From the NCBI GenBank assembly GCA_029001845.1, contig JAREWP010000050.1, positions 1 through 64,000 on the forward strand: a DNA stretch of 64,000 nucleotides. Reading direction: 5' to 3'. This stretch comes from Candidatus Magnetocorallium paracelense (lineage in GTDB: Bacteria > Nitrospirota > Thermodesulfovibrionia > Thermodesulfovibrionales > Magnetobacteriaceae). The notes beneath the pieces were generated by a model, which worked only from the letters and a program-made list of their open reading frames with translations, had not been told where the DNA came from and ran no database searches. Numbering within the stretch: the stretch's first letter is position 1; each line of letters begins with the position of its first letter. Below, in pieces: positions 1 to 64,000 of the stretch. The position numbers and the translations under genes are program-made.

Positions 1-1
1 T

Positions 2-223
2 CACGATTTCACTATTCCTTTTACCAATAATCAGGCAGAGCAGGATATTCGCATGATGAAAGTACGACAGAAAATCTCAGGTTGCTTTCGTACTTACAAT
101 GGTGCCCTCTATTTTGCCCGTATCCGCAGTTATATCTCTACTGTCAGAAAACACAGCCAGGATATTCTCTCTTCTATTTACTATGCCTTGCTCTCTAATC
201 CCTTTATACCTTCATATACTTAA
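2..223 (+). CDS. IS66-family transposase, C-terminal end (partial)
   Basis: This is the last 73 codons of an open frame that enters the window from the left and stops at TAA 221-223. The peptide reads PFTNNQAEQDIRMMKVRQK, then GCFRTYNGALYFARIRSYIS, which is the conserved C-terminal block of the IS66 DDE transposase, including the N-N-x-A-E-x-x-I-R catalytic-glutamate region. IS66 transposases act with TnpA and TnpB helpers, which would lie to the left outside the window. About 14 bp past the stop lies TACCTGAGTAGTTAC (237-251), a plausible right terminal repeat, since IS66 ends begin with GTAA. Whether the gene is intact cannot be judged from this fragment. Confidence 0.9.
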   Translation, partial: HDFTIPFTNNQAEQDIRMMKVRQKISGCFRTYNGALYFARIRSYISTVRKHSQDILSSIYYALLSNPFIPSYT

Positions 224-236
224 TGTCACATATTTA

Positions 237-251
237 TACCTGAGTAGTTAC
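237..251 (+). mobile_element. Putative right end (terminal repeat) of the IS66 element
   Basis: TACCTGAGTAGTTAC lies just after the transposase stop and ends in GTTAC, so its complement starts GTAAC as expected of IS66-family ends. Nearly the same sequence is the right arm of the 41-bp inverted repeat at 7455-7495. The partner end and target duplication are outside the window. Confidence 0.55.
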
Positions 252-354
252 AAAAAATTTTTAAACTTCGTGAACTTCGTGGCCTTCGTGGTTAATTTTA
301 ACTTGCGATTATTTTAGCTATTTTGTGCCAAATTACTGAGTTCTGAATAACAGT

Positions 355-488
355 CAATACCATTAACTTAAGGGGTGAAGCGACTTCAGACTGAAGCGGG
401 TCATGTTTGAGAAGGCGCAGCGAAGCGGAGCCTTCGAGTTTAGCCGCTGAAAGCGGAAGTCGCTTTGCTCCTTAAGTTAATGACATTG
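355..488. mobile_element. 134-bp MITE-like element, copy 1, with 9-bp target duplication
   Basis: The ends are inverted repeats: CAATACCATTAACTTAAGG on the left, and on the right a sequence whose complement is CAATGTCATTAACTTAAGG. The interior has a second palindromic part (GAAGGCGCAGCGAAGCGGAG followed by CCTTCGAG). Direct repeats GAATAACAG at 345-353 and 489-497 flank it, with one extra T on the left. The same 134-bp length recurs at 47315-47448 with its own 9-bp duplication, so this is a transposed non-coding unit. Confidence 0.85.
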
Positions 489-636
489 GAATAACAGTAA
501 CAATTGAAGTCAGTCATCTAACGTATAATGGAGGAGGTTATGGGGACAATTTATTGCTTACAGCGGATACAGTTCGTCATCGACACATTTAAGTGCAATA
601 TTTTCTAAATACACAACTATGAAAGTTTATAAAGCA

Positions 637-870
637 TCAATTAAAGCTTTTTCCACGTTTAACGGTAATTTGATTAAAAAAAAAACGATCCGACGAATAC
701 CCGTAATCTTCGCCGCTTTCATCAATTATACGCAAGTATCCATGTGTAGATGGCTTTTGATCCGGTATCATGCGATACAGTTTTCCTGTTTCCAATGAAG
801 CCTTATAGCCTTCATTGTTGATACAAATAGCGAAACTTGATTTTCCGATATTGTTTTCAGTCATAATCAA
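637..870 (-). CDS. Small conserved hypothetical protein
   Basis: A 77-residue protein; a second Met two codons in (MTENN...) is an equally good start. The core SFAICINNEGYKASLE, then GKLYRMIPD and RIIDESGEDYGYSSDRFF, resembles a short protein that recurs as a hypothetical in many bacterial genomes, often in accessory regions. It reads like a compact SH3-like beta fold, but no function is known to me. It stands alone between the MITE and the next gene. The short lysine-rich tail is unlike the body and may vary between relatives. Confidence 0.65.
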   Translation of the reverse strand: MIMTENNIGKSSFAICINNEGYKASLETGKLYRMIPDQKPSTHGYLRIIDESGEDYGYSSDRFFFNQITVKRGKSFN

Positions 871-887
871 TCATTTTGATAGACAAT

Positions 888-909
888 CAATACCATTCAC
901 TGCAATGTC
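888..909. repeat. Solo end of the 134-bp MITE family
   Basis: CAATACCATTCACT at 888-901 matches exactly the outer 14 bases of one MITE terminus (complement of the right end at 47448). It is followed directly by G and then CAATGTC, the outer bases of the other terminus, in the same orientation. It looks like an end remnant rather than a full copy. Confidence 0.5.
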
Positions 910-957
910 TATATCAAAGCCTTGTGTTTGAAGTAATAAGCCATGTATAATAAGAGT

Positions 958-1236
958 ATGGCTACCGTAACTTTTGACACATTAAAATTTGTAGAGTGCT
1001 TAAAAGAGCATGACTTCACGGAAGAGCAGGCCAAAGGCCTGTCAGAGGCATTCAAAGAAGCACAAGACAGCTCTCTACAGGAATTTGCCACCAAAGGCGA
1101 TATTAAAGAGCTTAAGCATGAAATTAAAACGCTTGACAATAAAATAGACACCCTCGAACTACGCCTGACCATTAAATTAGGCGCCCTGGTCACCATAGGC
1201 ATAGCTATAGTCGCTACCTTGGTCAAATTACTTTGA
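958..1236 (+). CDS. DUF1640-like coiled-coil membrane protein
   Basis: A 92-residue protein starting MATVTFDTLKFV; an in-frame ATG five codons upstream (943) is possible but the family normally starts at MxxxxFDT. It has an amphipathic N-terminal helix with the FTEEQAKGLSEAF motif, a charged coiled coil (IKELKHEIKTLDNKI), and a single C-terminal membrane helix ending IAIVATLVKLL. This is the layout of short bacterial DUF1640 (CCDC90-like) proteins, which are abundant and functionally undefined. It is probably anchored in the inner membrane with the coiled coil in the cytoplasm. No operon partner is visible. Confidence 0.75.
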   Translation: MATVTFDTLKFVECLKEHDFTEEQAKGLSEAFKEAQDSSLQEFATKGDIKELKHEIKTLDNKIDTLELRLTIKLGALVTIGIAIVATLVKLL

Positions 1237-1502
1237 CCTTCCCTCTTCTTTACGTTTTCCCTACTTTTTTTATTCACGAATAAAACCATAAAGCAAACAT
1301 CTTTGTAAAGTTATTAAAATGTTTCGGGTGTGCGACAAATTTGTAGGCAAAATTTAAATCCCTTGTAATGCTTTGCAGTTATGGTACTCGTTCACATGTG
1401 AAAAAACGACTCTCTTTCAGAATACCGCTGTTAAACTAAGAATTCATTCGTCTGATAAACCTAATGGATTCATACAAAACAAGGCTTAAAACATCACTTG
1501 CA

Positions 1503-1554
1503 CCATTGCAATCGTTTGCCTGTTAGGAATTGCAGAATTGCAATGCATTGCAAT
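1503..1554. promoter_or_regulatory. Operator-like ATTGCAAT cluster
   Basis: ATTGCAATGCATTGCAAT (1537-1554) is a perfect 18-bp palindrome. Two further half-site-like copies lie upstream (ATTGCAAT at 1505-1512 and AATTGCA near 1529). The cluster sits about 155-200 bp upstream of the -24/-12 promoter of the cytochrome gene, the usual distance for a sigma-54 enhancer-binding activator. The binding protein is unknown. Confidence 0.45.
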
Positions 1555-1708
1555 TAAAGAATAAGAAAGTTTTATCTTCGAATTGTCCTGCAGCGGGAAT
1601 CATCCCGGCGCCCCTAAGATAATCGATTGTAAGAGTTTAAAACACTCTCATCGTATTTTTCCTCCTGAATACCGCCCTTTTAAAAAAAAACATTTTTTTA
1701 TCGCCTTC

Positions 1709-1724
1709 TGGCATACGTAATGCT
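1709..1724 (+). promoter_or_regulatory. Sigma-54 (-24/-12) promoter of the ExtKL-type cytochrome gene
   Basis: TGGCATACGTAATGCT matches the TGGCAC-N5-TTGCW consensus, with GG and GC at the correct 10-base spacing. Transcription would start near 1736 and give a leader of about 50 nt that contains the ribosome site AAAGGAGG at 1770-1777. No competing -35/-10 pair is obvious, although TATATAG follows directly. Confidence 0.6.
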
Positions 1725-1785
1725 TATATAGGGTACGTGAGTACAAAGGGTTACTCAAAAAATCATATAAAGGAGGTTACGTTTT

Positions 1786-3120
1786 ATGAGGGGATTTACA
1801 ACAATGTTTTTTTCATTATTGCTTGTCGGAATCCTAACCCTGGCTTTCTTTACGCCTGTATTAAACGCAGGGATCGGAGAGTCAGGCACGATTGCAGCCG
1901 ACGCAGGCAAGGCGAAAACCGTTAAGGAGTTGATCGAAATGTACGATTCGGACTCCTGCGCCGAATGTCATAAAGAGATTTATGACCAGTGGAAGAAGTC
2001 TCTCCATGCCCGATCCATTTTCGGACCGGAAGAATCGGGGAGAACGGCCGCTACATTCAGGACGACGCTTCTGAACGGTTTAAAAAAGTGGAAGTTTTCC
2101 GGAGTGGCCGGCCCTGAAGATGTAAAGGTGGAACATCTCAGGATATGCACGAAGTGCCATCTTCCTCAGCTGGAGGACGCCACAGATGAGGTAGCATCCG
2201 AGATTATGAATATGATCGTTAACTGGGCCGAAGAGGGAGACGAAAAGGCGGAAGAGACAATTCAGGCATTAAATATCAATTGTCTTATCTGCCATAACAG
2301 AAATGCAATCACCCACAAATGGACAGACGGCTATCCCCAAAAGGGAGTTGTTTATGGCACGAAAGATGGTGATCATTTCTCGGAAAGTATGCCGGAAATG
2401 AGGAGAAGCCCAATTATGCAAGAATCTATTCTCTGCGGTCAGTGCCATGGCCTCGGACCGAACTTAGAGCTCGATAACCCGACTCAGTGCGCCACCCTGT
2501 ATGGATACTATCTGTGGTCTTATCAGGCGGAAGGAGGGCGTGAAACCTGCCAGGAGTGCCACATGAAAAAGAGCAAATTGGGGCACAATATACAGTCCTA
2601 CAGAAGTTCGGCGATGAGGGAGGCCGCCCTCGATTTCAAAGTCGAGGTAACCGGATTTCAATGGCGAGATGGCTCGAAGATGGTTCCCTTAACAGAGGTG
2701 GTTGTGGAAATGACCAATAAAGCGGGACATGCAATACCTGACGGTTGACCGACTCCTAACCGGCTGGTCCTGGATGTGACCGCTACGCTTGACAATGGTA
2801 AAAAAATTTTCAAAGATTCAAAAGTATTTATGCCTGTACCCGGAAGAATGGGCAGAGGCGATAAGATGGGACGCGGACCTTATGAAAAGAGCGGCATTAT
2901 AAGGGATAGCGCATTGCCGCCCATGCGTACAATAACCGAAAAATACGATATTCCCTTTCCCTTTGAAGATGTAAAAGAGAGAGGAAAGAGGGTAAGGAAA
3001 ATATTGGCGCGAGAGATGACAATTAATGTGGAACTGTGGTATATGCCCTATGGTTCAAGAAATGACGATGACAATAACACACTGTTTAGAAAATTTACAA
3101 AAAAGGTCACTATAGAGTGA
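1786..3120 (+). CDS. extKL: Pentaheme c-type cytochrome selenoprotein, ExtKL type (in-frame UGA = Sec321)
   Basis: A 444-residue secreted cytochrome if UGA at 2746-2748 is read as selenocysteine. The start is fixed by AAAGGAGG and a signal peptide (MRGFTTMFFSLLLVGILTL, cleavage near Ala-Gly). Five CXXCH haem sites begin at about residues 58, 121, 166, 217 and 255. The frame then reads GHAIPDG-Sec-PTPNRLVLDV and continues with protein-like sequence to 3120. From memory, NCBI uses the name multiheme c-type cytochrome (seleno)protein ExtKL for this family, from the Geobacter ext electron-conduit clusters. The role is inferred to be extracytoplasmic electron transfer, possibly to selenite, tellurite or metal acceptors. 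No other ext genes lie nearby. The alternative is a nonsense mutation, but the open downstream frame and the hairpin argue against it. Confidence 0.8.
2749..2780 (+). promoter_or_regulatory. Candidate bacterial SECIS element
   Basis: Directly after the UGA, CCGG (2760-2763) pairs with CTGG (2770-2773), giving a six-base apical loop CTGGTC. Two further two-base-pair steps lie below it, separated by mismatches. The loop GGU sits 18-20 nt after the UGA, close to its position (19-21) in the E. coli fdhF SECIS. Found by eye; no folding calculation was done. Confidence 0.5.
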
Positions 3121-3152
3121 ACTCATGTTAACGTTCTTCGAATGGATTTCAT

Positions 3153-3188
3153 AAATGTAGCCGCAGGCTGAAGCCTGCGGCTACATTT
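3153..3188. repeat. GCAGGC palindrome, short form; possible terminator
   Basis: AAATGTAGCCGCAGGCT, a GA spacer, and its exact complement make a 17-bp stem followed by a run of T. It lies 32 bp after the cytochrome stop and could act as an intrinsic terminator. The same palindrome recurs at 54720-54755, and longer forms occur at 26318, 47757 and 48823. Confidence 0.8.
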
Positions 3189-3268
3189 TTTGCTTATGGC
3201 TTGCAAATCTGTATAAAAAAGTAAATTCCCGTGCATTCAAGTAAGCTGCTTTTAGCAGCGACTTGATT

Positions 3269-3967
3269 CTATTTGTTATGCATCGTCCGGTATCGCGCTT
3301 TTTTAATATAAAGAGGCTTCAAAGTCACCGGATCCTCAGTTTCTCCCCTTTTCGCTTTACGAGCAGCTATATACGCCACATTTAAAGGGGAAATCGCACA
3401 TTTTTCAGAAGGCGCTAAAATAATATTGTTGTTTTTTGATTCCGCGAAGAGGGTTCTGTATGTAACAGCAGCATTACCTGCAACGATTACTTTTTCTCTT
3501 ATCTTCCCGATGACATCCTCTATTCTGTCTGCATCGACCTCTGAAAGGCATTTGAAATCTCCTTCTTCCCACGTATAAAGAGCATGGTAGACCTCCCCTT
3601 TCGAAGCCTCCATCAAAGTGAGCACAGGATAGGAGGAACAGGGGAAATTCCAGGTGACAGATTCAAGTGCGGACACCGGGACAACCGATCTCCCTGTAGC
3701 AAAGGCAAAGCCTTTGATTGTGCTTAAACCTGCCCTGATCCCTGAAAATGAACCAGGTCCTGTTGTTATTGCAAAAACATCCATATCTTTTACTTCGAAA
3801 TCTGAAAGGCTTAGAAGGTTGTCTATTAAAGGAATCAGAAGCTCGGAATGAGACCTCTTTTTAAATGAAGGCAGGGAGAGACTTATCTCACCGCTGAGAC
3901 CGCTTTCAGAATCCAGAAAAGCGGCGCCGCAAACCAGTGTCGAAGTATCGACGGATAGTATTTTCAT
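3269..3967 (-). CDS. tsaB: tRNA threonylcarbamoyladenosine biosynthesis protein TsaB
   Basis: A 232-residue protein, the normal length for bacterial TsaB. It opens MKILSVDTSTLVCGAAF, contains the helix HSELLIPLIDNLL and carries the family signature TTGPGSFSGIRAGLSTIKG near residues 70-88. TsaB is the inactive ASKHA-fold partner that dimerises with TsaD and, with TsaE, transfers the threonylcarbamoyl group onto A37 of ANN-decoding tRNAs in the cytoplasm. A weak AAAGG ribosome site precedes the ATG. It is a single gene here, running toward the ExtKL gene; tsaD and tsaE are not in the window. The C-terminal part is ordinary for the family. Confidence 0.93.
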   Translation of the reverse strand: MKILSVDTSTLVCGAAFLDSESGLSGEISLSLPSFKKRSHSELLIPLIDNLLSLSDFEVKDMDVFAITTGPGSFSGIRAGLSTIKGFAFATGRSVVPVSALESVTWNFPCSSYPVLTLMEASKGEVYHALYTWEEGDFKCLSEVDADRIEDVIGKIREKVIVAGNAAVTYRTLFAESKNNNIILAPSEKCAISPLNVAYIAARKAKRGETEDPVTLKPLYIKKARYRTMHNK

Positions 3968-3988
3968 AATTAGCCTTTTATCCTAAAA

Positions 3989-4013
3989 CAGCCATCAGCC
4001 ATCAGCTCTCTGT
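3989..4013. repeat. Short CAGCCATCAGC-type dispersed repeat
   Basis: CAGCCATCAGCCATCAGC and flanks belong to a family of AGCTGTCAGC/CAGCCATCAGC direct and inverted repeats also seen at 21330-21353, 21437-21475 and 33438-33466. All are intergenic. Confidence 0.6.
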
Positions 4014-4166
4014 TTTCAACGTATTGCCTGACAACGGACGCATCACTACCTTGTTTTTAGCGTAACGCAGGGATTTTCATAATAATTAAGGCCATTTTGC
4101 CCTAATAGTGATTTTATTTTATCATTTTGGTACAATTAAAGAATTAAAGAAGGAGGAAATAATCTT

Positions 4167-7100
4167 ATGTCAACGAAGTCATTCAATAAAATACTTGTCT
4201 CTCTTATCCTGTTTCTCTTATATAATGCCTTGACAATCGATACGGTCCATTCAATTTTATATAAATGGAAAGACAAAGAGGGGCAAATACACATTACGGA
4301 CTATCCTCCTCCCACTGTCATATCCCCGGAAGACCAGGAATCCGATGAAAAGACGGCAGGGACCGATGCATTTCCCTCAGAGGATCCGGGAGTTCAGGCG
4401 CCTGTAATTCCGGATACAACGAGGGAAAGTGAATCTCCCTTGCCGGCAACGGTAATGGAGGAGAAGAAACCTGAAAAGCCCGCTAAACCATCCCCGGCTC
4501 CTGTTACTATCGATGCGATATCCGAGAAAAAAGAGGAACAGCCGGTCAAGGCCGACCAGGCGCCTGTAAGCTCCGGTATGATACCCGATAAAAAGACGGA
4601 TCGACCTGCCCCCCCGGTCAAAGCCAAAACCAAACAAAAGGTCATCAAACCTCAGGTTGCCCCCTCACCGAATGCCGGACTCAAACAGAAGGCTGTCAGG
4701 CCCGGCCCCGTTAAAAAGAGCCCAAAGAGAGCCACTGAGTCAGACGATCTCATGATTAAAGCGAGAGCTTTTATAGATAATCTCTTTGTCAGCGCCGATA
4801 TAACAACAGTGTCGATAGCAGGAGGAATCGTTGTATTTATGCTCCTGTCGATTTTGTACTATTTTCTCTCATTATATCGTATCGCCAAGAGGCTCGATCT
4901 TGGCCTTCCCTGGCTGGCCTGGGCGCCTGTTGCCAATTTTTATACAATGGTGAAAGCGGCGGACAAACCTTGGTGGTGGATATTGTTGTTTCTTCCGGCC
5001 CCTTTACTCGCAGCCGCTCCCCTTCTCGACCTCGCTTCTCCTATCATAGCTGCTGCATCTCCTTTAATTTTCGCTTTTATATATCTCATTGTCTGGGTAG
5101 GGATTTGTAATAATCTCAATATTAATAATAAACTGGCTTACCTGACTCTAATACCATTTCTCGGTCCCGTCGCCATTATACCTGTTATCGTTTTTTCAAC
5201 TCTTTTGATTCCACTAATTACGGAAACATACATTCTGATACTCATGGGAGTGCTTTTCCTGACCTCATTTTCGGTTTGTTATCTGCCCGGGTATTACCTG
5301 AGAAAATCAAACGAAAACAGGTACTCAACCGAAATGACGGCCGCTTTTGATCCTGATGAGGAAGAGAGAGATTTTGGCCTGGATGAAACGACTCAATTAA
5401 TGGCCGATGACGTCACCGAATCGATCGATGACGAAACCGTTATGCCGGCTGCGCTCTCGGAAGGAGAAACCGGTTTTGATACAGAAAGCGAAGAGCTTGG
5501 CGAAACTCAATATAACTTCTCTGAATCGGAAAGTGTGGACTTGAAAAGGGAATTTAGTGAACCCTCTCAGGAGATTAATCTTGAAGAAACACGGTCAGAC
5601 GATGATTTCGATGTAATAAATCTCGAAGAAGCGACTGACAACCCCGACGAGACTACTGACACCGGTAGTGAAGAATTTATTCCGGACCTTGACTTTGAAT
5701 CGACGAGTGAAGAGAGGGCCGAAACCGGCTCCGCCGGCGAAAGCGCCGGAGAAACTCTGGCAATAGATTTGGAGGAGGAAATCGCTTTGCCTTCCGATGT
5801 CATCACATCCAAAGAAGCAATAGAAGGGCCTGACGTGTCGGAAATTGAGCCGGAGCTTTTGGCGCCGGAGGAGGTAACGGTTGATAAGGATCATGATATT
5901 TCCGAAAGTATCGAATTTGAACAGGAAATTACATTAGACGGTATTGAAATAGAAACCGACTCTGAAGAGACCGAAAAAGAGAATGCCCTTTCAAGGCCGA
6001 TTGAAGAGAGAGTCGATGAATCCGAGGCAGGAGGCATCCGAGACGATCTCGATATGACTGAGGAAATCAGTAGTGATTTCGACAGCATCGATATAACGAC
6101 TGAATTTAAAACAGAAGACACAGTCGAAGTTGAAGAAATCGATATTGACAAAGAAATCATGTTGGACACCGGTACGCCTGACTCTATAGTTATATCCGAT
6201 ACAAAGCAAGAGCATTCAGAATCTTTGGGCCAAAGCAGTGAAGCAGGGGCCGATACCGAATCTCTCGAAGGAATCGATTTTGAGTTTACAGAGCCTGAGA
6301 GTCTTGATCTGATCAAATCAGAACCTGAAGCGGAAACAGAAGAGCCTTCCAAAGCCTCTTCGACAGAATTAGAGGAGATCGATCTGCCTGATGTGATAAC
6401 TCTGGAAAGCGAAGGGATAGATATTCCGAATAAAACCGACTCGATTTCCGGGCCGGCGGACTCCATAGAGGAAAACATTCCTGAAATAGAAAACATTGAG
6501 ACAGTCAATGAGATAACATTGGAATCTCCGGTAACAGAGGGGACACAGGATATAACTTTAGAGCCTCAAGAACAGGGAATCACCAGGGAAATCTCTCCGG
6601 TGAGCAATGATATCGACATGCCCGTGGAGTTGACATTGGACTCTCAGGAATTCGAAACTGCCGATGAGATAACTCTTGATGAGCCTGCGGAATCGGGAAT
6701 TACCGAAGAAATCACATTGGAGACCGATGGAATCGACATGCCGGAAGAGTTGATATTGGACTCTCAGGAATTCGATGCCGCCGAGGAGATAACTCTTGAT
6801 GAGCCCGCGGAATCAGGAATAACCGAGGAGATCGCATTGGAGACCGATGGAATAGAAATGCCCGAGGAGCTGACATTGGACTCCCGGGAATTCGATGCCG
6901 CCGATGAGATAACTCTTGATGAGCCTGCGGAATCAGGAATAACCGAGGAGATCGCATTGGAGACCGATGGAATAGAAATGCCCGAGGAGCTGACATTGGA
7001 CTCCCGGGAATTCGAAACTGCCGAGGAGATTACTCTTGATGAGCCTGCGGAATCAGGAATTACCGAGGAGATCACATTGGAGACCGATGGAATAGAAATT

Positions 7101-7418
7101 CCCGAGGAGCTGACATTGGACTCCCGGGAATCCGATGCCGCCGAGGAGCTTACTCTTGATGAGCCCGCGGAATCGGGAATTACCGAGGAGTTCACATTGG
7201 AGACCGATGGAATAGAAATTCCCGAGGAGCTGACATTGGACTCCCGGGAATTCGAAACTGCCGAGGAGATTACTTTGGGGACCGAAGGCGTCGAAATACA
7301 GGAAGAGTTGACACTGGAGCCTATTGAAGATATCGATTTAGTAATGGATGAAGACATCTCTGACAGCACCGAGCCTGAAAATACAGCGGACCAGGCTTCA
7401 GATAAGGATAAGTTATAA
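4167..7418 (+). CDS. DUF4124/DUF5684-like membrane protein with long acidic repeat tail
   Basis: A 1083-residue protein; the start is supported by AAGGAGGAAA upstream. A signal anchor (about residues 10-28) leads into a DUF4124-like segment, LYKWKDKEGQIHITDYPPP. A Pro/Lys-rich linker follows to about 200. Four to six hydrophobic helices (about 213-380) include LPWLAWAPVANFYTMVKAAD, as in DUF5684 membrane domains. The remaining ~690 residues are extremely acidic and Ser/Thr/Glu-rich, ending in 40-residue tandem repeats. No catalytic motif is visible. A periplasmic or cytoplasmic disordered scaffold is possible, but function is unknown. Long antisense frames across the repeats are composition artefacts. 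Confidence 0.8.
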   Translation: MSTKSFNKILVSLILFLLYNALTIDTVHSILYKWKDKEGQIHITDYPPPTVISPEDQESDEKTAGTDAFPSEDPGVQAPVIPDTTRESESPLPATVMEEKKPEKPAKPSPAPVTIDAISEKKEEQPVKADQAPVSSGMIPDKKTDRPAPPVKAKTKQKVIKPQVAPSPNAGLKQKAVRPGPVKKSPKRATESDDLMIKARAFIDNLFVSADITTVSIAGGIVVFMLLSILYYFLSLYRIAKRLDLGLPWLAWAPVANFYTMVKAADKPWWWILLFLPAPLLAAAPLLDLASPIIAAASPLIFAFIYLIVWVGICNNLNINNKLAYLTLIPFLGPVAIIPVIVFSTLLIPLITETYILILMGVLFLTSFSVCYLPGYYLRKSNENRYSTEMTAAFDPDEEERDFGLDETTQLMADDVTESIDDETVMPAALSEGETGFDTESEELGETQYNFSESESVDLKREFSEPSQEINLEETRSDDDFDVINLEEATDNPDETTDTGSEEFIPDLDFESTSEERAETGSAGESAGETLAIDLEEEIALPSDVITSKEAIEGPDVSEIEPELLAPEEVTVDKDHDISESIEFEQEITLDGIEIETDSEETEKENALSRPIEERVDESEAGGIRDDLDMTEEISSDFDSIDITTEFKTEDTVEVEEIDIDKEIMLDTGTPDSIVISDTKQEHSESLGQSSEAGADTESLEGIDFEFTEPESLDLIKSEPEAETEEPSKASSTELEEIDLPDVITLESEGIDIPNKTDSISGPADSIEENIPEIENIETVNEITLESPVTEGTQDITLEPQEQGITREISPVSNDIDMPVELTLDSQEFETADEITLDEPAESGITEEITLETDGIDMPEELILDSQEFDAAEEITLDEPAESGITEEIALETDGIEMPEELTLDSREFDAADEITLDEPAESGITEEIALETDGIEMPEELTLDSREFETAEEITLDEPAESGITEEITLETDGIEIPEELTLDSRESDAAEELTLDEPAESGITEEFTLETDGIEIPEELTLDSREFETAEEITLGTEGVEIQEELTLEPIEDIDLVMDEDISDSTEPENTADQASDKDKL
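6613..7290 (+). repeat. 120-bp (40-codon) tandem repeat, about 5.6 copies
   Basis: GAGATAACTCTTGATGAGCC or a close variant recurs at 6667, 6787, 6907, 7027 and 7147, exactly 120 bp apart, with partial units on both sides. Each unit encodes ITLDEPAESGITEEI followed by TLETDGIEMPEELTLDS and a short variable tail. Copies differ mostly by single substitutions, so expansion is recent. Copy number may vary between strains. Confidence 0.95.
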
Positions 7419-7454
7419 TAACATCCCGTTACTGCCTGTATTCTTTTAATTTTC

Positions 7455-7495
7455 GTAACTACTCAGGTCTTCAGTCTATACACCTAAGTAGTTAC
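7455..7495. mobile_element. 41-bp IS66-end-only element with 8-bp target duplication
   Basis: GTAACTACTCAGG (7455-7467) and CCTAAGTAGTTAC (7483-7495) are inverted repeats with one mismatch, separated by 15 bp. Direct repeats TAATTTTC flank it at 7447-7454 and 7496-7503. IS66 elements have GTAA-starting ends and make 8-bp duplications. The right arm resembles the sequence after the IS66 transposase at 237-251. It is either a minimal MITE or the scar of an internally deleted IS. Confidence 0.75.
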
Positions 7496-7526
7496 TAATT
7501 TTCTTTTCGCCTTTATCGCTCTCCCA

Positions 7527-10500
7527 ATGAAACAGAAGTGTAGAAAATGGAGATTCGCCGTTGACAGAGGAGGCACCTTTACCGATGTCATCGGACTCGA
7601 CCCCGACAACAACTACCATGTAACAAAACTCCTTTCCGACTCTCCCGATTATGAAGATCCCTCCATAGAGGGGATTAAAAGACTTCTTGCCCTGGGAAAA
7701 GAGGACAAACTTCCTGAAGAAAAGATAGAAACGATCAGGTTTGGAACGACAATCGCCACAAATGCGCTCCTTGAAAGAAAGGGCGGCAGAGTCGCCCTCT
7801 TTATAACAAAAGGCTTTAATGATCTCCTTGAAATAGGCAACCAGGCCAGGCCCGAGCTCTTCGATCTTTGCATTACTAAACCCTCGATTTTATATGCCAC
7901 TGTCTTTGAAATTAACGAACGTATCGATTGTACAGGCAACATTATTACTCCGCCGGATGTTGACGAACTATGCAAAGTAACGAATCTGGCAATCGAGTCA
8001 GGCTTTGACGCAGTTTCTATCGTTTTTATGCACTCCTGGATTAATCCTGAACATGAGCTGATCTGTGAAGAGATTTTGAAGGAAAGGGGCATTGAAAATA
8101 TCTTTACTTCCCATAAATCGATGAATACCATTAAGATCACAGGAAGAGGACAGAGCTGTGCTACAGACGCCTATCTCAGCCCGATTATTTCACAATATAT
8201 AAAAGAGATATCCCGTACAACCGGTTCTATTCCTATAGAGTTTATAAGAAGTTCCGGGAGGCTTGTTACGCCGGATGATGTCATGGGGAAGGATTTTATA
8301 CTCTCCGGTCCTGCAGGCGGAGTAATTGCAGTTGCCGAGATAGCAAAGGAGAGAGACTTAAAAGGGGCGATAGGTTTCGATATGGGAGGTACTTCCACTG
8401 ATGTTTCAAGATATGATGGAGAAATCGAGGAAATACAGGAAAGGGTGATTAGCGGCATAGAGCTTAAAAGTGATATGTTGAATATTCATACCGTCGCTTC
8501 AGGGGGCGGTTCTATTCTCTGGTTCGACGGACAAAAATTGAGGGCGGGTCCTGACTCTGCAGGCGCTTTTCCCGGACCTGCCTGCTACGGTTTTGGAGGG
8601 CCTTTGACAATAACGGATGCAAATCTGATTACCGGCAGGTTATCTCCCAATGACCTTCCACGCTGTTTTGGAAAAACCGGAAAGGGATCGATAGATATAA
8701 ATATCGTTAAGGAACGGTTTACTCTACTCGCTGAGGAGATAAACAAAACTTCAAAGACGGTGATGACTCCCGAGGAGGTCGCCTTGGGATTTATCAGAAT
8801 CGCAAATGAAAAGATGGCTCTTGCAATAAAGGAGATTTCAGTGTCAAAGGGATATGACGTAAGAGACTACTCTCTTATATGTTTCGGAGGCGCCGGCAGC
8901 CAGCACGCCTGTCAGGTAGCAGAGCTTCTCGATATGGAAAGGATCGTTATTCATCCTCTTGCTTCGGTTATGTCCGCCTATGGCGTCTGCCTTTCAAATC
9001 CAGCAAAAAAATCTGCCCTTTCTGTGTTAAAAGATTTCGATAAAACAACTATAAGAGAAATCGATCTTCTCTTCGACAAAATGATTTTACAGCTTCTTCA
9101 TGAGGGGGAAAAAGAGGAGACAAAAATCGCTGTTAAAAGAGAGATAGATGTCAGGCCAAAGGGGGCTGAAACATATCTGACTTTGGATTACGCCTGCTAT
9201 GACGAGATACTTGCCGGATTTATGGAAAAATATAAAACTCTTTATGGATTTCTTCCTGAAAACACACTCCTTGAGATTGCAGGCATCAGAGTTGAAGTAA
9301 AATATAAAGAGAGACTTTTTCTACCCTATTACCTGAACGGCGACAACAAAAAATTTCTGAATCCTGTAACATACCGATTCATCCATTATCAGGACGCTTC
9401 GGTAAAGGCCCCTGTTTATAAAAGTGAGCATCTTCCTCAAAACATTCCTGTTAAAGGGCCTGCTATTGTAGCTGATACGATGTCTGTCATTGTCATTGAT
9501 CCGGGCTTCGAGGCTGCTAAGGAGGAAAACGGTGTAATAGCAATAAAAAGGACAAGTGAAAAAAAACAGATCATCGTAAAATGCGAAAAAGAGCCTGACC
9601 CCGTACTCCTTGAGGTGTTCAATAATATTTTTTCATCGATCGCCTCCGAGATGGGGCATACATTAAGGAAAACATCCATTTCGGTAAACATAAGGGAAAG
9701 GCTCGATTACTCCTGCGCTCTTTTCGATCAAAGGGGTGGTCTCATTGCGAATGCCCCTCACATTCCCGTACACCTGGGATCCATGTCCGATACAGTCCAA
9801 TCGTTACTTAAAGACTTTAAAAAAGAGTTGAAACCGGGAGAAATATATCTTACCAACGATCCCTATCGCGGAGGCTCACACCTGCCGGACCTCACCGTTA
9901 TCTGCCCGGTCTTTTCCGACAACGAAGAGTTGATCTTTTTCACTGCTGCAAGGGGACACCATGCCGATATCGGCGGAAAAACTCCCGGCTCTCTTCCACC
10001 ATTATCGGGAAGTATTCATGAAGAGGGAGTTCTCATCGAAACAATGACTGTTGTAAAGGACGGTAAGTTCAGAGAATATCAGATAAGGGATATTCTTTTA
10101 AATAACAAATATCCTGTAAGGAATGTAGAGGAAAATATTTATGACCTGAAGTCACAGATCGCTTCCTGCCAAAAAGGTGCGAAAGAGCTTGGGGAGACGA
10201 TTAAGAAATATGGCCTGCCAATGGTAAGGGCCTACATGGGGCATATTCAGGATAATGCCGAAGCTTCCATTAAAAGATCGCTGGCGACTTATCTAAAAGA
10301 CAATGACCCATTTATCGGAGAATTTGAAGACTTTCTGGACAACGAAACCAAAATCAGAGTAAAAATAACTATAACAGGAGGCGCATCTACTCCTGAAACA
10401 TTAAAGGCTACAATCGATTTCACCGGAACCGGGCAGGAGAGAAAGGGTGAGAATTTAAATGCTCCCCTTTCAGTAACACATTCGGCTGTGCTTTATGTTT

Positions 10501-11171
10501 TGAGACTTCTGACAAACGATGAAATTCCTCTTAACAGCGGCTGTCTCAAACCTGTCGAAATTATTGCGCCTGAAGGAACGATACTCAATCCTCTCTACCC
10601 GGCTCCTGTGGCTGCCGGTAACGTGGAGACCTCTCAGAGAGTTGTCGATGTACTGCTGGGAGCGTTCGATGTTGCCGCTGCATCCCAGGGGACTATGAAC
10701 AATCTCCTTTTTGAAGTAGAGGGAGACACGCCCTATTACGAGACCATAGCCGGCGGCAGCGGCGCTTCAGCCGAATGCTGTGGTGCTTCGGGTGTGCAGG
10801 TGCATATGACAAATACCAGAATTACGGACCCTGAAATCCTCGAACACAGACACCCCGATGTCATGTTAGAGGGATTTCGCTTAAGAAAAAACTCAGGAGG
10901 CGCGGGAAGGCGCAAGGGCGGAGACGGAATAATCAGAGAGATAAAGTTTCTTAGACCTGCCGCACTATCCATCATATCGGAACGGAGAAAATATTCCCCC
11001 TATGGTCTTAAAGGCGGCGCATCCGGTAAGTGTGGAGAAAATCTTCTCATCGACTCAGAGGGGGCTGTAAAAAACCTGCCTCACAGGGTTGTTGTAAACG
11101 TTAATAAAGGTGATAAGATAGTAATTAAAACGCCCGGTGGTGGTGGATTCGGGAGCAGGGAGAGAGGGTGA
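7527..11171 (+). CDS. Fused hydantoinase/5-oxoprolinase (HyuA-HyuB)
   Basis: A 1214-residue single chain. Residues 1 to about 680 are the HyuA/oxoprolinase A half: the N-terminal phosphate loop FAVDRGGTFTDVIG, FGTTIATNALLERKG, SGPAGGVIAV and GFDMGGTSTDVSRYDG (ASKHA ATPase). Residues from about 695 on are the HyuB half: RERLDYSCALFD, HIPVHLGSM, NDPYRGGSHLPDLTV, ARGHHADIGG and the glycine-rich end KTPGGGGFG. This is the arrangement of ATP-dependent 5-oxoprolinase (OPLAH/OXP1), which opens 5-oxoproline to glutamate; bacterial homologues are often two genes. Substrate could instead be a hydantoin or other lactam. There are no operon partners. Confidence 0.88.
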   Translation: MKQKCRKWRFAVDRGGTFTDVIGLDPDNNYHVTKLLSDSPDYEDPSIEGIKRLLALGKEDKLPEEKIETIRFGTTIATNALLERKGGRVALFITKGFNDLLEIGNQARPELFDLCITKPSILYATVFEINERIDCTGNIITPPDVDELCKVTNLAIESGFDAVSIVFMHSWINPEHELICEEILKERGIENIFTSHKSMNTIKITGRGQSCATDAYLSPIISQYIKEISRTTGSIPIEFIRSSGRLVTPDDVMGKDFILSGPAGGVIAVAEIAKERDLKGAIGFDMGGTSTDVSRYDGEIEEIQERVISGIELKSDMLNIHTVASGGGSILWFDGQKLRAGPDSAGAFPGPACYGFGGPLTITDANLITGRLSPNDLPRCFGKTGKGSIDINIVKERFTLLAEEINKTSKTVMTPEEVALGFIRIANEKMALAIKEISVSKGYDVRDYSLICFGGAGSQHACQVAELLDMERIVIHPLASVMSAYGVCLSNPAKKSALSVLKDFDKTTIREIDLLFDKMILQLLHEGEKEETKIAVKREIDVRPKGAETYLTLDYACYDEILAGFMEKYKTLYGFLPENTLLEIAGIRVEVKYKERLFLPYYLNGDNKKFLNPVTYRFIHYQDASVKAPVYKSEHLPQNIPVKGPAIVADTMSVIVIDPGFEAAKEENGVIAIKRTSEKKQIIVKCEKEPDPVLLEVFNNIFSSIASEMGHTLRKTSISVNIRERLDYSCALFDQRGGLIANAPHIPVHLGSMSDTVQSLLKDFKKELKPGEIYLTNDPYRGGSHLPDLTVICPVFSDNEELIFFTAARGHHADIGGKTPGSLPPLSGSIHEEGVLIETMTVVKDGKFREYQIRDILLNNKYPVRNVEENIYDLKSQIASCQKGAKELGETIKKYGLPMVRAYMGHIQDNAEASIKRSLATYLKDNDPFIGEFEDFLDNETKIRVKITITGGASTPETLKATIDFTGTGQERKGENLNAPLSVTHSAVLYVLRLLTNDEIPLNSGCLKPVEIIAPEGTILNPLYPAPVAAGNVETSQRVVDVLLGAFDVAAASQGTMNNLLFEVEGDTPYYETIAGGSGASAECCGASGVQVHMTNTRITDPEILEHRHPDVMLEGFRLRKNSGGAGRRKGGDGIIREIKFLRPAALSIISERRKYSPYGLKGGASGKCGENLLIDSEGAVKNLPHRVVVNVNKGDKIVIKTPGGGGFGSRERG

Positions 11172-11190
11172 ACTATTAGGAAAAGCTTTT

Positions 11191-12318
11191 TTATTGGGTT
11201 TGATATGATAAAGATGCAAGATACTCACCGGCAGGCCAAAGTCTGATATGGGGAGTAGACTTCTTTCTTTCCAGATCGTATACGATCTGATAAATATCGA
11301 TATTAGAAAAGAATTTTTTAAAATAAAGGAGAGAAGGAGCGACACTGCTCTCCTTCCACTTTACTTCCACCATACATACAGGTCGATCATCTATTACTAC
11401 CAGGAAATCTACCTCTCTTCCCTCTTTATCTCGAAGGTAATACAGCCCTACCCGACTCCCTGTGCTATCCTCGAGCATGTGAAGTTCTCTCAATAATGCA
11501 CATGCCACAACATTTTCCAGTCTTGCCCCGTAATCGCCTCGAACAGATCCTGTATCGTAAAGAAAATACTTAGGCTCTTTCAACAGTGATCGACTTATAT
11601 TTTTATGCCATGGTCTGACAGGAAAAATAAAGCAGAGATTCTCCAATATCTGTAACCAATGTTTTACTGTGGGAACGGAGACTTGCAAGTCTCTTGACAG
11701 GGATGAATAGGAGCATCCTGCCCCGACACGAGAGGCAAGGAGAGAGACCAGAATCTCCATTCCTTTTATCTCCCTTACCCTTTCCAGGTCCAGCAGGTCC
11801 TCTCTTAAAATAACGTCTCCATGCCCCCTGCGCCAGCGTTTAGCATATGCTGCACTGCCTTTTAGAAAGGGCTCGGGAAAACCGCCTACAGACAACAAAC
11901 GATCCAGCGCCTTGGATGGCGAAAATTCGGACAATGCTTCTCTCACTGTAAAGGGATGGAGACGGTACGAAAAAAACCTTCCTGCAAGAGAATCCCCGCC
12001 CTTACGAAAGGTCTCCAGCCCTGCTGAACCTGTAACGAGGATACGCGGACGAATTCCCTCTGTATCGTATACTCCTTTTATCCATGACTTCCAGTTCCTA
12101 AATTTGTGAAGTTCGTCAAAAATGACAATAGAAGAATCACGGTTCCATGTTTGATTAACAATGGTCTCCCGATCCTTAACAGAATCATAATTAAGATAAT
12201 CATAATCCTGTCTCAACTGCTTTGACAGAGTCGTTTTACCAACCTGCCGCGGCCCACTGAGAATTACGATTTTTTCATCAAGATCGGAGAGTATGTTTTT
12301 TTCCAGCTCTCTTTTAAT
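11191..12318 (-). CDS. DUF4143-family ATP-binding protein (AAA_14), non-canonical or lost start
   Basis: Open in frame from a point just inside the palindrome at 12342-12403. Read from ATT at 12318 it gives KRELEKNIL, the Walker A loop LSGPRQVGKTTLSK, Walker B SIVIFDELHK, sensor ILVTGSAGLE, and a C-terminal DUF4143 part with a nuclease-like strand REVDFLVV...PVCMVEVKW. The family normally starts at MxKRELE, but there is no ATG, GTG or TTG in frame before Walker A; the next such codon (TTG at 12214-12216) would remove the P-loop. GGAGGG precedes the ATT by three bases, so ATT (or CTG at 12304-12306) may initiate, or the palindrome cut off the start. Members are probably accessory ATPases of toxin or transposon-like loci; function is unknown. 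Confidence 0.75.
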   Translation of the reverse strand: MKRELEKNILSDLDEKIVILSGPRQVGKTTLSKQLRQDYDYLNYDSVKDRETIVNQTWNRDSSIVIFDELHKFRNWKSWIKGVYDTEGIRPRILVTGSAGLETFRKGGDSLAGRFFSYRLHPFTVREALSEFSPSKALDRLLSVGGFPEPFLKGSAAYAKRWRRGHGDVILREDLLDLERVREIKGMEILVSLLASRVGAGCSYSSLSRDLQVSVPTVKHWLQILENLCFIFPVRPWHKNISRSLLKEPKYFLYDTGSVRGDYGARLENVVACALLRELHMLEDSTGSRVGLYYLRDKEGREVDFLVVIDDRPVCMVEVKWKESSVAPSLLYFKKFFSNIDIYQIVYDLERKKSTPHIRLWPAGEYLASLSYQTQ

Positions 12319-12341
12319 TTTCCCTCCGGCAAAGATGCTAT

Positions 12342-12403
12342 GACTATTTTAAACTTAACTTTAAAACGGTCTTGACCGTTTTAAAGTTAAGTTTAAAATA
12401 GTC
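12342..12403. repeat. 62-bp near-perfect palindrome (30-bp arms, 2-bp spacer)
   Basis: The left arm 12342-12371 starts GACTATTTTAAACTTAAC and ends ACGGTC. The right arm 12374-12403 is its exact reverse complement over all 30 bases, with TT between. It abuts the 5' end of the minus-strand ATPase gene and carries the stop codon that closes its frame. It could be an operator, bidirectional terminator or insertion scar; no second copy is seen in the window. Confidence 0.95.
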
Positions 12404-12620
12404 TGGTTGCATTAGTCAATATAGCAAAAGGACGATTTTTATCCTCTCCTTACTTCCTTGACCTTGACTATCTGATAATGACCACTCGACACCTGCGATA
12501 ACATGTATTCATCGAAAACGCCCCTGTGTTATAATTATGCAGAATGAGCCACTCTGATGAAATTGCAAAATGGATAGACTTATTTTTCATGACTCTGCTG
12601 ATATTTCCATCAAATGAACC

Positions 12621-14762
12621 ATGAGTTATTACCGGCCTTTATTTATTGCTATACTCATCATTTCAACAACAGTCGTATACATTCCGGTCAAAGGGTTCGA
12701 TTTTGTATGGGATGACAGAATCAATATCGAGGAGAACACGGCATTAAACCCCGTTACCTTTGAAAACATAATAAAATTCTGGAAAGCCCCCGAACAAAAC
12801 CTATACATACCGATTACATACACTGTCTGGTCTTTTCTGGCTTTTCTCTCTCAATATGACGATATCTCTATAAATATAAGTCCCGCACTATTTCATTGGG
12901 CAAACATTATATTGCATATTCTAAATGTACTTCTGGTATATTCGATCCTTAGAGTAATAACAGGAAATAGTCATGACTCAGATAAAAAAAGGGCAGTCTG
13001 CCAACAGCCTCCGCTTAGTGAGTTGGCGCCATTAACGGGCGCTCTTCTTTTTGCACTCCATCCTCTTCAGGTCGAAGCGGTAACATGGATCACAGGCATG
13101 AAGGACCTTCTTTCCTCTCTTTTTTCATTTATCGCACTTAGATATTATATTGTTTTTTCCACGAATTCCAACCCTTCTAAGTCAAAAGAGAAATATATGT
13201 ATTACACCGCTGCTTCAACAGCCTTTATTTTTGCACTTCTCTCAAAGCCCTCAGCTGTAGTTATCCCTGTTATTGCCTGGATAGCAGATATAAGAGCAAT
13301 TGGTATAACTGCAAGAGAGAGCTTTAAAAGACTCTTCCCATGGTTCTTAATGACACTACCTGTAATGATTGTGACCAAATCCGTTCAATCAAACGAGGCT
13401 TTGGATTATCTGACTCCTCTGTGGTCAAGACCCCTGATCGCCCTGGACGCCTTTACCTTTTATATTTACAAGCTTTTTCTTCCCATAACTCTGACTCCTG
13501 ATTACGGACGAACGCCGGAATATGTACTGTCAGGTAACCTGCTTTATTTTACATGCCCCATTGCCTGTGTTTTGCTTTTCCTTCTCCTTTTTAAATGGAG
13601 AAATCGGTCGATTTTTACATCTGCTCTGATTTTCATTGCAGGAATCCTTCCGGTATCGGGACTGATCCCCTTCATGTTTCAAAATACCTCGACCGTTGCC
13701 GATCGCTATGTGTACATATCGATGGTCGGAAGCGCATTGGCTTTTTCTTTATTACTTATTAACCTGAAAAGAAGATATTTAATTATACTTCCTATTATTG
13801 TCATTTGTTTGTCAGGCTATAAAAGTATAACCTATGCAAGCCTCTGGAAAGACAGCTTCTCACTGTTTAATCATGCTCTGAAGATCAATCCTCACAGCTA
13901 TCTCTCGTACAACAATCTTGGCACGGCCTTCGCCAGAACCGGAAGGAGAGATGAGGCAATTACATATTATATGCGGGCAATGGAGCTGAAACCCTTTAAA
14001 CCGGAACCTTACAACAATATAGGCGTGCTGTTAAGCAGACAAAAGAGATATCCGGAGGCCATAGACTATTTCCAAAGAGGGCTGTCCGACAATCCCGATG
14101 TGGCGGATTTGCACTACAACATGGCAATCGCTTTTGAAAAACTCGGGGACTACAATCGCGCCGCAGAAGCGTATGGGCGAGCGATAACACTCAATCCTGA
14201 AGACGCTGTGTCTCATTACAGGCGCGGAATTGTTCTGCATAAAGCAGGTAGAGAGGAAAGCGCATTTCTCCATTTTAACAGAACCCTGGAAATAGACGTC
14301 AATAATGCAGACATGCACTATACTATGGGCAATATTCTCGTAGAAAACGGTAAAAACGATTCCGCTGTCAATCATTATAAAAAGGCCGTAACAATCGATC
14401 CCGGGATGAAGGATTCTTACTACAATATCGGTAATATCATGCTCAGACAAAACAGATTGGATGAATCTGTCAAATACTACGAAATGGTCCTTGCGTTAAA
14501 ACCGAACGATATCGATACACTGATCAATATGGGTGCAGCGTTTATAGCTATGAAAAGATACGACATGGCGATAGAGAAATTTTTAAATATCATATCGATA
14601 CATCCCGGACGACCTGATGTGCATAATAATCTGGGAGTCGCCTACTACAAGGCAGGGATGGCGAGTAAGGCCTATTGGCATTATAAGGAAGCATTGAGGA
14701 TCGATCCGGGATTTAAGGAAGCGGAAAAAAACCTTGCTTCACTTGTGAAAAAGATTCAATAA
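12621..14762 (+). CDS. Polytopic GT-C-like membrane protein with C-terminal TPRs
   Basis: A 713-residue protein. Residues 1 to about 415 contain roughly ten membrane helices. The first periplasmic loop has FVWDDRINIEEN, a D-D motif typical of GT-C glycosyltransferases, and a later loop reads FALHPLQVEAVTWITGMKDL as in bacterial relatives of TMTC O-mannosyltransferases. From about 425 on there are seven to eight tetratricopeptide repeats (SYNNLGTAFARTGRRDEAI, YNNIGVLLSRQKRYPEAIDY and similar). The product is an inner-membrane protein with TPRs facing the periplasm. Protein O-glycosylation is the family-based guess; the donor and target are unknown. It is a stand-alone gene. Confidence 0.8.
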   Translation: MSYYRPLFIAILIISTTVVYIPVKGFDFVWDDRINIEENTALNPVTFENIIKFWKAPEQNLYIPITYTVWSFLAFLSQYDDISINISPALFHWANIILHILNVLLVYSILRVITGNSHDSDKKRAVCQQPPLSELAPLTGALLFALHPLQVEAVTWITGMKDLLSSLFSFIALRYYIVFSTNSNPSKSKEKYMYYTAASTAFIFALLSKPSAVVIPVIAWIADIRAIGITARESFKRLFPWFLMTLPVMIVTKSVQSNEALDYLTPLWSRPLIALDAFTFYIYKLFLPITLTPDYGRTPEYVLSGNLLYFTCPIACVLLFLLLFKWRNRSIFTSALIFIAGILPVSGLIPFMFQNTSTVADRYVYISMVGSALAFSLLLINLKRRYLIILPIIVICLSGYKSITYASLWKDSFSLFNHALKINPHSYLSYNNLGTAFARTGRRDEAITYYMRAMELKPFKPEPYNNIGVLLSRQKRYPEAIDYFQRGLSDNPDVADLHYNMAIAFEKLGDYNRAAEAYGRAITLNPEDAVSHYRRGIVLHKAGREESAFLHFNRTLEIDVNNADMHYTMGNILVENGKNDSAVNHYKKAVTIDPGMKDSYYNIGNIMLRQNRLDESVKYYEMVLALKPNDIDTLINMGAAFIAMKRYDMAIEKFLNIISIHPGRPDVHNNLGVAYYKAGMASKAYWHYKEALRIDPGFKEAEKNLASLVKKIQ

Positions 14763-14846
14763 CAGGCAGAATTTGCAGGCTGCACAATAGCTTTAGGGGC
14801 ATGCCAAGCGGCGGCGAACCGACAAAAATACCGGAGTAAATGTCAA

Positions 14847-15263
14847 GTGCTTCATATTTCTCAAAAAATTTCCATAATGGAGAACGAGATCGAGATTCAT
14901 TTCATTCGCTCTCAGGGCCCCGGCGGTCAAAATGTCAACAAGGTCTCTACGGCAGTTCATCTTCGTTTCGATGTAAATGCATCGTCCCTTCCTGATTTTT
15001 ATAAGAGCCGAATATTAAAATTAAAGGATAAGCGCATTACAAAGGAGGGCGTCATTGTTATTAAGGCTCAGTCACACCGAAGTCTTGAGAAAAACAGAAA
15101 TGAAGCCCTGGAGCGTCTTTGCAGGCTCGTCAGGAGCGTTACAGCAGTTCCAAAAAAACGCAAACCGACACAGCCTACAGGAAGTGCGAAGAAGAAGCGT
15201 CTTGAATGGAAGAGTAAACGATCAAAAGTTAAGGCGCTTAGAAGTAAAATCAGAGAGGGATAG
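14847..15263 (+). CDS. arfB: Alternative ribosome-rescue factor ArfB (peptidyl-tRNA hydrolase)
   Basis: A 138-residue protein with the release-factor catalytic motif RSQGPGGQNVNKVSTAVHLRF (GGQ near residues 27-29) and a basic C-terminal tail (KKRKPTQPTGSAKKKRLEWK) that enters the empty mRNA channel. ArfB (YaeJ) hydrolyses peptidyl-tRNA on ribosomes stalled without a stop codon. Size and domain order match the family. The start at 14847 could be replaced by the internal Met 11 (MENEIEIHFIRS), which is a common start for homologues. It is a single gene 85 bp after the TPR protein. Confidence 0.9.
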   Translation: MLHISQKISIMENEIEIHFIRSQGPGGQNVNKVSTAVHLRFDVNASSLPDFYKSRILKLKDKRITKEGVIVIKAQSHRSLEKNRNEALERLCRLVRSVTAVPKKRKPTQPTGSAKKKRLEWKSKRSKVKALRSKIREG

Positions 15264-15351
15264 CATACCGTTGTACGCCTTGTTTGTTTTATGTCTTTTA
15301 TTATAAACTCAATGTAAATATTTTGCCGGTAACATTAAAAAACCTTAAACC

Positions 15352-16041
15352 ATGAATAATTCCATTGAAATAGATGTTCAGGATTTAAGTTTCTATTATA
15401 AAAATGATGGCCTGGTATTAAATAATATCGCTTTGTCGATTTATAAAAACAGCATAACAGCCATTATGGGACCATCGGGGTGTGGTAAGACAACGCTTTT
15501 AAGGTGTCTTAACAGAATTCACGATCTCTATCCGGGCAATAAATACAATGGAAGTATCGTTTTTCAGGGGCGTAATATTCTTGAAAACGGTGAGGATATG
15601 GTTGAATTAAGACGCAAAATCGGTATGGTCTTTCAGAAACCGACGCCACTTCCTCTGAGTATATTCGATAATGTGGCCTATGGTTTAAAATTACAGGGAG
15701 AAAGAGATAAAGAGGAAATCTCTGCGACTGTTGAAAAATATTTAACAATGGCTTCGTTATGGGATGAGGTTAAAGATAAGTTGGAAAGTGAAGCCCGCGA
15801 ACTCTCAACGGGCCAGCAACAGAGGCTTGTAATTGCAAGAGCGCTGGCAGTAAAGCCAATGGTGCTTTTATTCGATGAAGCGACGTCGGCCCTCGATCCC
15901 TCTTCCACTTCGCTGATCGAACAACTCATCGAAGAGATTAAGAATCGAATAACAGTAGTCATGGTAACACATAATGTCCAACAGGCTGAAAGAATCGCCG
16001 ATATAAAGCGTTATATGGAAAATGGAATTTTAGTACAGTGA
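15352..16041 (+). CDS. PstB-like ABC transporter ATP-binding protein
   Basis: A 229-residue ABC ATPase: Walker A MGPSGCGKTTLLRCLNRI, Q-loop MVFQKPTPLPLSIFDNVAYG, signature LSTGQQQRLVIARALA (LSGGQ changed to LSTGQ), Walker B VLLFDEATSALDP, H-loop MVTHNVQQAERI. LNRIHDLYPG and the KPTPLPLSI Q-loop are those of the phosphate importer subunit PstB. The C-terminus is about 20 residues shorter than PstB and lacks the usual YTAFMYLGELIE strand. No pstS, pstC or pstA is near. It lies 9 bp before the ligase fusion gene and is probably co-transcribed, so its role may differ from phosphate import. Confidence 0.8.
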   Translation: MNNSIEIDVQDLSFYYKNDGLVLNNIALSIYKNSITAIMGPSGCGKTTLLRCLNRIHDLYPGNKYNGSIVFQGRNILENGEDMVELRRKIGMVFQKPTPLPLSIFDNVAYGLKLQGERDKEEISATVEKYLTMASLWDEVKDKLESEARELSTGQQQRLVIARALAVKPMVLLFDEATSALDPSSTSLIEQLIEEIKNRITVVMVTHNVQQAERIADIKRYMENGILVQ

Positions 16042-16050
16042 GGAAATGAG

Positions 16051-18696
16051 ATGGAAAAAAATGCTTTAACGATTCCCGAACTTTTTTTTAACACAGCAAA
16101 GGCCGGAAAAGAAAAGTCGGCTTTTGTTTTTTTTAGAGGCAGTAACATCCATAAGCTGACATATGGCGAAGTAATGGACAGGGTGATTTCCGTTGCAATG
16201 ATGTTACGTTTAAAGGGTATTAAAAGATCCGATGCCGTCGCCATATATGCCGGAAACAGTCCTGAATGGTGTATTGCCTATCTTGCCGTTTCATATACAG
16301 GAGGGATCTGCGTTCCCATAGATGCGGAATTGGGATCAAATGAAGTTAGAAATCTGTTGAACGATTCTGAGGCAAAGGCTGTTTTTACCGGGGAGAGTAC
16401 AAAAGACACGGTTTTGTCGATATTTGCGAAAAAGGATATGATTATTCCCCTCGATTCACCTGAATTTATGGCGCCGACAACAAGTACAAAAAGGGATGTA
16501 ACTTTAGATAAAACCGATTATCCCGATATTGACGATATTGCATCCATCATATATACATCCGGAACGACAGGTACGCCTAAGGGAGTCGTACTAACTCACC
16601 GAAATTTTTGCTCCGATGCCGAAGCTCTTATAAAAACGAAAATAATTAACGAAAACGACAGAGTTCTCTCCATACTGCCTCTCCATCACACATATGCCTT
16701 TATGTGTACATTTATAACCCCTCTTTTTCTGGGCGCCGCCATTGTCTATCCCAAAGGTTTAAAAGGCCCTGAACTTTTCTCTGTGATCAAAGAGCAGGGA
16801 GTTACAATACTTATCGGAGTACCCAGATTGCTGGAGATGATATTGACCGGCATGGAAAATAAAATAGACAGTAAAGCAGCGCATGTGCGGACGTCCGTTA
16901 AGGCGCTTAAAAAGCTGAACCGGTTCATCAGAAGCAATACCGGCATTAATGGAGGGAAACTCTTTTTTTCTGCCATTCACAAGAATTTCGGAAGCTCTTT
17001 CAGGTTCATGACCTCAGGAGGCGCCAAACTCCCTTCCGACATCATGCAGGGTCTTGAGTCTTATGGTTTCACGGTTCTCGAGGGGTACGGATTAACGGAA
17101 ACATCTCCTGTCGTTACTTTTAATCCCCCTGATAAACGAGTGCCCGATTCCGCGGGGATACCTTTAGATGGTGTGGAAATTAAAACGGATGCTCCCGAAG
17201 ACAGCAGAGTAGGCGAGATTTTAATAAAAGGACCTATGGTAATGAAAGGTTATTATAAAATGGCTGAAGAGACCGAGAAAGTTCTTAAAGACGGTTGGTT
17301 CAGGACCGGAGACCTTGGCTACCTGAGTGAAAAAGGATATCTCTTTATTACCGGCAGGGCAAAGGAAGTGATCGTCCTCTCTACAGGCAAGAATATCTAT
17401 CCCCAGGATGTGGAGAATAACTATTTGACAATACCCCTTGTTAAGGAGATTTGCGTATTCGAAAGCACAGATAAACGCTCTTCCCTTCACGGACTTGTCG
17501 TTCCGGATATGGAATATGCAAAGGAGCAAAATATTGCGAATATCTATGAATTTATTAAATGGGAAATAAATGAAGCCTCCGCTAAACTTCCGCCATATAT
17601 GAGGATTAAGGGATTTACTCTGTATGCCGAACCTCTCCCGAAAACCCCTTTAGGAAAACTAAAGAGATTTCTTATTAAAGATATAGTAAAGGAATTGGAT
17701 AAGGGAAAAAAAGGAGATGCTGCAGTTCAAGGCGATTATAAAGACGACATAGAAAAATCTGTAGTCGAGTCTGTAAGGAAAATTCTGGATAACGATCAGG
17801 CAATCGGGATCAATGATAATCTTGAACTTGACTTGGGAATAGACTCACTAAAAAGGGTGGAGTTAATGGTAGAGTTGGAAAGGAAATTTTCCACTCAACT
17901 GTCAAACGATTTCGCCCTTCAGGTACAGACCGTGGGAGACATAATTGAAGGAATCAGAGGAGCTGAAAACAGAGGGTACAGGGAAGAGAGCAACTCCCTC
18001 CGGGGTCTTGATGAGATACTGTCAAAGGCGCCATCGTCTGAAGATATTGACAGTACAGGACTAAATAATTCGAAATTAAACACAATAGCAGCGGAAACAG
18101 GTCTTGTCGGCCTCAGAGTGATTTTTAAGACCTACTTCAGAGGGGAAGTCAAAGGCCTGGAAAATCTTCCTGTCCCTCCTTTTATTATATGCCCAAATCA
18201 CAGCAGCTATCTGGACGCCTTTTTCCTGGCTTCGATGATCCCCCTGTCAATCAGGAAGGAGCTCTATTTTCAGGGAGTGAAAAAATTCTTTACAGGTCCC
18301 CTGTTAAGCGATTTCGCGAAAACGGCGCAGGTGATACCTATTGATCCCGATGCCTACCTGACAAAAGCTCTTTCGCTTTCATCATATTTGCTGAGAGAGG
18401 GGAAATCGTTATGTATTTTTCCGGAAGGAGGCAGGACTTTCGACGGGAATATCGCTCAATTTAAAAAAGGGATCGCCATCCTCTCTCTCTTTTGCAATGC
18501 CCCTATTGTCCCTGCGCACATATCGGGCTCCTACAAATCCATGCCCAGAGGGGCAAGAATGCCTAAGCCCGTGAAGTTGACTTTACAAATAGGCAAACCG
18601 ATAAATCCCGATGATTCTGACAATGACGTTTCAGACAAATACCAAAACCTTGCAGACAAAGTGAGAGAGGCTGTTATTGATTTATCCCGAAAATAG
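16051..18696 (+). CDS. Acyl-CoA/ACP synthetase - acyl carrier protein - acyltransferase fusion
   Basis: An 881-residue, three-domain enzyme. Residues 1 to about 550 are an AMP-forming ligase (IIYTSGTTGTPKGVVLTHRN, YGLTETSPVV, GWFRTGDLGYL, and a C-terminal lysine in PKTPLGKLKR). Residues about 565-640 are an acyl carrier domain with the phosphopantetheine site DLGIDSLKRVEL (Ser599). Residues about 690-881 are a PlsC-type acyltransferase with the HX4D motif NHSSYLDAFF (His717, Asp722) and FPEGGRTFDG. The chain could activate a fatty acid, load it on its own carrier and transfer it to a lysophospholipid, resembling the E. coli Aas reaction plus a carrier. It sits 9 bp after the PstB-like gene. 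Substrate is unknown. Confidence 0.88.
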   Translation: MEKNALTIPELFFNTAKAGKEKSAFVFFRGSNIHKLTYGEVMDRVISVAMMLRLKGIKRSDAVAIYAGNSPEWCIAYLAVSYTGGICVPIDAELGSNEVRNLLNDSEAKAVFTGESTKDTVLSIFAKKDMIIPLDSPEFMAPTTSTKRDVTLDKTDYPDIDDIASIIYTSGTTGTPKGVVLTHRNFCSDAEALIKTKIINENDRVLSILPLHHTYAFMCTFITPLFLGAAIVYPKGLKGPELFSVIKEQGVTILIGVPRLLEMILTGMENKIDSKAAHVRTSVKALKKLNRFIRSNTGINGGKLFFSAIHKNFGSSFRFMTSGGAKLPSDIMQGLESYGFTVLEGYGLTETSPVVTFNPPDKRVPDSAGIPLDGVEIKTDAPEDSRVGEILIKGPMVMKGYYKMAEETEKVLKDGWFRTGDLGYLSEKGYLFITGRAKEVIVLSTGKNIYPQDVENNYLTIPLVKEICVFESTDKRSSLHGLVVPDMEYAKEQNIANIYEFIKWEINEASAKLPPYMRIKGFTLYAEPLPKTPLGKLKRFLIKDIVKELDKGKKGDAAVQGDYKDDIEKSVVESVRKILDNDQAIGINDNLELDLGIDSLKRVELMVELERKFSTQLSNDFALQVQTVGDIIEGIRGAENRGYREESNSLRGLDEILSKAPSSEDIDSTGLNNSKLNTIAAETGLVGLRVIFKTYFRGEVKGLENLPVPPFIICPNHSSYLDAFFLASMIPLSIRKELYFQGVKKFFTGPLLSDFAKTAQVIPIDPDAYLTKALSLSSYLLREGKSLCIFPEGGRTFDGNIAQFKKGIAILSLFCNAPIVPAHISGSYKSMPRGARMPKPVKLTLQIGKPINPDDSDNDVSDKYQNLADKVREAVIDLSRK

Positions 18697-18710
18697 ACAA
18701 CAACAAAGAA

Positions 18711-18755
18711 TAATTTTCATGCTTTGTGTTGATCCGAAGGATCATGGGTGTTTAC
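18711..18755 (-). repeat. Dispersed repeat GCATGAAAAT/ACGTCCATG family, divergent copy
   Basis: Read on the minus strand this is TAAACACCCATGATCCTTC followed by ACACAAAGCATGAAAAT. It is a divergent copy of the ~40-bp unit at 27531-27571, 40400-40440 and 53692-53745. Confidence 0.6.
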
Positions 18756-18776
18756 CCTGAAACGGAATGAAGAATT

Positions 18777-20525
18777 TCAATCCAGCCACATCTCGTTGCT
18801 GCTAAAGGCAATACCTTTGTCTCTTAAATAAACCTCTGCGTCATTTGTAAAGCCCGGTCTTGAAAAAACAAAGCACAGGGCTTTGCTTATATTTTCCATT
18901 TCCCTTACTTGCGCCGCTTTTTCCAACAACTTCTCGGCTTCTTCCCGGGAAAATTTTTGAGTTGTTCGATTTTTTACCTCTCCTATAACAAAGTACCCCC
19001 TGTTTTTCGGCTTCGCGTAGATATCTATATTTACCTCTCGTGCAATATCGGGAGCAGCAGCGTACTTCCACACTCTTTCATATTCGACAAAATCGAAATC
19101 CTTTGGAAGGTTTTCCGTTATCTCTTTATAATGCTCATTCTCCTTATAGGCAGTAAACCTCAGCTTGTCTATGATTCTGTATTCGGCAAACATTCCTTTT
19201 TCATAATTATACTCACCCATGAGTTTGTTGTATCTCTTTTTCAATTCCGTAAACATGCTTTTATACTCATTGGTAATTTCACTTACATCGAATAGTTCGA
19301 TTTCCCTCTGGTACACACCTCTGAAAACTTTATCGAAAATATTATCTTTTACTCCCTTATAGTCAAAATTAGACCTCCCCTGCTCCACAATGTCCGCCAT
19401 TACCAGCGCCTTCATCTTTCTCTCAAGTTCCCGATCCGTCATTTCCAAATTCAGCTTTTCAAGCAACTCCCTTCTCGTTACTTCTCTGTCTCTGTTTTTG
19501 CACAAGTAAAGAACGATATTTTTCGCATTCCTGTCATTCACCCTGTAAAAAGCCGAAGAAACATACTCCATCCATGTGGACTTGATTTCGCCCTCAAGAC
19601 GAAATGTTTCGTACTCCATTACCTTTAAAACGCCGTCTATGGTCGTTAAATCTTTATCGCCACAGGTAGATCTTATTATGGAGCTTATATAAAAAGGACT
19701 CCCCTCGGATAATTCATACAACACATATACAATTTCTTCGCTTATGGGGATGTTAAAAAAACGGGAATACTTTGAAATCATCTCGATCGCCTCGTCTTCA
19801 GGCAGATTTTTCAGGAAATTGAATTTAAACCTTGCAGGAAGCTGCATAATCAACTCGTTCAAGAGCCATCCCACCCAACTGCCGGAAACCAGTAACGGCG
19901 CAATTTTACTTTCTGCCGTATTGAGATAAGAGCCTGCAAGGTCATCGGTCCGGTTTGTTTTCTCCTTATCCCAATAAATCTCGCTGTTCATAAACTGAAA
20001 CTCATCTATGATTTGTATTATAAACTCCCTTTTCAGTTCAGCCACATACCTGGGTGCATTCCTTACCATCTCCCACATGGAGTCCACGCTCCCGTTTTTG
20101 TCCGCATCCTCCACTCCACGGATAAAATCCACCAAATAGGAGAGATCCTCTTTACGGGATATCTCCTTGGCGACCTCATAATTTTCCCTGTTTAAAAGAA
20201 TCAGATACTCTCTCTTTCTGGTTTTATAAGCAATATATTGATAAATAAAGGTAAGAAAAAAATCCCTGGAAAAATCCATTACCCATTTTTTCCCTTCTTT
20301 TACTTCAAAATAAAATGGAATAATACCGCTTTTGCCGATAAATGTAATATTAAACAGCCTCTCCAAAATTGCCGTTTTCCCCATCTTTCTGCGCGCCATT
20401 ATGGCAGTGCTTTTCGACTTCCTGTACTTAATATCGTCGATCCACTTAAGAAAAAAGGACAATTCCTTCTTTCTACCGGTAAACAACTCGGGGTCCCCTA
20501 TTTTTTCCTCTAAAAAATATTCCAT
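18777..20525 (-). CDS. ATPase with C-terminal restriction-nuclease-like domain
   Basis: A 582-residue protein. The N-terminal STAND/archaeal-ATPase-type domain follows FTGRKKELSFFLKWI with a P-loop IMARRKMGKTAILERLF (about residues 41-57) and Walker B IIQIIDEFQFMNSE. The middle is a helical and winged-helix-like region. The C-terminal ~110 residues hold DIYAKPKNRGYFVIGEVKNR, a PD-(D/E)XK-like strand pattern with E-x-K. This is the DUF234/AAA ATPase family common in archaea and anaerobes; the function is uncertain and the nuclease activity is inferred. The gene stands alone, running toward the ligase fusion. Confidence 0.75.
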   Translation of the reverse strand: MEYFLEEKIGDPELFTGRKKELSFFLKWIDDIKYRKSKSTAIMARRKMGKTAILERLFNITFIGKSGIIPFYFEVKEGKKWVMDFSRDFFLTFIYQYIAYKTRKREYLILLNRENYEVAKEISRKEDLSYLVDFIRGVEDADKNGSVDSMWEMVRNAPRYVAELKREFIIQIIDEFQFMNSEIYWDKEKTNRTDDLAGSYLNTAESKIAPLLVSGSWVGWLLNELIMQLPARFKFNFLKNLPEDEAIEMISKYSRFFNIPISEEIVYVLYELSEGSPFYISSIIRSTCGDKDLTTIDGVLKVMEYETFRLEGEIKSTWMEYVSSAFYRVNDRNAKNIVLYLCKNRDREVTRRELLEKLNLEMTDRELERKMKALVMADIVEQGRSNFDYKGVKDNIFDKVFRGVYQREIELFDVSEITNEYKSMFTELKKRYNKLMGEYNYEKGMFAEYRIIDKLRFTAYKENEHYKEITENLPKDFDFVEYERVWKYAAAPDIAREVNIDIYAKPKNRGYFVIGEVKNRTTQKFSREEAEKLLEKAAQVREMENISKALCFVFSRPGFTNDAEVYLRDKGIAFSSNEMWLD

Positions 20526-20559
20526 ATTGCTATCTTACCATAGAGTGTCTTTTAAAAAA

Positions 20560-21225
20560 TCACACTCTCTTTATTAATACATAAAGCGCCCCCAGTCCGC
20601 CATCGCATTGCCTTGCAGAAGAATATGCGATTATTTTCTTTCTGTAGTGCATGGAGAGGAGATCGCAAAGGGCTTTTTTAATGACAGGTCCCTTCACGGA
20701 CCTGAGTCCCCTGCCGTGGATTATCTTTACGCAGCTTAGGCTTTTTCTTATAGCATTTCTCATAAAAATATTTATCTCCACCTTTGCTTCCTCCAGAGTA
20801 TAGCCATGGAGATCAAGGGTTTCCTGAATGGCAAACTTCCCGTTGTGAAGGTCTTTTAAAAGATATCTGTTATAACCGGGGCCGCACCACTCTATATATT
20901 CCTGCGTGTCTGTGATATTGATTGCCGTTTTGCCGCTGCTTATCTCTCTAAGCTTTTCAACGATGCTTTCCCTTGCATTACCAATCCTTCGCAGGGGAGT
21001 TATCTTTTTTGAATCCACGGGAATTTCCCTGAACTCCTTAATCTCTCGCACCTCTTTCATGGCCTTTTCGAAGAGGTCATTGTCGTCTTTCGTATCTTTG
21101 GTCTCCTCTTTTCCCTGATGAGTCGGCTTCGGCGAGTCCTTCACTTTAAAAACAGTTTTCAGGATTTCAAAGGGTTTGAAAAAGATAGTGTCTCTATTCT
21201 TTGTGGAATCTTGCTTTTCCTGCAT
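20560..21225 (-). CDS. Smr-domain protein
   Basis: A 221-residue protein with a charged, likely disordered N-terminal half and a C-terminal Smr domain. The domain shows ETLDLHGYTLEEAKVEI (the DLHG motif), VKIIHGRGLRS (HGxG) and the end GGLGALYVLIKRV, all canonical. Smr domains occur in MutS2 and in stand-alone proteins with RNA or DNA endonuclease activity, recently tied to collided-ribosome rescue. The helicase gene upstream is separated by a repeat-containing spacer, so co-transcription is uncertain. Confidence 0.88.
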   Translation of the reverse strand: MQEKQDSTKNRDTIFFKPFEILKTVFKVKDSPKPTHQGKEETKDTKDDNDLFEKAMKEVREIKEFREIPVDSKKITPLRRIGNARESIVEKLREISSGKTAINITDTQEYIEWCGPGYNRYLLKDLHNGKFAIQETLDLHGYTLEEAKVEINIFMRNAIRKSLSCVKIIHGRGLRSVKGPVIKKALCDLLSMHYRKKIIAYSSARQCDGGLGALYVLIKRV

Positions 21226-21329
21226 AATAGTAAGCTCATCAGCTCCGTTTACGGTGATCGGTTGTCAGTATGGGAAAAAGGGGGGTTCGTCAACGGTTAT
21301 GGATTTTATCATAAAAAAAAAAGCATCTA

Positions 21330-21475
21330 GCTGTCAGCCATCAGCTGTCAGCTTTTAAATTGCATCACTTTACAGTTCAAAACACTTTCACCCTTTAGGT
21401 GATGCTCTTTTTAAGCTTGATATCACTATTTTCCTTAGCTGAAGGCTGACAGCTGATAGCTGACTGCTGTTTTTA
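21330..21475. repeat. Inverted pair of AGCTGTCAGC repeats
   Basis: AGCTGTCAGCCATCAGCTGTCAGC-type sequence (21330-21353) and the inverted GGCTGACAGCTGATAGCTGA type (21437-21475) bracket about 85 bp between the helicase and Smr genes. The same short motif occurs at 3989 and 33438. Confidence 0.65.
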
Positions 21476-21482
21476 GGTTAAA

Positions 21483-23852
21483 TTAAACCAGGCGCCTTAA
21501 AAGCCTGACAGCATTCCCCTTACACTCTTCTCCGATTTCTATTATTGCCCCGACACAGGACGGGCAGCCCGAGATACAGGGGCAGCGCTCTATCAACTGC
21601 AATGCATCTGCAAGCAATTTTTTGCGCATAAGCCAAAGGGGCCTTGAAAATCCTACGCCGCCGGGGTATTTATCGTAAATAAAAATTGTCGGTTGAAATG
21701 AAGTAAATTCCAATATGGAAATTTTGTCGGGCTTGCCGTTGTTAAATGATAAAAACTGTATGCTCCCCGTCATTCCCGCATAGGCCTGCCATTTGGCCGA
21801 TTTGTCTCCCACAGCTCTTCCCAGATCGCGAACATCGCACATCATGGCGATTGCCGATATATATTGCAGCGCATAGCTGACGCCGTAAACCGCATCCACT
21901 GCCTGCTGCCTGTTAAAGCCGAGGGCGTCAAATAAATCCTGATTCATTGTAAACCAGTAAGAAGTGGTTATCATCTCGTTATCAGGCAATACAACATCTC
22001 CGTAACCGACATTTTCCGAAGTATAAAACCTGATCTTTTTAAATCCCGATACATGGGTCAATACATGGACTTCTCCGTGTTCATATAACAACTCCTCTTC
22101 GTTGTCTGATTCAAAGACATCTAGAATCTTCACATTGGTGTAACTCATTGCATCGGTATAGTAGTCCGTATCCACTTCATGGACAAAGGCCATACGATTA
22201 TCGAAGTCCAGCTTGTCCACATGATATTGCTTCGCTTCGATCATATAAATCGCTCCTTCATGAATCACCATAGGAGCGCTGTCATAGTCCACTTCGGCAA
22301 GAACCCTGTTTTGTTGCGACTGATCGATAATAACAAAATTTTCCGCAGAAGCGGACCTGAGACTTATATTGTCGGCAGGGTAGGACTCGTTCATCCAGTG
22401 CCACAGATCGCCGCTTTTATTCAAAACCTTCTCCTCAACGAGATAATCCAGAATCTCCATCAGATCTTCCATACCGAAATTCTCCCCCTCTTTGAATGGA
22501 AGTTCAAAAGCAGCGCATTTGATATGACTGACCAATATGAGGAGATTGTCGGGGTTTATCCTGCCATGCTCCGGAGAGGCTTCGAAAAAGTATTCCGGAT
22601 TAAGAATAATGTATTGGTCCGTAGGGCGGCTTCCCGCTATCAGGAAGGAGGCGGAACTCCCTTTTCTCCTTCCTGCTCTTCCTGCCTGCTGCCATGTACT
22701 GGCCACGGAACCGGGGTAACCGGCCATAAGGCAGACATCGAGTTCCCCAATGTCTATTCCCAATTCAAGGGCATTTGTGGATATGACACCTTTAATACTC
22801 CCCTCTCTGAGGCCCTTTTCTATCTCCCGCCTTCTCAGAGGGAGATAACCGCCCCTGTATCCTCTGATTTTGCCTTCTTTTATCCTTTTTCTGTCAAAGA
22901 TGTCTTTTAAATACTTTGTCAGTACTTCGACCTGCAATCTGCTTCCTGTAAACACGATCGTCTGCACATCCTTTTCGATAAAAGTTCTCGATATTTTTCT
23001 CGATATAGTTAAAGGACTCATTCTGATACCGAGCTGTTTATTGACTACAGGAGGGTTTATAAATATGAAGTGTCTTTTTGCTCTTGGCGCGCCGCTTTGA
23101 TTAATAAGCTCTACCTCTTCCTCTGTCAGCATCTCGGCCAACTCTTTAGGATTTGCTATCGTCGCTGAGGCGCATATAAACTGAGGCGAAGAGTTGTAAA
23201 AGGAGCATATCCTTTTCAATCTTCTAATGACATTGCATAAATGGCTGCCAAAAACGCCTCTGTATGTATGGAGTTCGTCTATTACGATATATTTAAGATT
23301 TCTAAAAAGTTTTTGCCATTTTGTGTGATGAGGCAGAATGCCCTGGTGAACCATATCGGGGTTTGTGATGATAATATTCCCCTGGGCCCTTACTGCCTGG
23401 CGAGCCGAATCGGGAGTATCACCGTCATATGTAAAGGTCTTAATGGGAAGGCCGATCTTGTCGATTAAAACTTCCAGTTCCTTTAATTGATCCTGGGAGA
23501 GCGCTTTTGTGGGAAACATATACATCGCTCTTGTTTCGGAGTTTTTGACAATTGCATTCAGTACGGGAAGGTTGTAGCAAAGAGTCTTGCCCGATGCCGT
23601 GGGAGTTACGATAACGATATTCCTGCCGTCGAGTACGCCGGAAACAGCCGCCTCCTGATGAAGATAGGGCCTGTTTATTCCCCGTTCCTTTAGGGCGGAA
23701 ACTATCCTTCTGTCGAGAAGTTCGTTAAACTTTCCATATACAGGGGGCTTCGCTTCAATAGTGGTCTGAAATGTAATAAGCTCCCTGAATTCGTTATCAT
23801 TAACAATCTTCCCGATAAGCTCTTCTACGATATCTTTTTTTTTGACAGCCAT
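21483..23852 (-). CDS. mrfA: MrfA/YprA-family DEAD/DEAH helicase with DUF1998 zinc domain
   Basis: A 789-residue protein. Motif I is TPTASGKTLCYNLPV, motif II VIDELHTYRG, motif III CASATIANP, and the helicase C-terminal part has ISTNALELGIDIGELD and QQAGRAGRRKG. The tail CPCISGCPSCVGAI...EECKGNA is the four-cysteine zinc site of DUF1998. This order defines the YprA/MrfA 3'-to-5' DNA helicases, which in Bacillus work with the MrfB nuclease in mitomycin-lesion repair. No mrfB-like exonuclease is adjacent. Length is normal for the family. Confidence 0.9.
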   Translation of the reverse strand: MAVKKKDIVEELIGKIVNDNEFRELITFQTTIEAKPPVYGKFNELLDRRIVSALKERGINRPYLHQEAAVSGVLDGRNIVIVTPTASGKTLCYNLPVLNAIVKNSETRAMYMFPTKALSQDQLKELEVLIDKIGLPIKTFTYDGDTPDSARQAVRAQGNIIITNPDMVHQGILPHHTKWQKLFRNLKYIVIDELHTYRGVFGSHLCNVIRRLKRICSFYNSSPQFICASATIANPKELAEMLTEEEVELINQSGAPRAKRHFIFINPPVVNKQLGIRMSPLTISRKISRTFIEKDVQTIVFTGSRLQVEVLTKYLKDIFDRKRIKEGKIRGYRGGYLPLRRREIEKGLREGSIKGVISTNALELGIDIGELDVCLMAGYPGSVASTWQQAGRAGRRKGSSASFLIAGSRPTDQYIILNPEYFFEASPEHGRINPDNLLILVSHIKCAAFELPFKEGENFGMEDLMEILDYLVEEKVLNKSGDLWHWMNESYPADNISLRSASAENFVIIDQSQQNRVLAEVDYDSAPMVIHEGAIYMIEAKQYHVDKLDFDNRMAFVHEVDTDYYTDAMSYTNVKILDVFESDNEEELLYEHGEVHVLTHVSGFKKIRFYTSENVGYGDVVLPDNEMITTSYWFTMNQDLFDALGFNRQQAVDAVYGVSYALQYISAIAMMCDVRDLGRAVGDKSAKWQAYAGMTGSIQFLSFNNGKPDKISILEFTSFQPTIFIYDKYPGGVGFSRPLWLMRKKLLADALQLIERCPCISGCPSCVGAIIEIGEECKGNAVRLLRRLV

Positions 23853-23900
23853 TATTAAGTCACGAAATAGTTTAGTCCATTTTTCTGTAAATTGTAAATC

Positions 23901-24033
23901 GTTGTCATAAACTTAAGGAGCAAAGCACCATCCGCCTTCAGCGGCTAAACTCGAAGGCTCTGCTTCGCTGCGCCTTCTCAAACATGACCCGCTTCTGTCG
24001 GAAGGTGCTTCACCCCTTAAGTTAATAGTATTG
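23901..24033. mobile_element. 134-bp MITE family, copy 2
   Basis: It has the same interior as copies 1 and 4 (CTTAAGGAGCAAAGCACC through CACCCCTTAAGTTAATAGTA) and degenerate outer ends. ATTGTAAAT occurs at 23891-23899 and again a few bases beyond the right end, possibly an eroded duplication. Confidence 0.8.
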
Positions 24034-24139
24034 AGTTGTATTGTAAATAACAGTGTTTACGGATTGGTTTGACGAAATCGGGGGCTTTCTAATATTATTG
24101 ACAGGTAAGAATAATGAGTCACTTTAAAGGAGAGATTTT

Positions 24140-24868
24140 ATGGATAATAAGAATATCGAACAGACCTTTGTATTTATTAAACCCGATGCGCTTAAGAACT
24201 CCCTGACAGGATATGTGCTTTCCAAGTTTTCCGAATTTCACACCGGTTTGCACTTCGCCGGCACCAGAATAGTGCATGTCTGCAGAATGCTCGCAGAAGA
24301 ACATTATGCCGAACATAAGGGAAAGGTGTTTTATGAGCCTTTGTTGGAATATATATTGGGGAATTTACACTATCCCGGAGACCCCGGAAAACAGAGAGTT
24401 ATCGCAATTGTCTATCAAGGCCCGAACGCCGTTAAAGAAGTACGAAGAATTGCAGGTCCCACGAATCCCAATAATGCCAGAAATGACAGTCCCGGTTGTA
24501 TTCGCTCGATGGGCGCCGTCGTCCCGATTATTGATGATGATGGTAAAGCGATTGGTCAACGCATGGATAACCTCATTCATGCTTCGGCGACAGTAGAGGA
24601 GGCGGAACGGGAAATAAAACTCTGGTTCAGACCCACCGATATCCCGCCGGTTATGCATATGTTCCCTACTGAAGTGTGCGAAGAGTATTACTATTTTAAG
24701 GAGGGTAAACTCTTCACGGAACACGTACCGGGCAGCATCTGTTTTCTCGCACCGGGGAATATGGTTTGGAAATCGGATCTCGAAGCATTACAAATGCTGA
24801 ATAAAAATTCTCCCGCCCCATGCTCACTTGAGACGGTAGTGGCAAAATATCTTGTAAACGAAAGCTGA
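24140..24868 (+). CDS. Nucleoside-diphosphate kinase with C-terminal extension
   Basis: A 242-residue protein. TFVFIKPDALKNSLTG is the NDK start motif, and RMDNLIHASATVEEAEREI contains the phospho-acceptor histidine (His147) in the N-x-I-H-x-S context. Ordinary bacterial Ndk is about 140 residues; here a loop insertion precedes the active site and about 75 residues (PTDIPPVMHMFPTEVCEEYY onward) follow it. NDK exchanges terminal phosphates between nucleoside di- and triphosphates. The enlarged form occurs in some anaerobes and may be a second, specialised copy. A GGAGAG ribosome site precedes the ATG. It may be co-transcribed with the decarboxylase 62 bp downstream. Confidence 0.85.
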   Translation: MDNKNIEQTFVFIKPDALKNSLTGYVLSKFSEFHTGLHFAGTRIVHVCRMLAEEHYAEHKGKVFYEPLLEYILGNLHYPGDPGKQRVIAIVYQGPNAVKEVRRIAGPTNPNNARNDSPGCIRSMGAVVPIIDDDGKAIGQRMDNLIHASATVEEAEREIKLWFRPTDIPPVMHMFPTEVCEEYYYFKEGKLFTEHVPGSICFLAPGNMVWKSDLEALQMLNKNSPAPCSLETVVAKYLVNES

Positions 24869-24930
24869 GAGAACGAACTTAGAGAGTAAGTAGCTACCGT
24901 TACACAACTTTGTTTTAAAAGTATTGTGAT

Positions 24931-26094
24931 ATGCCTGTAAATTTTAAAATAGACAGTTCTATCGCCTCTTTTGTAGATAAATCAACTCTTCTTAAAGTAC
25001 TTACCTGTCTGGACGAGTCGGAGATCGAAACACCATGTTTGATTATCGATGGCGATAAAGTAAGGAGAAACGCCTCTGTTATAGGCAGTAATATAAAGGA
25101 GTGCAAAGTATTCTATGCCGTTAAGGCGAATCCTGATTTAGAAATTCTGCGTATTTTGAACAATGAGGGAATCGGGTTCGAGATCGCTTCAGGAGGAGAG
25201 CTTCAACTGCTCTCAGAGCTGGGAGTGGAGCCGGACAGGATCATATCAAGCAATCCGGTAAAAACTTTTAATTTTTTAAGATATGCCGGTCAATATGGCG
25301 TAAACCGATTTTCCTTTGACTCTTATGACGAAATTGACAAAATTGCAGAATTCATACCCGGCGCAAAAGTGTATGTACGATTGGCAGTTCCTAATGATGG
25401 CAGCGAATGGCCTCTCACCAATAAATTCGGTGTAGAACTCGACGACGCCCTGGCTCTTTTACTTACAGCCCAAAAAAAGGGGCTGGTATCGGAAGGTGTT
25501 ACATTTCATGTAGGATCTCAATGTACGAATTTATATAACTGGAACATTGCTCTGGATAAGGCAAAGCTCTTATGGTCGATGTCCGAGACTGCCGGAATAA
25601 AACTGAATCTCCTGAATCTTGGCGGGGGGTATCCCATAAAGTATACAAAGAGTGTGTTGAGCATCCAAAAAATCGAAAGGCATATAAATGTTTTATTGAA
25701 GGACCGTTTTCCCGATACAAAGCACATTCATCTCGAGCCGGGAAGAGCCATGATCGGCGACGCCGGGATTATCGTATCCAGGGTAACAGGTAAGGCAAAA
25801 AGGGGGGATGAGAATTGGCTGTACATAGATATCGGTGTTTTCAACGGTCTTATGGAGAGTGTCGGAGGCATTCGATACTCTTATATCTTCGAGGCGCGCA
25901 ATATAGAAGGCAAAAAAAGAGGCTGGACACTGGCCGGCCCGAGCTGTGACAGCTTTGATGTGATTGATAAAAACCTTATATCCGTAGAACCCCGTGTGGG
26001 TGATCTGGTTCTGATACTTTCCGGCGGAGCGTATACAACATCTTATGCATCGAAATTTAACGGCTTCTCCCTGCCTAAAACTATTGTTATTTAG
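24931..26094 (+). CDS. Ornithine decarboxylase-like PLP enzyme (fold type III)
   Basis: A 387-residue alanine-racemase-fold decarboxylase. The PLP lysine is Lys65 in FYAVKANPDLEIL. Other family motifs are FHVGSQC, LLNLGGGYPI, HLEPGRAMIGDAG and the C-terminal catalytic cysteine in LAGPSCDSFDVI. The GPxCDSxDVI form and the short length favour the eukaryotic-type ornithine (or lysine) decarboxylase over diaminopimelate decarboxylase, giving putrescine or cadaverine for polyamines. An in-frame GTG or later Met could shorten the N-terminus slightly. No other polyamine gene is adjacent. Confidence 0.87.
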   Translation: MPVNFKIDSSIASFVDKSTLLKVLTCLDESEIETPCLIIDGDKVRRNASVIGSNIKECKVFYAVKANPDLEILRILNNEGIGFEIASGGELQLLSELGVEPDRIISSNPVKTFNFLRYAGQYGVNRFSFDSYDEIDKIAEFIPGAKVYVRLAVPNDGSEWPLTNKFGVELDDALALLLTAQKKGLVSEGVTFHVGSQCTNLYNWNIALDKAKLLWSMSETAGIKLNLLNLGGGYPIKYTKSVLSIQKIERHINVLLKDRFPDTKHIHLEPGRAMIGDAGIIVSRVTGKAKRGDENWLYIDIGVFNGLMESVGGIRYSYIFEARNIEGKKRGWTLAGPSCDSFDVIDKNLISVEPRVGDLVLILSGGAYTTSYASKFNGFSLPKTIVI

Positions 26095-26146
26095 TTTTTT
26101 CTGCTGCTCTTTAAGTTTAAGCTGCTTCAGCAGCGACTTTTCTCTT

Positions 26147-26259
26147 ACTCCCTCTCCCCCCTTTGAAGGGGGTGAGGGGGTGCGATACAGTACTCGATAG
26201 GGTAACGCTTCTCCACCGTCACCCCTCACCTTAATCCTCTCCCCTCAAGGGGAGAGGAA
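26147..26259 (+). repeat. CCCTCTCCCC / GGTGAGGGG repeat, copy 1
   Basis: A ~113-bp unit with internal hairpins: CTCCCTCTCCCCCCTTTGAA with GGGGGTGAGGG, then CTCTCCCCTCAAGGGGAGAG. It is repeated inverted at 38633-38758 and truncated at 54761-54804. Confidence 0.85.
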
Positions 26260-26317
26260 ACCTAAAAGGAATTTCTTTGAAATTCCTTTTAAATTAGCGT
26301 CCTTCGGACGGACTTTT

Positions 26318-26398
26318 AAAATGTAGCCGCAGGCTTCAGCCTGCGGCCGGGTTCGGCTGACCAACGGTTCGCGCAGGCTAAAGCCTGCGGCTACATTT
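26318..26398. repeat. GCAGGC palindrome, long form
   Basis: Two GCAGGC hairpins (ATGTAGCCGCAGGC... and ...GCCTGCGGCTACAT) joined by CCGGGTTCGGCTGACCAACG. The same long form occurs inverted at 47757-47834 and, diverged, at 48823-48901. Confidence 0.85.
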
Positions 26399-26702
26399 TT
26401 TGCTTATGGCCCGCAAACCTGCATAAAAAAATGAAAATTCCTATACTTTCAAGTTAAGCAGCCACAGGCAGCGATATGTCTTTACCCATTTTTCGTACAC
26501 CAACTTAAAATCAGACAGGACTTTCCCGGCAGGTTTCTGTTAAAATAATAGGCTTTACTGAAATCAAAGCGTTAATTCTCAATAAATTGATTAAAACAAC
26601 CTCCTACACCCCCTTTTAAAGGGGAATAAGGAATTATATTTATGCGACTTAACTTACTTAAGAAATAATATTGAACACTATTAATGCGTCCGGATATAAA
26701 AT

Positions 26703-27533
26703 ATGGATGGAACAAATTATAGAATCCTAAAAAAAGAGACCTATTCTCCTGTTACCTATATGTTGGAAGTCGAAGCCCCCGATGTCGCCAAGGCGTCCAT
26801 GCCCGGACAGTTTGTAATGGTCAGGCATAATGAGAGGGGCGAGCGCATTCCTCTGACAATCGCGGATTACGATAGGGAAAAAGGCTCTGTCACCATTGTA
26901 ATACAGGCAGTCGGCAAAACGACAAAGGATATGATGCTCCTTAATGAAGGGGACTATATCCTCGATTTTATCGGCCCCCTTGGAGAAGCCTCCCATGTAA
27001 GCAACCTTGGTACGGTAATTTTTATGGGAGGAGGTCTGGGCATAGCTCCGATTTACCCTCAGTTAAGGGCCTTTAAAAAAGCGGGAAACCGTACGGTCTC
27101 CATCGTCGGTTTCAGGAATAAAGAGCTGGTCTTCTGGGAAGAGAGGCTGAAGGAGTATTCCGATGAGCTGATAATTACGACGAATGACGGCTCTTACGGA
27201 GAACAGGGCTTGGTTACAGATCCTTTGAAGAGACTTTTAGAAGAGAGAAAAATCGATCTCGTCGTAGCCATAGGCCCTCTGATTATGATGGAGGCCTGTG
27301 CAGAGGCGACAAGGGACTTCCGTGTAAAGACAATCGTCTCGTTAAATCCCATTATGATCGACGGAATCGGGATGTGCGGTAACTGTCGTGTAACAATTGA
27401 CGGCGAAACAAAGTTCGCCTGCATAGACGGACCGGATTTTGACGGACATATTGTGGATTTCGGCGAACTCAGGAATCGTCAGAAGAGATTTATTACAGAA
27501 GAAAAGACAGCGATGGAACAGATGGCTGTGTAA
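26703..27533 (+). CDS. nfnA: NfnA/SudB-like FAD and [2Fe-2S] oxidoreductase subunit
   Basis: A 276-residue ferredoxin-NADP-reductase-fold protein. RIPLTIADYDREKG is the FAD site, FMGGGLGIAPIYPQLRAF the nucleotide loop, and MIDGIGMCGNCRVTIDGETKFACIDGP supplies the cysteines of a [2Fe-2S] cluster near the C-terminus. With the GltA-like gene downstream it makes the NfnAB pair (also annotated sulfide dehydrogenase SudBA), which couples NADH, ferredoxin and NADPH by flavin bifurcation in anaerobes. The normal overlap of the two genes is broken here by a ~200-bp dispersed repeat. The assignment rests on the motifs and the pair. Confidence 0.87.
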   Translation: MDGTNYRILKKETYSPVTYMLEVEAPDVAKASMPGQFVMVRHNERGERIPLTIADYDREKGSVTIVIQAVGKTTKDMMLLNEGDYILDFIGPLGEASHVSNLGTVIFMGGGLGIAPIYPQLRAFKKAGNRTVSIVGFRNKELVFWEERLKEYSDELIITTNDGSYGEQGLVTDPLKRLLEERKIDLVVAIGPLIMMEACAEATRDFRVKTIVSLNPIMIDGIGMCGNCRVTIDGETKFACIDGPDFDGHIVDFGELRNRQKRFITEEKTAMEQMAV

Positions 27534-27729
27534 ACGTCCATGACCCTCCGGTTCACCACAAAGCATGAAAATATATTAAGTGATTGAAGAACACGGTGTC
27601 TTTAACCACGAAGTTCACGAAGAACACGAAGAACACGAAATTTTTTTAAAAAAGAATTTTTTCTTCGTGCCCGACCTGAACTTCGTGGTTATTTAAACCC
27701 GGTCTCTAAGGGCTTATTTTCGGGATAAA
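27531..27729 (+). repeat. Dispersed composite repeat between nfnA and nfnB
   Basis: It begins with the ACGTCCATGACCC...CACAAAGCATGAAAAT unit and continues ATATTAAGTGATTGAAGAAC, CCACGAAGTTCACGAAG (with two AAGAACACG units) to CTTCGTGGTTATTTAAACC and GGGCTTATTTTCGGGATAA. Nearly the same sequence is at 42885-43050, which has one AAGAACACG unit fewer. It fills the whole nfnA-nfnB gap apart from the 20 bp before the start codon. Confidence 0.9.
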
Positions 27730-27749
27730 AGAGATAACGTTTATATGTA

Positions 27750-29174
27750 ATGGCTGAAAACAAAAAGAAAACCATAAGAGATGTTTCCCCTTATAAAACT
27801 CCTGTTAAAGAGCAGGAGCCTCAAATACGAGCCCGCAACTTTGATGAAGTCATCCTTGGTTACAATATAGAGGAGGCTCGATTAGAGGGGAGCAGATGCC
27901 TTCAATGCAAAAGACCATTGTGTGCTACCGGATGTCCTGTAGGGATAAATATCCCTGCTTTTGTCCGTGAAATAGTCAAGGGCGATTTTAAGCAGGCTTA
28001 TACAATTATAACGGAAGCAAACCTCTTTCCTTCCATATGCGGCAGGGTCTGCCCACAGGAAACTCAATGTGAGGCAGGATGCGTATTGAATAAAAACAAA
28101 TATGAAGCCGTTGGCATAGGAAGATTGGAAAGATTCATAGGCGACCTGGCCCTTAAAGAGAGCTGGGGGGAGTTTTCCGTATCACGTCCAAAAGATATAA
28201 AAGTCGCTATTATCGGTTCCGGCCCTTCCGGGCTTGCCTGCGCCGCTGATCTTTCGAAGGCCGGATGCGAAGTCGTTATCTATGAAGCGCTACATACAGT
28301 GGGAGGAGTTCTTATTTACGGAATTCCGGAATTTCGCCTTCCTAAAAGAATTGTCACCAGTGAAGTGGAGAATCTGAGAAAACTGGGAGTTAAAATTGAA
28401 TTAAACAGGGTCATCGGGAAAATATTCACTATAGAGCAGTTACTCAAGGAAAAAGGTTTTAACGCTGCATTTATCGGTACAGGCGCCGGATACCCTTCAC
28501 CCCTCGGTATTCCAGGAGAGTGTCTGAATGGCGTCATGTCGGCAAATGAGTTTCTAACGAGGGTAAATCTTATGCAGGGTTATGAATTCCCTCTCTTCGA
28601 TACTCCGTCGGGAATGGGAGAAAATGTCGTAGTTATAGGATGCGGTAATACGGCAATGGACGCCGCAAGAGTAGCACTTAGAATGAACCCCGAAAAAGTA
28701 AGCATAATCTACAGGAGAAGTGAACTTGAAAGCCCGGCCAGACGTGAAGAACTCTATCATGCAAAGGAGGAGGGGGTGGAGTTCAACTGGCTCACCGAAC
28801 CCGTTGAGATATTGGATGACGGAAATGGCTGGGTAAAGGAAATCGGATGTGTGAAAACGAGATTGAGCGAACCGGACGAAAGCGGTCGCAAAAGGGCTGT
28901 TCCTATTGAAAACAGCTATTTCGTTATCAAGGCGGATACTGTCATATATGCCCTCGGTACAGAGGCCAATCCGATAATCAGAAAATCCACGGCAGGATTA
29001 AGAACCGATAAACAGGGGTATATCGAGGTAGATCCCAATACGCATATGACATCAATTCCCGGAGTGTTCGCAGGCGGAGATATTGCATCCGATATCGGGA
29101 GATTCACAACGGTTATTCATGCCATGAAGGCAGGACGAAAGGCGGCAAAGGCGATCCTCGATTTTTGCCGCTAG
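27750..29174 (+). CDS. nfnB: NfnB / GltA-like NADPH-dependent oxidoreductase subunit
   Basis: A 474-residue protein. The N-terminal two-[4Fe-4S] domain has CLQCKRPLCATGCPVGINIP and ICGRVCPQETQCEAGC. The FAD site is IIGSGPSGLACAADLSKAG, the NADPH site VVVIGCGNTAMDAARVALR, and the C-terminal flavin motif GVFAGGDIASDIG. This is the glutamate synthase small-chain fold; beside NfnA it is best read as NfnB of the NADH-dependent ferredoxin:NADP oxidoreductase rather than a glutamate synthase subunit, and no large gltB is present. The start has only a weak ribosome site. It is separated from nfnA by a repeat and may have its own promoter. Confidence 0.88.
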   Translation: MAENKKKTIRDVSPYKTPVKEQEPQIRARNFDEVILGYNIEEARLEGSRCLQCKRPLCATGCPVGINIPAFVREIVKGDFKQAYTIITEANLFPSICGRVCPQETQCEAGCVLNKNKYEAVGIGRLERFIGDLALKESWGEFSVSRPKDIKVAIIGSGPSGLACAADLSKAGCEVVIYEALHTVGGVLIYGIPEFRLPKRIVTSEVENLRKLGVKIELNRVIGKIFTIEQLLKEKGFNAAFIGTGAGYPSPLGIPGECLNGVMSANEFLTRVNLMQGYEFPLFDTPSGMGENVVVIGCGNTAMDAARVALRMNPEKVSIIYRRSELESPARREELYHAKEEGVEFNWLTEPVEILDDGNGWVKEIGCVKTRLSEPDESGRKRAVPIENSYFVIKADTVIYALGTEANPIIRKSTAGLRTDKQGYIEVDPNTHMTSIPGVFAGGDIASDIGRFTTVIHAMKAGRKAAKAILDFCR

Positions 29175-30070
29175 CTGAAGTATCGGGGATGCATACTCAG
29201 AAATCTCCTCAGCCTTACCGGTACGCTCATGTATCTGACACCCAGGAAATAGCCTGCATATCTGTAAAAGGAATCAATAAAGAAATAGATTCCCCAGAGA
29301 GGTCTTTTTTCTTTTATCAGATGCCTTACTCCTTCCACTATGTACCTCATTCCCTCACCTGCCGGAGGAGAGTAATCGAGAATACCGTTGTCTCTCAGAG
29401 AAACTCCAATATCGAAATGCCTTTTGAACTGCTCTGACAGGGAATAGCTGTGAGAATGAAACACCACGGCTTCAGACCGATAGGCGACTTTAAAACCTTT
29501 CAGAATCAGTTTCGACGAAAAAATCATATCTTCGTTCATAATGATATGAGGAAATCCCCCTTCACATAACAGTATTTCCCTTTTTATGGCCGAACAGACA
29601 TTTGAAAAAGAGAATGTCTTTATCCCCAAATCGTTCAGAAAACCTAACTCTTTAATAATTGTTTTGGGGGGATAATTGAAAGACCTGGCGAATTTTTCAA
29701 TAGGCGATGCATCATCATAAGGTATTTGTCTTGCAAAGGAAGCTGCTACAGTGGAATCTACAAGAGGCGCCGTCAGGTTTTTTATTAACTCCTTATTCGC
29801 CGGCAGCGCATCTTGAGTCATAAATATCAACAGTTCTCCGAAAGCCCTTTTTGCTGCAATATTTCTCGTACTTCCGTGATTAAATTCCTCTCCCGGTATG
29901 ACAACTGTTACGCAACCTCTTCTGGTTGCTATGGATACCGTAGAGTCCCGGGAAGATGAATCGATGACAATAATCTCCTCCGGAGGCAGACTCTGAGAAT
30001 ACAAACCGTCAATAAGAGCACCAATACTTGATTCAGCGTTTAAAGTAGGAATAATTACACTAATTTTCAT
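29171..30070 (-). CDS. Family 2 glycosyltransferase (rhamnosyltransferase-like)
   Basis: A 299-residue GT-A enzyme opening MKISVIIPTLNAESSIGALI, with IIVIDSSSRDST, the HGSTRNIAAKRA segment and the metal-binding region LIFMTQDALPANKEL. Near residues 165-190 AIKREILLCEGGFP and IMNEDMIFSSKLILKG contain the acceptor-side ED motif. The tail has an amphipathic or membrane-associated stretch (KRPLWGIYFFIDSFYRYAGY). Homologues build surface polysaccharides on the inner membrane. It overlaps the end of nfnB by 4 bp tail to tail and lies 19 bp after prmC on the same strand, so both may be one transcript. Confidence 0.87.
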   Translation of the reverse strand: MKISVIIPTLNAESSIGALIDGLYSQSLPPEEIIVIDSSSRDSTVSIATRRGCVTVVIPGEEFNHGSTRNIAAKRAFGELLIFMTQDALPANKELIKNLTAPLVDSTVAASFARQIPYDDASPIEKFARSFNYPPKTIIKELGFLNDLGIKTFSFSNVCSAIKREILLCEGGFPHIIMNEDMIFSSKLILKGFKVAYRSEAVVFHSHSYSLSEQFKRHFDIGVSLRDNGILDYSPPAGEGMRYIVEGVRHLIKEKRPLWGIYFFIDSFYRYAGYFLGVRYMSVPVRLRRFLSMHPRYFS

Positions 30071-30089
30071 AAACAGTCCTTCTAAATAA

Positions 30090-30941
30090 CTACCTGTTCC
30101 TTATGATCGCTACTCTGTATATCCCGGAATAATCTTTTATAAATTCCATATCGGAAAAACCCGAAGCCTTTGCCATGCTTTCTATAAGAGTGGATTGCCC
30201 GTCTCCTGTTTCCAAAACAAGAATACCCTTTTTATATAAATAATCTTTGGCCTGTGACAGTATAATTTTATAATATTTTACACCATCCTCTCCACCGTCA
30301 AGCGCTTCCGGCGGTTCATACAAAGCAATTTCAGGTTGAAGCGACTCTATATCCCGCGAGCGTATATAAGGCGGATTGGATATTATCAGATGAAATTTCC
30401 TGTCCCTTACAGGTTCAAAGAGATCGCCTTGAACAAAAGAGACATTTTTCATTCCATTAATGATTGCATTTCTAGCGGCATATTTTAGGGTGGCAGCCGA
30501 CAAATCCACTCCGTAAATCGAGGCGTCGGGAAATCTTCCGGCCAGGGAGAGGGCTATACAGCCGCTGCCGCAGCAAAGGTCCAGAATCATCATCGGTTCA
30601 TCCTTTTTCAATCCCCTTGCCTCTTCAATCGCTTTCTCTACAACGATTTCCGTTTCCGGTCTGGGTATCAATACTCCCGGTCCGATCTCGATCTTCATCC
30701 CGTAAAAATCAGTTTCCCCGAAAATGTACTGCAAAGGCTCTCTTTTAAGCCTCCTTTTAACCATACCATACAATCGATTGATAGTGGGGTCATCGAGATC
30801 GGGATTATCCCTGTACAAAGTCGTCCTATCTGCGTTCAACAGGTGCAGAATCATCTCCTCTCCCTCTTTCCAGGAATCGTCGATGTTTCCACTCCTAAGC
30901 GATGAAGCAACGGCTCTTAATGTTTCCAATAATGGAGGCAT
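30090..30941 (-). CDS. prmC: Release factor glutamine N5-methyltransferase PrmC
   Basis: A 283-residue protein. The N-terminal helical domain is followed by PLQYIFGETDFYGMKIEI, GVLIPRPETEIVVEKAI, the SAM motif ILDLCCGSGCIALSLAGRFP and the catalytic IISNPPYIRSRDI (NPPY). These match PrmC/HemK, which methylates the GGQ glutamine of release factors RF1 and RF2. Length is normal. prfA, the usual upstream partner, is absent. The frame runs directly into the glycosyltransferase gene on the minus strand. Confidence 0.93.
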   Translation of the reverse strand: MPPLLETLRAVASSLRSGNIDDSWKEGEEMILHLLNADRTTLYRDNPDLDDPTINRLYGMVKRRLKREPLQYIFGETDFYGMKIEIGPGVLIPRPETEIVVEKAIEEARGLKKDEPMMILDLCCGSGCIALSLAGRFPDASIYGVDLSAATLKYAARNAIINGMKNVSFVQGDLFEPVRDRKFHLIISNPPYIRSRDIESLQPEIALYEPPEALDGGEDGVKYYKIILSQAKDYLYKKGILVLETGDGQSTLIESMAKASGFSDMEFIKDYSGIYRVAIIRNR

Positions 30942-31029
30942 CGTGTATTTTAATGACCTGATCCGAAAAAGTACACTTCACCGGGGGTATATGTTTTTTT
31001 TCAGGCATTTATGGTAAATTTAAATCAAA

Positions 31030-31167
31030 ATGGTTTCGATATTTGCGTTTTTTAGTGAGCTGTTTCAGATTGAGAAAGAGTTTCAAAGTATTTATCTTCA
31101 TGGTAAAACACCGAGACAGGAGTTGAAAGTTCCAATAGAAGGATACCCTGAATTTCAGCATGGCTAA
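31030..31167 (+). CDS. Possible 45-residue ORF upstream of phoB-like gene
   Basis: ATG at 31030 opens a 45-codon frame (MVSIFAFFSELFQIEKEFQS, then IYLHGKTPRQELKVPIEG) ending 12 bp before the response-regulator start. The composition is protein-like, but there is no clear ribosome site and no recognised homologue. It could be a leader peptide or chance. Confidence 0.25.
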   Translation: MVSIFAFFSELFQIEKEFQSIYLHGKTPRQELKVPIEGYPEFQHG

Positions 31168-31179
31168 CCAATCGTTAAT

Positions 31180-31875
31180 ATGAAAAAAAGAATACTTGTT
31201 GTAGACGACGAAAAGACCATCGTCGAACTCGTCTCCTTTAATCTTACAAAGGAGAGCTTTGACGTTTCTTCTGCATTTAACGGAGAAGACGCCATGAAAC
31301 TTATTAGCACCAACAGATTCGACCTGATCATTCTGGATATAATGCTTCCGGGCATACAGGGCCTTGAGCTTTGCAAGATGTTAAGGAGTTCCGAGAAAAC
31401 CGAAAATATACCGATTATCATGTTAACGGCAAAAAACGACGAACTCGATAAAGTTCTCGGTCTTGAGTTTGGAGCGGATGACTACATAACAAAGCCTTTC
31501 AGCACCAGAGAGCTGGTTGCAAGAGTAAAAGCTGTTATGAGACGCTCTCAGATCAAGCCGCAGGAGGACAAAACGATCGCCATAGGCGAGCTGGAGATCA
31601 ATACAGAGACATATCAGGTAAAAAAGAGAAATAGCGAAATAAAAATCAGTGCAACGGAATTTAAACTCCTCTATTTTATGATCAGGAAAAAGGGTAAAGT
31701 CCTGACAAGGGATATTCTCCTCGACGCTGTATGGAAAGACGAGGCCTATGTGGAACCAAGGACTGTGGACGTGCATGTCAGGAGACTGAGAGCGCAAATA
31801 GAAGACAACCCTTCCAAGCCCGTGTACATTAAAACAAGACGGGGGATAGGATACTACTTTGACGATATCCAATGA
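31180..31875 (+). CDS. OmpR/PhoB-family response regulator
   Basis: A 231-residue protein. The receiver domain (1-120) has the acidic pair Asp9-Asp10, phospho-acceptor Asp53 in LIILDIMLPG, and Lys in ADDYITKPFS. The C-terminal winged helix has ISATEFKLLYFMIRKKGKV and RTVDVHVRRLRAQIEDNP, then TRRGIGYYF. It overlaps the kinase gene by 4 bp (ATGA), so the two are translationally coupled. The closest named type is PhoB, but no pst or phosphatase genes flank it; the regulon cannot be told from sequence. Confidence 0.92.
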   Translation: MKKRILVVDDEKTIVELVSFNLTKESFDVSSAFNGEDAMKLISTNRFDLIILDIMLPGIQGLELCKMLRSSEKTENIPIIMLTAKNDELDKVLGLEFGADDYITKPFSTRELVARVKAVMRRSQIKPQEDKTIAIGELEINTETYQVKKRNSEIKISATEFKLLYFMIRKKGKVLTRDILLDAVWKDEAYVEPRTVDVHVRRLRAQIEDNPSKPVYIKTRRGIGYYFDDIQ

Positions 31876-33266
31876 GGCTGAAAAAATTAATTAAGAGAAT
31901 TTCCTTTGTCTTTTTCTTTTTCCTTATCTCTCTCTTTATCTTTCATATTTACGCAGATCGTATAATTGCTGAAATTATCACAGATAAAGAACTACATACC
32001 GCCTTGCACGCCAATATAACCATCCTTTTTTTGATCTTATTTGCAACAGGCTTTTTTCTTACCCTCTTTAATATGGTAAGAGACTATAAAGGGAGAGGTA
32101 ATTTTCTTCGGGAAATTAAAACTTTTTCCGATATGGTTCGACAGGGTGAAGTGAAAGGCAGGGTCTTCTTTGAAGAATACCCCGATCTGGCCGATGTTTA
32201 CAACTACCTGAATCAGGTCGCCGGAGACCTTAAAAAGAAATTCGAAAACGCCGCAACCGAAAGCATTCATCTGAAAGCCGTAATGAACAGTCTTCCGGAC
32301 TCCCTTATTATAATCGACAACAGAGACATTGTTGTTTTCTCAAACGATAAAACATCGGAATTTATTAACAGAGAAAGTATTGTGGACCGTCCGGTAATCG
32401 AAGTACTCAGATCGCCGGACATTATTGACGCGATTCAAAAGGTCAAGACCGCCGATCTATATGAGTCCATCGAGATAGAGTTCGATTATCCCGATGAAAG
32501 GTACATACAGGTTCTGCTTTCTCCCTTCTATCAGAAAAATAACCTTTGCGGTATCATTATTCTGCTCCATGACATCACAAGATTAAAGAAACTCGAAGTC
32601 GTTCGACGGGACTTTGTCGCCAATGTATCTCATGAAATTAAAACACCTGTCACTGCGATCAAAGGATTTTCGGAAACATTGATCGACGGCGCTATTGACG
32701 ACAAAGGCTATGCCTTACGATTTCTCCATAACATATACAACCAGAGCGAGAGGCTTAACAGATTGGTCGATGATCTGCTGACTCTCTCAAAGATAGAGTT
32801 GGGATACATAAAACCAACCAAAAGAGAAGTCGTGATATCTAATGTTTTAGACGAAGTTAAAGATACGCTGATTGTGAAAGCAACGGAAAAGGGACTCGAT
32901 TTAAGAGAAGAGCTGCATAAAAATTTTTCGGTAAATGCAGACAGAGACAAATTAATTCAGATATTGCTCAATCTCCTTGATAATGCAATTAAATTTACCG
33001 ATAGCGGAGAGATTACCATAGGCAGTTCCATGGAGGGCGAGAGAAACTATCTGTTTGTTCACGATACGGGAATCGGCGTGCCGGCTAAGTCTATAGAGAG
33101 GCTGGGAGAGAGATTTTTCCGGGTAGACACGTCGAGGTCGAGGGAACTCGGAGGGACGGGCCTCGGTCTTGCCATTGTCAAGCATTTGGTGCGGTCCCAT
33201 GGGTGGGAGATGGAGATACTCAGCGAAAAAGACATAGGAACGGAAGTCAGAATATTCGTGGTTTAG
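31872..33266 (+). CDS. PhoR-like membrane sensor histidine kinase
   Basis: A 464-residue protein with two N-terminal membrane helices (about 10-28 and 46-66) enclosing a very short periplasmic loop. A HAMP-like linker and a PAS domain (about 135-235; LKAVMNSLPDSLIIIDNRD) follow. HisKA has FVANVSHEIKTPVTAIKGFS with His254; HATPase has QILLNLLDNAIKFTDSG, HDTGIGVP and [14 protein letters not shown]. The tiny periplasmic loop points to sensing through the membrane or a partner, as in PhoR. It is coupled to the upstream regulator by ATGA. Confidence 0.92.
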   Translation: MRLKKLIKRISFVFFFFLISLFIFHIYADRIIAEIITDKELHTALHANITILFLILFATGFFLTLFNMVRDYKGRGNFLREIKTFSDMVRQGEVKGRVFFEEYPDLADVYNYLNQVAGDLKKKFENAATESIHLKAVMNSLPDSLIIIDNRDIVVFSNDKTSEFINRESIVDRPVIEVLRSPDIIDAIQKVKTADLYESIEIEFDYPDERYIQVLLSPFYQKNNLCGIIILLHDITRLKKLEVVRRDFVANVSHEIKTPVTAIKGFSETLIDGAIDDKGYALRFLHNIYNQSERLNRLVDDLLTLSKIELGYIKPTKREVVISNVLDEVKDTLIVKATEKGLDLREELHKNFSVNADRDKLIQILLNLLDNAIKFTDSGEITIGSSMEGERNYLFVHDTGIGVPAKSIERLGERFFRVDTSRSRELGGTGLGLAIVKHLVRSHGWEMEILSEKDIGTEVRIFVV

Positions 33267-33271
33267 TGCAG

Positions 33272-33320
33272 TTCACAGGGATCAGCTCACAGGGATCAGT
33301 TCACGGGGATCAGTTCAAGG
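33272..33320 (+). repeat. Tandem GATCAGTTCACGGG repeats
   Basis: About three units of CACAGGGATCAGTT (15-16 bp) in tandem after the kinase gene. Related GATCAGAGGTCAG / GTTCACGGGGGTCAG pieces occur at 47525-47560 and 54836-54875. Confidence 0.65.
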
Positions 33321-33471
33321 GAAAAAAGATAATGTAAGCAAAGACGAAGAGAGAGGCCGCCCTGTTAAGAATACTTTTAAAAACCGCCATATCATTTTTG
33401 GTGAGTGTTGTTTTTAACGTAACGCTTTGATTTTTTTTAGCTGACTGCTGACAGCTGACCGCTTTTTTTAG

Positions 33472-34833
33472 TTATATATTCAACAGACTGCGGGCTATTT
33501 TGAAGTATATTAATAACGCCGTAACATCAATGGCAGTTGTGATGAAAGGTGTCGCCATAAAGGCGGGATCGAATCCTATCCTTTTAACGATAAGGGGCAG
33601 GAGAGTACCCAATGTCGTTGCCAACGTAATTACAGTCAGGAGACTGAGACCTACGACGAGAGCGACATCCCACTCACCCTGAAGCCAGAATGCCCAAATC
33701 GTAATAGCGATCCCCAATACCGCCCCTATGCCAAGCCCCAAGGCGAGTTCGCGGGAGAGAATCCTGAAAAAATCTTTTGTATCAATCTCACCTGTAGCCA
33801 GAGCCCTTATAACGATCGTAGATGACTGAGAGCCGGCGTTTCCTCCACTGCCTATGAGAACAGGAATGAAAGCAGATAAAACAACCATGCTTTCCATAAC
33901 TTTTTTCTGACCTATGATGATGTTGCCGGTTAAAGTATTCAACCCCAGCAGAAACAGCAGCCAAACGATTCTCTTATTGAAATTCTTGATCACATCGGAT
34001 TTAAAATAGCCTCTTTCGGCCATTTCTACGCCACTCATCCTGAGTATATCCTCTGTTGTCTCCTCCTCTATAACATCAACGATATCGTCAACCGTGACGA
34101 TTCCTACAAGCCTGTTCTCCTTATCTACAACCGGTACGGCCAGAAGGTCGTAATCTCTGGTTATATTCGCCACCATCTCCTGATCGTCTTCCGTACTCAC
34201 TTTAATGACCTGAGAATCCATCTTATCGGAAATTTTCAAGCCATTTTCGGAAAGAACGATATCTCTTAAAGAGACAACGCCTATTAAATGCCTTGTATTA
34301 TCGATAACATAAAGAGAATAAATTGTCTCCTTTTCGTGGCCTACATGTTTTATCCAGTCAAGGGCTTCTTCCACGGTCATCTCGGACTTCAGGGCCACAT
34401 ACTCGGGAGTCATCAGCCTTCCGGCAGTGTCCTCTTTGAAACCGAGCAAAACGGAAGTAGCCTGCCACTCTTCCTGGGTCATGTGTTTCAGTAGTCTTTG
34501 AACAACCGTTGCCGGAAGTTCGTCAAAGAGACGGGCCCTGTCGTCAGGACTCATAGCGTTCACCATAACCGTGATTCTCTCGTCAAGAAAGCTCTCCAGA
34601 AGCTTGGACTGTTCGTCCACGTCCAGATGTTCATAAACCTCGACAGCCGTGTCCTTTGAAAGAAGTCTGAAAATAATCAGGCTTTGGTGAGTAGAGAGGT
34701 TTCTTATGAACTCGGCAATATCGGCAGGATGTACGTCAAGCCACTCTTTCAGGGCAGTCAGATCGGATTCCTCGATAAGTCTCCCGATTGCTTCTATCTT
34801 ATCCTTGAGCATCTCGCTTGCAAGCATTGTCAT
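33472..34833 (-). CDS. mgtE: Magnesium transporter MgtE
   Basis: A 453-residue protein with the full MgtE layout: N-terminal superhelical domain (about 1-130; WLDVHPADIAEFI), a CBS pair (about 135-260; MTPEYVALKSEMTVEEAL and VTVDDIVDVIEEETTEDI), a plug helix, and five C-terminal membrane helices containing FIPVLIGSGGNAGSQSSTIV and the final ITTAIDVTALLIYF. Cytoplasmic Mg2+ binding to the CBS dimer closes the channel. The ribosome site GGAGG sits 15 nt upstream. No M-box riboswitch is evident in the 230 bp before it. Confidence 0.94.
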   Translation of the reverse strand: MTMLASEMLKDKIEAIGRLIEESDLTALKEWLDVHPADIAEFIRNLSTHQSLIIFRLLSKDTAVEVYEHLDVDEQSKLLESFLDERITVMVNAMSPDDRARLFDELPATVVQRLLKHMTQEEWQATSVLLGFKEDTAGRLMTPEYVALKSEMTVEEALDWIKHVGHEKETIYSLYVIDNTRHLIGVVSLRDIVLSENGLKISDKMDSQVIKVSTEDDQEMVANITRDYDLLAVPVVDKENRLVGIVTVDDIVDVIEEETTEDILRMSGVEMAERGYFKSDVIKNFNKRIVWLLFLLGLNTLTGNIIIGQKKVMESMVVLSAFIPVLIGSGGNAGSQSSTIVIRALATGEIDTKDFFRILSRELALGLGIGAVLGIAITIWAFWLQGEWDVALVVGLSLLTVITLATTLGTLLPLIVKRIGFDPAFMATPFITTAIDVTALLIYFKIARSLLNI

Positions 34834-35063
34834 TATAATTTACCTTGACCTCCGGGAATCCCACAGCGGATATTAAGAGAGCAGGCGTCTCTCTCTCAGC
34901 ATTCTGAAAAACGATGGAAAGCTAATAATAATGAAGGATCACGATATAAAATGTCAAAGGAATCTCTTGTGTTTCAATAAAGTAACACCTTTGTAACACT
35001 CTTGTAATATTTGAAATGTTATTATAGAGAACCCCCTACATCCCATCACGGAGGTATAATTCG

Positions 35064-35255
35064 ATGTGTCCTTTTTTTATTTCCGATGAAAAAGAGTGCG
35101 GTCTGCTTACCTGTCGTGTCGACAGAATCAGTTGTCTGAATCAAAAACTGTGTATTAAAAAAAGCAGGTATGAAATCTGCCCGGCCTATATATTGAATCT
35201 TTATATGGAGTGCGATTCGGATAAAGTCGCTCAATGCAGCGTACCTGCTGTATAA
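35064..35255 (+). CDS. Small cysteine-rich protein
   Basis: A 63-residue product with eight cysteines (residues 2, 12, 17, 24, 30, 39, 50, 58). A good ribosome site GGAGGT sits 8 nt before ATG. There is no signal peptide, so a cytoplasmic metal- or cluster-binding mini-protein is possible. The spacing fits no family I recognise. The upstream DNA has a direct repeat TTGTAACACTC/TTGTAATATTTG with an 11-bp step (35001-35022), possibly a regulator site. The tail runs to within 20 bp of the convergent dppC-like gene. Confidence 0.55.
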   Translation: MCPFFISDEKECGLLTCRVDRISCLNQKLCIKKSRYEICPAYILNLYMECDSDKVAQCSVPAV

Positions 35256-35271
35256 AGTACAGGTAAAACAC

Positions 35272-36078
35272 CTATTTTTTAATGAAATCCTGCCTCAGTC
35301 CGAATTTCTCCTGAAGGTAATCTCCTATCAGGTTAAAGCAGAGAGCTGAAACGGTAATAGCCAGTCCCGGGAAAAACACCATCCAGGGCTCTGACAGGAT
35401 ATAAGCTCTGTTTTCGCTGATCATGCTCCCCCAGCTCGGTGAGGGCGGCTGAGGACCGAGTCCCAAAAAACTCAAAGACGCCTCTGTAAGAATGTATCCG
35501 CCAAATTTTAAGCCTGTAAGAACAAGTCCTAAAGGGAGACACTGGGGCAGTATGTGCCTTACAATGATTCTCAGATGACCGCAGCCAAGCGATCTTGCAG
35601 CATCCACATAAGAGATCTCCTTGATTTTATACACCTCTCCCCGTATTAGTCTGGCGAATGAGGCCCAGCCAACGAAAGATATGGCGAACATGACGGTAAA
35701 AACGTTTGGCGGCAAAAGCACGGAAATACCGATTGCCAGCAGCAAAGAAGGAAAAGAGAGGATCAGGTCGACGAAAGCCATAAGAAGATTGTCGATCCAA
35801 CCGGAAAAATAACCTGAAATCAACCCTGCAGAGAAACCGATTATAAGAGAAATCGCAGAGGCTGTAAAAGCGACACCCAGAGATATGCGTCCGCCGTAAA
35901 GAACACGGGCAAACACATCTCTCCCTTTACTGTCCGTTCCAAAGGGAGAATCTATTGATGGCGCAAGTTTTATTCTGTCCAAATCGATAGAGAGAGGATC
36001 CTTTTCTGTAACAAAGGGCGCAAAAAGTACAAAGAAAATGACAACAGAGAGGATTATAAAAGGGGCTTTCTTAAACAC
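35272..36078 (-). CDS. ABC transporter permease, DppC/OppC family
   Basis: A 268-residue inner-membrane permease with an N-terminal helix and the segment IDSPFGTDSKGRDVFARVLYG, the hallmark opening of DppC/OppC. The EAA loop SYVDAARSLGCGHLRIIVRHILP contacts the ATPase. It overlaps the dppB-like gene by 8 bp. It would move peptides, nickel or similar ligands with the partner permease. No substrate-binding protein or ATPase gene is in the window. Confidence 0.88.
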   Translation of the reverse strand: MFKKAPFIILSVVIFFVLFAPFVTEKDPLSIDLDRIKLAPSIDSPFGTDSKGRDVFARVLYGGRISLGVAFTASAISLIIGFSAGLISGYFSGWIDNLLMAFVDLILSFPSLLLAIGISVLLPPNVFTVMFAISFVGWASFARLIRGEVYKIKEISYVDAARSLGCGHLRIIVRHILPQCLPLGLVLTGLKFGGYILTEASLSFLGLGPQPPSPSWGSMISENRAYILSEPWMVFFPGLAITVSALCFNLIGDYLQEKFGLRQDFIKK

Positions 36079-37003
36079 TCTTACCGTATACGCTCACTCT
36101 GGGATCAACATAATGATATAAAATATCTACAACCGAATTGATTGAAACAAAGATGAAAGTCCCTGTCACAATGCAACCCATAATAACAGGGTAATCCCTT
36201 TTTATTATACCTTCCATTATGAACCTTCCTATCCCGTCCCAGCCAAAAATCGTTTCTGTCAACACGGCGCCGTTAAGGTAACTCCCAAAGTCAAGACCTA
36301 CGATTGTAATCAGAGGAATAAGTATGTTTTTCAATATATGAATTACGTTAATCCTGGTCCTTCTCAAGCCCTTTGCATCAAGGACTTTAACAAATGGCAG
36401 TTCACAGACCTCTATAACGGAAGCCCTTGTCACTCTGGCGATTACGGCCAATGCGGGAAGCGCCAAAGTGACAGCGGGAAGAATCATAAACCGTAATCCG
36501 CCTGTTCCTGAAGGAGGAAGGTATCTCAGTTTCAGACTGAACAGCAATATCAGGAGAAGACCGGACCAAAAAACCGGCATACTTAAACCTGTAACAGCCA
36601 GGGTAGAGACCGTTTTATCAAGGATGGAATCTTTTTTTATTCCTGCCATGAATCCCAGAAAAACGCCTGACACCGTTGCTATTAACATTGCCAGGAGTGC
36701 AAGCTTCATTGTATTCGGGAGTTTTTGAACAATATCGTCCATAACCTCTCTGTTTGTGTAATAAGACCTTCCGAATTCACCTTTAGCAAGAAGCCCGATA
36801 TAACCGAAGTACTGAACGAAGAAGGGTCTGTCTACGCCCAGTTCCTTTCTGATTCTCTTCAGATCCTCCTCTTCGGCGTGTTTGCCGATCAGACCGAGTG
36901 CAGGGTCTCCGGGCAGGGCTTTGATTAAAGAGAAAGTAAGAAATGTAATACCTGCAAGGAGGGCGAAAAGGATAAAAATTTTTTTAAGAAGGTAGCGGAG
37001 CAT
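36071..37003 (-). CDS. ABC transporter permease, DppB/OppB family
   Basis: A 310-residue permease beginning MLRYLLKKIFILFALLAGIT, with LIKALPGDPA and the conserved RKELGVDRPFFVQYFGYIG. The EAA loop is PFVKVLDAKGLRRTRINVIHIL, followed by GWDGIGRFIMEGIIKRDYPV. It pairs with the downstream DppC-like subunit. The upstream DUF1573 cytochrome gene ends 8 bp before its start, so the three are probably one operon; that combination is unusual and may reflect insertion of transport genes into another unit. Confidence 0.88.
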   Translation of the reverse strand: MLRYLLKKIFILFALLAGITFLTFSLIKALPGDPALGLIGKHAEEEDLKRIRKELGVDRPFFVQYFGYIGLLAKGEFGRSYYTNREVMDDIVQKLPNTMKLALLAMLIATVSGVFLGFMAGIKKDSILDKTVSTLAVTGLSMPVFWSGLLLILLFSLKLRYLPPSGTGGLRFMILPAVTLALPALAVIARVTRASVIEVCELPFVKVLDAKGLRRTRINVIHILKNILIPLITIVGLDFGSYLNGAVLTETIFGWDGIGRFIMEGIIKRDYPVIMGCIVTGTFIFVSINSVVDILYHYVDPRVSVYGKSV

Positions 37004-37011
37004 CTACTTTT

Positions 37012-37707
37012 CTATTTCTTCATACTCTTAATATAATTTATGAGTGTAATAACATCCATTTTACTCAACTGACCGCCAAAATCGTCCAGAAAAGGCGGCA
37101 TAGCGGTTCCTCCGACACCTCTTTCTATCGCTCTTTTCAGTCGGTCCTTTGATAATTTTTCCAGCTCTGACAGGGACGGCCCGGCAGTCTCCTTCCTGTG
37201 ACACAAAATGCAGACGGCAAAAAAGAGCTTCTTACCTGACAGGCCGACTCCTCTCTCATAGTGACAGGAGGCGCAGGGTTCGTAAAAGATGTCCTTAGCC
37301 GCTCTTCCCTGGTTGTGATAGAGATCGATCACAGTGGCTCTGAAGTTTATTATTACAACACTGTATTTAGGATCGTTTGTATAAATAATTACTTCCCTCT
37401 CAACCTTTCCCTTCAGGTATTTCGTATCTAAAGTAACGATTACCTCTGCAAATTCTCCCGGTGAAATTACATTTTCGTCCGTTGATGTAACGGCGCAGCT
37501 GCAGTTGGAAGACATTTTCTCAATAACAAGGTCCTCATCTCCGACATTCTCTACAAAAAAGAACTCCTCCAGTATCTCTCCTCTGGGAACGTTTCCGAAA
37601 TCAAAGGCGGAGTACTCTGTCATAATCCTCGGGGCCGCCGGGGAGTTTGAAAAGAGTGAGAAAAAGATCGTTATCGTGAGCAGGATTTTAAAAATTTTAT
37701 TATTCAT
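37012..37707 (-). CDS. DUF1573 domain - cytochrome c protein
   Basis: A 231-residue exported protein. A signal peptide (FKILLTITIFFSLFSNSPAA) precedes a DUF1573 immunoglobulin-like domain (about 30-130) with FDFGNVPRGEILEEFFFVEN and SNCSCAVT. A C-terminal cytochrome c part holds two haem motifs, CASCH and CILCH, and ends AMPPFLDDFGGQLSKMDVIT, where Met is a likely axial ligand. It probably carries electrons in the periplasm. It is the first gene of the apparent operon with the dppB- and dppC-like genes. Confidence 0.85.
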   Translation of the reverse strand: MNNKIFKILLTITIFFSLFSNSPAAPRIMTEYSAFDFGNVPRGEILEEFFFVENVGDEDLVIEKMSSNCSCAVTSTDENVISPGEFAEVIVTLDTKYLKGKVEREVIIYTNDPKYSVVIINFRATVIDLYHNQGRAAKDIFYEPCASCHYERGVGLSGKKLFFAVCILCHRKETAGPSLSELEKLSKDRLKRAIERGVGGTAMPPFLDDFGGQLSKMDVITLINYIKSMKK

Positions 37708-37887
37708 GAATTAATATGATAGCATATCTTTTCTCTTTTTTTTATTACTGTTATCGGGGGGAAATGATGGCGTTGATCTACATCCGGCGGCTCTGCATTG
37801 GAGATATACAGTGGCAGCCGTGATTTAAGCAGAAGGGCATCATCTGATCCGGGGACAGGCGAAAATATTTTCTTTGATTGGCCAGCA

Positions 37888-37944
37888 CTCCCAAGTTATT
37901 TGATATATTGCTTCAGTCTTCAGCTTGAATACCTGAGTTGTTAC
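37888..37944 (+). repeat. Dispersed repeat ending TACCTGAGTTGTTAC, copy A
   Basis: CAGCACTCCCAAGTTATTTG followed by ATATTGCTTCAGTCTTCAGC and ATACCTGAGTTGTTAC. It closely parallels 39143-39202, and its right end matches the IS66-end sequences at 237-251 and 7483-7495. It lies 32 bp upstream of the amidotransferase start. Confidence 0.7.
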
Positions 37945-37976
37945 TGAATTAATACAATACAGTGGTGTAAAGAACA

Positions 37977-38594
37977 ATGGAAAGGGAACCTCTGAAAATA
38001 GTGGTTGTTAATAATGCAGAGCCGGATGTTCGTGAATTTGTCGATCCCATCGTAATATTTATATCATACCTTACAAACAGCAGGAATGCCCGCCTCTCAT
38101 ATAAACTTATTGAGTACCGGGACTTTTTAAAAGAGAATATCAATGAGCATGATGCGGTTATCCTTAGTGCGTCACCATTTGGCGACGATATTGTAGATCA
38201 CCACATGAAATATTACTCTTGGCTGGAAATGTCCGGGAAACCGGTTTTCGGGATTTGTGCAGGTCATCAAATAATCGGATGTTTTTTTGGAGGTGAGTTG
38301 ATAAGGGCAACAGAGGCTGAAGTCGGATACAGAGAAATTAAAATCGTAAAGGACGATCCCTTATTCATGAATAAACAAATCCGCCCTGCAATACAACATC
38401 ACAAGGACTCTGTGTCATGCCCTGATGATTTTATTATTCTTGCGGAATCCCCGAACTGTAAAAATCAAATAATGAGACATTTGTACAAACCCATATACAG
38501 CACCCAGTTTCATGCTGAAAAAAGTAACAAATGGTTGATAGAGAATTTCATCACAATGGCTGAGGCGTATAAGCATGGAGTGAAAAAGCTCTAA
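37977..38594 (+). CDS. Class I glutamine amidotransferase (GuaA-like domain)
   Basis: A 205-residue protein with the nucleophile elbow VFGICAGHQIIGCFFGG and the catalytic His-Glu pair in YSTQFHAEKSN near the C-terminus. This is a stand-alone triad-type glutaminase resembling the amidotransferase half of GMP synthetase. It would hydrolyse glutamine to supply ammonia, or act as a peptidase-like homologue. The partner synthetase is not adjacent. The start ATG follows the dispersed repeat by about 30 bp, with little ribosome site visible. Confidence 0.82.
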   Translation: MEREPLKIVVVNNAEPDVREFVDPIVIFISYLTNSRNARLSYKLIEYRDFLKENINEHDAVILSASPFGDDIVDHHMKYYSWLEMSGKPVFGICAGHQIIGCFFGGELIRATEAEVGYREIKIVKDDPLFMNKQIRPAIQHHKDSVSCPDDFIILAESPNCKNQIMRHLYKPIYSTQFHAEKSNKWLIENFITMAEAYKHGVKKL

Positions 38595-38632
38595 CTTGAC
38601 GTTCAGGAAATTCAAAGAAGTTCCTTATTAAG

Positions 38633-38758
38633 TCTCCTCTCCCCTTGAGGGGAGAGGATTAAGGTGAGGGGTGACGGTGGAGAAGCGTAACCGTATCGAG
38701 TGCCGTATCGCACCCCCTCACCCCAACCCTCTCCCCCTTCAAAGGGGGAGAGGGAGTA
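38633..38758 (-). repeat. CCCTCTCCCC / GGTGAGGGG repeat, copy 2 (inverted)
   Basis: Reverse-complement copy of 26147-26259, including AAGGTGAGGGGTGACGGTGG and CAAAGGGGGAGAGGGAG. It lies after the amidotransferase gene. Confidence 0.88.
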
Positions 38759-38924
38759 AAAGAAAAGTTGCTGCTTTAGCAGCTTAACATGTTTTCCTTT
38801 ATTATTCTGGAATGAATATAATAAGACACTGTTTCTCTCTCTTTTAGTGTATAGACTGAAGGCTGAAGACTATTAGTCGCTTATAAATGAAATTGCGCGC
38901 GAAAAAGCAATAATATTTAAAAAT

Positions 38925-39050
38925 GTCAAATTTCAAAGGTCAAAGGCCAAATGAATGCCAAAGCTCAAATGTCAAAAAAAGGAAGGGAACAAGTTTTGAC
39001 ATTTAGTCATTTGGATTTGATTTGACATTTGAATCTTGTCATTTGTCATT
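38925..39050. repeat. AT-rich CAAATGTCAAA-type short repeats
   Basis: Several imperfect copies of CAAATTTCAAAGGTCAAAGG- and CAAATGTCAAA-like units on one side are answered by TTTGACATTTAGTCATTTG- and TTGACATTTGAAT-like units on the other, forming a loose inverted repeat. No gene lies in this 38.6-39.2 kb spacer. Confidence 0.6.
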
Positions 39051-39142
39051 AAAACGCAACAGGAAGCCTGTTTGGTTCCGGCTTTGCCGGGTTAGGTAAA
39101 ACATGCGTTATCTGTAAAACTTTGAGTTTCTTATTTTGTGAA

Positions 39143-39202
39143 CACTCACAAGTCATTTGATCTTTTGGTTCAGTCTTCAGCCTTGTATACCTGTGTAATT
39201 AT
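39143..39202 (+). repeat. Dispersed repeat ending TACCTGTGTAATTAT, copy B
   Basis: CACTCACAAGTCATTTGATC followed by TTCAGTCTTCAGCCTTGTAT and ACCTGTGTAATTAT parallels 37888-37944. It ends only 6 bp before the ATG of the AlbA_2 protein, so it supplies that gene's leader. Confidence 0.7.
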
Positions 39203-39208
39203 CTGATC

Positions 39209-40366
39209 ATGCTAAAATCGATAATCCCAAAAGGTGAAAACCAATATATTGAATTTAAGTCCGAAAACATCAAAGCCACTGAACTGGCCTCGGAAATTGT
39301 TGCCTTTGCAAATAGTGAAGGCGGTGAAATTTGGCTTGGCGTCGAAGATGACGGAGCGATCTCAGGGTTATCTCGCTCTTATGAAGAAGATGTCATGAAT
39401 ATATGTCGAACCTCCTGTATCCCGTCGATTATTTCTGTTTATGAATCAATTACATTCGACGATAAATTAATTGCCCGCCTGATTATACCAAAGGGCAAAG
39501 ATAAGCCTTATTACACAAAGGAATATAAATATTTTGTGCGTGTAGGCAGTACTAAACGCATTGCCTCCCGTGAAGAGTTAATGCGACTGTTTCAGGCAGG
39601 GGGTGCGATACAATATGATGGCGTCGAAATCGATAAGGGGAGATTGATCGATTTAAATATTTATCAGGTAGGCGACTACTTCGGGCGATACCACATTTCA
39701 TTTTTAGATGAACCTGAAGGGGAACGAATCCGTTTAATGAGACATACCGATATTCTTGGTGACTCCGATAAACCGACAATTGCAGGATTACTGGTCTTTG
39801 GGTTGGCGCCGGAACGATTACTCCCTCCCAGCGGCATTTCTTATGCCTGTTTTGCCGGTTCGGAGATAACAGCAGAATTGATCGATAAAAAAAATTTTTT
39901 CGGTCCCCTGCCACAGCAGGTAAATGAGTGTCTCTCCTCCATTAAAGCGAATATAATTGTCGGATCGACGATTGTAGGGGCAAAGCGTGTTGAAGCCCCC
40001 CATTATCCCGATCGAGTCTTTAGAGAGCTGTTGGTCAATGCCTGCATACATCGTAACTATGCTCTTCACGGCGCCAATATCCGTATCTTACTGTTTACGG
40101 ACCGTCTGGAAGTAATCAGCCCGGGGCGTCTGCCAAATACAGTGAGTATAGACAAACTCTCTGTAGGAACAAGCTTTGCCAGAAATCAAACACTTGTCAG
40201 ATTTATGGAAAATCTTGGGTTTGTCGATAAATTAGGACGCGGCCTGCCAATGGTTTGCCAGGAAGCCCGAAAATTCAATCTCCATGTGGAGTTCATCGAA
40301 AGTGGTGAGGAGTTTAAGGTTATTCTGCCACTACCGGATTCGAGCCTGAAAAATATGCTTGCATAA
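39209..40366 (+). CDS. Schlafen/AlbA_2-type ATP-binding protein
   Basis: A 385-residue protein. The N-terminal AlbA_2 (Schlafen) domain (about 10-115) has NQYIEFKSENIKATELASEI, VAFANSEGGEIWLGVEDDG and FVRVGSTKRIASREEL. The C-terminal region (about 255-370) has NACIHRNYALHGANIRI and ISPGRLPNTVSIDKLSVG with RGLPMVCQEA, the HATPase_c_4 pattern. Such proteins are annotated as transcriptional regulators or ATP-binding proteins and are frequent in mobile and defence regions; no biochemical role is certain. It stands alone, preceded by repeat copy B. Confidence 0.85.
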   Translation: MLKSIIPKGENQYIEFKSENIKATELASEIVAFANSEGGEIWLGVEDDGAISGLSRSYEEDVMNICRTSCIPSIISVYESITFDDKLIARLIIPKGKDKPYYTKEYKYFVRVGSTKRIASREELMRLFQAGGAIQYDGVEIDKGRLIDLNIYQVGDYFGRYHISFLDEPEGERIRLMRHTDILGDSDKPTIAGLLVFGLAPERLLPPSGISYACFAGSEITAELIDKKNFFGPLPQQVNECLSSIKANIIVGSTIVGAKRVEAPHYPDRVFRELLVNACIHRNYALHGANIRILLFTDRLEVISPGRLPNTVSIDKLSVGTSFARNQTLVRFMENLGFVDKLGRGLPMVCQEARKFNLHVEFIESGEEFKVILPLPDSSLKNMLA

Positions 40367-40399
40367 GGTGCAAGCTTTTATTGTTATTATTTTCGGAGC

Positions 40400-40440
40400 A
40401 AACGTCCATGGCCCTCCGGGTCACAACAAAGCATGAAAAT
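40400..40440 (+). repeat. ACGTCCATG...GCATGAAAAT dispersed repeat
   Basis: AACGTCCATGGCCCTCC... to ...AACAAAGCATGAAAATGG matches the start of the composite repeat at 27531. It creates a false in-frame extension upstream of the mutase gene. Confidence 0.8.
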
Positions 40441-40479
40441 GGTTGTCATTTTTTAAAGCAATGTGATATCTTTAGAACC

Positions 40480-42168
40480 ATGAAAAAAGAAATTCTCGAT
40501 CTCGCCGAAAAATGGGCGTCAGACACCTGTTTCGACAACGACACCCGACAGGAGATCAGGGACTTAATAGATTCAGGTGACCATAAAGAACTTAATGACA
40601 GGTTTTATAAAAGTCTGGATTTCGGTACAGGCGGACTGCGCGGTGTAATGGCCGCAGGCCTTAACAGAATGAACATCTACACACTACGCAGGGCGGCTCA
40701 GGGACTTGCAAACTATATTATAAACTATGACAACGCACGAGAGAGAGGCGTTGTCATAGGCTACGATTCCAGAAATAACTCCCGCAGATTCGCAGAGGAA
40801 ACTGCCTGCGTGCTTGCCGCCAATGGTATAAAATCTCTGCTTTTCCAATCCCCGAGGCCGACACCTGAGGTATCTTTTTCCATCCTCCACAGAAACGCCA
40901 TTGCAGGAGTTGTAATTACTGCCTCGCACAATCCGCCAGAGTATAACGGTTTTAAGGTATTTTCTTCCGAAGGTCAGCAGATTACACCTCCCCATGACCA
41001 AAACATCATAAACAAAGTCAACGAAATCGATGATATCTCTTCCATAAAACCCATTCCTTATAACCTTGCCGTGGATAAGGGATACATTGAAATACAGGGC
41101 GCTGAGGAGGATGAAGCGTACCTTAAGGAGATATCAAAACAATCGATACGAAAAGCTGAAGATAACATAAAAATTGTGTATTCCCCTCTCCACGGCTCGG
41201 GTAATATCCCGGTAAGGACCATACTTAAAAAAATCGGATTTTCGCAGGTATATATAGTAAAAGAGCAGATGGAACCTGACGGCGATTTTCCGACTGTTCA
41301 GTCCCCAAATCCTGAAGAAAGTTCGAGTTTTGAACTGGCCCTGGAATATGGACGATTGCATAATGCCGACATCATTTTAGCAACTGATCCTGACGCCGAC
41401 AGGATCGGCGCTGCTGTCAAAGATCATAAAGATGAGTTCTATTTGTTAAACGGAAATCAACTGGGCGCCTTATTGACGGACTATATACTGACAGCGTTGT
41501 CTGAGAGAGGCAGGATCGATAAATCAAAGGCAGCGGTTATCAAGACAATAGTAACCACGGATATGATAAAAGATATATGCTCTTGTTTCGAAGTCGAGTG
41601 CATCGAATTGCTGACCGGATTTAAGTATATAGGCGAGTGGATTAACAGAAATCCTGATAGAGACTTTCTCTTTGGGTGCGAGGAATCTTACGGCTATTTA
41701 AGGGGCAGCTATGCAAGAGATAAAGACGCTGTACTGGCAGCCTCCCTTATTTGCGAAATGACGTCATATTACAAAGCAAAAGATATTACTCTTTATGACG
41801 GGCTAATGTCCATTTATAAAAAATACGGCTGTTATATGGAATCTCTGGTTTCTTTGACAAAAAAAGGAGTAGAAGGCGCCGGGAAAATCAGGGAAATTAT
41901 GGAAGTATTGAAAAACGATTTTTCCACCCCCTTCACAGAGAGGGAGTTAACAGAAACAAGAGATTACAATAAAGGAATAGCAGGACTCCCCAAATCAAGC
42001 GTACTATCTTTCATATTCAGTGACAACACAAAGATAACGGTCAGGCCCTCAGGCACGGAACCAAAAATAAAAATTTACTTTTCCACAAAAGGCAAGACCT
42101 TTGAACAAACAACTGCAGCGCTTAGAGAGATCGAGAAAAAATTTATCGATATGATCGGCGGAATATAA
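40480..42168 (+). CDS. Phosphoglucomutase/phosphomannomutase (PgcA-like)
   Basis: A 562-residue alpha-D-phosphohexomutase. The frame is open 33 codons further upstream, but that part is a dispersed repeat; the family start is MKKEILDLAEKWASD. Motifs are TGGLRGVMAAGLNRMN, the phosphoserine loop GVVITASHNPPEYNGFKVF, metal loop ATDPDADRIG, sugar loop GCEESYGYLRGSYARDKDA and phosphate site RPSGTEPKIKIYF. Length and pattern fit the PgcA/PGM2 type, interconverting glucose-1- and -6-phosphate (or the mannose forms). It is a single gene with no sugar-nucleotide partner. Confidence 0.93.
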   Translation: MKKEILDLAEKWASDTCFDNDTRQEIRDLIDSGDHKELNDRFYKSLDFGTGGLRGVMAAGLNRMNIYTLRRAAQGLANYIINYDNARERGVVIGYDSRNNSRRFAEETACVLAANGIKSLLFQSPRPTPEVSFSILHRNAIAGVVITASHNPPEYNGFKVFSSEGQQITPPHDQNIINKVNEIDDISSIKPIPYNLAVDKGYIEIQGAEEDEAYLKEISKQSIRKAEDNIKIVYSPLHGSGNIPVRTILKKIGFSQVYIVKEQMEPDGDFPTVQSPNPEESSSFELALEYGRLHNADIILATDPDADRIGAAVKDHKDEFYLLNGNQLGALLTDYILTALSERGRIDKSKAAVIKTIVTTDMIKDICSCFEVECIELLTGFKYIGEWINRNPDRDFLFGCEESYGYLRGSYARDKDAVLAASLICEMTSYYKAKDITLYDGLMSIYKKYGCYMESLVSLTKKGVEGAGKIREIMEVLKNDFSTPFTERELTETRDYNKGIAGLPKSSVLSFIFSDNTKITVRPSGTEPKIKIYFSTKGKTFEQTTAALREIEKKFIDMIGGI

Positions 42169-42229
42169 ACATCTGTTTATTCATAAATAAGCAATTCCCG
42201 TTATCGAACTCAAACTCCCGGAAACAACA

Positions 42230-42320
42230 GGGTCAAGTTTGAGAAGGCGCAGCAAAACGGAGCCTTCGAGTTTAGCCGCTGAAGGCGGAAGTCGCTTCAC
42301 CCCTTAAGTTAATGACATTG
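42230..42320. mobile_element. 134-bp MITE family, copy 3 (left-truncated)
   Basis: Only the right two thirds remain, from GGTCAAGTTTGAGAAGGCGC to CCTTAAGTTAATGACATTG. It is diverged in the loop (CAGCAAAACGG). No target duplication can be tested. Confidence 0.8.
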
Positions 42321-42443
42321 TTAGGGAACTCGTAAATTTTTGTTTAATTTTATCGGAGCCGGTGAAAATCCCTTGCTTCCCCTTTCCAAAATCCGCTATC
42401 CTAATGGAAAAGGAACTAAAAAAATCAGGAGGTAAGAAAGTAA

Positions 42444-42836
42444 GTGGCAAGTAAAACAGTAACTTCATCGGAAGAAGCAGAAAAAGTAACGATAGAAGAC
42501 TTAGAAGAAGGCATTAGAGATATTATACATATGGCTGCCAATGATTCGAAAGTATTTCGAGGGGAAGCAAGAGCAGAGAGATTGGCAAAATGGGCAGTGA
42601 TGCTGGTAAACAGTTGGATTAAATCGGATTTCAATAACAGTTCAATTATTATTGAAAAGATTATATCTCCAAAATCATTGTTTAAATCGAATTATGACAG
42701 GCAGGTATTTGAACTGGTGCTTATTGAGGGGTTGAAAGCGAAAAAAGAGGAGATAGGCGCCACTTTGCAAAAATTATCGGAAGTATGTTCAGAGTCAGTA
42801 AAAGAGTTTATCGATAAGCTATTTAAGAAGTCTTAA
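42444..42836 (+). CDS. Hypothetical protein, 130 aa
   Basis: A GTG start with AGGAGG 12 nt upstream. The product is highly charged and mostly helical, with no signal peptide or membrane segment; SSEEAEKVTIEDLEEGIRDI and EVCSESVKEFIDKLFKKS suggest amphipathic helices. I do not recognise a family. Codon use is AT-rich, like the neighbours. Repeats lie on both sides (MITE copy 3 and the composite repeat), so it may belong to a small accessory insertion. Confidence 0.6.
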   Translation: MASKTVTSSEEAEKVTIEDLEEGIRDIIHMAANDSKVFRGEARAERLAKWAVMLVNSWIKSDFNNSSIIIEKIISPKSLFKSNYDRQVFELVLIEGLKAKKEEIGATLQKLSEVCSESVKEFIDKLFKKS

Positions 42837-42884
42837 ACAGGAGAGCGATGCGGATTTTATCGGTAAATCATGATATTCCGGGCT

Positions 42885-43050
42885 GCCACAAAGCATGAAA
42901 ATATATTAAGTGATTGAAGAACATGGTATCTTTAACCACGAAGTTCACGAAGAACACGAAGTTTTTTTTAAAAAAGAATTTTTTCTTCGTGCCCGACCTG
43001 AACTTCGTGGTTATTTAAACCCGGTCTCTAAGGGCTTATTTTCGGGATAA
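42885..43050 (+). repeat. Composite dispersed repeat, second copy
   Basis: It matches 27555-27729 nearly base for base (GCATGAAAATATATTAAGTG, AACCACGAAGTTCACGAAG, CTTCGTGGTTATTTAAACC, GGGCTTATTTTCGGGATAA) with one 9-bp AAGAACACG unit fewer. Its outer arms CCACGAAGTTCACG / CTTCGTGG are inverted, so the transcript would fold. Confidence 0.9.
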
Positions 43051-43080
43051 ATTCCCGTTATTCGCCGGAGAGAGTATTTT

Positions 43081-46000
43081 TTAGTCAATACCGATTCTCC
43101 CGGTGATTCTGTTAAGGGTCTTTAAGGCGTTTTTATAATCATATTGCCCTAATTGCTTTTCCAATAAATTATAATCCTCCTCCCAATCATATATCTCCAT
43201 AAGGTAGTCTTTAACCTCCTCGAAATACTGGTCCGCATCTGTATCGTTTTCTTTAATCAGCCGTGCAAGCCTGTCTGTGAGAGGTTTTAATTTCGCAATG
43301 TCCGATTCATCGATCTCCCTTCTGTAAGGTGTTTTATCCCGAACAGGTTCGCTGTCGCTGCTGTCCAGGGACGATATGGAAGCGAGAACCTGATTCAGAG
43401 CCTCCTCTAATTTGTCGAGCTGTCCGGCCAATTCGTTTGTGTGTTCTTCGAGAATTATCTTCTCCAGGTCCAAGGCGCTTTTGCTAAGGACGTCAGCCCC
43501 GATATTGCCTGACACGCCCTTAAGGGTATGGATAATTGATTTTGCCTGCTTTAAGTCATCGCTATGGAGGGCCTTTTTGAGCTCATCGATCGCTGCCGCC
43601 TGATTAACTCGAAATTTCAACAACATTTTGATATATGCCTTTTGATCGCCACCGATTCTTTCAAGACCCGACTCCACTGAAATGCCGGGCAAAGAAAGGG
43701 TATCACCGTCGGACGAGTTTAAACCGATTGATTTCGGGCCGACATCTTTTTCGCAGCCTCCCTTGATATCGTATTCCTCATCTGCCTCTCCATGTTCTTT
43801 AACAGGAAATCCTTTGGAAAGACGCTCGATTTCCTGATAAAGGTCATCCATCTCCGTTTTCTCTACAACGCAGGTTACCCCCATCTCCCTTGCTGCTTTT
43901 ACCTTTTCATTATCCATCTCTGAACTGGTGATCACTATAACCTGGATATTATTGTAACGCGGTTCTTTACGAACGAACTTGATTATATCCAGACCATCCA
44001 TTTCAGGCATATATAAATCCGTAATCAGAATGTCGGGCAAAAAACTGCCAATAAGAACACAGGCATGAACACTGTTTGTCGTGGATTTAACAGAGATCAA
44101 CGGGAATTTCAGTTTGATTTCCTCCTCCAGGATTAAAACAATAAGTTCGCTGTCATCAACTATGAGAATCTTTTCTACCCTCTTGTGGGTTGTCACCGAG
44201 ATATCGCAATATTTATACAAGATACGAATGAGTTCTTCCCTGCTGAATGGTTTTGACAAATAATCGTCCATCCCCGAGGCCAGACATCTCTCACGATCTC
44301 CCCGCATGGCGCCTGCGGTCATGGCCACAATGGGAACAGGGGAAACAGGTCCGGCAAGGTCTGTGGAAATCACGGACTCAATTTCCCGAATTTCTTTTGT
44401 AGCTTCGAATCCGCTCATTACCGGCATCTGGCAGTCCATAAGAATAAGGTCATAACTGTTGTCTTTAACCATATTGACAGCCTCTTGTCCATTATTCGCC
44501 AATTCTACGGTGCAGCCCAATTGACGCAGTGTCTCCATTGCCACATCCTGGTTTATTTCATTATCTTCGACCAGAAGAATACGTGCGTGGAATTTGTCTC
44601 CTCTTCCCTTTATTTCATGATAAGCGGAATCCTCTTTGGCCCTCAATTCGTTTAACACCTGCCTGCTTATCATCCCGCTTGTTTTTCCCTCCTTATGGCC
44701 GGCCCAGGCAATGGAAAGGGTCTCCATGAGCAAGGCTCTTTTGACCGGTTTTTCCAAATAGGCAGTAAAACCCAACTCCTTGAGATGGCCTGCGGCACCG
44801 GGTTTGCTTCCCGATGTGAGCATTATCAGGATAGTTTCCCGAATAAGCGGATCGGCTTTAATGGTTTTTCCCAAAACTTCTCCGTCCATGCCGGGCATAA
44901 AAAAATCTACAAGGGCCAGTTGATAAGGTCTCTGTTGCTCGGCCCCGGAACGAAGCACTTCCAAGGCTTTTTCTCCGGAGTCCACAGCTTCGCTGTCAAC
45001 CTGCCAGGAGCTTAGAAGTTCCGTGTATATATGCCGGTTTACGGAGTTGTCATCTACAATGAGAACTCGGAGACCCTTCAGGTCCGCCCTGGCAGTTTCA
45101 ATGCCGGGACTTTTGGAGGTGTCCAGCACAAGAGGAATGGTAAAAGAAAATACACTCCCCTTTCCCACATTGCTCTCTACGTGAATATCTCCGTCCATTA
45201 ATTCGACCAGTTGTTTGCAGATTGCCAAACCCAGACCGGTGCCACCGTATTTTCTCGTTGTGGAGGTATCCTCCTGAGCGAATTTATCAAAAATGATCGG
45301 GATTTTCTCAGGTTCGATTCCAATGCCGCTATCCTCGACCGTAAAGGAGAAAGAGGCTTTGCCATTGTCATTGGATAAACACTGAACGTCGATCATCACA
45401 TGGCCTTTAGAGGTGAACTTAATGGCGTTGCTCGTCAGATTGGTGAGTATCTGCCTTATTCTTCCGGCATCGCCGAAAACGCCCTGAGGCGCGTCAGGAG
45501 CAAATCGTATGATTAATTTAATTCCTTTACGTTCCGCCTGGATCGACATGAGCTGCGCCACGTCTTCCAGCATCGTATGTATGTTAAAAGGGATCGGTTC
45601 AAGCTCCAGTTTGCCTGCCTCAATTTTGGAAAAATCCAGAATATCATTTATAATGGTCAGAAGCGAATCGGCAGATCGTTGAATGCTGTTTGCATACCCC
45701 CTCTGAGACGAGGTCATCTCCGTATCCAGGAGCAGTTCCGTCATGCCGATGATCCCGTTCATGGGCGTACGGATTTCATGAGACATGTTGGCGAGAAATT
45801 CGCTTTTCGATCTGTTGGCCAGTTCAGCCATATCCCTGGCCTTTCTGATCTCCACTTCCGCCTTTTTACGGTCTGTTATATCCAGAATTCCCCCTTCAAG
45901 ATAACCTTGCTCTTCATACAAAGTGGCGCTCAATATAAAATTCCTCACCGTACCGTCAGTCAGGAAGCCTGAAAATTCGAAATTATCGACTTTCCCCTTC

Positions 46001-47211
46001 TCCCTGAGGATTTTAATAAGCTCTTCCCGCCTGCCCGGTTCGGTATATACATCCTTTGAAACGAATTTTTCGATAAATTCCTCCACATTATTATAACCGA
46101 ATAATCGGGCCAGAGCAGGGTTGGCGGCAAGCACCCTGGACCCGTCTATGGTAGTTCTATAAAGACCTACAATTGCTGTTTTATAAAGATTCTTGAATTT
46201 TTCCTCACTTGCTTTCAGTTCCTTTGTCCTGAAATCGACTTTTCTTCTGAGCTGCCGGTTCAAGAAGAGGATACTCAACAACCCCAGAGTAGCGATCGAT
46301 GTCAGAAATATAACGATCTGGGCGTTATTCGGCCTCCATGGTTCGGACTTGAGACCGATCCATTTCCTGTAGATAGCCTTTCTTTCCTCCCGGCTTATTG
46401 AGGCCAGTCCCTTTTCCAGGAGATAATGTAGTTCCGGTTGATCTTTTGCCGACGCCACGCCCAGTTGGAAGACAAAGCCGGATTCTCCGGCCACACGGAG
46501 GTTCTGAATCGCGTTTTTTTCGATATGCCACGAAGCTGACGCCAGGTTAGCGATAAAAGCGTCCGCCCTGCCGTATGAAACTTCATACAGTCCTGCCTCG
46601 ATGTGGGATACAGAAACAAGGTCCAGATAGGGAAAATCGTTTTTTAAAAATTCATGGGCGCCATAATCTTTGACAACAGCCACTCTTTTTCCTCTAAGGT
46701 CGGCCATGGAGGATATCTTGTCTGTCTTGGTATTTACGATAATGACTGCCGGAAACTCCAGGTATGGTTCTGTAAAGAGCATATGCCTGTCACGCTCAGG
46801 GGTTCTGACTGCGGCAGTAAGCATGGAAAGTCTCCTGTCCTTCATTTTTGTAAGGGTTTCGGACCAGCTCTTTTGAGACTCCATCAGAATTTGCAGGCCC
46901 AGTCTTTTTTCGATGAGAGCCATATAGTCTGCCACTATACCGGAGAAGTTGCCTTCTTTATCTATGAATTCGACAGGCGGCCATTTCGGATTCGAGGAAG
47001 CAAAAATGACCGGATGTTCTGCAAGCCATATTCTTTCCTCTTCCGTTAATTCAAGCTCCACGCCTCCCGCTTCCTTCTCGTTTCCGTGACATGTTGTCGC
47101 AGTAAAAGATAGCAGAATAAATAAGAGGGTTGCGATCGTTGTTATAAAACCGTATTTCACCATGTAAAAAATACTTCTCATAGTAATCACATCAGATATA
47201 TGAAGACACAT
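43081..47211 (-). CDS. Multi-domain hybrid sensor histidine kinase
   Basis: A 1376-residue protein. In order: signal or anchor helix; periplasmic solute-binding (SBP_bac_3) domain, about 50-290 ([19 protein letters not shown]); membrane helix about 297-318; PAS about 340-455; HisKA with His478 ([20 protein letters not shown]); HATPase about 590-700 ([14 protein letters not shown]); three receivers with phospho-acceptors Asp769, Asp926 and Asp1065; and an HPt domain with His1228 ([13 protein letters not shown]). This is a complete phosphorelay in one chain, close to BvgS/TorS layouts. The amino-acid-like ligand is inferred. No output regulator is adjacent, and no diguanylate cyclase domain is present. 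A Met at 47181 is an alternative start. Confidence 0.93.
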
Positions 47212-47314
47212 GCCTGGATTATACTAAATTTTAATTTACTATGTCAGTGGAAATAAAAAAATGGTAATAGTTCATAGGAGTTAGAGATCAGAGGTCTGTT
47301 TAATGTGTTAGAGT

Positions 47315-47448
47315 CAATGTCATTCACTTAAGGAGCAAAGCACCATCCGCCTTCAGCGGCTAAACTCGAAGGCTCCGCTTCGCTGCGCCTTCTCAAACAT
47401 GACCCGCTTACGTCGGAAGGTGCTTCACCCCTTAAGTGAATGGTATTG
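47315..47448. mobile_element. 134-bp MITE, copy 4, with 9-bp target duplication
   Basis: CAATGTCATTCACTTAAGG at the left and CCTTAAGTGAATGGTATTG at the right form the ends. Direct repeats GTGTTAGAG flank it at 47305-47313 and 47449-47457. Same length as copy 1, inverted interior. Confidence 0.9.
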
Positions 47449-47457
47449 GTGTTAGAG

Positions 47458-48240
47458 CCTTATTTCGGTCATATATGAGCAAATGATAACAAAACGGGCA
47501 ATAGATAAAGAAATTATAGCAGGAACTGACCTCTGATCCCTGACCCCCGTGAACTGTTACAAAAGATGAAGTTATACTGAGAGATTGGGGAAATTGTGTG
47601 CAAAGGAATCATTTATTAGTGACTGAATGACGAAAAATGGCAATAACTGACAAATTATATCATGGAATCAATTATGATTCAACGATCGTTGTTGTGGTTA
47701 ATTTAAATTGGATAGGACTTTTCATTTTTTCATGCGGTTTTGCGGGCTGCTGTCAAAAATGTAGCCGCAGGCTTTAGCCTGCGCGAACCGTTGGTCAGAT
47801 GAACCCGGTCGCAGGCTGAAGCCTGCGGCTACATATAAAGACATCCGCCCGAAGGATGCTAACTTGACGTTTAGGAATTTCAAAACAGTCGCATTTGTGA
47901 GATCACCTGCCTGCAGGTGACCTCTGCGGTGCGCTTGCAAGATGCCGCCGGTGGTCACCCGTGGGCGGGTGACTCCCACAATCTGTGGGGGAAAGTAAAG
48001 CCCGCTGAAGGACGCTAACTTAACGAAAGAGGCTTTAAAACACTTCCTGTTCTCTTCAACTGCCTACAGTTTCTATGGCATAAAGATATTTACGATCAAC
48101 GATCACATCATAAAGAGATGTCCTGAAAGATGGTATGGTTCTTGTATTATTGTTTTTTATGCTCTTACAGAGCCTTAAAGTAAAGATATATTATTGATAT
48201 TGTTTCGCATAAGGAAAGGAGGCAGGAAAAGCTAAAAACG
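47458..48240. other. Gene-free repeat spacer before the riboswitch
   Basis: No credible coding region. It holds a GATCAGAGGTCAG-type piece (47525-47560), the long GCAGGC element (47757-47834), and a block bracketed by direct repeats GAAGGATGCTAACTTGACG (47851) and GAAGGACGCTAACTTAACG (48007). That block contains several hairpins such as CACCTGCCTGCAGGTG and CACCCGTGGGCGGGTG. Confidence 0.7.
48131..48146 (+). promoter_or_regulatory. Weak sigma-54-like site upstream of the riboswitch
   Basis: TGGTATGGTTCTTGTA keeps the GG at -24 and TTG at -12 with correct spacing but has GT for the near-invariant GC. It would give a leader starting about 85 nt before the aptamer. Speculative. Confidence 0.25.
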
Positions 48241-48322
48241 ATTATCTCTCGAAAAGGCAAACCGGTCGTGAGGCCGGGACGCAAATGCGCGGGTCTCTTT
48301 GAGACAGCCGACTTACCGAAGG
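48241..48322 (+). ncRNA. Cyclic-di-GMP-I (GEMM) riboswitch
   Basis: The GEMM-I core is intact: AAGGCAAACC, a P2 hairpin closed by a GTGA (GNRA) loop, the GGGACGCAAA ligand strand, a P3 hairpin GGTCTC-TTT-GAGAC, then CAGCCGACTTACCGAAGG. These match the consensus GGGCAAACC, GNRA, GGGACGCAAAG and GGTTACCG. The ribosome site GGAGG of the next gene begins at the 3' edge of P1, which suggests translational control by c-di-GMP; no terminator hairpin with a T-run is seen between aptamer and start. Confidence 0.92.
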
Positions 48323-48332
48323 AGGAAATAAA

Positions 48333-48662
48333 ATGGTAATTACAGAATATGTAAGCACATTAAGCAGCCCAAGAAAAATAAGTCTTGCCTTTGCTATTGC
48401 TCTTTCGCTTTTATTCTCTTTACGACTGTTTACAGGGGAGTTTTTTACATACTCCCAATGCGCTCCCCTTGGCAGCTCTTTGTTTTTATTGGTTTTGTTT
48501 ACAGGAAGCACAGTGGTGGTGACCATAGAAGCAATAAGGATATTGATACAGAGGATTCACTGGTCAGACAGGCAACATTTTATAGTCGTGCGCTTTCTAT
48601 GGTTATTTATTTTCAGCATTCAAATGATCGGCTTAAGCATAAATCGCTTTTTCTTGTTATAG
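48333..48662 (+). CDS. Unknown small membrane protein controlled by c-di-GMP riboswitch
   Basis: A 109-residue protein; AAGGAGG lies 7 nt before ATG. Three hydrophobic segments are at about residues 18-34, 46-67 and 85-108 (LAFAIALSLLFSLRLF, GSSLFLLVLFTGSTVVVTI, FLWLFIFSIQMIGLSINRFF), with an Arg-rich loop (RILIQRIHWSDRQH). I recognise no family. The dedicated riboswitch implies a role in a c-di-GMP-governed behaviour such as surface attachment, pili or envelope change. It is a single gene with repeats on both sides. Confidence 0.7.
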   Translation: MVITEYVSTLSSPRKISLAFAIALSLLFSLRLFTGEFFTYSQCAPLGSSLFLLVLFTGSTVVVTIEAIRILIQRIHWSDRQHFIVVRFLWLFIFSIQMIGLSINRFFLL

Positions 48663-48822
48663 TAGTAGGATTCCATTTTTTCAGGCACAATTTTAACAAC
48701 CTGACTCTTGGATGATTCACAGTCGTCATTCCCGCAATCCCTTAGGCGGGAAACCGGCGTTCTTGAACACCTTCCGAATTTTTGGCTCTACCTCCAATTA
48801 CTTCTCACATAAAGACGTAAAA

Positions 48823-48901
48823 AAATGTAGCCAACGGCTTTAACCGGCGTGGACCGTTAGTCAACCGAACCCGGTCGCAGGCTGAAACCTGCGGCTACAT
48901 T
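48823..48901. repeat. GCAGGC palindrome, long diverged form
   Basis: AAATGTAGCCAACGGCTTTAA ends are diverged, but the central GGACCGTTAGTCAACCGAAC and the GCAGGCTGAAACCTGC hairpin match 47757-47834. No gene is seen from 48663 to 49112. Confidence 0.75.
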
Positions 48902-49112
48902 TATGAACCTGCCGGAGAGCATTAACTTATAACATTTTGAGTCCACGTGTAAGCAATAATATCTATTTCCGATCATCATGGATTATGGTATTTTCGACAT
49001 CCCGGGGGGCTATCGGTTTTTGCGTCAATTGTGTTTTAATATCTGTTCACAGTCAATGTTTGCCGATTTTGAGCATGATACTATCTTTTGGATCTGACAA
49101 CGGCTATAAATA

Positions 49113-50060
49113 ATGAGCAATCTTCCTAAGTATTTACTTACCCTGCCTGAGCTTGCCGACATTTCAGGCGAACCGGAATCGGGAATAAAGAAGTCCTTTG
49201 GCAATGAGTCTTTTATAAATCTCCCGGGAAATAAGACTGCCCTGTCACCGGGTGCTGTAAAAGAATTTCTCCTTAACCTTGGTATGGATTACTCTTTCAG
49301 GGTGTTGGCTCATATTAATTTAAGGGGCGGCATTGGAAAAACAACAACAACGATAACCACAGCCACAAGGGCTGTACAGTACGGGTTTAAGACAGCTGTC
49401 CTTGATCTCGATCCTCAGGGTTCATCGTCTCTCGCCTTTGATATGGCCCCGGAAGAAGACGACCCGATATTTTACGATGTCTGGCAGAATCCTGCGAATC
49501 TTTTGATGCCTTCCATGGGCATGATCGAAGAAAACTTATATTTACTGCCATCTTCTCTTGAAAATGCGCTCCTTGATTCGAGCCTCTTAAATCCTGCTTC
49601 ACAAAAGAATGCAGTGAAGGGGGTATGTGAGATACTAAAGGAAGAGGGATTCGATCTCGTACTGATAGACTGCCCTCCATCATTGGGCGCTGCCGTTATA
49701 TCCGCCATATGCGCTGCCGACAGTGTTATTATTCCGGTATGCAGCGACGCTTTTTCCATGAAAGGTCTTCAGTTGACTTTAAAGGAAATCACTTCCATTT
49801 GTGACACCTTTACGATAAGCACTCCGGAAATAAGGATTCTCTATAACAAATTTGACAGGCGGATCAACCTGTCCGGCATCGCTCTGAATGAACTCTCTTC
49901 AACTTACGGGGATTTACTGATCCCTGTATTTATCAGAACAAGCACTGAATTCGCAAAGGCCCTTGCCGGTAAAGAGACGATCTTTGCATCGACCAGAAAG
50001 AGTACGGCAAGGGACGATTTCGATAAGTATGTAAGGTATATTTTGAATTTGCAAAAATAA
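49113..50060 (+). CDS. ParA/MinD-family ATPase
   Basis: A 315-residue protein. About 75 N-terminal residues (TLPELADISGEPESGIKKSF) look like a DNA-binding or MerR-like leader. The deviant Walker A is LRGGIGKTTTTITTATRAV, then AVLDLDPQGSSSLAF and FDLVLIDCPPSLGAAV. These are ParA/Soj motifs for ATP-driven positioning on the nucleoid. There is no ParB gene nearby; it is followed 2 bp later by a DUF697-like membrane protein and then AlaX, suggesting a housekeeping operon rather than a plasmid partition unit. Confidence 0.85.
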   Translation: MSNLPKYLLTLPELADISGEPESGIKKSFGNESFINLPGNKTALSPGAVKEFLLNLGMDYSFRVLAHINLRGGIGKTTTTITTATRAVQYGFKTAVLDLDPQGSSSLAFDMAPEEDDPIFYDVWQNPANLLMPSMGMIEENLYLLPSSLENALLDSSLLNPASQKNAVKGVCEILKEEGFDLVLIDCPPSLGAAVISAICAADSVIIPVCSDAFSMKGLQLTLKEITSICDTFTISTPEIRILYNKFDRRINLSGIALNELSSTYGDLLIPVFIRTSTEFAKALAGKETIFASTRKSTARDDFDKYVRYILNLQK

Positions 50061-50062
50061 CG

Positions 50063-50623
50063 ATGGCTGAGACGAAAGTTAAACGAACAAGGCGTCGGTT
50101 GTATGAGTCGGCGCCGGGCGAAGACAGAGTTCTTTTACAGGAAACACCGGTAATCGAGAACCGATCCAGGGAAAAAGAGGCGTTAAAGATAATCGGCAGG
50201 TACGTGAAGTGGTCCATGGGAACATCGTTTATTCCCATACCGTTGCTGGATACTGCTTTCATAACGGTCATACAGATCAGGATGTTAAAGAAACTATGCC
50301 TGCTCTATGACATGGAGTTTTCAAAGCAGAGGGTAAAGGCTGTAACAGCCTCATTTATCGGCGGACTCCATACCGGACTGATTGCAGGAAGTCTTTCCAA
50401 GACGCTTCCTCTGTTCGGACTTGCCGGTGCAGTCACTTCCATGGCGGTTATCTCCGGAGCAATAACGTATGCCATAGGCAAGGTTTTTGTTCAGCATTTT
50501 GAAACAGGAGGAACGCTTCTCGATTTCGATCCCCGTACGTTTAAAGAGACTTTTTTAAAAAATTATAAAGAGGGTCAGAAGCTTAGGGCTGAGAAAAAGG
50601 AGATTTTTTATGGTGAAGACTGA
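50063..50623 (+). CDS. DUF697-like (YcjF-type) membrane protein
   Basis: A 186-residue protein with a basic N-terminus. The core IIGRYVKWSMGTSFIPIPLL, then LDTAFITVIQIRMLKKLC and GLAGAVTSMAVISGAITYAIGKVFVQHF, has two or three hydrophobic helices of the DUF697 family. DUF697 domains accompany small GTPases or stand alone; function is unknown. The gene begins 2 bp after the ParA-like gene and overlaps the alaX-like gene by 14 bp, so the three are translationally linked. Confidence 0.75.
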   Translation: MAETKVKRTRRRLYESAPGEDRVLLQETPVIENRSREKEALKIIGRYVKWSMGTSFIPIPLLDTAFITVIQIRMLKKLCLLYDMEFSKQRVKAVTASFIGGLHTGLIAGSLSKTLPLFGLAGAVTSMAVISGAITYAIGKVFVQHFETGGTLLDFDPRTFKETFLKNYKEGQKLRAEKKEIFYGED

Positions 50624-51728
50624 AAAACTTTTTTATCAAGATCCCTATCTTACGGATTTTACGGCAACAGTTATAGACCTCTCCCCCAATGGCGTGGTCC
50701 TGGACAGGACAAATTTTTATCCCCAAGGGGGATATCAGGAATCGGATTCGGGTACATTAAGGGTCGGACAGGAGACTCTCGATGTTGTAAAGGTTACCGA
50801 TGAAGATGGCGTTGTTTATCATCAAATCGGCTCGGATTACAAGATTTATATCAATGACAGGGTGGAAGGTGTCATCGACCGAGAAAAGAGATGGTATCTC
50901 TCTGTTTTGCATACAACGCAGCACATACTGTCAAGGATCATTTTCAACAAGTATAAACTCCACACAATGCGCTCGGATTTCAGCATGAAGGGAGGAATGA
51001 TTCTTTTTTCGACCAACTTCAGGAACGAGTGGATCGAAGAGATTGAAGAGGAATTCCATCGTATTGTACGTAAGGAGGCCCCTGTGGAACGGTTGATATC
51101 CGGAGATGATATAAGAATCAAGGTAGGAGAAATCGATAACAGTCCCTGCGGGGGCACCCATGTTTCCAATACATCCGATTTAAGCAGTGTGTACCTGCTT
51201 GGAACGGATAAGGGGAAACTGCTTTTTGACGGCGGCCATTTCGGGTTGCTCAGACTGAGGACTTCCAGCAGAAAATTCTACAGGATAGAAAAGATGTTTA
51301 ATTTCCCTGAAGATGTTCTCACTACAGTGGAAAGGACGATAGATAATTACAACTCCATATCGTCAAGCCTTGACGACTTCAGAAAGGAGTTCTTACTCAG
51401 GGCCTTTAAAGACGACTCCCTTTCCAGGCGAATTAACGACATAACGGTATCGGTTATCGTTAATAACGATCTCGATTCCAAAGTTATCAAGAAAACCCTG
51501 AAAATGAAAGGAGTAACATATTGCTCAGATATGTACATAATAGGTATTGGATCGAAGCTGATCGTTCTTTCTATGTCCGATAAGGTAAACACCCTTGAAT
51601 TATGCCAATCTGTCATAAATTCCGGATCCTCGATAACCGGAGGGGGGAACAGAAAGAGAACGGATATGTCCTTTGAAGGTCTTGACATAAACGATGTAAT
51701 CGAGATGGTGTTGTCCAATGTACGGTAG
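50610..51728 (+). CDS. Alanyl-tRNA editing protein (AlaX/AlaRS-like, with DHHA1)
   Basis: A 372-residue protein without a synthetase domain. The editing site is SVLHTTQHILSRIIF (HxxxH) plus SPCGGTHVSNTSDL (CGGTH), which bind zinc and clear Ser or Gly mischarged on tRNA-Ala. The C-terminal ~120 residues resemble DHHA1, so it is the long AlaX form. It overlaps the DUF697 gene by 14 bp. It acts in the cytoplasm as a trans-editing factor. Confidence 0.87.
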   Translation: MVKTEKLFYQDPYLTDFTATVIDLSPNGVVLDRTNFYPQGGYQESDSGTLRVGQETLDVVKVTDEDGVVYHQIGSDYKIYINDRVEGVIDREKRWYLSVLHTTQHILSRIIFNKYKLHTMRSDFSMKGGMILFSTNFRNEWIEEIEEEFHRIVRKEAPVERLISGDDIRIKVGEIDNSPCGGTHVSNTSDLSSVYLLGTDKGKLLFDGGHFGLLRLRTSSRKFYRIEKMFNFPEDVLTTVERTIDNYNSISSSLDDFRKEFLLRAFKDDSLSRRINDITVSVIVNNDLDSKVIKKTLKMKGVTYCSDMYIIGIGSKLIVLSMSDKVNTLELCQSVINSGSSITGGGNRKRTDMSFEGLDINDVIEMVLSNVR

Positions 51729-51836
51729 GAGCTGTGAGCACTAAATCCTCTATATGTTAAATTTTTCGCAAAAGAGTCATTTTTTTATTATGCTGAAGCT
51801 ATTATGGCGACTGCTTTGCCGGTTTAGAGAGTCATA

Positions 51837-52838
51837 ATGAAGAAGATACAAAAAAGAATACTCACTGACGACAGATTGAATGTCGAACGCGTTGGTTATG
51901 TTCATGTTTATATAACAAAGCAGTGTAATTTAACATGTCGTCACTGTTATACGAACTCTTCTCCTGACGAGAAATTTATGCTTCCCCTTGACTTCTGGCT
52001 CGATGTCTTTGGTCAATTGAACGATCTGGGAGTCAGAACCATACATATAGAAGGCGGAGAGCCCTTACTTTTTCCAAAGATCGAGGAGATTATTAAGTTT
52101 ATATCCTCATCGTCGAGGATTAAAGAGCTGCTTATCGTGTCAAACGGCATTGTCGCTACAAAGGAGAGGCTGAAAGCGCTTATGGATGCGGGATTGAAAA
52201 AAATTGCCATTTCACTGGATTCATTAAATGGAGATATTCATAACGAGTTGCGTAATCCCTCCCATAAGTTCGCCATGCAGGCAATTAAGGATGCTCTGGA
52301 TACAGGTCTGTACACAAGAGTAAGCACAGTGATCAACAGAAAGAATATAGGGGATATGGGCAATTTTATAAATTATCTCAGTGATTTGGGAGTCAACACC
52401 ATTAACCTGGACTGGTTTAACGGAGCCGGGCGGGGCTACGATTTGCGCGGAGAATTCCAGGTAACCGAAAGGGACGAAGAGCTTTTAAGGGGGTTTGAAG
52501 ATTCTGTCAGCGAATTTGTTATGAACCGAAGTAAAAGCGGGACGATCTTAAGTATCGATCTCCCCCAATGGTATGAGAGAAGAGACTCTTTTCTTGTCAG
52601 TGATCCTGTTGCTACACACTTCCTTGAATGCGACGCAATACGAAAACAGTTGTCTATAGATGAAAAAGGTAATGTTTTGCCCTGTTTTATCTATTCCGGC
52701 GGACCGGAAAGTATTGGAAGTCTTCGTACCTTAACAATGGAAGATATCATTTACGATCGATTAAGGCATCTTCCTGTCGGTTGTCCCATAGGCGTCAGAA
52801 AACATATCTTTTATCAGTCAGGGAAGCTTGATGAATAG
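51837..52838 (+). CDS. Radical SAM protein
   Basis: A 333-residue protein with the cluster motif in YITKQCNLTCRHCYTN (Cys30, Cys34, Cys37), HIEGGEPLLFPKIEE (GGE motif), AISLDSLNGDIHNELRN and VINRKNIGD. The C-terminus has LECDAIRKQLSIDEKGNVLP and PCFIYSGG, a reduced SPASM-like cysteine region, plus GCPIGVRKHIFY. That set belongs to the peptide- or cofactor-modifying branch (PqqE, HemW-like, SPASM). The gene overlaps the next by 8 bp. Substrate unknown; no precursor peptide is obvious. Confidence 0.85.
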   Translation: MKKIQKRILTDDRLNVERVGYVHVYITKQCNLTCRHCYTNSSPDEKFMLPLDFWLDVFGQLNDLGVRTIHIEGGEPLLFPKIEEIIKFISSSSRIKELLIVSNGIVATKERLKALMDAGLKKIAISLDSLNGDIHNELRNPSHKFAMQAIKDALDTGLYTRVSTVINRKNIGDMGNFINYLSDLGVNTINLDWFNGAGRGYDLRGEFQVTERDEELLRGFEDSVSEFVMNRSKSGTILSIDLPQWYERRDSFLVSDPVATHFLECDAIRKQLSIDEKGNVLPCFIYSGGPESIGSLRTLTMEDIIYDRLRHLPVGCPIGVRKHIFYQSGKLDE

Positions 52839-53505
52839 GCTTTATCTCGATATTATCGATACCTGTGACACAAGCCCTCATCCCAGCAGACTGGAATATA
52901 AAGCCCTAAAGGCAATATCTGAAATATTCGTTAAAGAATACGACACCGCAATCTCCATTACCCACCATGTGCTTCCCGAACTTTTAAAAAAAAGTCTGCA
53001 AGACACAGGCGATTCTCTTTTCTCTTCCCATATCCTGATAATTCCGCCGAGCACCGGATTCCTGCACAATGATGACGGTTTTTCCTCAATTATACAAAAG
53101 AGCGTGTCCGAGGGGCTGAGCGCCCTGAGTCTGCATTTTTGTTATACAGAGGAGAATATCACTCTTACAGAGACTTTTGGCGCCTATTATAACCGTGAGG
53201 TTCACAGACTGAAGGATCCTCTTTTTAAGCTCGAGCTTGGTTACGCCTCCTTTCTGCCGGTAGAGAGATTTGCCGCACTCAAGATATTTCAGCTCGAATA
53301 TGACGAAATGACTCTCTCGATTTCTCCAAAATATAAAAACAGAGTAGAGCCTCTTGTTACGACGATGGATTTTCCCATTGTCACTGCCAACAGTTTCGGT
53401 AAGGGCTTTGCCTTTTCCTTTGGTTTTCATTCACTGGACGATCCTGTTGTCACGGAACTTCTGTCCCATTTATTGCTTTTTATCAGCAGAAATTGTAATT
53501 ACTGA
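52831..53505 (+). CDS. Unrecognised partner of the radical SAM protein
   Basis: A 224-residue protein beginning MNRLYLDIIDTCDTSPHPSR; the start is inside the radical SAM gene (8-bp overlap). There is no signal peptide or membrane helix. SITHHVLPELLKKSL and ILIIPPSTGFLHNDDGF look like an alpha/beta fold, and DPVVTELLSHLLLFISRNCNY ends the chain. The glutamine-amidotransferase-like flow (HxxP, trailing HSLDDP) hints at a DJ-1 or GATase-like fold, but no catalytic cysteine is convincing. I recognise no family. The overlap implies joint function with the radical SAM enzyme. Confidence 0.7.
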   Translation: MNRLYLDIIDTCDTSPHPSRLEYKALKAISEIFVKEYDTAISITHHVLPELLKKSLQDTGDSLFSSHILIIPPSTGFLHNDDGFSSIIQKSVSEGLSALSLHFCYTEENITLTETFGAYYNREVHRLKDPLFKLELGYASFLPVERFAALKIFQLEYDEMTLSISPKYKNRVEPLVTTMDFPIVTANSFGKGFAFSFGFHSLDDPVVTELLSHLLLFISRNCNY

Positions 53506-53691
53506 GGGATCAAAGACAGTATTTGGAATTCAGAATAAACGACTATGACCCTGGGGTTCATGGTCGTTTGTCTCGAAAATAGACACCCACAAAATGTCGG
53601 GGTAGACCTGTGTGTCTGCCCCGGCGGTGGCAAACGAACAAAAAAAAGCGCCGGAGTAACGGCACGCGGCCGGGGCGAACACACAGGTTCG

Positions 53692-53745
53692 CCCCTACGA
53701 TTTTCATGTTTTGTAGCGACCCGGGGGCATGGACGTTTACTCCGA
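53692..53745 (-). repeat. ACGTCCATG...GCATGAAAAT dispersed repeat (inverted)
   Basis: On the minus strand it reads GGAGTAAACGTCCATGCCCC then GCTACAAAACATGAAAATCG, a further copy of the 27531 unit. The adjacent 53560-53690 bp contain GGTAGACCTGTGTGTCTGCC and the answering CGAACACACAGGTTCGCC, a second inverted repeat. It overlaps the stop of the Rpn gene. Confidence 0.65.
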
Positions 53746-54642
53746 TTTTAATGATCTTTGCAGTTCTTCGATTTTTTCCGCAGAAAGCCCGGTGTATCTC
53801 ATAACCTTTTGCGGCGTTAATCCGTCTTCCAGCATATTTTTGGCGTCTTCGATTTTGCCCGCTTCCACTCCCTTCTCCATGCCTTTTTCCATCCCTTTTT
53901 CCATGCCCTCAAAAAGAGCTGATTCCACAAGAGAGCGTTCGTATCTTAAATTTTCGATATAAGCGTCATAAGCCATCCTCTCTTCTTCATCGAGGCTTAA
54001 CACATCGAGTCTCTTTTTTGCAGATATTATACTCTTTGCACTGAAAACATCCTTTATCTCGCCGGTCTTTAAAAAATATACCCATTCGTCGAACAAGTCT
54101 TCCATCTCTCCATGCTCGTCGAATTTACCGGTGCGAATTATGTAGTTCTCCGGAAATATCTCCTCAATTGCATTCAAACCAAACAGCTTCTGCTGTGCTT
54201 TGGTCAGCCTGAGTATGTCCTTTTTATGTACTCCTTTGAACTGTGTGGTTCCCTGATACAAATAATCCTCTCCAATTCCCAACTCAAAGTACACGATGCT
54301 TACAGTTACAACCTTTTTGACACTTCCGTAGAGGTCCCCCTCTTTCAAGTATTGTGTTATCAACCTGGAAGAGCCGTGCAGAATCCTGTGAAAGAAATCC
54401 AGCTCTTTTTCGTATTGAACTTCGACCAATATAAGCGTACCGGCAGAGTCTTTTGCCAGAAGATCCACTTTGCTCGATTTGTCGAACCTGCTATCCTTGT
54501 TGCTTTCACTCTCAAGGATATCTACGATTGTAATATCCTCATGAAGGAGCTCGCTTAAAAAACCTTCGAGAATATCGAAGTTGGCCTTATCCCTGAGAAT
54601 ACGCTTAATAGCCCAGTCAAATGTAATCAGTCTTCTTTTCAT
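53737..54642 (-). CDS. Rpn/PD-(D/E)XK nuclease family transposase-like protein
   Basis: A 301-residue protein starting RLITFDWAIKRILRDKANF, with SSKVDLLAKDSAGTLILVEVQYE, the D...E-x-Q/K pattern of the PDDEXK core of the Rpn (RpnA-like, DUF4351-type) family. The C-terminus has four copies of EKGMEKG (about residues 246-262), a variable helical linker typical of the family, then a short EIEELQRSLKSE-like helix. Rpn proteins are DNA endonucleases implicated in horizontal transfer and phage defence. Repeats lie on both sides. Confidence 0.85.
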   Translation of the reverse strand: MKRRLITFDWAIKRILRDKANFDILEGFLSELLHEDITIVDILESESNKDSRFDKSSKVDLLAKDSAGTLILVEVQYEKELDFFHRILHGSSRLITQYLKEGDLYGSVKKVVTVSIVYFELGIGEDYLYQGTTQFKGVHKKDILRLTKAQQKLFGLNAIEEIFPENYIIRTGKFDEHGEMEDLFDEWVYFLKTGEIKDVFSAKSIISAKKRLDVLSLDEEERMAYDAYIENLRYERSLVESALFEGMEKGMEKGMEKGVEAGKIEDAKNMLEDGLTPQKVMRYTGLSAEKIEELQRSLKSE

Positions 54643-54719
54643 ATTGTTTTTTAATCGAAACAGTTAAAGTATGCGACGATTTGTCTCTGTTTTAAAATAA
54701 CGCCTTCGTCGGATTTCAT

Positions 54720-54755
54720 AAATGTAGCCGCAGGCTGAAGCCTGCGGCTACATTT
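54720..54755. repeat. GCAGGC palindrome, short form
   Basis: Identical stem to 3153-3188 (AAATGTAGCCGCAGGCT and its complement), followed by seven T. Upstream GGATTTCATA is also shared. Confidence 0.85.
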
Positions 54756-54760
54756 TTTTA

Positions 54761-54804
54761 CTCCCTCTCCCCCTTTGAAGGGGGAGAGGGTTGGGGTGAG
54801 GGAG
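54761..54804 (+). repeat. CCCTCTCCCC repeat, truncated
   Basis: CTCCCTCTCCCCCTTTGAAG with its complement and GGTTGGGGTGAGGGAG. A fragment of the unit at 26147-26259. Confidence 0.75.
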
Positions 54805-55250
54805 TTGTTTCCCCTAACTCTTCGATTATTTGTAACAGTTCACGGGGGTCAGGGATCAGAGGTCAGTTACTGCTATAACTTCTTCATCCATTGTCCGATA
54901 GGCTATTATTACTCATAAATCCGATTATTTTATTGGTGAAAGACTCTGTCATATAAAACCGGCCTCCGACCCCTGTGAACTATTACGATTATTTTAATTA
55001 TAGCACGATTCGACCTGAGTTTATAAGATTGCAGCCCCTTACAGATTCAAATGTTCATCGTTGAGAGTTTAAACAGGAAAAAATGGAGTAAAACGAAAAT
55101 ATTGAAGCACGATAATTGACTTTTTCATTTTTTTGCCTGATTTCTATAAAAAAAAAGCAAATATGTCAAGAGTTTTATTTTTTGATGTTGTATGATAGCG
55201 CTTATACTGTTCACCGACCCTAAATGCCGAAATGTAAGGAGTTTTAATCC

Positions 55251-56093
55251 ATGAGAATAAAAATCGAGCTTACAGGTACGAAAAATACTTTCCTGCCCAA
55301 AGGGTTCAATGCCTGTATTCAGGGGGTTATTTATAACTTTCTCGATCGTTTGGACGCCCAATGGCTTCATAACAACGGATACATGTACGAAAAAAGAAGT
55401 TTTAAGCTTTTTACCTTTTCCCCGTTACTTGAAAAAGGTCGTTATCTGAAGAGAGAGGGGCTGTTTGTATTTCCTCAACAGATAAGTTTTTACATCTCTT
55501 CACCTGTGGACTGGATCATACAGCAGCTTGCTGAGAATCTCACAATAAGTGAAAAGGTGATTCTGGGAGAAAACACAATGCGAATATCGTCTCTCTTTTT
55601 TACGGTGCCCGGAGTAATAACCAAAAGAAGAACAAAGTTGAGAGCCCTGTCGCCTGTTGAGACACACTCCACTGTTATAAAGCCTGACGGCAGAAAGGTA
55701 ACGCACTATTACACCCCCTTTGAAGAGGAGTTCTCAAGGCTTGTGAATGAAAATTTAAAGAAAAAGTGGACAGCCTTTTTTAACAGGCCCTGCACCCATG
55801 ATATTTCCATTAAACCTCTGTTTAGAGGCAGCAACAACGAGAGAATTCAATATTTCGGAACCGGAAAGAATAGAACCTTGATAAAGGGGTGGAAAGGAAC
55901 GTTTCTTGCCACAGGAGACACCCGATTTCTCCAGTTCGCCCTTGAAACCGGTCTTGGCAGCAGAAACTCCAATGGTTTCGGCATGGTGGAAGTGGCGGAT
56001 GAGGATAATGAGAAGGTGGAGATTAATTTAACGGGATTGAAGGGAAGTAAAAGCACTGAGAGTGCAGATACAAATGGAGGAGTTGAGAGATGA
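55251..56093 (+). CDS. cas6: CRISPR pre-crRNA endonuclease Cas6
   Basis: A 280-residue RAMP protein, the first gene of the type I-B operon, with a ribosome site AAGGAG. The N-terminal ferredoxin fold starts MRIKIELTGTKNTFLPKGFN. The C-terminal glycine-rich loop FALETGLGSRNSNGFGMVEV is the Cas6 signature. It cuts pre-crRNA in repeats to give crRNAs for Cascade. Its stop overlaps the next start as ATGA. The last 20 residues are acidic and serine-rich. Confidence 0.92.
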   Translation: MRIKIELTGTKNTFLPKGFNACIQGVIYNFLDRLDAQWLHNNGYMYEKRSFKLFTFSPLLEKGRYLKREGLFVFPQQISFYISSPVDWIIQQLAENLTISEKVILGENTMRISSLFFTVPGVITKRRTKLRALSPVETHSTVIKPDGRKVTHYYTPFEEEFSRLVNENLKKKWTAFFNRPCTHDISIKPLFRGSNNERIQYFGTGKNRTLIKGWKGTFLATGDTRFLQFALETGLGSRNSNGFGMVEVADEDNEKVEINLTGLKGSKSTESADTNGGVER

Positions 56094-58003
56094 TTAAAGA
56101 GATCGTCGAATTTTCCAGGGAGCTTGAAAGCGCAGGTATTTACGAAAGAGTAACAGAGGAAAATAAAAAAATTGATAAACCAATCATGGTAATTCCTGTC
56201 GATGAAGAACTGACACAAATTCTGACGGATGATATTTATTTTGTTTTCAAAGCAGTTGAAAATGAGTTTTGCATTTTGGATGAAAGTAATGGAAAAGAGA
56301 AACGAGTTGAAGTGAAGCAGCCTGAGAATTCCAAAATTAAAATTAAAGCCATCCAAGAGGAATCAGTACAGTGGAGGGAAATTTTAAAATCTATCCCTAT
56401 TATTACAAGAAAATTAAAAGGGGATGAAAAAGGCGGCAAAAGTATTGGCTCTAATAAAGGAACAAACTCATATCATATTTTAATATTTGAAGGAAAATTT
56501 AAAGATGGTGGCATTTCAAACAAAAAAGGTAAGAAGGTTTTTAAAGGAGATTTATTTAATTGCGATTTTGGCTTTTTTCAAAAATTGTCGGACACATATA
56601 GAAAAGAGAATATTATTAAAGGCATTCCAACAAGTTCAGAGAGAGGAACTCTCATATCATTGTTGGAACAAGTTGCATTGGAAGATAATAGGACACAGAT
56701 TTGGAGGCAGATTGAGCTATTTAAGAATTGTTTTGTATCAAGTAATTTGCAAAATAAAGTGCAAACAGCATCCTTTGACTCATTGCGGATTATAATTATG
56801 TTACCGCAAAAATACTATCCTGACTATTCTGCGTGGTATTCCGATTATATAAAAAAGAAAATTTTTGTGGTGGAAAAAGAAAGTGATTATTTTAACGGTG
56901 AATGCCCTATATGTAAGGCTTCGAATAAAAAGCTATTTCTCCCGAATTCATTTAATAATATGGACGAAGGTAAGCCATTCTTAAAACATTTACATAGATA
57001 CAGAAATATTAACATTGCCATTTGTAAGGATTGCGCTCTGTCAATATACAAATTTCAGGAGTATTTTCTGGTTAGATTACATATGACGATTTTCCCTTTA
57101 TTCACAGTAAAGGAGTTAAGAGTCAATGCTCTGACTCTTTTCCAAAATCAGCAAAGAATCAAAAAGCAGTCATTTAAAAGAATAATAGATGAAATCTACA
57201 GAAAAACTTCAATCGACACACTTGACTTTATTTTAATGCTTTATAAAGATGACATACTCTTTTTTGACTATATTACAGGTTTTCAATATAAATTCAACGA
57301 TATAAACCTCTTTGAAATTGAAAAAAAATTTAATGAAATTTTTTTTGACTCTTACCTGTTGGAGAATTATTTTACTTCGAAGGTAGATACAAAAGAGAGG
57401 AACAGAGATAGGATGATCTATAGATATAGAAAACAGTTGTTTGATTTCTTCTATCGCGCTAAATATCGTGGTATAGATAAGGCTTTCCTTAGGGATATGT
57501 ATTTTGAGGTCTTAAAAATCGAGATTGGTCAGTTGGTCAGTGGAGCTAAAAGTTATAACAAATTAGTTAGTAATCACAAGAAGTATCTGGAACTGAATAC
57601 AATATTTAAGGGGGAAATGATGGAAACAATTAAAGCTATTAAAGACAAAAAAAGGATAGAAGACCTTGAGAGTTTTGCTTTTTATGCCGGACAGATTTCT
57701 TATTACCTTTTATCTCAGTCAAAGGCGGAACAGAAAAAGCACTCTCTTATAGAGCCTTTTGTCAATGTTGTTAATTTTAGAATCCTGGGTAAACAAATTG
57801 AGAATTTGTTCAATACATATAAACATTCTATCGATTTTGGCAGTCACAGGTTTAATGCCATGATGTCTGGTTTTTGGGCGTTTCTGTATGACCACAACGA
57901 CGAAGAGTTTACGAACGATCTTAAAATTCTCTTTTACGCCGGATATTTTGACAGAGAAAATAATATATTTTTCGAAAGGAGATCAAATGATGGGGGAAAA
58001 TAA
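56090..58003 (+). CDS. cas8b: Cascade large subunit Cas8b (Csh1 type)
   Basis: A 637-residue protein in the large-subunit position. A four-cysteine zinc-ribbon pair is at about residues 270-320 (GECPICKASNKK and NIAICKDCALSIYKFQEYF). The N-terminus is beta-rich with a KSIGSNKGTNSYHI region. The C-terminal helical part (ESFAFYAGQISYYLLSQS, LIEPFVNVVNF) is characteristic of Csh1/Cas8b1. It would recognise PAM and hold non-target DNA. It overlaps cas6 by 4 bp and cas7 by 17 bp. Sequence identity in this family is low, so the subtype call rests on position plus motifs. Confidence 0.85.
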   Translation: MIKEIVEFSRELESAGIYERVTEENKKIDKPIMVIPVDEELTQILTDDIYFVFKAVENEFCILDESNGKEKRVEVKQPENSKIKIKAIQEESVQWREILKSIPIITRKLKGDEKGGKSIGSNKGTNSYHILIFEGKFKDGGISNKKGKKVFKGDLFNCDFGFFQKLSDTYRKENIIKGIPTSSERGTLISLLEQVALEDNRTQIWRQIELFKNCFVSSNLQNKVQTASFDSLRIIIMLPQKYYPDYSAWYSDYIKKKIFVVEKESDYFNGECPICKASNKKLFLPNSFNNMDEGKPFLKHLHRYRNINIAICKDCALSIYKFQEYFLVRLHMTIFPLFTVKELRVNALTLFQNQQRIKKQSFKRIIDEIYRKTSIDTLDFILMLYKDDILFFDYITGFQYKFNDINLFEIEKKFNEIFFDSYLLENYFTSKVDTKERNRDRMIYRYRKQLFDFFYRAKYRGIDKAFLRDMYFEVLKIEIGQLVSGAKSYNKLVSNHKKYLELNTIFKGEMMETIKAIKDKKRIEDLESFAFYAGQISYYLLSQSKAEQKKHSLIEPFVNVVNFRILGKQIENLFNTYKHSIDFGSHRFNAMMSGFWAFLYDHNDEEFTNDLKILFYAGYFDRENNIFFERRSNDGGK

Positions 58004-58931
58004 TAAGTTTTTTAATAAAAGATGTTACGGTATCGCTATAGTAAAAAGCGAAAACAGTTGCTTTAATGCAGATTTCACGGGACAACCAAGACGCTTGCCA
58101 GATCAAAACGGTACTATTTATGCTACTGACAAGGCCTTGAAATATGCAATAAGGAAGTATTGGGTCGATAAAAATTTAAATGTTTTTGTATGGAAAACTT
58201 TTAAAGAGAAGGATGGTGATTATCTACCTAATACCCTTGAGGAGAGATACAATTATATGTGTAAGATAATGGATAAGAAAATTCCGCTAGATCTCTTTTC
58301 GGAGTGTATTGACACAAAACTTTTTGGAATAACCTTTGCCATGAAGTCAAAAAAAGAGAAGGAAAATAAAAATCTTTCTTTAACCGGAGCGGTGCAGATA
58401 AGCTATGGAGTAAATCGTTTTGATGATAATACAATTTATTCAAACGATATTCTATCTCCATATGCAGATAAGGAAGGAGCCAGGAGTAGTACTATCGGAA
58501 ACGAAAGTAAAGCGAAGGAAGTTTTTTATGTTTATGACTTCGTAGTCAATCCCAAGAATTCTGTCGATCACTTTAGAAACGATAAAGAGGTTGTTAACAA
58601 AATGAGTATTACCAACGACGAAATTGACTCTTTAAAAGAGGCTTTAAAACATGCTGTAACAAATTTAAACACTTCCTCAAAAATTGGCTCTGAGAATGTT
58701 CTTACCCTTTTTATAACATTGAAGGAGAATTCAAAGTCTCAGATTCCAATGCTTAAAAATCTTGTGAAAGTCAAAAAAGAGGATGATGAGGCTGCTGTAG
58801 TGGATTTAAGCAAAATTACAGAGATAATCGATTCCTGTGACGCCGAAAAAACAGAGCTTTTTTATAATAAAAGTACAATAAGGGTAGACGGGTATAAATC
58901 TAATGAATTGCATATTATTAGTTTAATGTAA
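57987..58931 (+). CDS. cas7: Cascade backbone subunit Cas7 (Csh2, type I-B)
   Basis: A 314-residue RAMP protein starting MMGENNKFF with AAAGGAGAT 5-10 nt upstream; the open frame extends 33 codons upstream into cas8b but that start has no ribosome site. RCYGIAIVKSENSCFNADFT and GQPRRLPDQNGTIYATDKAL match the Csh2 opening. LTGAVQISYGVNRFDDNTIY is the central RAMP strand pair. Several copies coat the crRNA spacer. It overlaps cas8b by 17 bp. Confidence 0.93.
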   Translation: MMGENNKFFNKRCYGIAIVKSENSCFNADFTGQPRRLPDQNGTIYATDKALKYAIRKYWVDKNLNVFVWKTFKEKDGDYLPNTLEERYNYMCKIMDKKIPLDLFSECIDTKLFGITFAMKSKKEKENKNLSLTGAVQISYGVNRFDDNTIYSNDILSPYADKEGARSSTIGNESKAKEVFYVYDFVVNPKNSVDHFRNDKEVVNKMSITNDEIDSLKEALKHAVTNLNTSSKIGSENVLTLFITLKENSKSQIPMLKNLVKVKKEDDEAAVVDLSKITEIIDSCDAEKTELFYNKSTIRVDGYKSNELHIISLM

Positions 58932-58944
58932 AGAAAGGATTGTC

Positions 58945-59751
58945 ATGGAAAGTTTCTCTTTTGACCTGATTGGCGAGTTTGCTTTTTTTAAGAAAAACGA
59001 TTGTAATGGCTTAGTATACATCAGCTATAACTTTATCCATAAACCTGTCATCTTAGGTATCATAGGCGCAATTATGGGAATTCCCGGTTTATCCATGGCT
59101 GAACAAGGGAAATTTCCCGAGTATTTTTCATTACTTAAGGATATTAATTTATCTATAAAACCTTACTATCATGAGCCGTTTAAAAAAGTAGTCACTGGCT
59201 TTAATAATTCCAGTGGCCTGGCTTCTGCAAGTTCTGACAACCATGGACAAACATGGCAGATCAAAGAGGAAGTCCTCATTGGAAACCCTTACATCAAGTT
59301 TACAATCTTTATCCTTGATGAAGGATCGATAGATGTATCATTTATGGAAAAACTAAAAACACGCCTCCAAAAAGGCGAGACCGAGTACCCGCTCTATTTT
59401 GGGAAAAACGAATTCTTTGCTTATCATGAAGGGTATGATGAGTATGAAGTACAAAAGTTGACAGAGAGAGAGGTCTTTGTTCATTCGTTAATAAAAAAAG
59501 GCAATCGAGAGGATGGAGAAACAGTCTCCATAAAGGAGTTGAGTTTCTCTGACTTTGATCCCTTCGATTTGGAGTCTGTTGGCGGAAATACGATTTATGA
59601 GCATCTGCCATACGATTTCGATAACCAGGGATTTTATAAAAAGGATATTTTTATGTTTACTCAAAAGAAACTCATAATCAATAAGAGCGACGGCTTTTAC
59701 ACCTTACAGAGTAAAGCAGGAAAGGAGTCCTTTAATGTTCAATTTATCTGA
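58945..59751 (+). CDS. cas5: Cascade subunit Cas5 (type I-B)
   Basis: A 268-residue protein. The first 30 residues FSFDLIGEFAFFKKNDCNGL and the strand-helix VILGIIGAIMGIPGLSM are the Cas5 N-terminal RAMP motif. LIGNPYIKFTIFIL is the central strand. Cas5 caps the crRNA 5' handle. It follows cas7 after 13 bp and overlaps cas3 by 17 bp. The I-B form (Cas5h/Cas5b) is typical at this length. Confidence 0.92.
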   Translation: MESFSFDLIGEFAFFKKNDCNGLVYISYNFIHKPVILGIIGAIMGIPGLSMAEQGKFPEYFSLLKDINLSIKPYYHEPFKKVVTGFNNSSGLASASSDNHGQTWQIKEEVLIGNPYIKFTIFILDEGSIDVSFMEKLKTRLQKGETEYPLYFGKNEFFAYHEGYDEYEVQKLTEREVFVHSLIKKGNREDGETVSIKELSFSDFDPFDLESVGGNTIYEHLPYDFDNQGFYKKDIFMFTQKKLIINKSDGFYTLQSKAGKESFNVQFI

Positions 59752-62350
59752 AAAAGAGCTTAGTTCATATTACGCCCACAGTAAAAAGGATTCTCCTCCT
59801 GAAAGCTTTGTTCTCCACTCTGAGATAACTCTGAAATACTATGATAAAATTATCGATCTTTACGGGCTGGATTCCGTTTTTTCGAGGTTAATCGAAGATA
59901 TCAATCTAAACGATACTTCTGCAAAAAATACTGCAATAAGAGCGGATATTATAAAAAAGGCTCTCAGAGATTTTGTTGCTTTCCATGATCTGGGTAAACT
60001 CGATAAAGAGGTCCAGGAAAAATTCACAGGTAAAGAAAACAAATCCACTCACAGCGACAAGAGTTATTTTATAATTCTCTACAAACTCCTTGTAATGCAA
60101 AAGCAAAATACATTAAACGGAAAGGAGTTTATTTGTCTTTTTCTTCTTCTCTATTCAGTATATAAACACCACGGACGATTGGACGACATAATTGAGGATT
60201 TGGAAAAAATCGGATGTCGTTTTGACAGAGACAGGACAATCGCCATTTTAACCGCTCTAAATGAACCGATCGACGAGGATGCTTTAGGCCTGCCCGGTAA
60301 TAAGAATTTCTGGACAAGATGGAAAGGGGAGAATGAAAAAAGACTTATCCGAATGCTCAGTTCACAGAGCCTCTCCTTTTTTACTCTTTTCAAACTACAG
60401 CACTCCCTGCTTATAACATCAGACTATTACGCCACCATGGAGTTTACAACCGGCAGAGATTTTAAAATACATACCCTCGATATGGAGACAACAAATGAAA
60501 TCTCTCGCAGGTTTCATGGCGATACAATGAGTGGAGATAACTTTAATCCCCGCATAAATCTTGACAGAGATATCCATATTTCCAAGAATTTAAATGACAT
60601 CGCCAGTGAAAATAAGGGCGAAGCGCTCAATGAATTACGTTCCCTTCTGAATGTTTATGCAGAAGAGAGGGTGGCAAAGTTTTTAGATGAAAAAAACGAC
60701 AATTATGTCTGCTTTCTCCCTGTACCTACAGGAGGCGGTAAAACGAATATCTCTCTCCGTCTGGCTCTGAAAATAATGGAGAAAAGAGACGAGATAAGAA
60801 AGCTTTTTTATGTGTTTCCTTTTATTAATCTTATAGAGCAGTCTTATGACTACCTTGAAAAGTTTATCGGAAAGGATCATATGGCCCGTCTGGATTCCGG
60901 GAATATCGAATTATCGGAGTCCCATGAGGAGAGGGAAGGCGTTGCAAAATATGTGGACAATCTCTTTTTTAATTACCCTATTTTGTTTATAAGCCATGTA
61001 AGATTTTTCGATCTTTTTTTAAGGAATGAAAAGAACAGTAACTATAATTTTCATCAACTGGCGAACAGTATTGTGATTATTGATGAAATTCAGGCATACA
61101 GTGTTACTGTTTGGACTGAAATCTCCTGTCTCCTTAATGCAACAGGCCGCTTTATGAATACCCGCTTTATTATAATGAGCGCCACACTACCTGCCATCGA
61201 TATCTTGTCGGAGAGTCGTTTTCCTGCGTTGTTTAACAATAGATTTACAGAGGCCCTTTACAATCATGAACTTTTTAAGAGAACTTCGATCAAAGCGGAG
61301 AAATCTCTTAAAATGGCTGACAAAAAGGATAAACAGTCAATCGTTAAATTTACGGACAAACTATTGAAAAAAGGAACAGGACACTCTAAAATTCTTGTTG
61401 TTCTTAATACAGTAAAAGATTCTCTGGAAATTTACAGTGCAATCTGTGAATCTAAAGTTTATAAAAAGGAGTTTAACGGTTACGAGCTCTTGTTGCTCAA
61501 TTCGACGATACTTGATGATAGAAGAAAAAGGATAATCGAAACCTGTAAACAGAGTGACGCTAAAGCGATTCTGATTTCGACACAGTCTGTAGAGGCAGGT
61601 GTGGATATCGATTTTGACATTGGATTCAGGGCGTATGCGCCCTTTGATTCCATTGTTCAGGTAGCAGGGAGGATTAATAGAAACAACAAAAAAAATATGG
61701 GAGAGCTTATTGTTTTTAAAGACGAGAAGTATAAATATGTGTACAGGGATGACTTCAGGGCTAAAGCGACTCGAAGCATGGAAGACGATTTTTTTAAAAA
61801 AACCGAACCTGTTAATGAGAGGAATGAAATAATCGGGTTTTACGATAGGATTATCGAAGAAGTAAAAAATGATAATGAGACTCCCTTTAAGGAGAGCTCG
61901 AGATCGAATGTATCGGATATGGCGAACCTCTTTTTCAAACAGGTCGATAAGAATGTCGCTCTTATAGAGGGCGACACCATAGCTCTCTTTATCCCGGCAG
62001 ACATAGAAGCTTCTTCCTATGGAGAGTTTGTATATAAGGAGTTTATGTCAAATGGTTATATCTCCGGCGAAAAGGTATGGCTGGCCTATGAGTCTCTCTT
62101 TTTAGAAGGTGGTTATTCTTATGAAACAATGACAGTAGTCAGAAATTTCTCCAAACTTCTGTGTCCCTTTACGATTAATCTTTTTAACTCCCGTACTGAG
62201 AGTGGAAAACTAAAGGATGTTTTGAAAGGTGGGATGCGCTATGGATATTTCTATTGCCGCAATTACGAAAAATATTATAACAAAAAGAGCGGTCTCGATC
62301 CCGATAAATTTAAAAAGGAAGTAACAGGCAGAGAATATCTGATTTTATAG
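59735..62350 (+). CDS. cas3: CRISPR nuclease-helicase Cas3
   Basis: An 871-residue protein with a fused HD nuclease and SF2 helicase. The HD motif is DFVAFHDLGKLDKEV (His84-Asp85), helped by the later KHHGR histidines. Walker A is VPTGGGKTNISLRLAL (about residue 335), motif II VIIDEIQAY, motif III MSATLP and motif VI STQSVEAGVDIDFDIGFRAY with QVAGRINRNNKK. It is recruited by Cascade to cut and degrade target DNA. It overlaps cas5 and is followed 8 bp later by cas4. Confidence 0.95.
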   Translation: MFNLSEKELSSYYAHSKKDSPPESFVLHSEITLKYYDKIIDLYGLDSVFSRLIEDINLNDTSAKNTAIRADIIKKALRDFVAFHDLGKLDKEVQEKFTGKENKSTHSDKSYFIILYKLLVMQKQNTLNGKEFICLFLLLYSVYKHHGRLDDIIEDLEKIGCRFDRDRTIAILTALNEPIDEDALGLPGNKNFWTRWKGENEKRLIRMLSSQSLSFFTLFKLQHSLLITSDYYATMEFTTGRDFKIHTLDMETTNEISRRFHGDTMSGDNFNPRINLDRDIHISKNLNDIASENKGEALNELRSLLNVYAEERVAKFLDEKNDNYVCFLPVPTGGGKTNISLRLALKIMEKRDEIRKLFYVFPFINLIEQSYDYLEKFIGKDHMARLDSGNIELSESHEEREGVAKYVDNLFFNYPILFISHVRFFDLFLRNEKNSNYNFHQLANSIVIIDEIQAYSVTVWTEISCLLNATGRFMNTRFIIMSATLPAIDILSESRFPALFNNRFTEALYNHELFKRTSIKAEKSLKMADKKDKQSIVKFTDKLLKKGTGHSKILVVLNTVKDSLEIYSAICESKVYKKEFNGYELLLLNSTILDDRRKRIIETCKQSDAKAILISTQSVEAGVDIDFDIGFRAYAPFDSIVQVAGRINRNNKKNMGELIVFKDEKYKYVYRDDFRAKATRSMEDDFFKKTEPVNERNEIIGFYDRIIEEVKNDNETPFKESSRSNVSDMANLFFKQVDKNVALIEGDTIALFIPADIEASSYGEFVYKEFMSNGYISGEKVWLAYESLFLEGGYSYETMTVVRNFSKLLCPFTINLFNSRTESGKLKDVLKGGMRYGYFYCRNYEKYYNKKSGLDPDKFKKEVTGREYLIL

Positions 62351-62358
62351 GGAAGAGT

Positions 62359-62859
62359 GTGCAGAAAACCATTATAACCGGTTCTATTGTGCAAGCCTAT
62401 GTAATATGCAGCCGACAGGCATGGCTTATGTCAAGGAATATATCGGGTAATCAGTATAACGATTTTATTGCAATCGGCAGATTGCTTTCAGAGGAGACAT
62501 ACAGGAAAGATAAAAAAGAGATTCTCATCGGCGGCAATAAGATTGACATAATAAGAGGCGACGACAACTCTTTGACTCTTATAGAGATTAAGAAGAGTTT
62601 AAAAATGGTCGAAGCGTCTGAAATGCAACTGCTCTATTATATGTACGGTATCAAAGATAAAGAGATCGAGATAAAAGGAGAGATCAGAATTCCAAAGGAA
62701 AAAAAAGTCATTCCCGTGGACCTTACTAAGGAGGGTATAAAAAAAGTAGAAGAAACCATTACCTCTATAGAGGAATTACTAAAAAATGAAGATCCGCCTC
62801 GGAAAATACGACTAAAATATTGCAAAACCTGCTCTTACCTGGAATTTTGTTGGGCGTAA
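62359..62859 (+). CDS. cas4: CRISPR adaptation nuclease Cas4
   Basis: A 166-residue protein, GTG start with GGAAGAG upstream. RecB-like motifs include YVICSRQAWL (first cluster Cys), IRGDDNSLTLIEIKKSLKM (D...E-x-K), and CKTCSYLEFCW (last three Cys of the Fe-S cluster). Cas4 trims prespacers and helps select PAM. It follows cas3 and precedes cas1 by 3 bp. Its small size is normal for the I-B branch. Confidence 0.93.
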   Translation: MQKTIITGSIVQAYVICSRQAWLMSRNISGNQYNDFIAIGRLLSEETYRKDKKEILIGGNKIDIIRGDDNSLTLIEIKKSLKMVEASEMQLLYYMYGIKDKEIEIKGEIRIPKEKKVIPVDLTKEGIKKVEETITSIEELLKNEDPPRKIRLKYCKTCSYLEFCWA

Positions 62860-62862
62860 AAA

Positions 62863-63858
62863 ATGGAAGAAACGATTTATATTTTTACAAGCGGTACTTT
62901 AAAGCGTAAGGACAATACTCTTTTATTTGAAACGGAGGATAAAACGAAAAAGTATATTCCCGTTGAAAATGTTAAGGAGATATTCGCCTTTGGGGAGATC
63001 GATATCAATAAACGACTCCTTGGCTTCCTTTCCGAAAAGGAGATCACCCTCTCTTATTTCAACTATTATGGTTATTATATGGGCACTTTTTATCCGAGAG
63101 AGCATTATAATTCAGGGTATATGATTCTCAGGCAGGCCGAATTTTATATGGATATAGAGAAAAGGATGATCATTGCCAGGCAGTTTGTTACAGGAGCTGT
63201 AAAAAATACTCTGAAAATTATGAAGTATTATGACAGGCGCGGTAAGGATTTAAAAAAGGAGATAGATATTGTCGAAGAGTTGATGTCGAATATAGATAAT
63301 CAAGAGAGTGTTGCAACTTTAATGGCTACAGAGGGGCAAATAAAACAGGCCTACTATCGGACTTTAAATTCCATAATCGACAGCGACGATTTTTCTTTTA
63401 CCAGGAGATCCAAAAGGCCACCCAAGGATTATCTGAATGCTCTTATCAGCTTCGCCAATTCAATGATTTACGTCTATGCTCTCAATGAGATATACCGGAC
63501 TCATCTCGATCCAAGGATAGGTTTTCTCCATACTTCGAATTTCAGAAGGTTCTCATTAAATCTTGACATTGCCGAAATTTTTAAACCTGTAATTGGAGAC
63601 AGAACGATTTTTTCTGTTATTAATAAAAAGAAGATAACAAAAAGAGATTTCGATAACGACCTTAAAGGTATATTGCTTAATGATTCCGGGAAAAGAAAAT
63701 TTCTTGAGAGTATTGAGGAAAGGTTAAAGCAGACGATCGAGCATTCGAAGATTGGTAAAAAAGTAAGTTACAGGCGTTTCGTCAGACTCGAGCTTTATAA
63801 GCTTGAGAAGCATCTTATGGGTGAAGAGCTCTATGAGCCTTTTGTCATGGATTGGTGA
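62863..63858 (+). CDS. cas1: CRISPR integrase Cas1
   Basis: A 331-residue protein. Catalytic residues are about Glu157 (MATEGQIKQAYYR), His223 (FLHTSNFRRFSL) and Asp235 (LNLDIAEIFKP), the standard metal triad. The N-terminal beta domain has IYIFTSGTLKRKDNTLLF. It belongs to the type I-B Cas1 branch. It inserts new spacers with Cas2. Its stop TGA overlaps the cas2 ATG by one base. Confidence 0.95.
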   Translation: MEETIYIFTSGTLKRKDNTLLFETEDKTKKYIPVENVKEIFAFGEIDINKRLLGFLSEKEITLSYFNYYGYYMGTFYPREHYNSGYMILRQAEFYMDIEKRMIIARQFVTGAVKNTLKIMKYYDRRGKDLKKEIDIVEELMSNIDNQESVATLMATEGQIKQAYYRTLNSIIDSDDFSFTRRSKRPPKDYLNALISFANSMIYVYALNEIYRTHLDPRIGFLHTSNFRRFSLNLDIAEIFKPVIGDRTIFSVINKKKITKRDFDNDLKGILLNDSGKRKFLESIEERLKQTIEHSKIGKKVSYRRFVRLELYKLEKHLMGEELYEPFVMDW

Positions 63859-64000
63859 TGTTTGTAATTTTATATTATGACGTGAATTCGAAAAGATGTC
63901 CGAAAATGTTGAAGACCTGTAGAAAGTACTTACAGTGGGTCCAGAATTCTGTTTTTGAGGGTGAGATTTCTGTTGGGGATTATGAGAGAATGATTTTTGA
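63858..64000 (+). CDS. cas2: CRISPR adaptation protein Cas2 (cut by window end)
   Basis: ATG at 63858-63860 (inside TGATG) opens a frame to the window end: MFVILYYDVNSKRCPKMLKT then YLQWVQNSVFEGEISVGDYE, the Cas2 ferredoxin-fold N-terminus with the conserved Tyr-Asp at residues 7-8 and S-V-F-E-G strand. About half of the usual ~90 residues is present. The CRISPR array probably follows it, beyond the window. Confidence 0.92.
   Translation, partial: MFVILYYDVNSKRCPKMLKTCRKYLQWVQNSVFEGEISVGDYERMIF

Follow-up and report, generated by a model that had tools for sequence, protein, structure and literature searches.

A c-di-GMP-I riboswitch aptamer overlapping the ribosome-binding site of a predicted orphan small membrane protein in Candidatus Magnetocorallium paracelense

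In the class I cyclic di-GMP (c-di-GMP-I, or GEMM-I; RF01051) riboswitch Vc2, residues G20, A47, and C92 contact the ligand (PMC4744006). Vc2 is described as turning translation OFF, with P1 acting as its switching element (PMC9262584, citing Inuzuka et al. 2018). Both ON and OFF switches exist among GEMM-I riboswitches, and G at position 20 is the usual selector for c-di-GMP (PMC9262584). Variants for c-AMP-GMP also exist (PMC7266159).

The window analyzed here (64,000 nucleotides of one contig) carries a whole-model match to RF03167 (c-di-GMP-I-GGC) at 48247-48321 (59.4 bits, E 1.8e-11, cmscan), which lies only 0.4 bits above the threshold of 59 for that family. The same segment aligns to positions 1-87 of the 87 in RF01051 with 56.1 bits (curated gathering threshold, 35 bits). 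Because both thresholds are exceeded, the aptamer is real, and its scores are well beyond what chance would give. It is a genuine c-di-GMP-I aptamer of the ordinary, well-known kind, and the GEMM-I assignment made in a first-pass annotation from the letters alone thus held up in the covariance-model search. Across all 103 contigs of the genome (6.0 Mb), exactly one more GEMM-I match was present (C43:6380-6454). The genome also contains 58 GGDEF matches, so c-di-GMP is almost certainly made by the host. We consider it likely that the locus (Table 1) is an ordinary class I c-di-GMP riboswitch controlling the translation of a single small membrane protein specific to its lineage, and that it is OFF at high c-di-GMP.

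Table 1. Positions of features at the riboswitch locus (window coordinates) and at the paralogous locus L001 (G000:C43:4880-7122)
Feature	Position	Strand	Basis
Promoter-like site (CTTACA, 17 nt, TATATT), tentative	48164..48192	+	Consensus scan, 9/12 matches
Purine-rich stretch upstream of aptamer, possible competitor for the P1 pyrimidine arm, tentative	48211..48223	+	Folding
P1 5' strand, AUCUCUCG, complementary to Shine-Dalgarno	48244..48251	+	Sequence; fold with aptamer core enforced
c-di-GMP-I (GEMM-I) riboswitch aptamer	48247..48321	+	RF03167 59.4 bits, RF01051 56.1 bits
G at Vc2 G20 contact position	48256	+	Precedes first P2 pair
P2 hairpin, GUGA tetraloop, helix complete	48257..48282	+	Listed pairs
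A at Vc2 A47 contact position	48283	+	Alignment; RF03167 consensus is G here
P3 hairpin, short, mismatched base	48285..48314	+	Model alignment, listed pairs, aptamer comparison
C at Vc2 C92 contact position	48316	+	Unpaired base preceding P1 3' strand
Shine-Dalgarno AGGAGG, continuous with P1 3' strand	48320..48325	+	Sequence; modeled masked when aptamer folded
109-aa ORF, predicted three-helix membrane protein, orphan	48333..48662	+	ORF reading, hydrophobicity, codon usage, shuffles
Paralogous GEMM-I aptamer	L001 1500-1574 (C43:6380-6454)	-	RF01051 63.6 bits, RF03167 64.7 bits
417-aa protein gene after paralogous aptamer	L001 140-1393	-	ORF

Aptamer integrity, the 109-aa frame, and its locus

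We mapped the Vc2 contacts onto G48256, A48283, and C48316 by their place relative to P2 and P1, and all three residues are canonical for c-di-GMP contact positions. Pairing of P1 is possible if the register is shifted or a bulge is allowed. The base of P3 is poorly paired, with U48286 opposite U48313 and C48288 opposite A48311 (two of the four basal pairs). When three basal pairs were scored in 65 distinct aptamers, 59 had no mismatch and five had one; only the window aptamer had two. The first-pass description of the aptamer as intact by eye is therefore an overstatement, since its count exceeds that of all 64 others, and it is possible that the mismatches lower its affinity for the ligand.

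The paralogous aptamer has the same P1 arm, the same contact letters, and the same GGAGGAAAUAA after the aptamer, but its basal P3 is fully paired. The 417-aa protein encoded behind it has a signal-peptide-like start, an acidic low-complexity stretch, and weak similarity to CARDB, features of what is probably a secreted protein. The window aptamer was previously described as a private riboswitch; a single gene does follow it, although a close paralogue precedes this secreted-type protein in the same genome.

The mismatched P3 bears on the strongest alternative, in which the aptamer is a relic missing P3 pairs. The 109-aa frame would then be an ORF that arose by chance or is decaying, left within a rearranged intergenic region. 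The intact P3 base of the paralogue is consistent with such decay, as are several properties of the frame and its surroundings. The synonymous codon score of the ORF (-1.3) falls at the 5th percentile of gene pieces, with wrong-frame scores having a median of -7.0 and a 95th percentile of 4.2; under this model, trained on the window only, codon usage is weakly gene-like and marginal. The protein has no relatives in the searches described below, and the family does not conserve this locus: in two relatives, another gene stands immediately before the ParA-like gene. Nonetheless, P1, P2, the contact residues, and the spacing between Shine-Dalgarno and ATG are all kept, and one P2 pair has changed on both sides between the paralogues (G48265-C48274 in the window, A-U in the paralogue). 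Moreover, the frame at 48333-48662 remained open in 0.115% of 20,000 dinucleotide shuffles (n = 23), and none of these 23 contained three hydrophobic segments like those that start at residues 15, 43, and 81 of the protein. Given these results, we regard decay as improbable. With a rarely open frame, an ideal Shine-Dalgarno, and three hydrophobic helices, the ORF is probably a gene, one we would expect to be translated, and no other + strand frame before 49113 is a plausible gene, in agreement with the first-pass annotation.

The same annotation placed the three-helix protein in no known family, which is borne out by searches of Pfam, NCBIfam, and PDB, where nothing scored above the cut-off. 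A single-sequence structure model contained helices only (mean pLDDT 60, pTM 0.35). Matches to PHROGs were weak and limited to families of unknown function (best E 0.0012); the candidate phrog_14283 was rejected as too weak, recovering neither the 109-aa protein in its own genome nor a homolog at 0.001 in relatives. DUF805 (PF05656) was likewise too weak (14.1 bits; cut-off, 25.7). At E values up to 0.001, no relatives were found in 101 genomes including those of its own family, in 177 genomes of the order, or in viral contigs; the genome sets searched overlap one another. Named genomes also yielded none in a search sensitive to close relatives only. Phage, viral, and PDB relatives were likewise sought and not found. 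A phylum sample of 296 genomes gave no relative at the 0.001 level, only hits of 14-19 bits, most with internal stops. One weak pairwise hit in that sample was to an ETR1_N ethylene-receptor-like protein, which we discount because, across 296 genomes, chance would be expected to produce a hit with that per-genome E-value; the 109-aa protein had no profile match to ETR1_N (PF25487) at E values up to 1. Within reach of these searches, the protein is an orphan.

The next + strand gene encodes a ParA-like ATPase at 49113, 451 bp downstream of the ORF, and begins a ParA-like, DUF697-like, AlaX-like gene order (49113-51728). In two family relatives, this order is directly preceded by an NRPS-condensation-like gene that is missing upstream in the window (the AlaX-like and NRPS condensation names are our sequence readings). 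Because these relatives join the NRPS-condensation-like gene directly to the ParA-like order, the switch and its ORF occupy a lineage-specific breakpoint. The switch is flanked by a near-palindromic repeat of approximately 84 bp (47757-47840 and 48823-48903), of which another copy lies at 26321-26398. The description of the gene as surrounded by repeats is accurate in that copies occur on both sides, but the element is dispersed (73 matches genome-wide, counting both strands of the near-palindrome) and has no special link to the switch. A separate long inverted repeat (ATTCACTTAAGG...CCTTAAGTGAAT, 47325-47442) lies between a sensor kinase gene and the switch.

Ligand identity

The highest-scoring model, RF03167, carries a "GGC" label, and this raises the alternative that the window aptamer is a GEMM-I variant with another ligand or a sensor of c-AMP-GMP, for which GEMM-I variants are described (PMC7266159). 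The position aligned to A47 is A in the RF01051 consensus, G in the RF03167 consensus, and A in the window (A48283). The feature that marks the RF03167 variant is thus absent, and we did not file the window aptamer as a c-di-GMP-I-GGC variant. In addition, position 20 holds the G that usually selects c-di-GMP (PMC9262584), and RF03167 is also the highest-scoring model for many ordinary aptamers from this order, with A at position 47 in all sequences inspected. An altered ligand on the basis of the GGC label was therefore rejected, the residue at position 47 and the commonness of the RF03167 preference in the order both speaking against it, and we consider another ligand very unlikely. Because the contact-position residues are canonical, the label probably implies no change of ligand. 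With A at position 47, and with the order's A47 aptamers also preferring RF03167, the window aptamer can be read as a standard sensor of c-di-GMP whose P3 is short, and we infer c-di-GMP as its ligand.

Under stricter filters, the other 19 family genomes gave no GEMM-I match, and matches were found in 96 other relatives of the order and class. The genes that follow GEMM-I in these relatives, named from our own sequence reading, encode secreted fibronectin-type, PilZ-like, and cytochrome-like proteins, often behind tandem aptamers. In this order, fibronectin-type secreted proteins are commonly preceded by tandem GEMM-I aptamers (L006, L008, L009, L010, and L015). In the tandem pairs, one aptamer has U-A instead of C-G at the P2 base (GGUAAAC...GCAC).

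Expression platform and direction of control

As first proposed, the 3' edge of P1 reaches the ribosome site. The P1 3' strand (CCGA, 48316-48319) abuts AGGAGG without a gap, and the Shine-Dalgarno lies 7 nt from the ATG at 48333; thus, the Shine-Dalgarno sits in the 3' strand of P1, opposite a complementary 5' strand. In a modeled transcript spanning 48193-48360, the probability that 48321-48325 is unpaired decreased from 0.68 to 0.25 when the aptamer core was enforced. For a leader starting at 48240, it decreased just from 0.34 to 0.24. The size of the modeled effect hence depends on the transcript start, since the shorter leader is already mostly closed without ligand, but the aptamer fold reduced accessibility in every transcript modeled. 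A promoter consensus scan, in which the number of sites was no higher than in shuffles, yielded the tentative upstream site listed in Table 1.

Ligand-free accessibility was 0.68 with the upstream purine stretch included and 0.34-0.40 without it, and the equivalent stretch in the paralogue pairs with the P1 arm in the minimum-energy fold. In short-leader ligand-free folds, UCUCGAA (48247-48253) pairs with UUUGAGA (48298-48304) inside P3, and the sequence of the paralogue would permit nine pairs of this kind. The modeled pairing between the P1 5' strand and P3 suggests an alternative ligand-free state. The platform of the paralogue differs from that of the window, in that its GGAGGAAA is not a Shine-Dalgarno and can pair with a downstream UUUCCUCC, which also pairs with the true Shine-Dalgarno. 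This arrangement amounts to a three-way competition (GGAGGAAA / UUUCCUCC / AGGAGGGAAA). In equilibrium folding, the true Shine-Dalgarno of the paralogue was modeled as closed both with and without the aptamer.

To place the layout more broadly, a scan of a collection of named genomes identified 42 sites where a GEMM-I core is joined to CCGAAGGAGG, spanning Bacillota, Actinomycetota, Deltaproteobacteria, Rokuibacteriota, Omnitrophota, Chloroflexota, and others, most with a start codon 2-11 nt downstream. A test of P1 complementarity restricted to the AGGAGG set has no discriminating power, as the tails there hardly differ. For 53 aptamers, P1 arms matched their own 3' tails better than in all 2000 re-pairings (4.09 versus 3.48 of 5), which indicates that P1 extends through the tail that in the window carries the Shine-Dalgarno. 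An alphaproteobacterial MAG (L085) has a GEMM-I aptamer in the same P1-Shine-Dalgarno layout before a 61-aa frame with one hydrophobic segment. From its sequence, this frame may be another small membrane target of GEMM-I.

Based on folding, on comparison with other aptamers, and on analogy with Vc2, we favor a translational OFF switch. At high c-di-GMP, G48256, A48283, and C48316 would hold the ligand, the aptamer would fold, and P1 would close. Because the P1 3' strand continues into AGGAGG, UCUCUC of the 5' strand would then mask the Shine-Dalgarno, and translation would be off. At low c-di-GMP, the 5' strand may pair elsewhere (for example, with 48298-48304 in P3 or with the upstream purine stretch), which would leave the Shine-Dalgarno free. 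The converse, an ON switch whose ligand binding exposes the ribosome site, is extremely unlikely: GEMM-I switches of both types are documented (PMC9262584) and the short-leader ligand-free fold also closes much of the Shine-Dalgarno, but the latter sits in P1 itself and is less accessible in the aptamer fold of every modeled transcript.

Comparison with known systems

The kind of switch is already known, and only the controlled protein is unexplained. A gene under a GEMM switch is a c-di-GMP output and not necessarily a signaling effector. The earlier proposal of an effector of c-di-GMP signaling is unproven. By analogy with other GEMM targets, one guess is that the protein may be an envelope component that is no longer made in the sessile state, when c-di-GMP is high. 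It is doubtful, if conceivable, that it is the first of a lineage-specific family of small membrane proteins whose synthesis c-di-GMP represses directly and which take part in the transition between motile and sessile life. A protein that proves real, and conserved within its genus, would represent a new type of c-di-GMP output. The locus otherwise extends the set of c-di-GMP-controlled genes by one. Its layout is very compact, as a single helix would serve as both ligand gate and ribosome-site mask, and the genome scan shows that this layout recurs across many phyla.

Compared with RF03167, the window aptamer has the same short P3 and scores highest with that model, but differs in having A, not the consensus G, at position 47. 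With Vc2-type GEMM-I (RF01051), it shares the aptamer fold, the contact residues, and P1 as the element that would switch translation. It differs from Vc2 in its short P3 with two basal mismatches and in its orphan target. In the window the Shine-Dalgarno lies directly in the P1 3' strand, whereas the masked site in Vc2 is described as distant from the aptamer.
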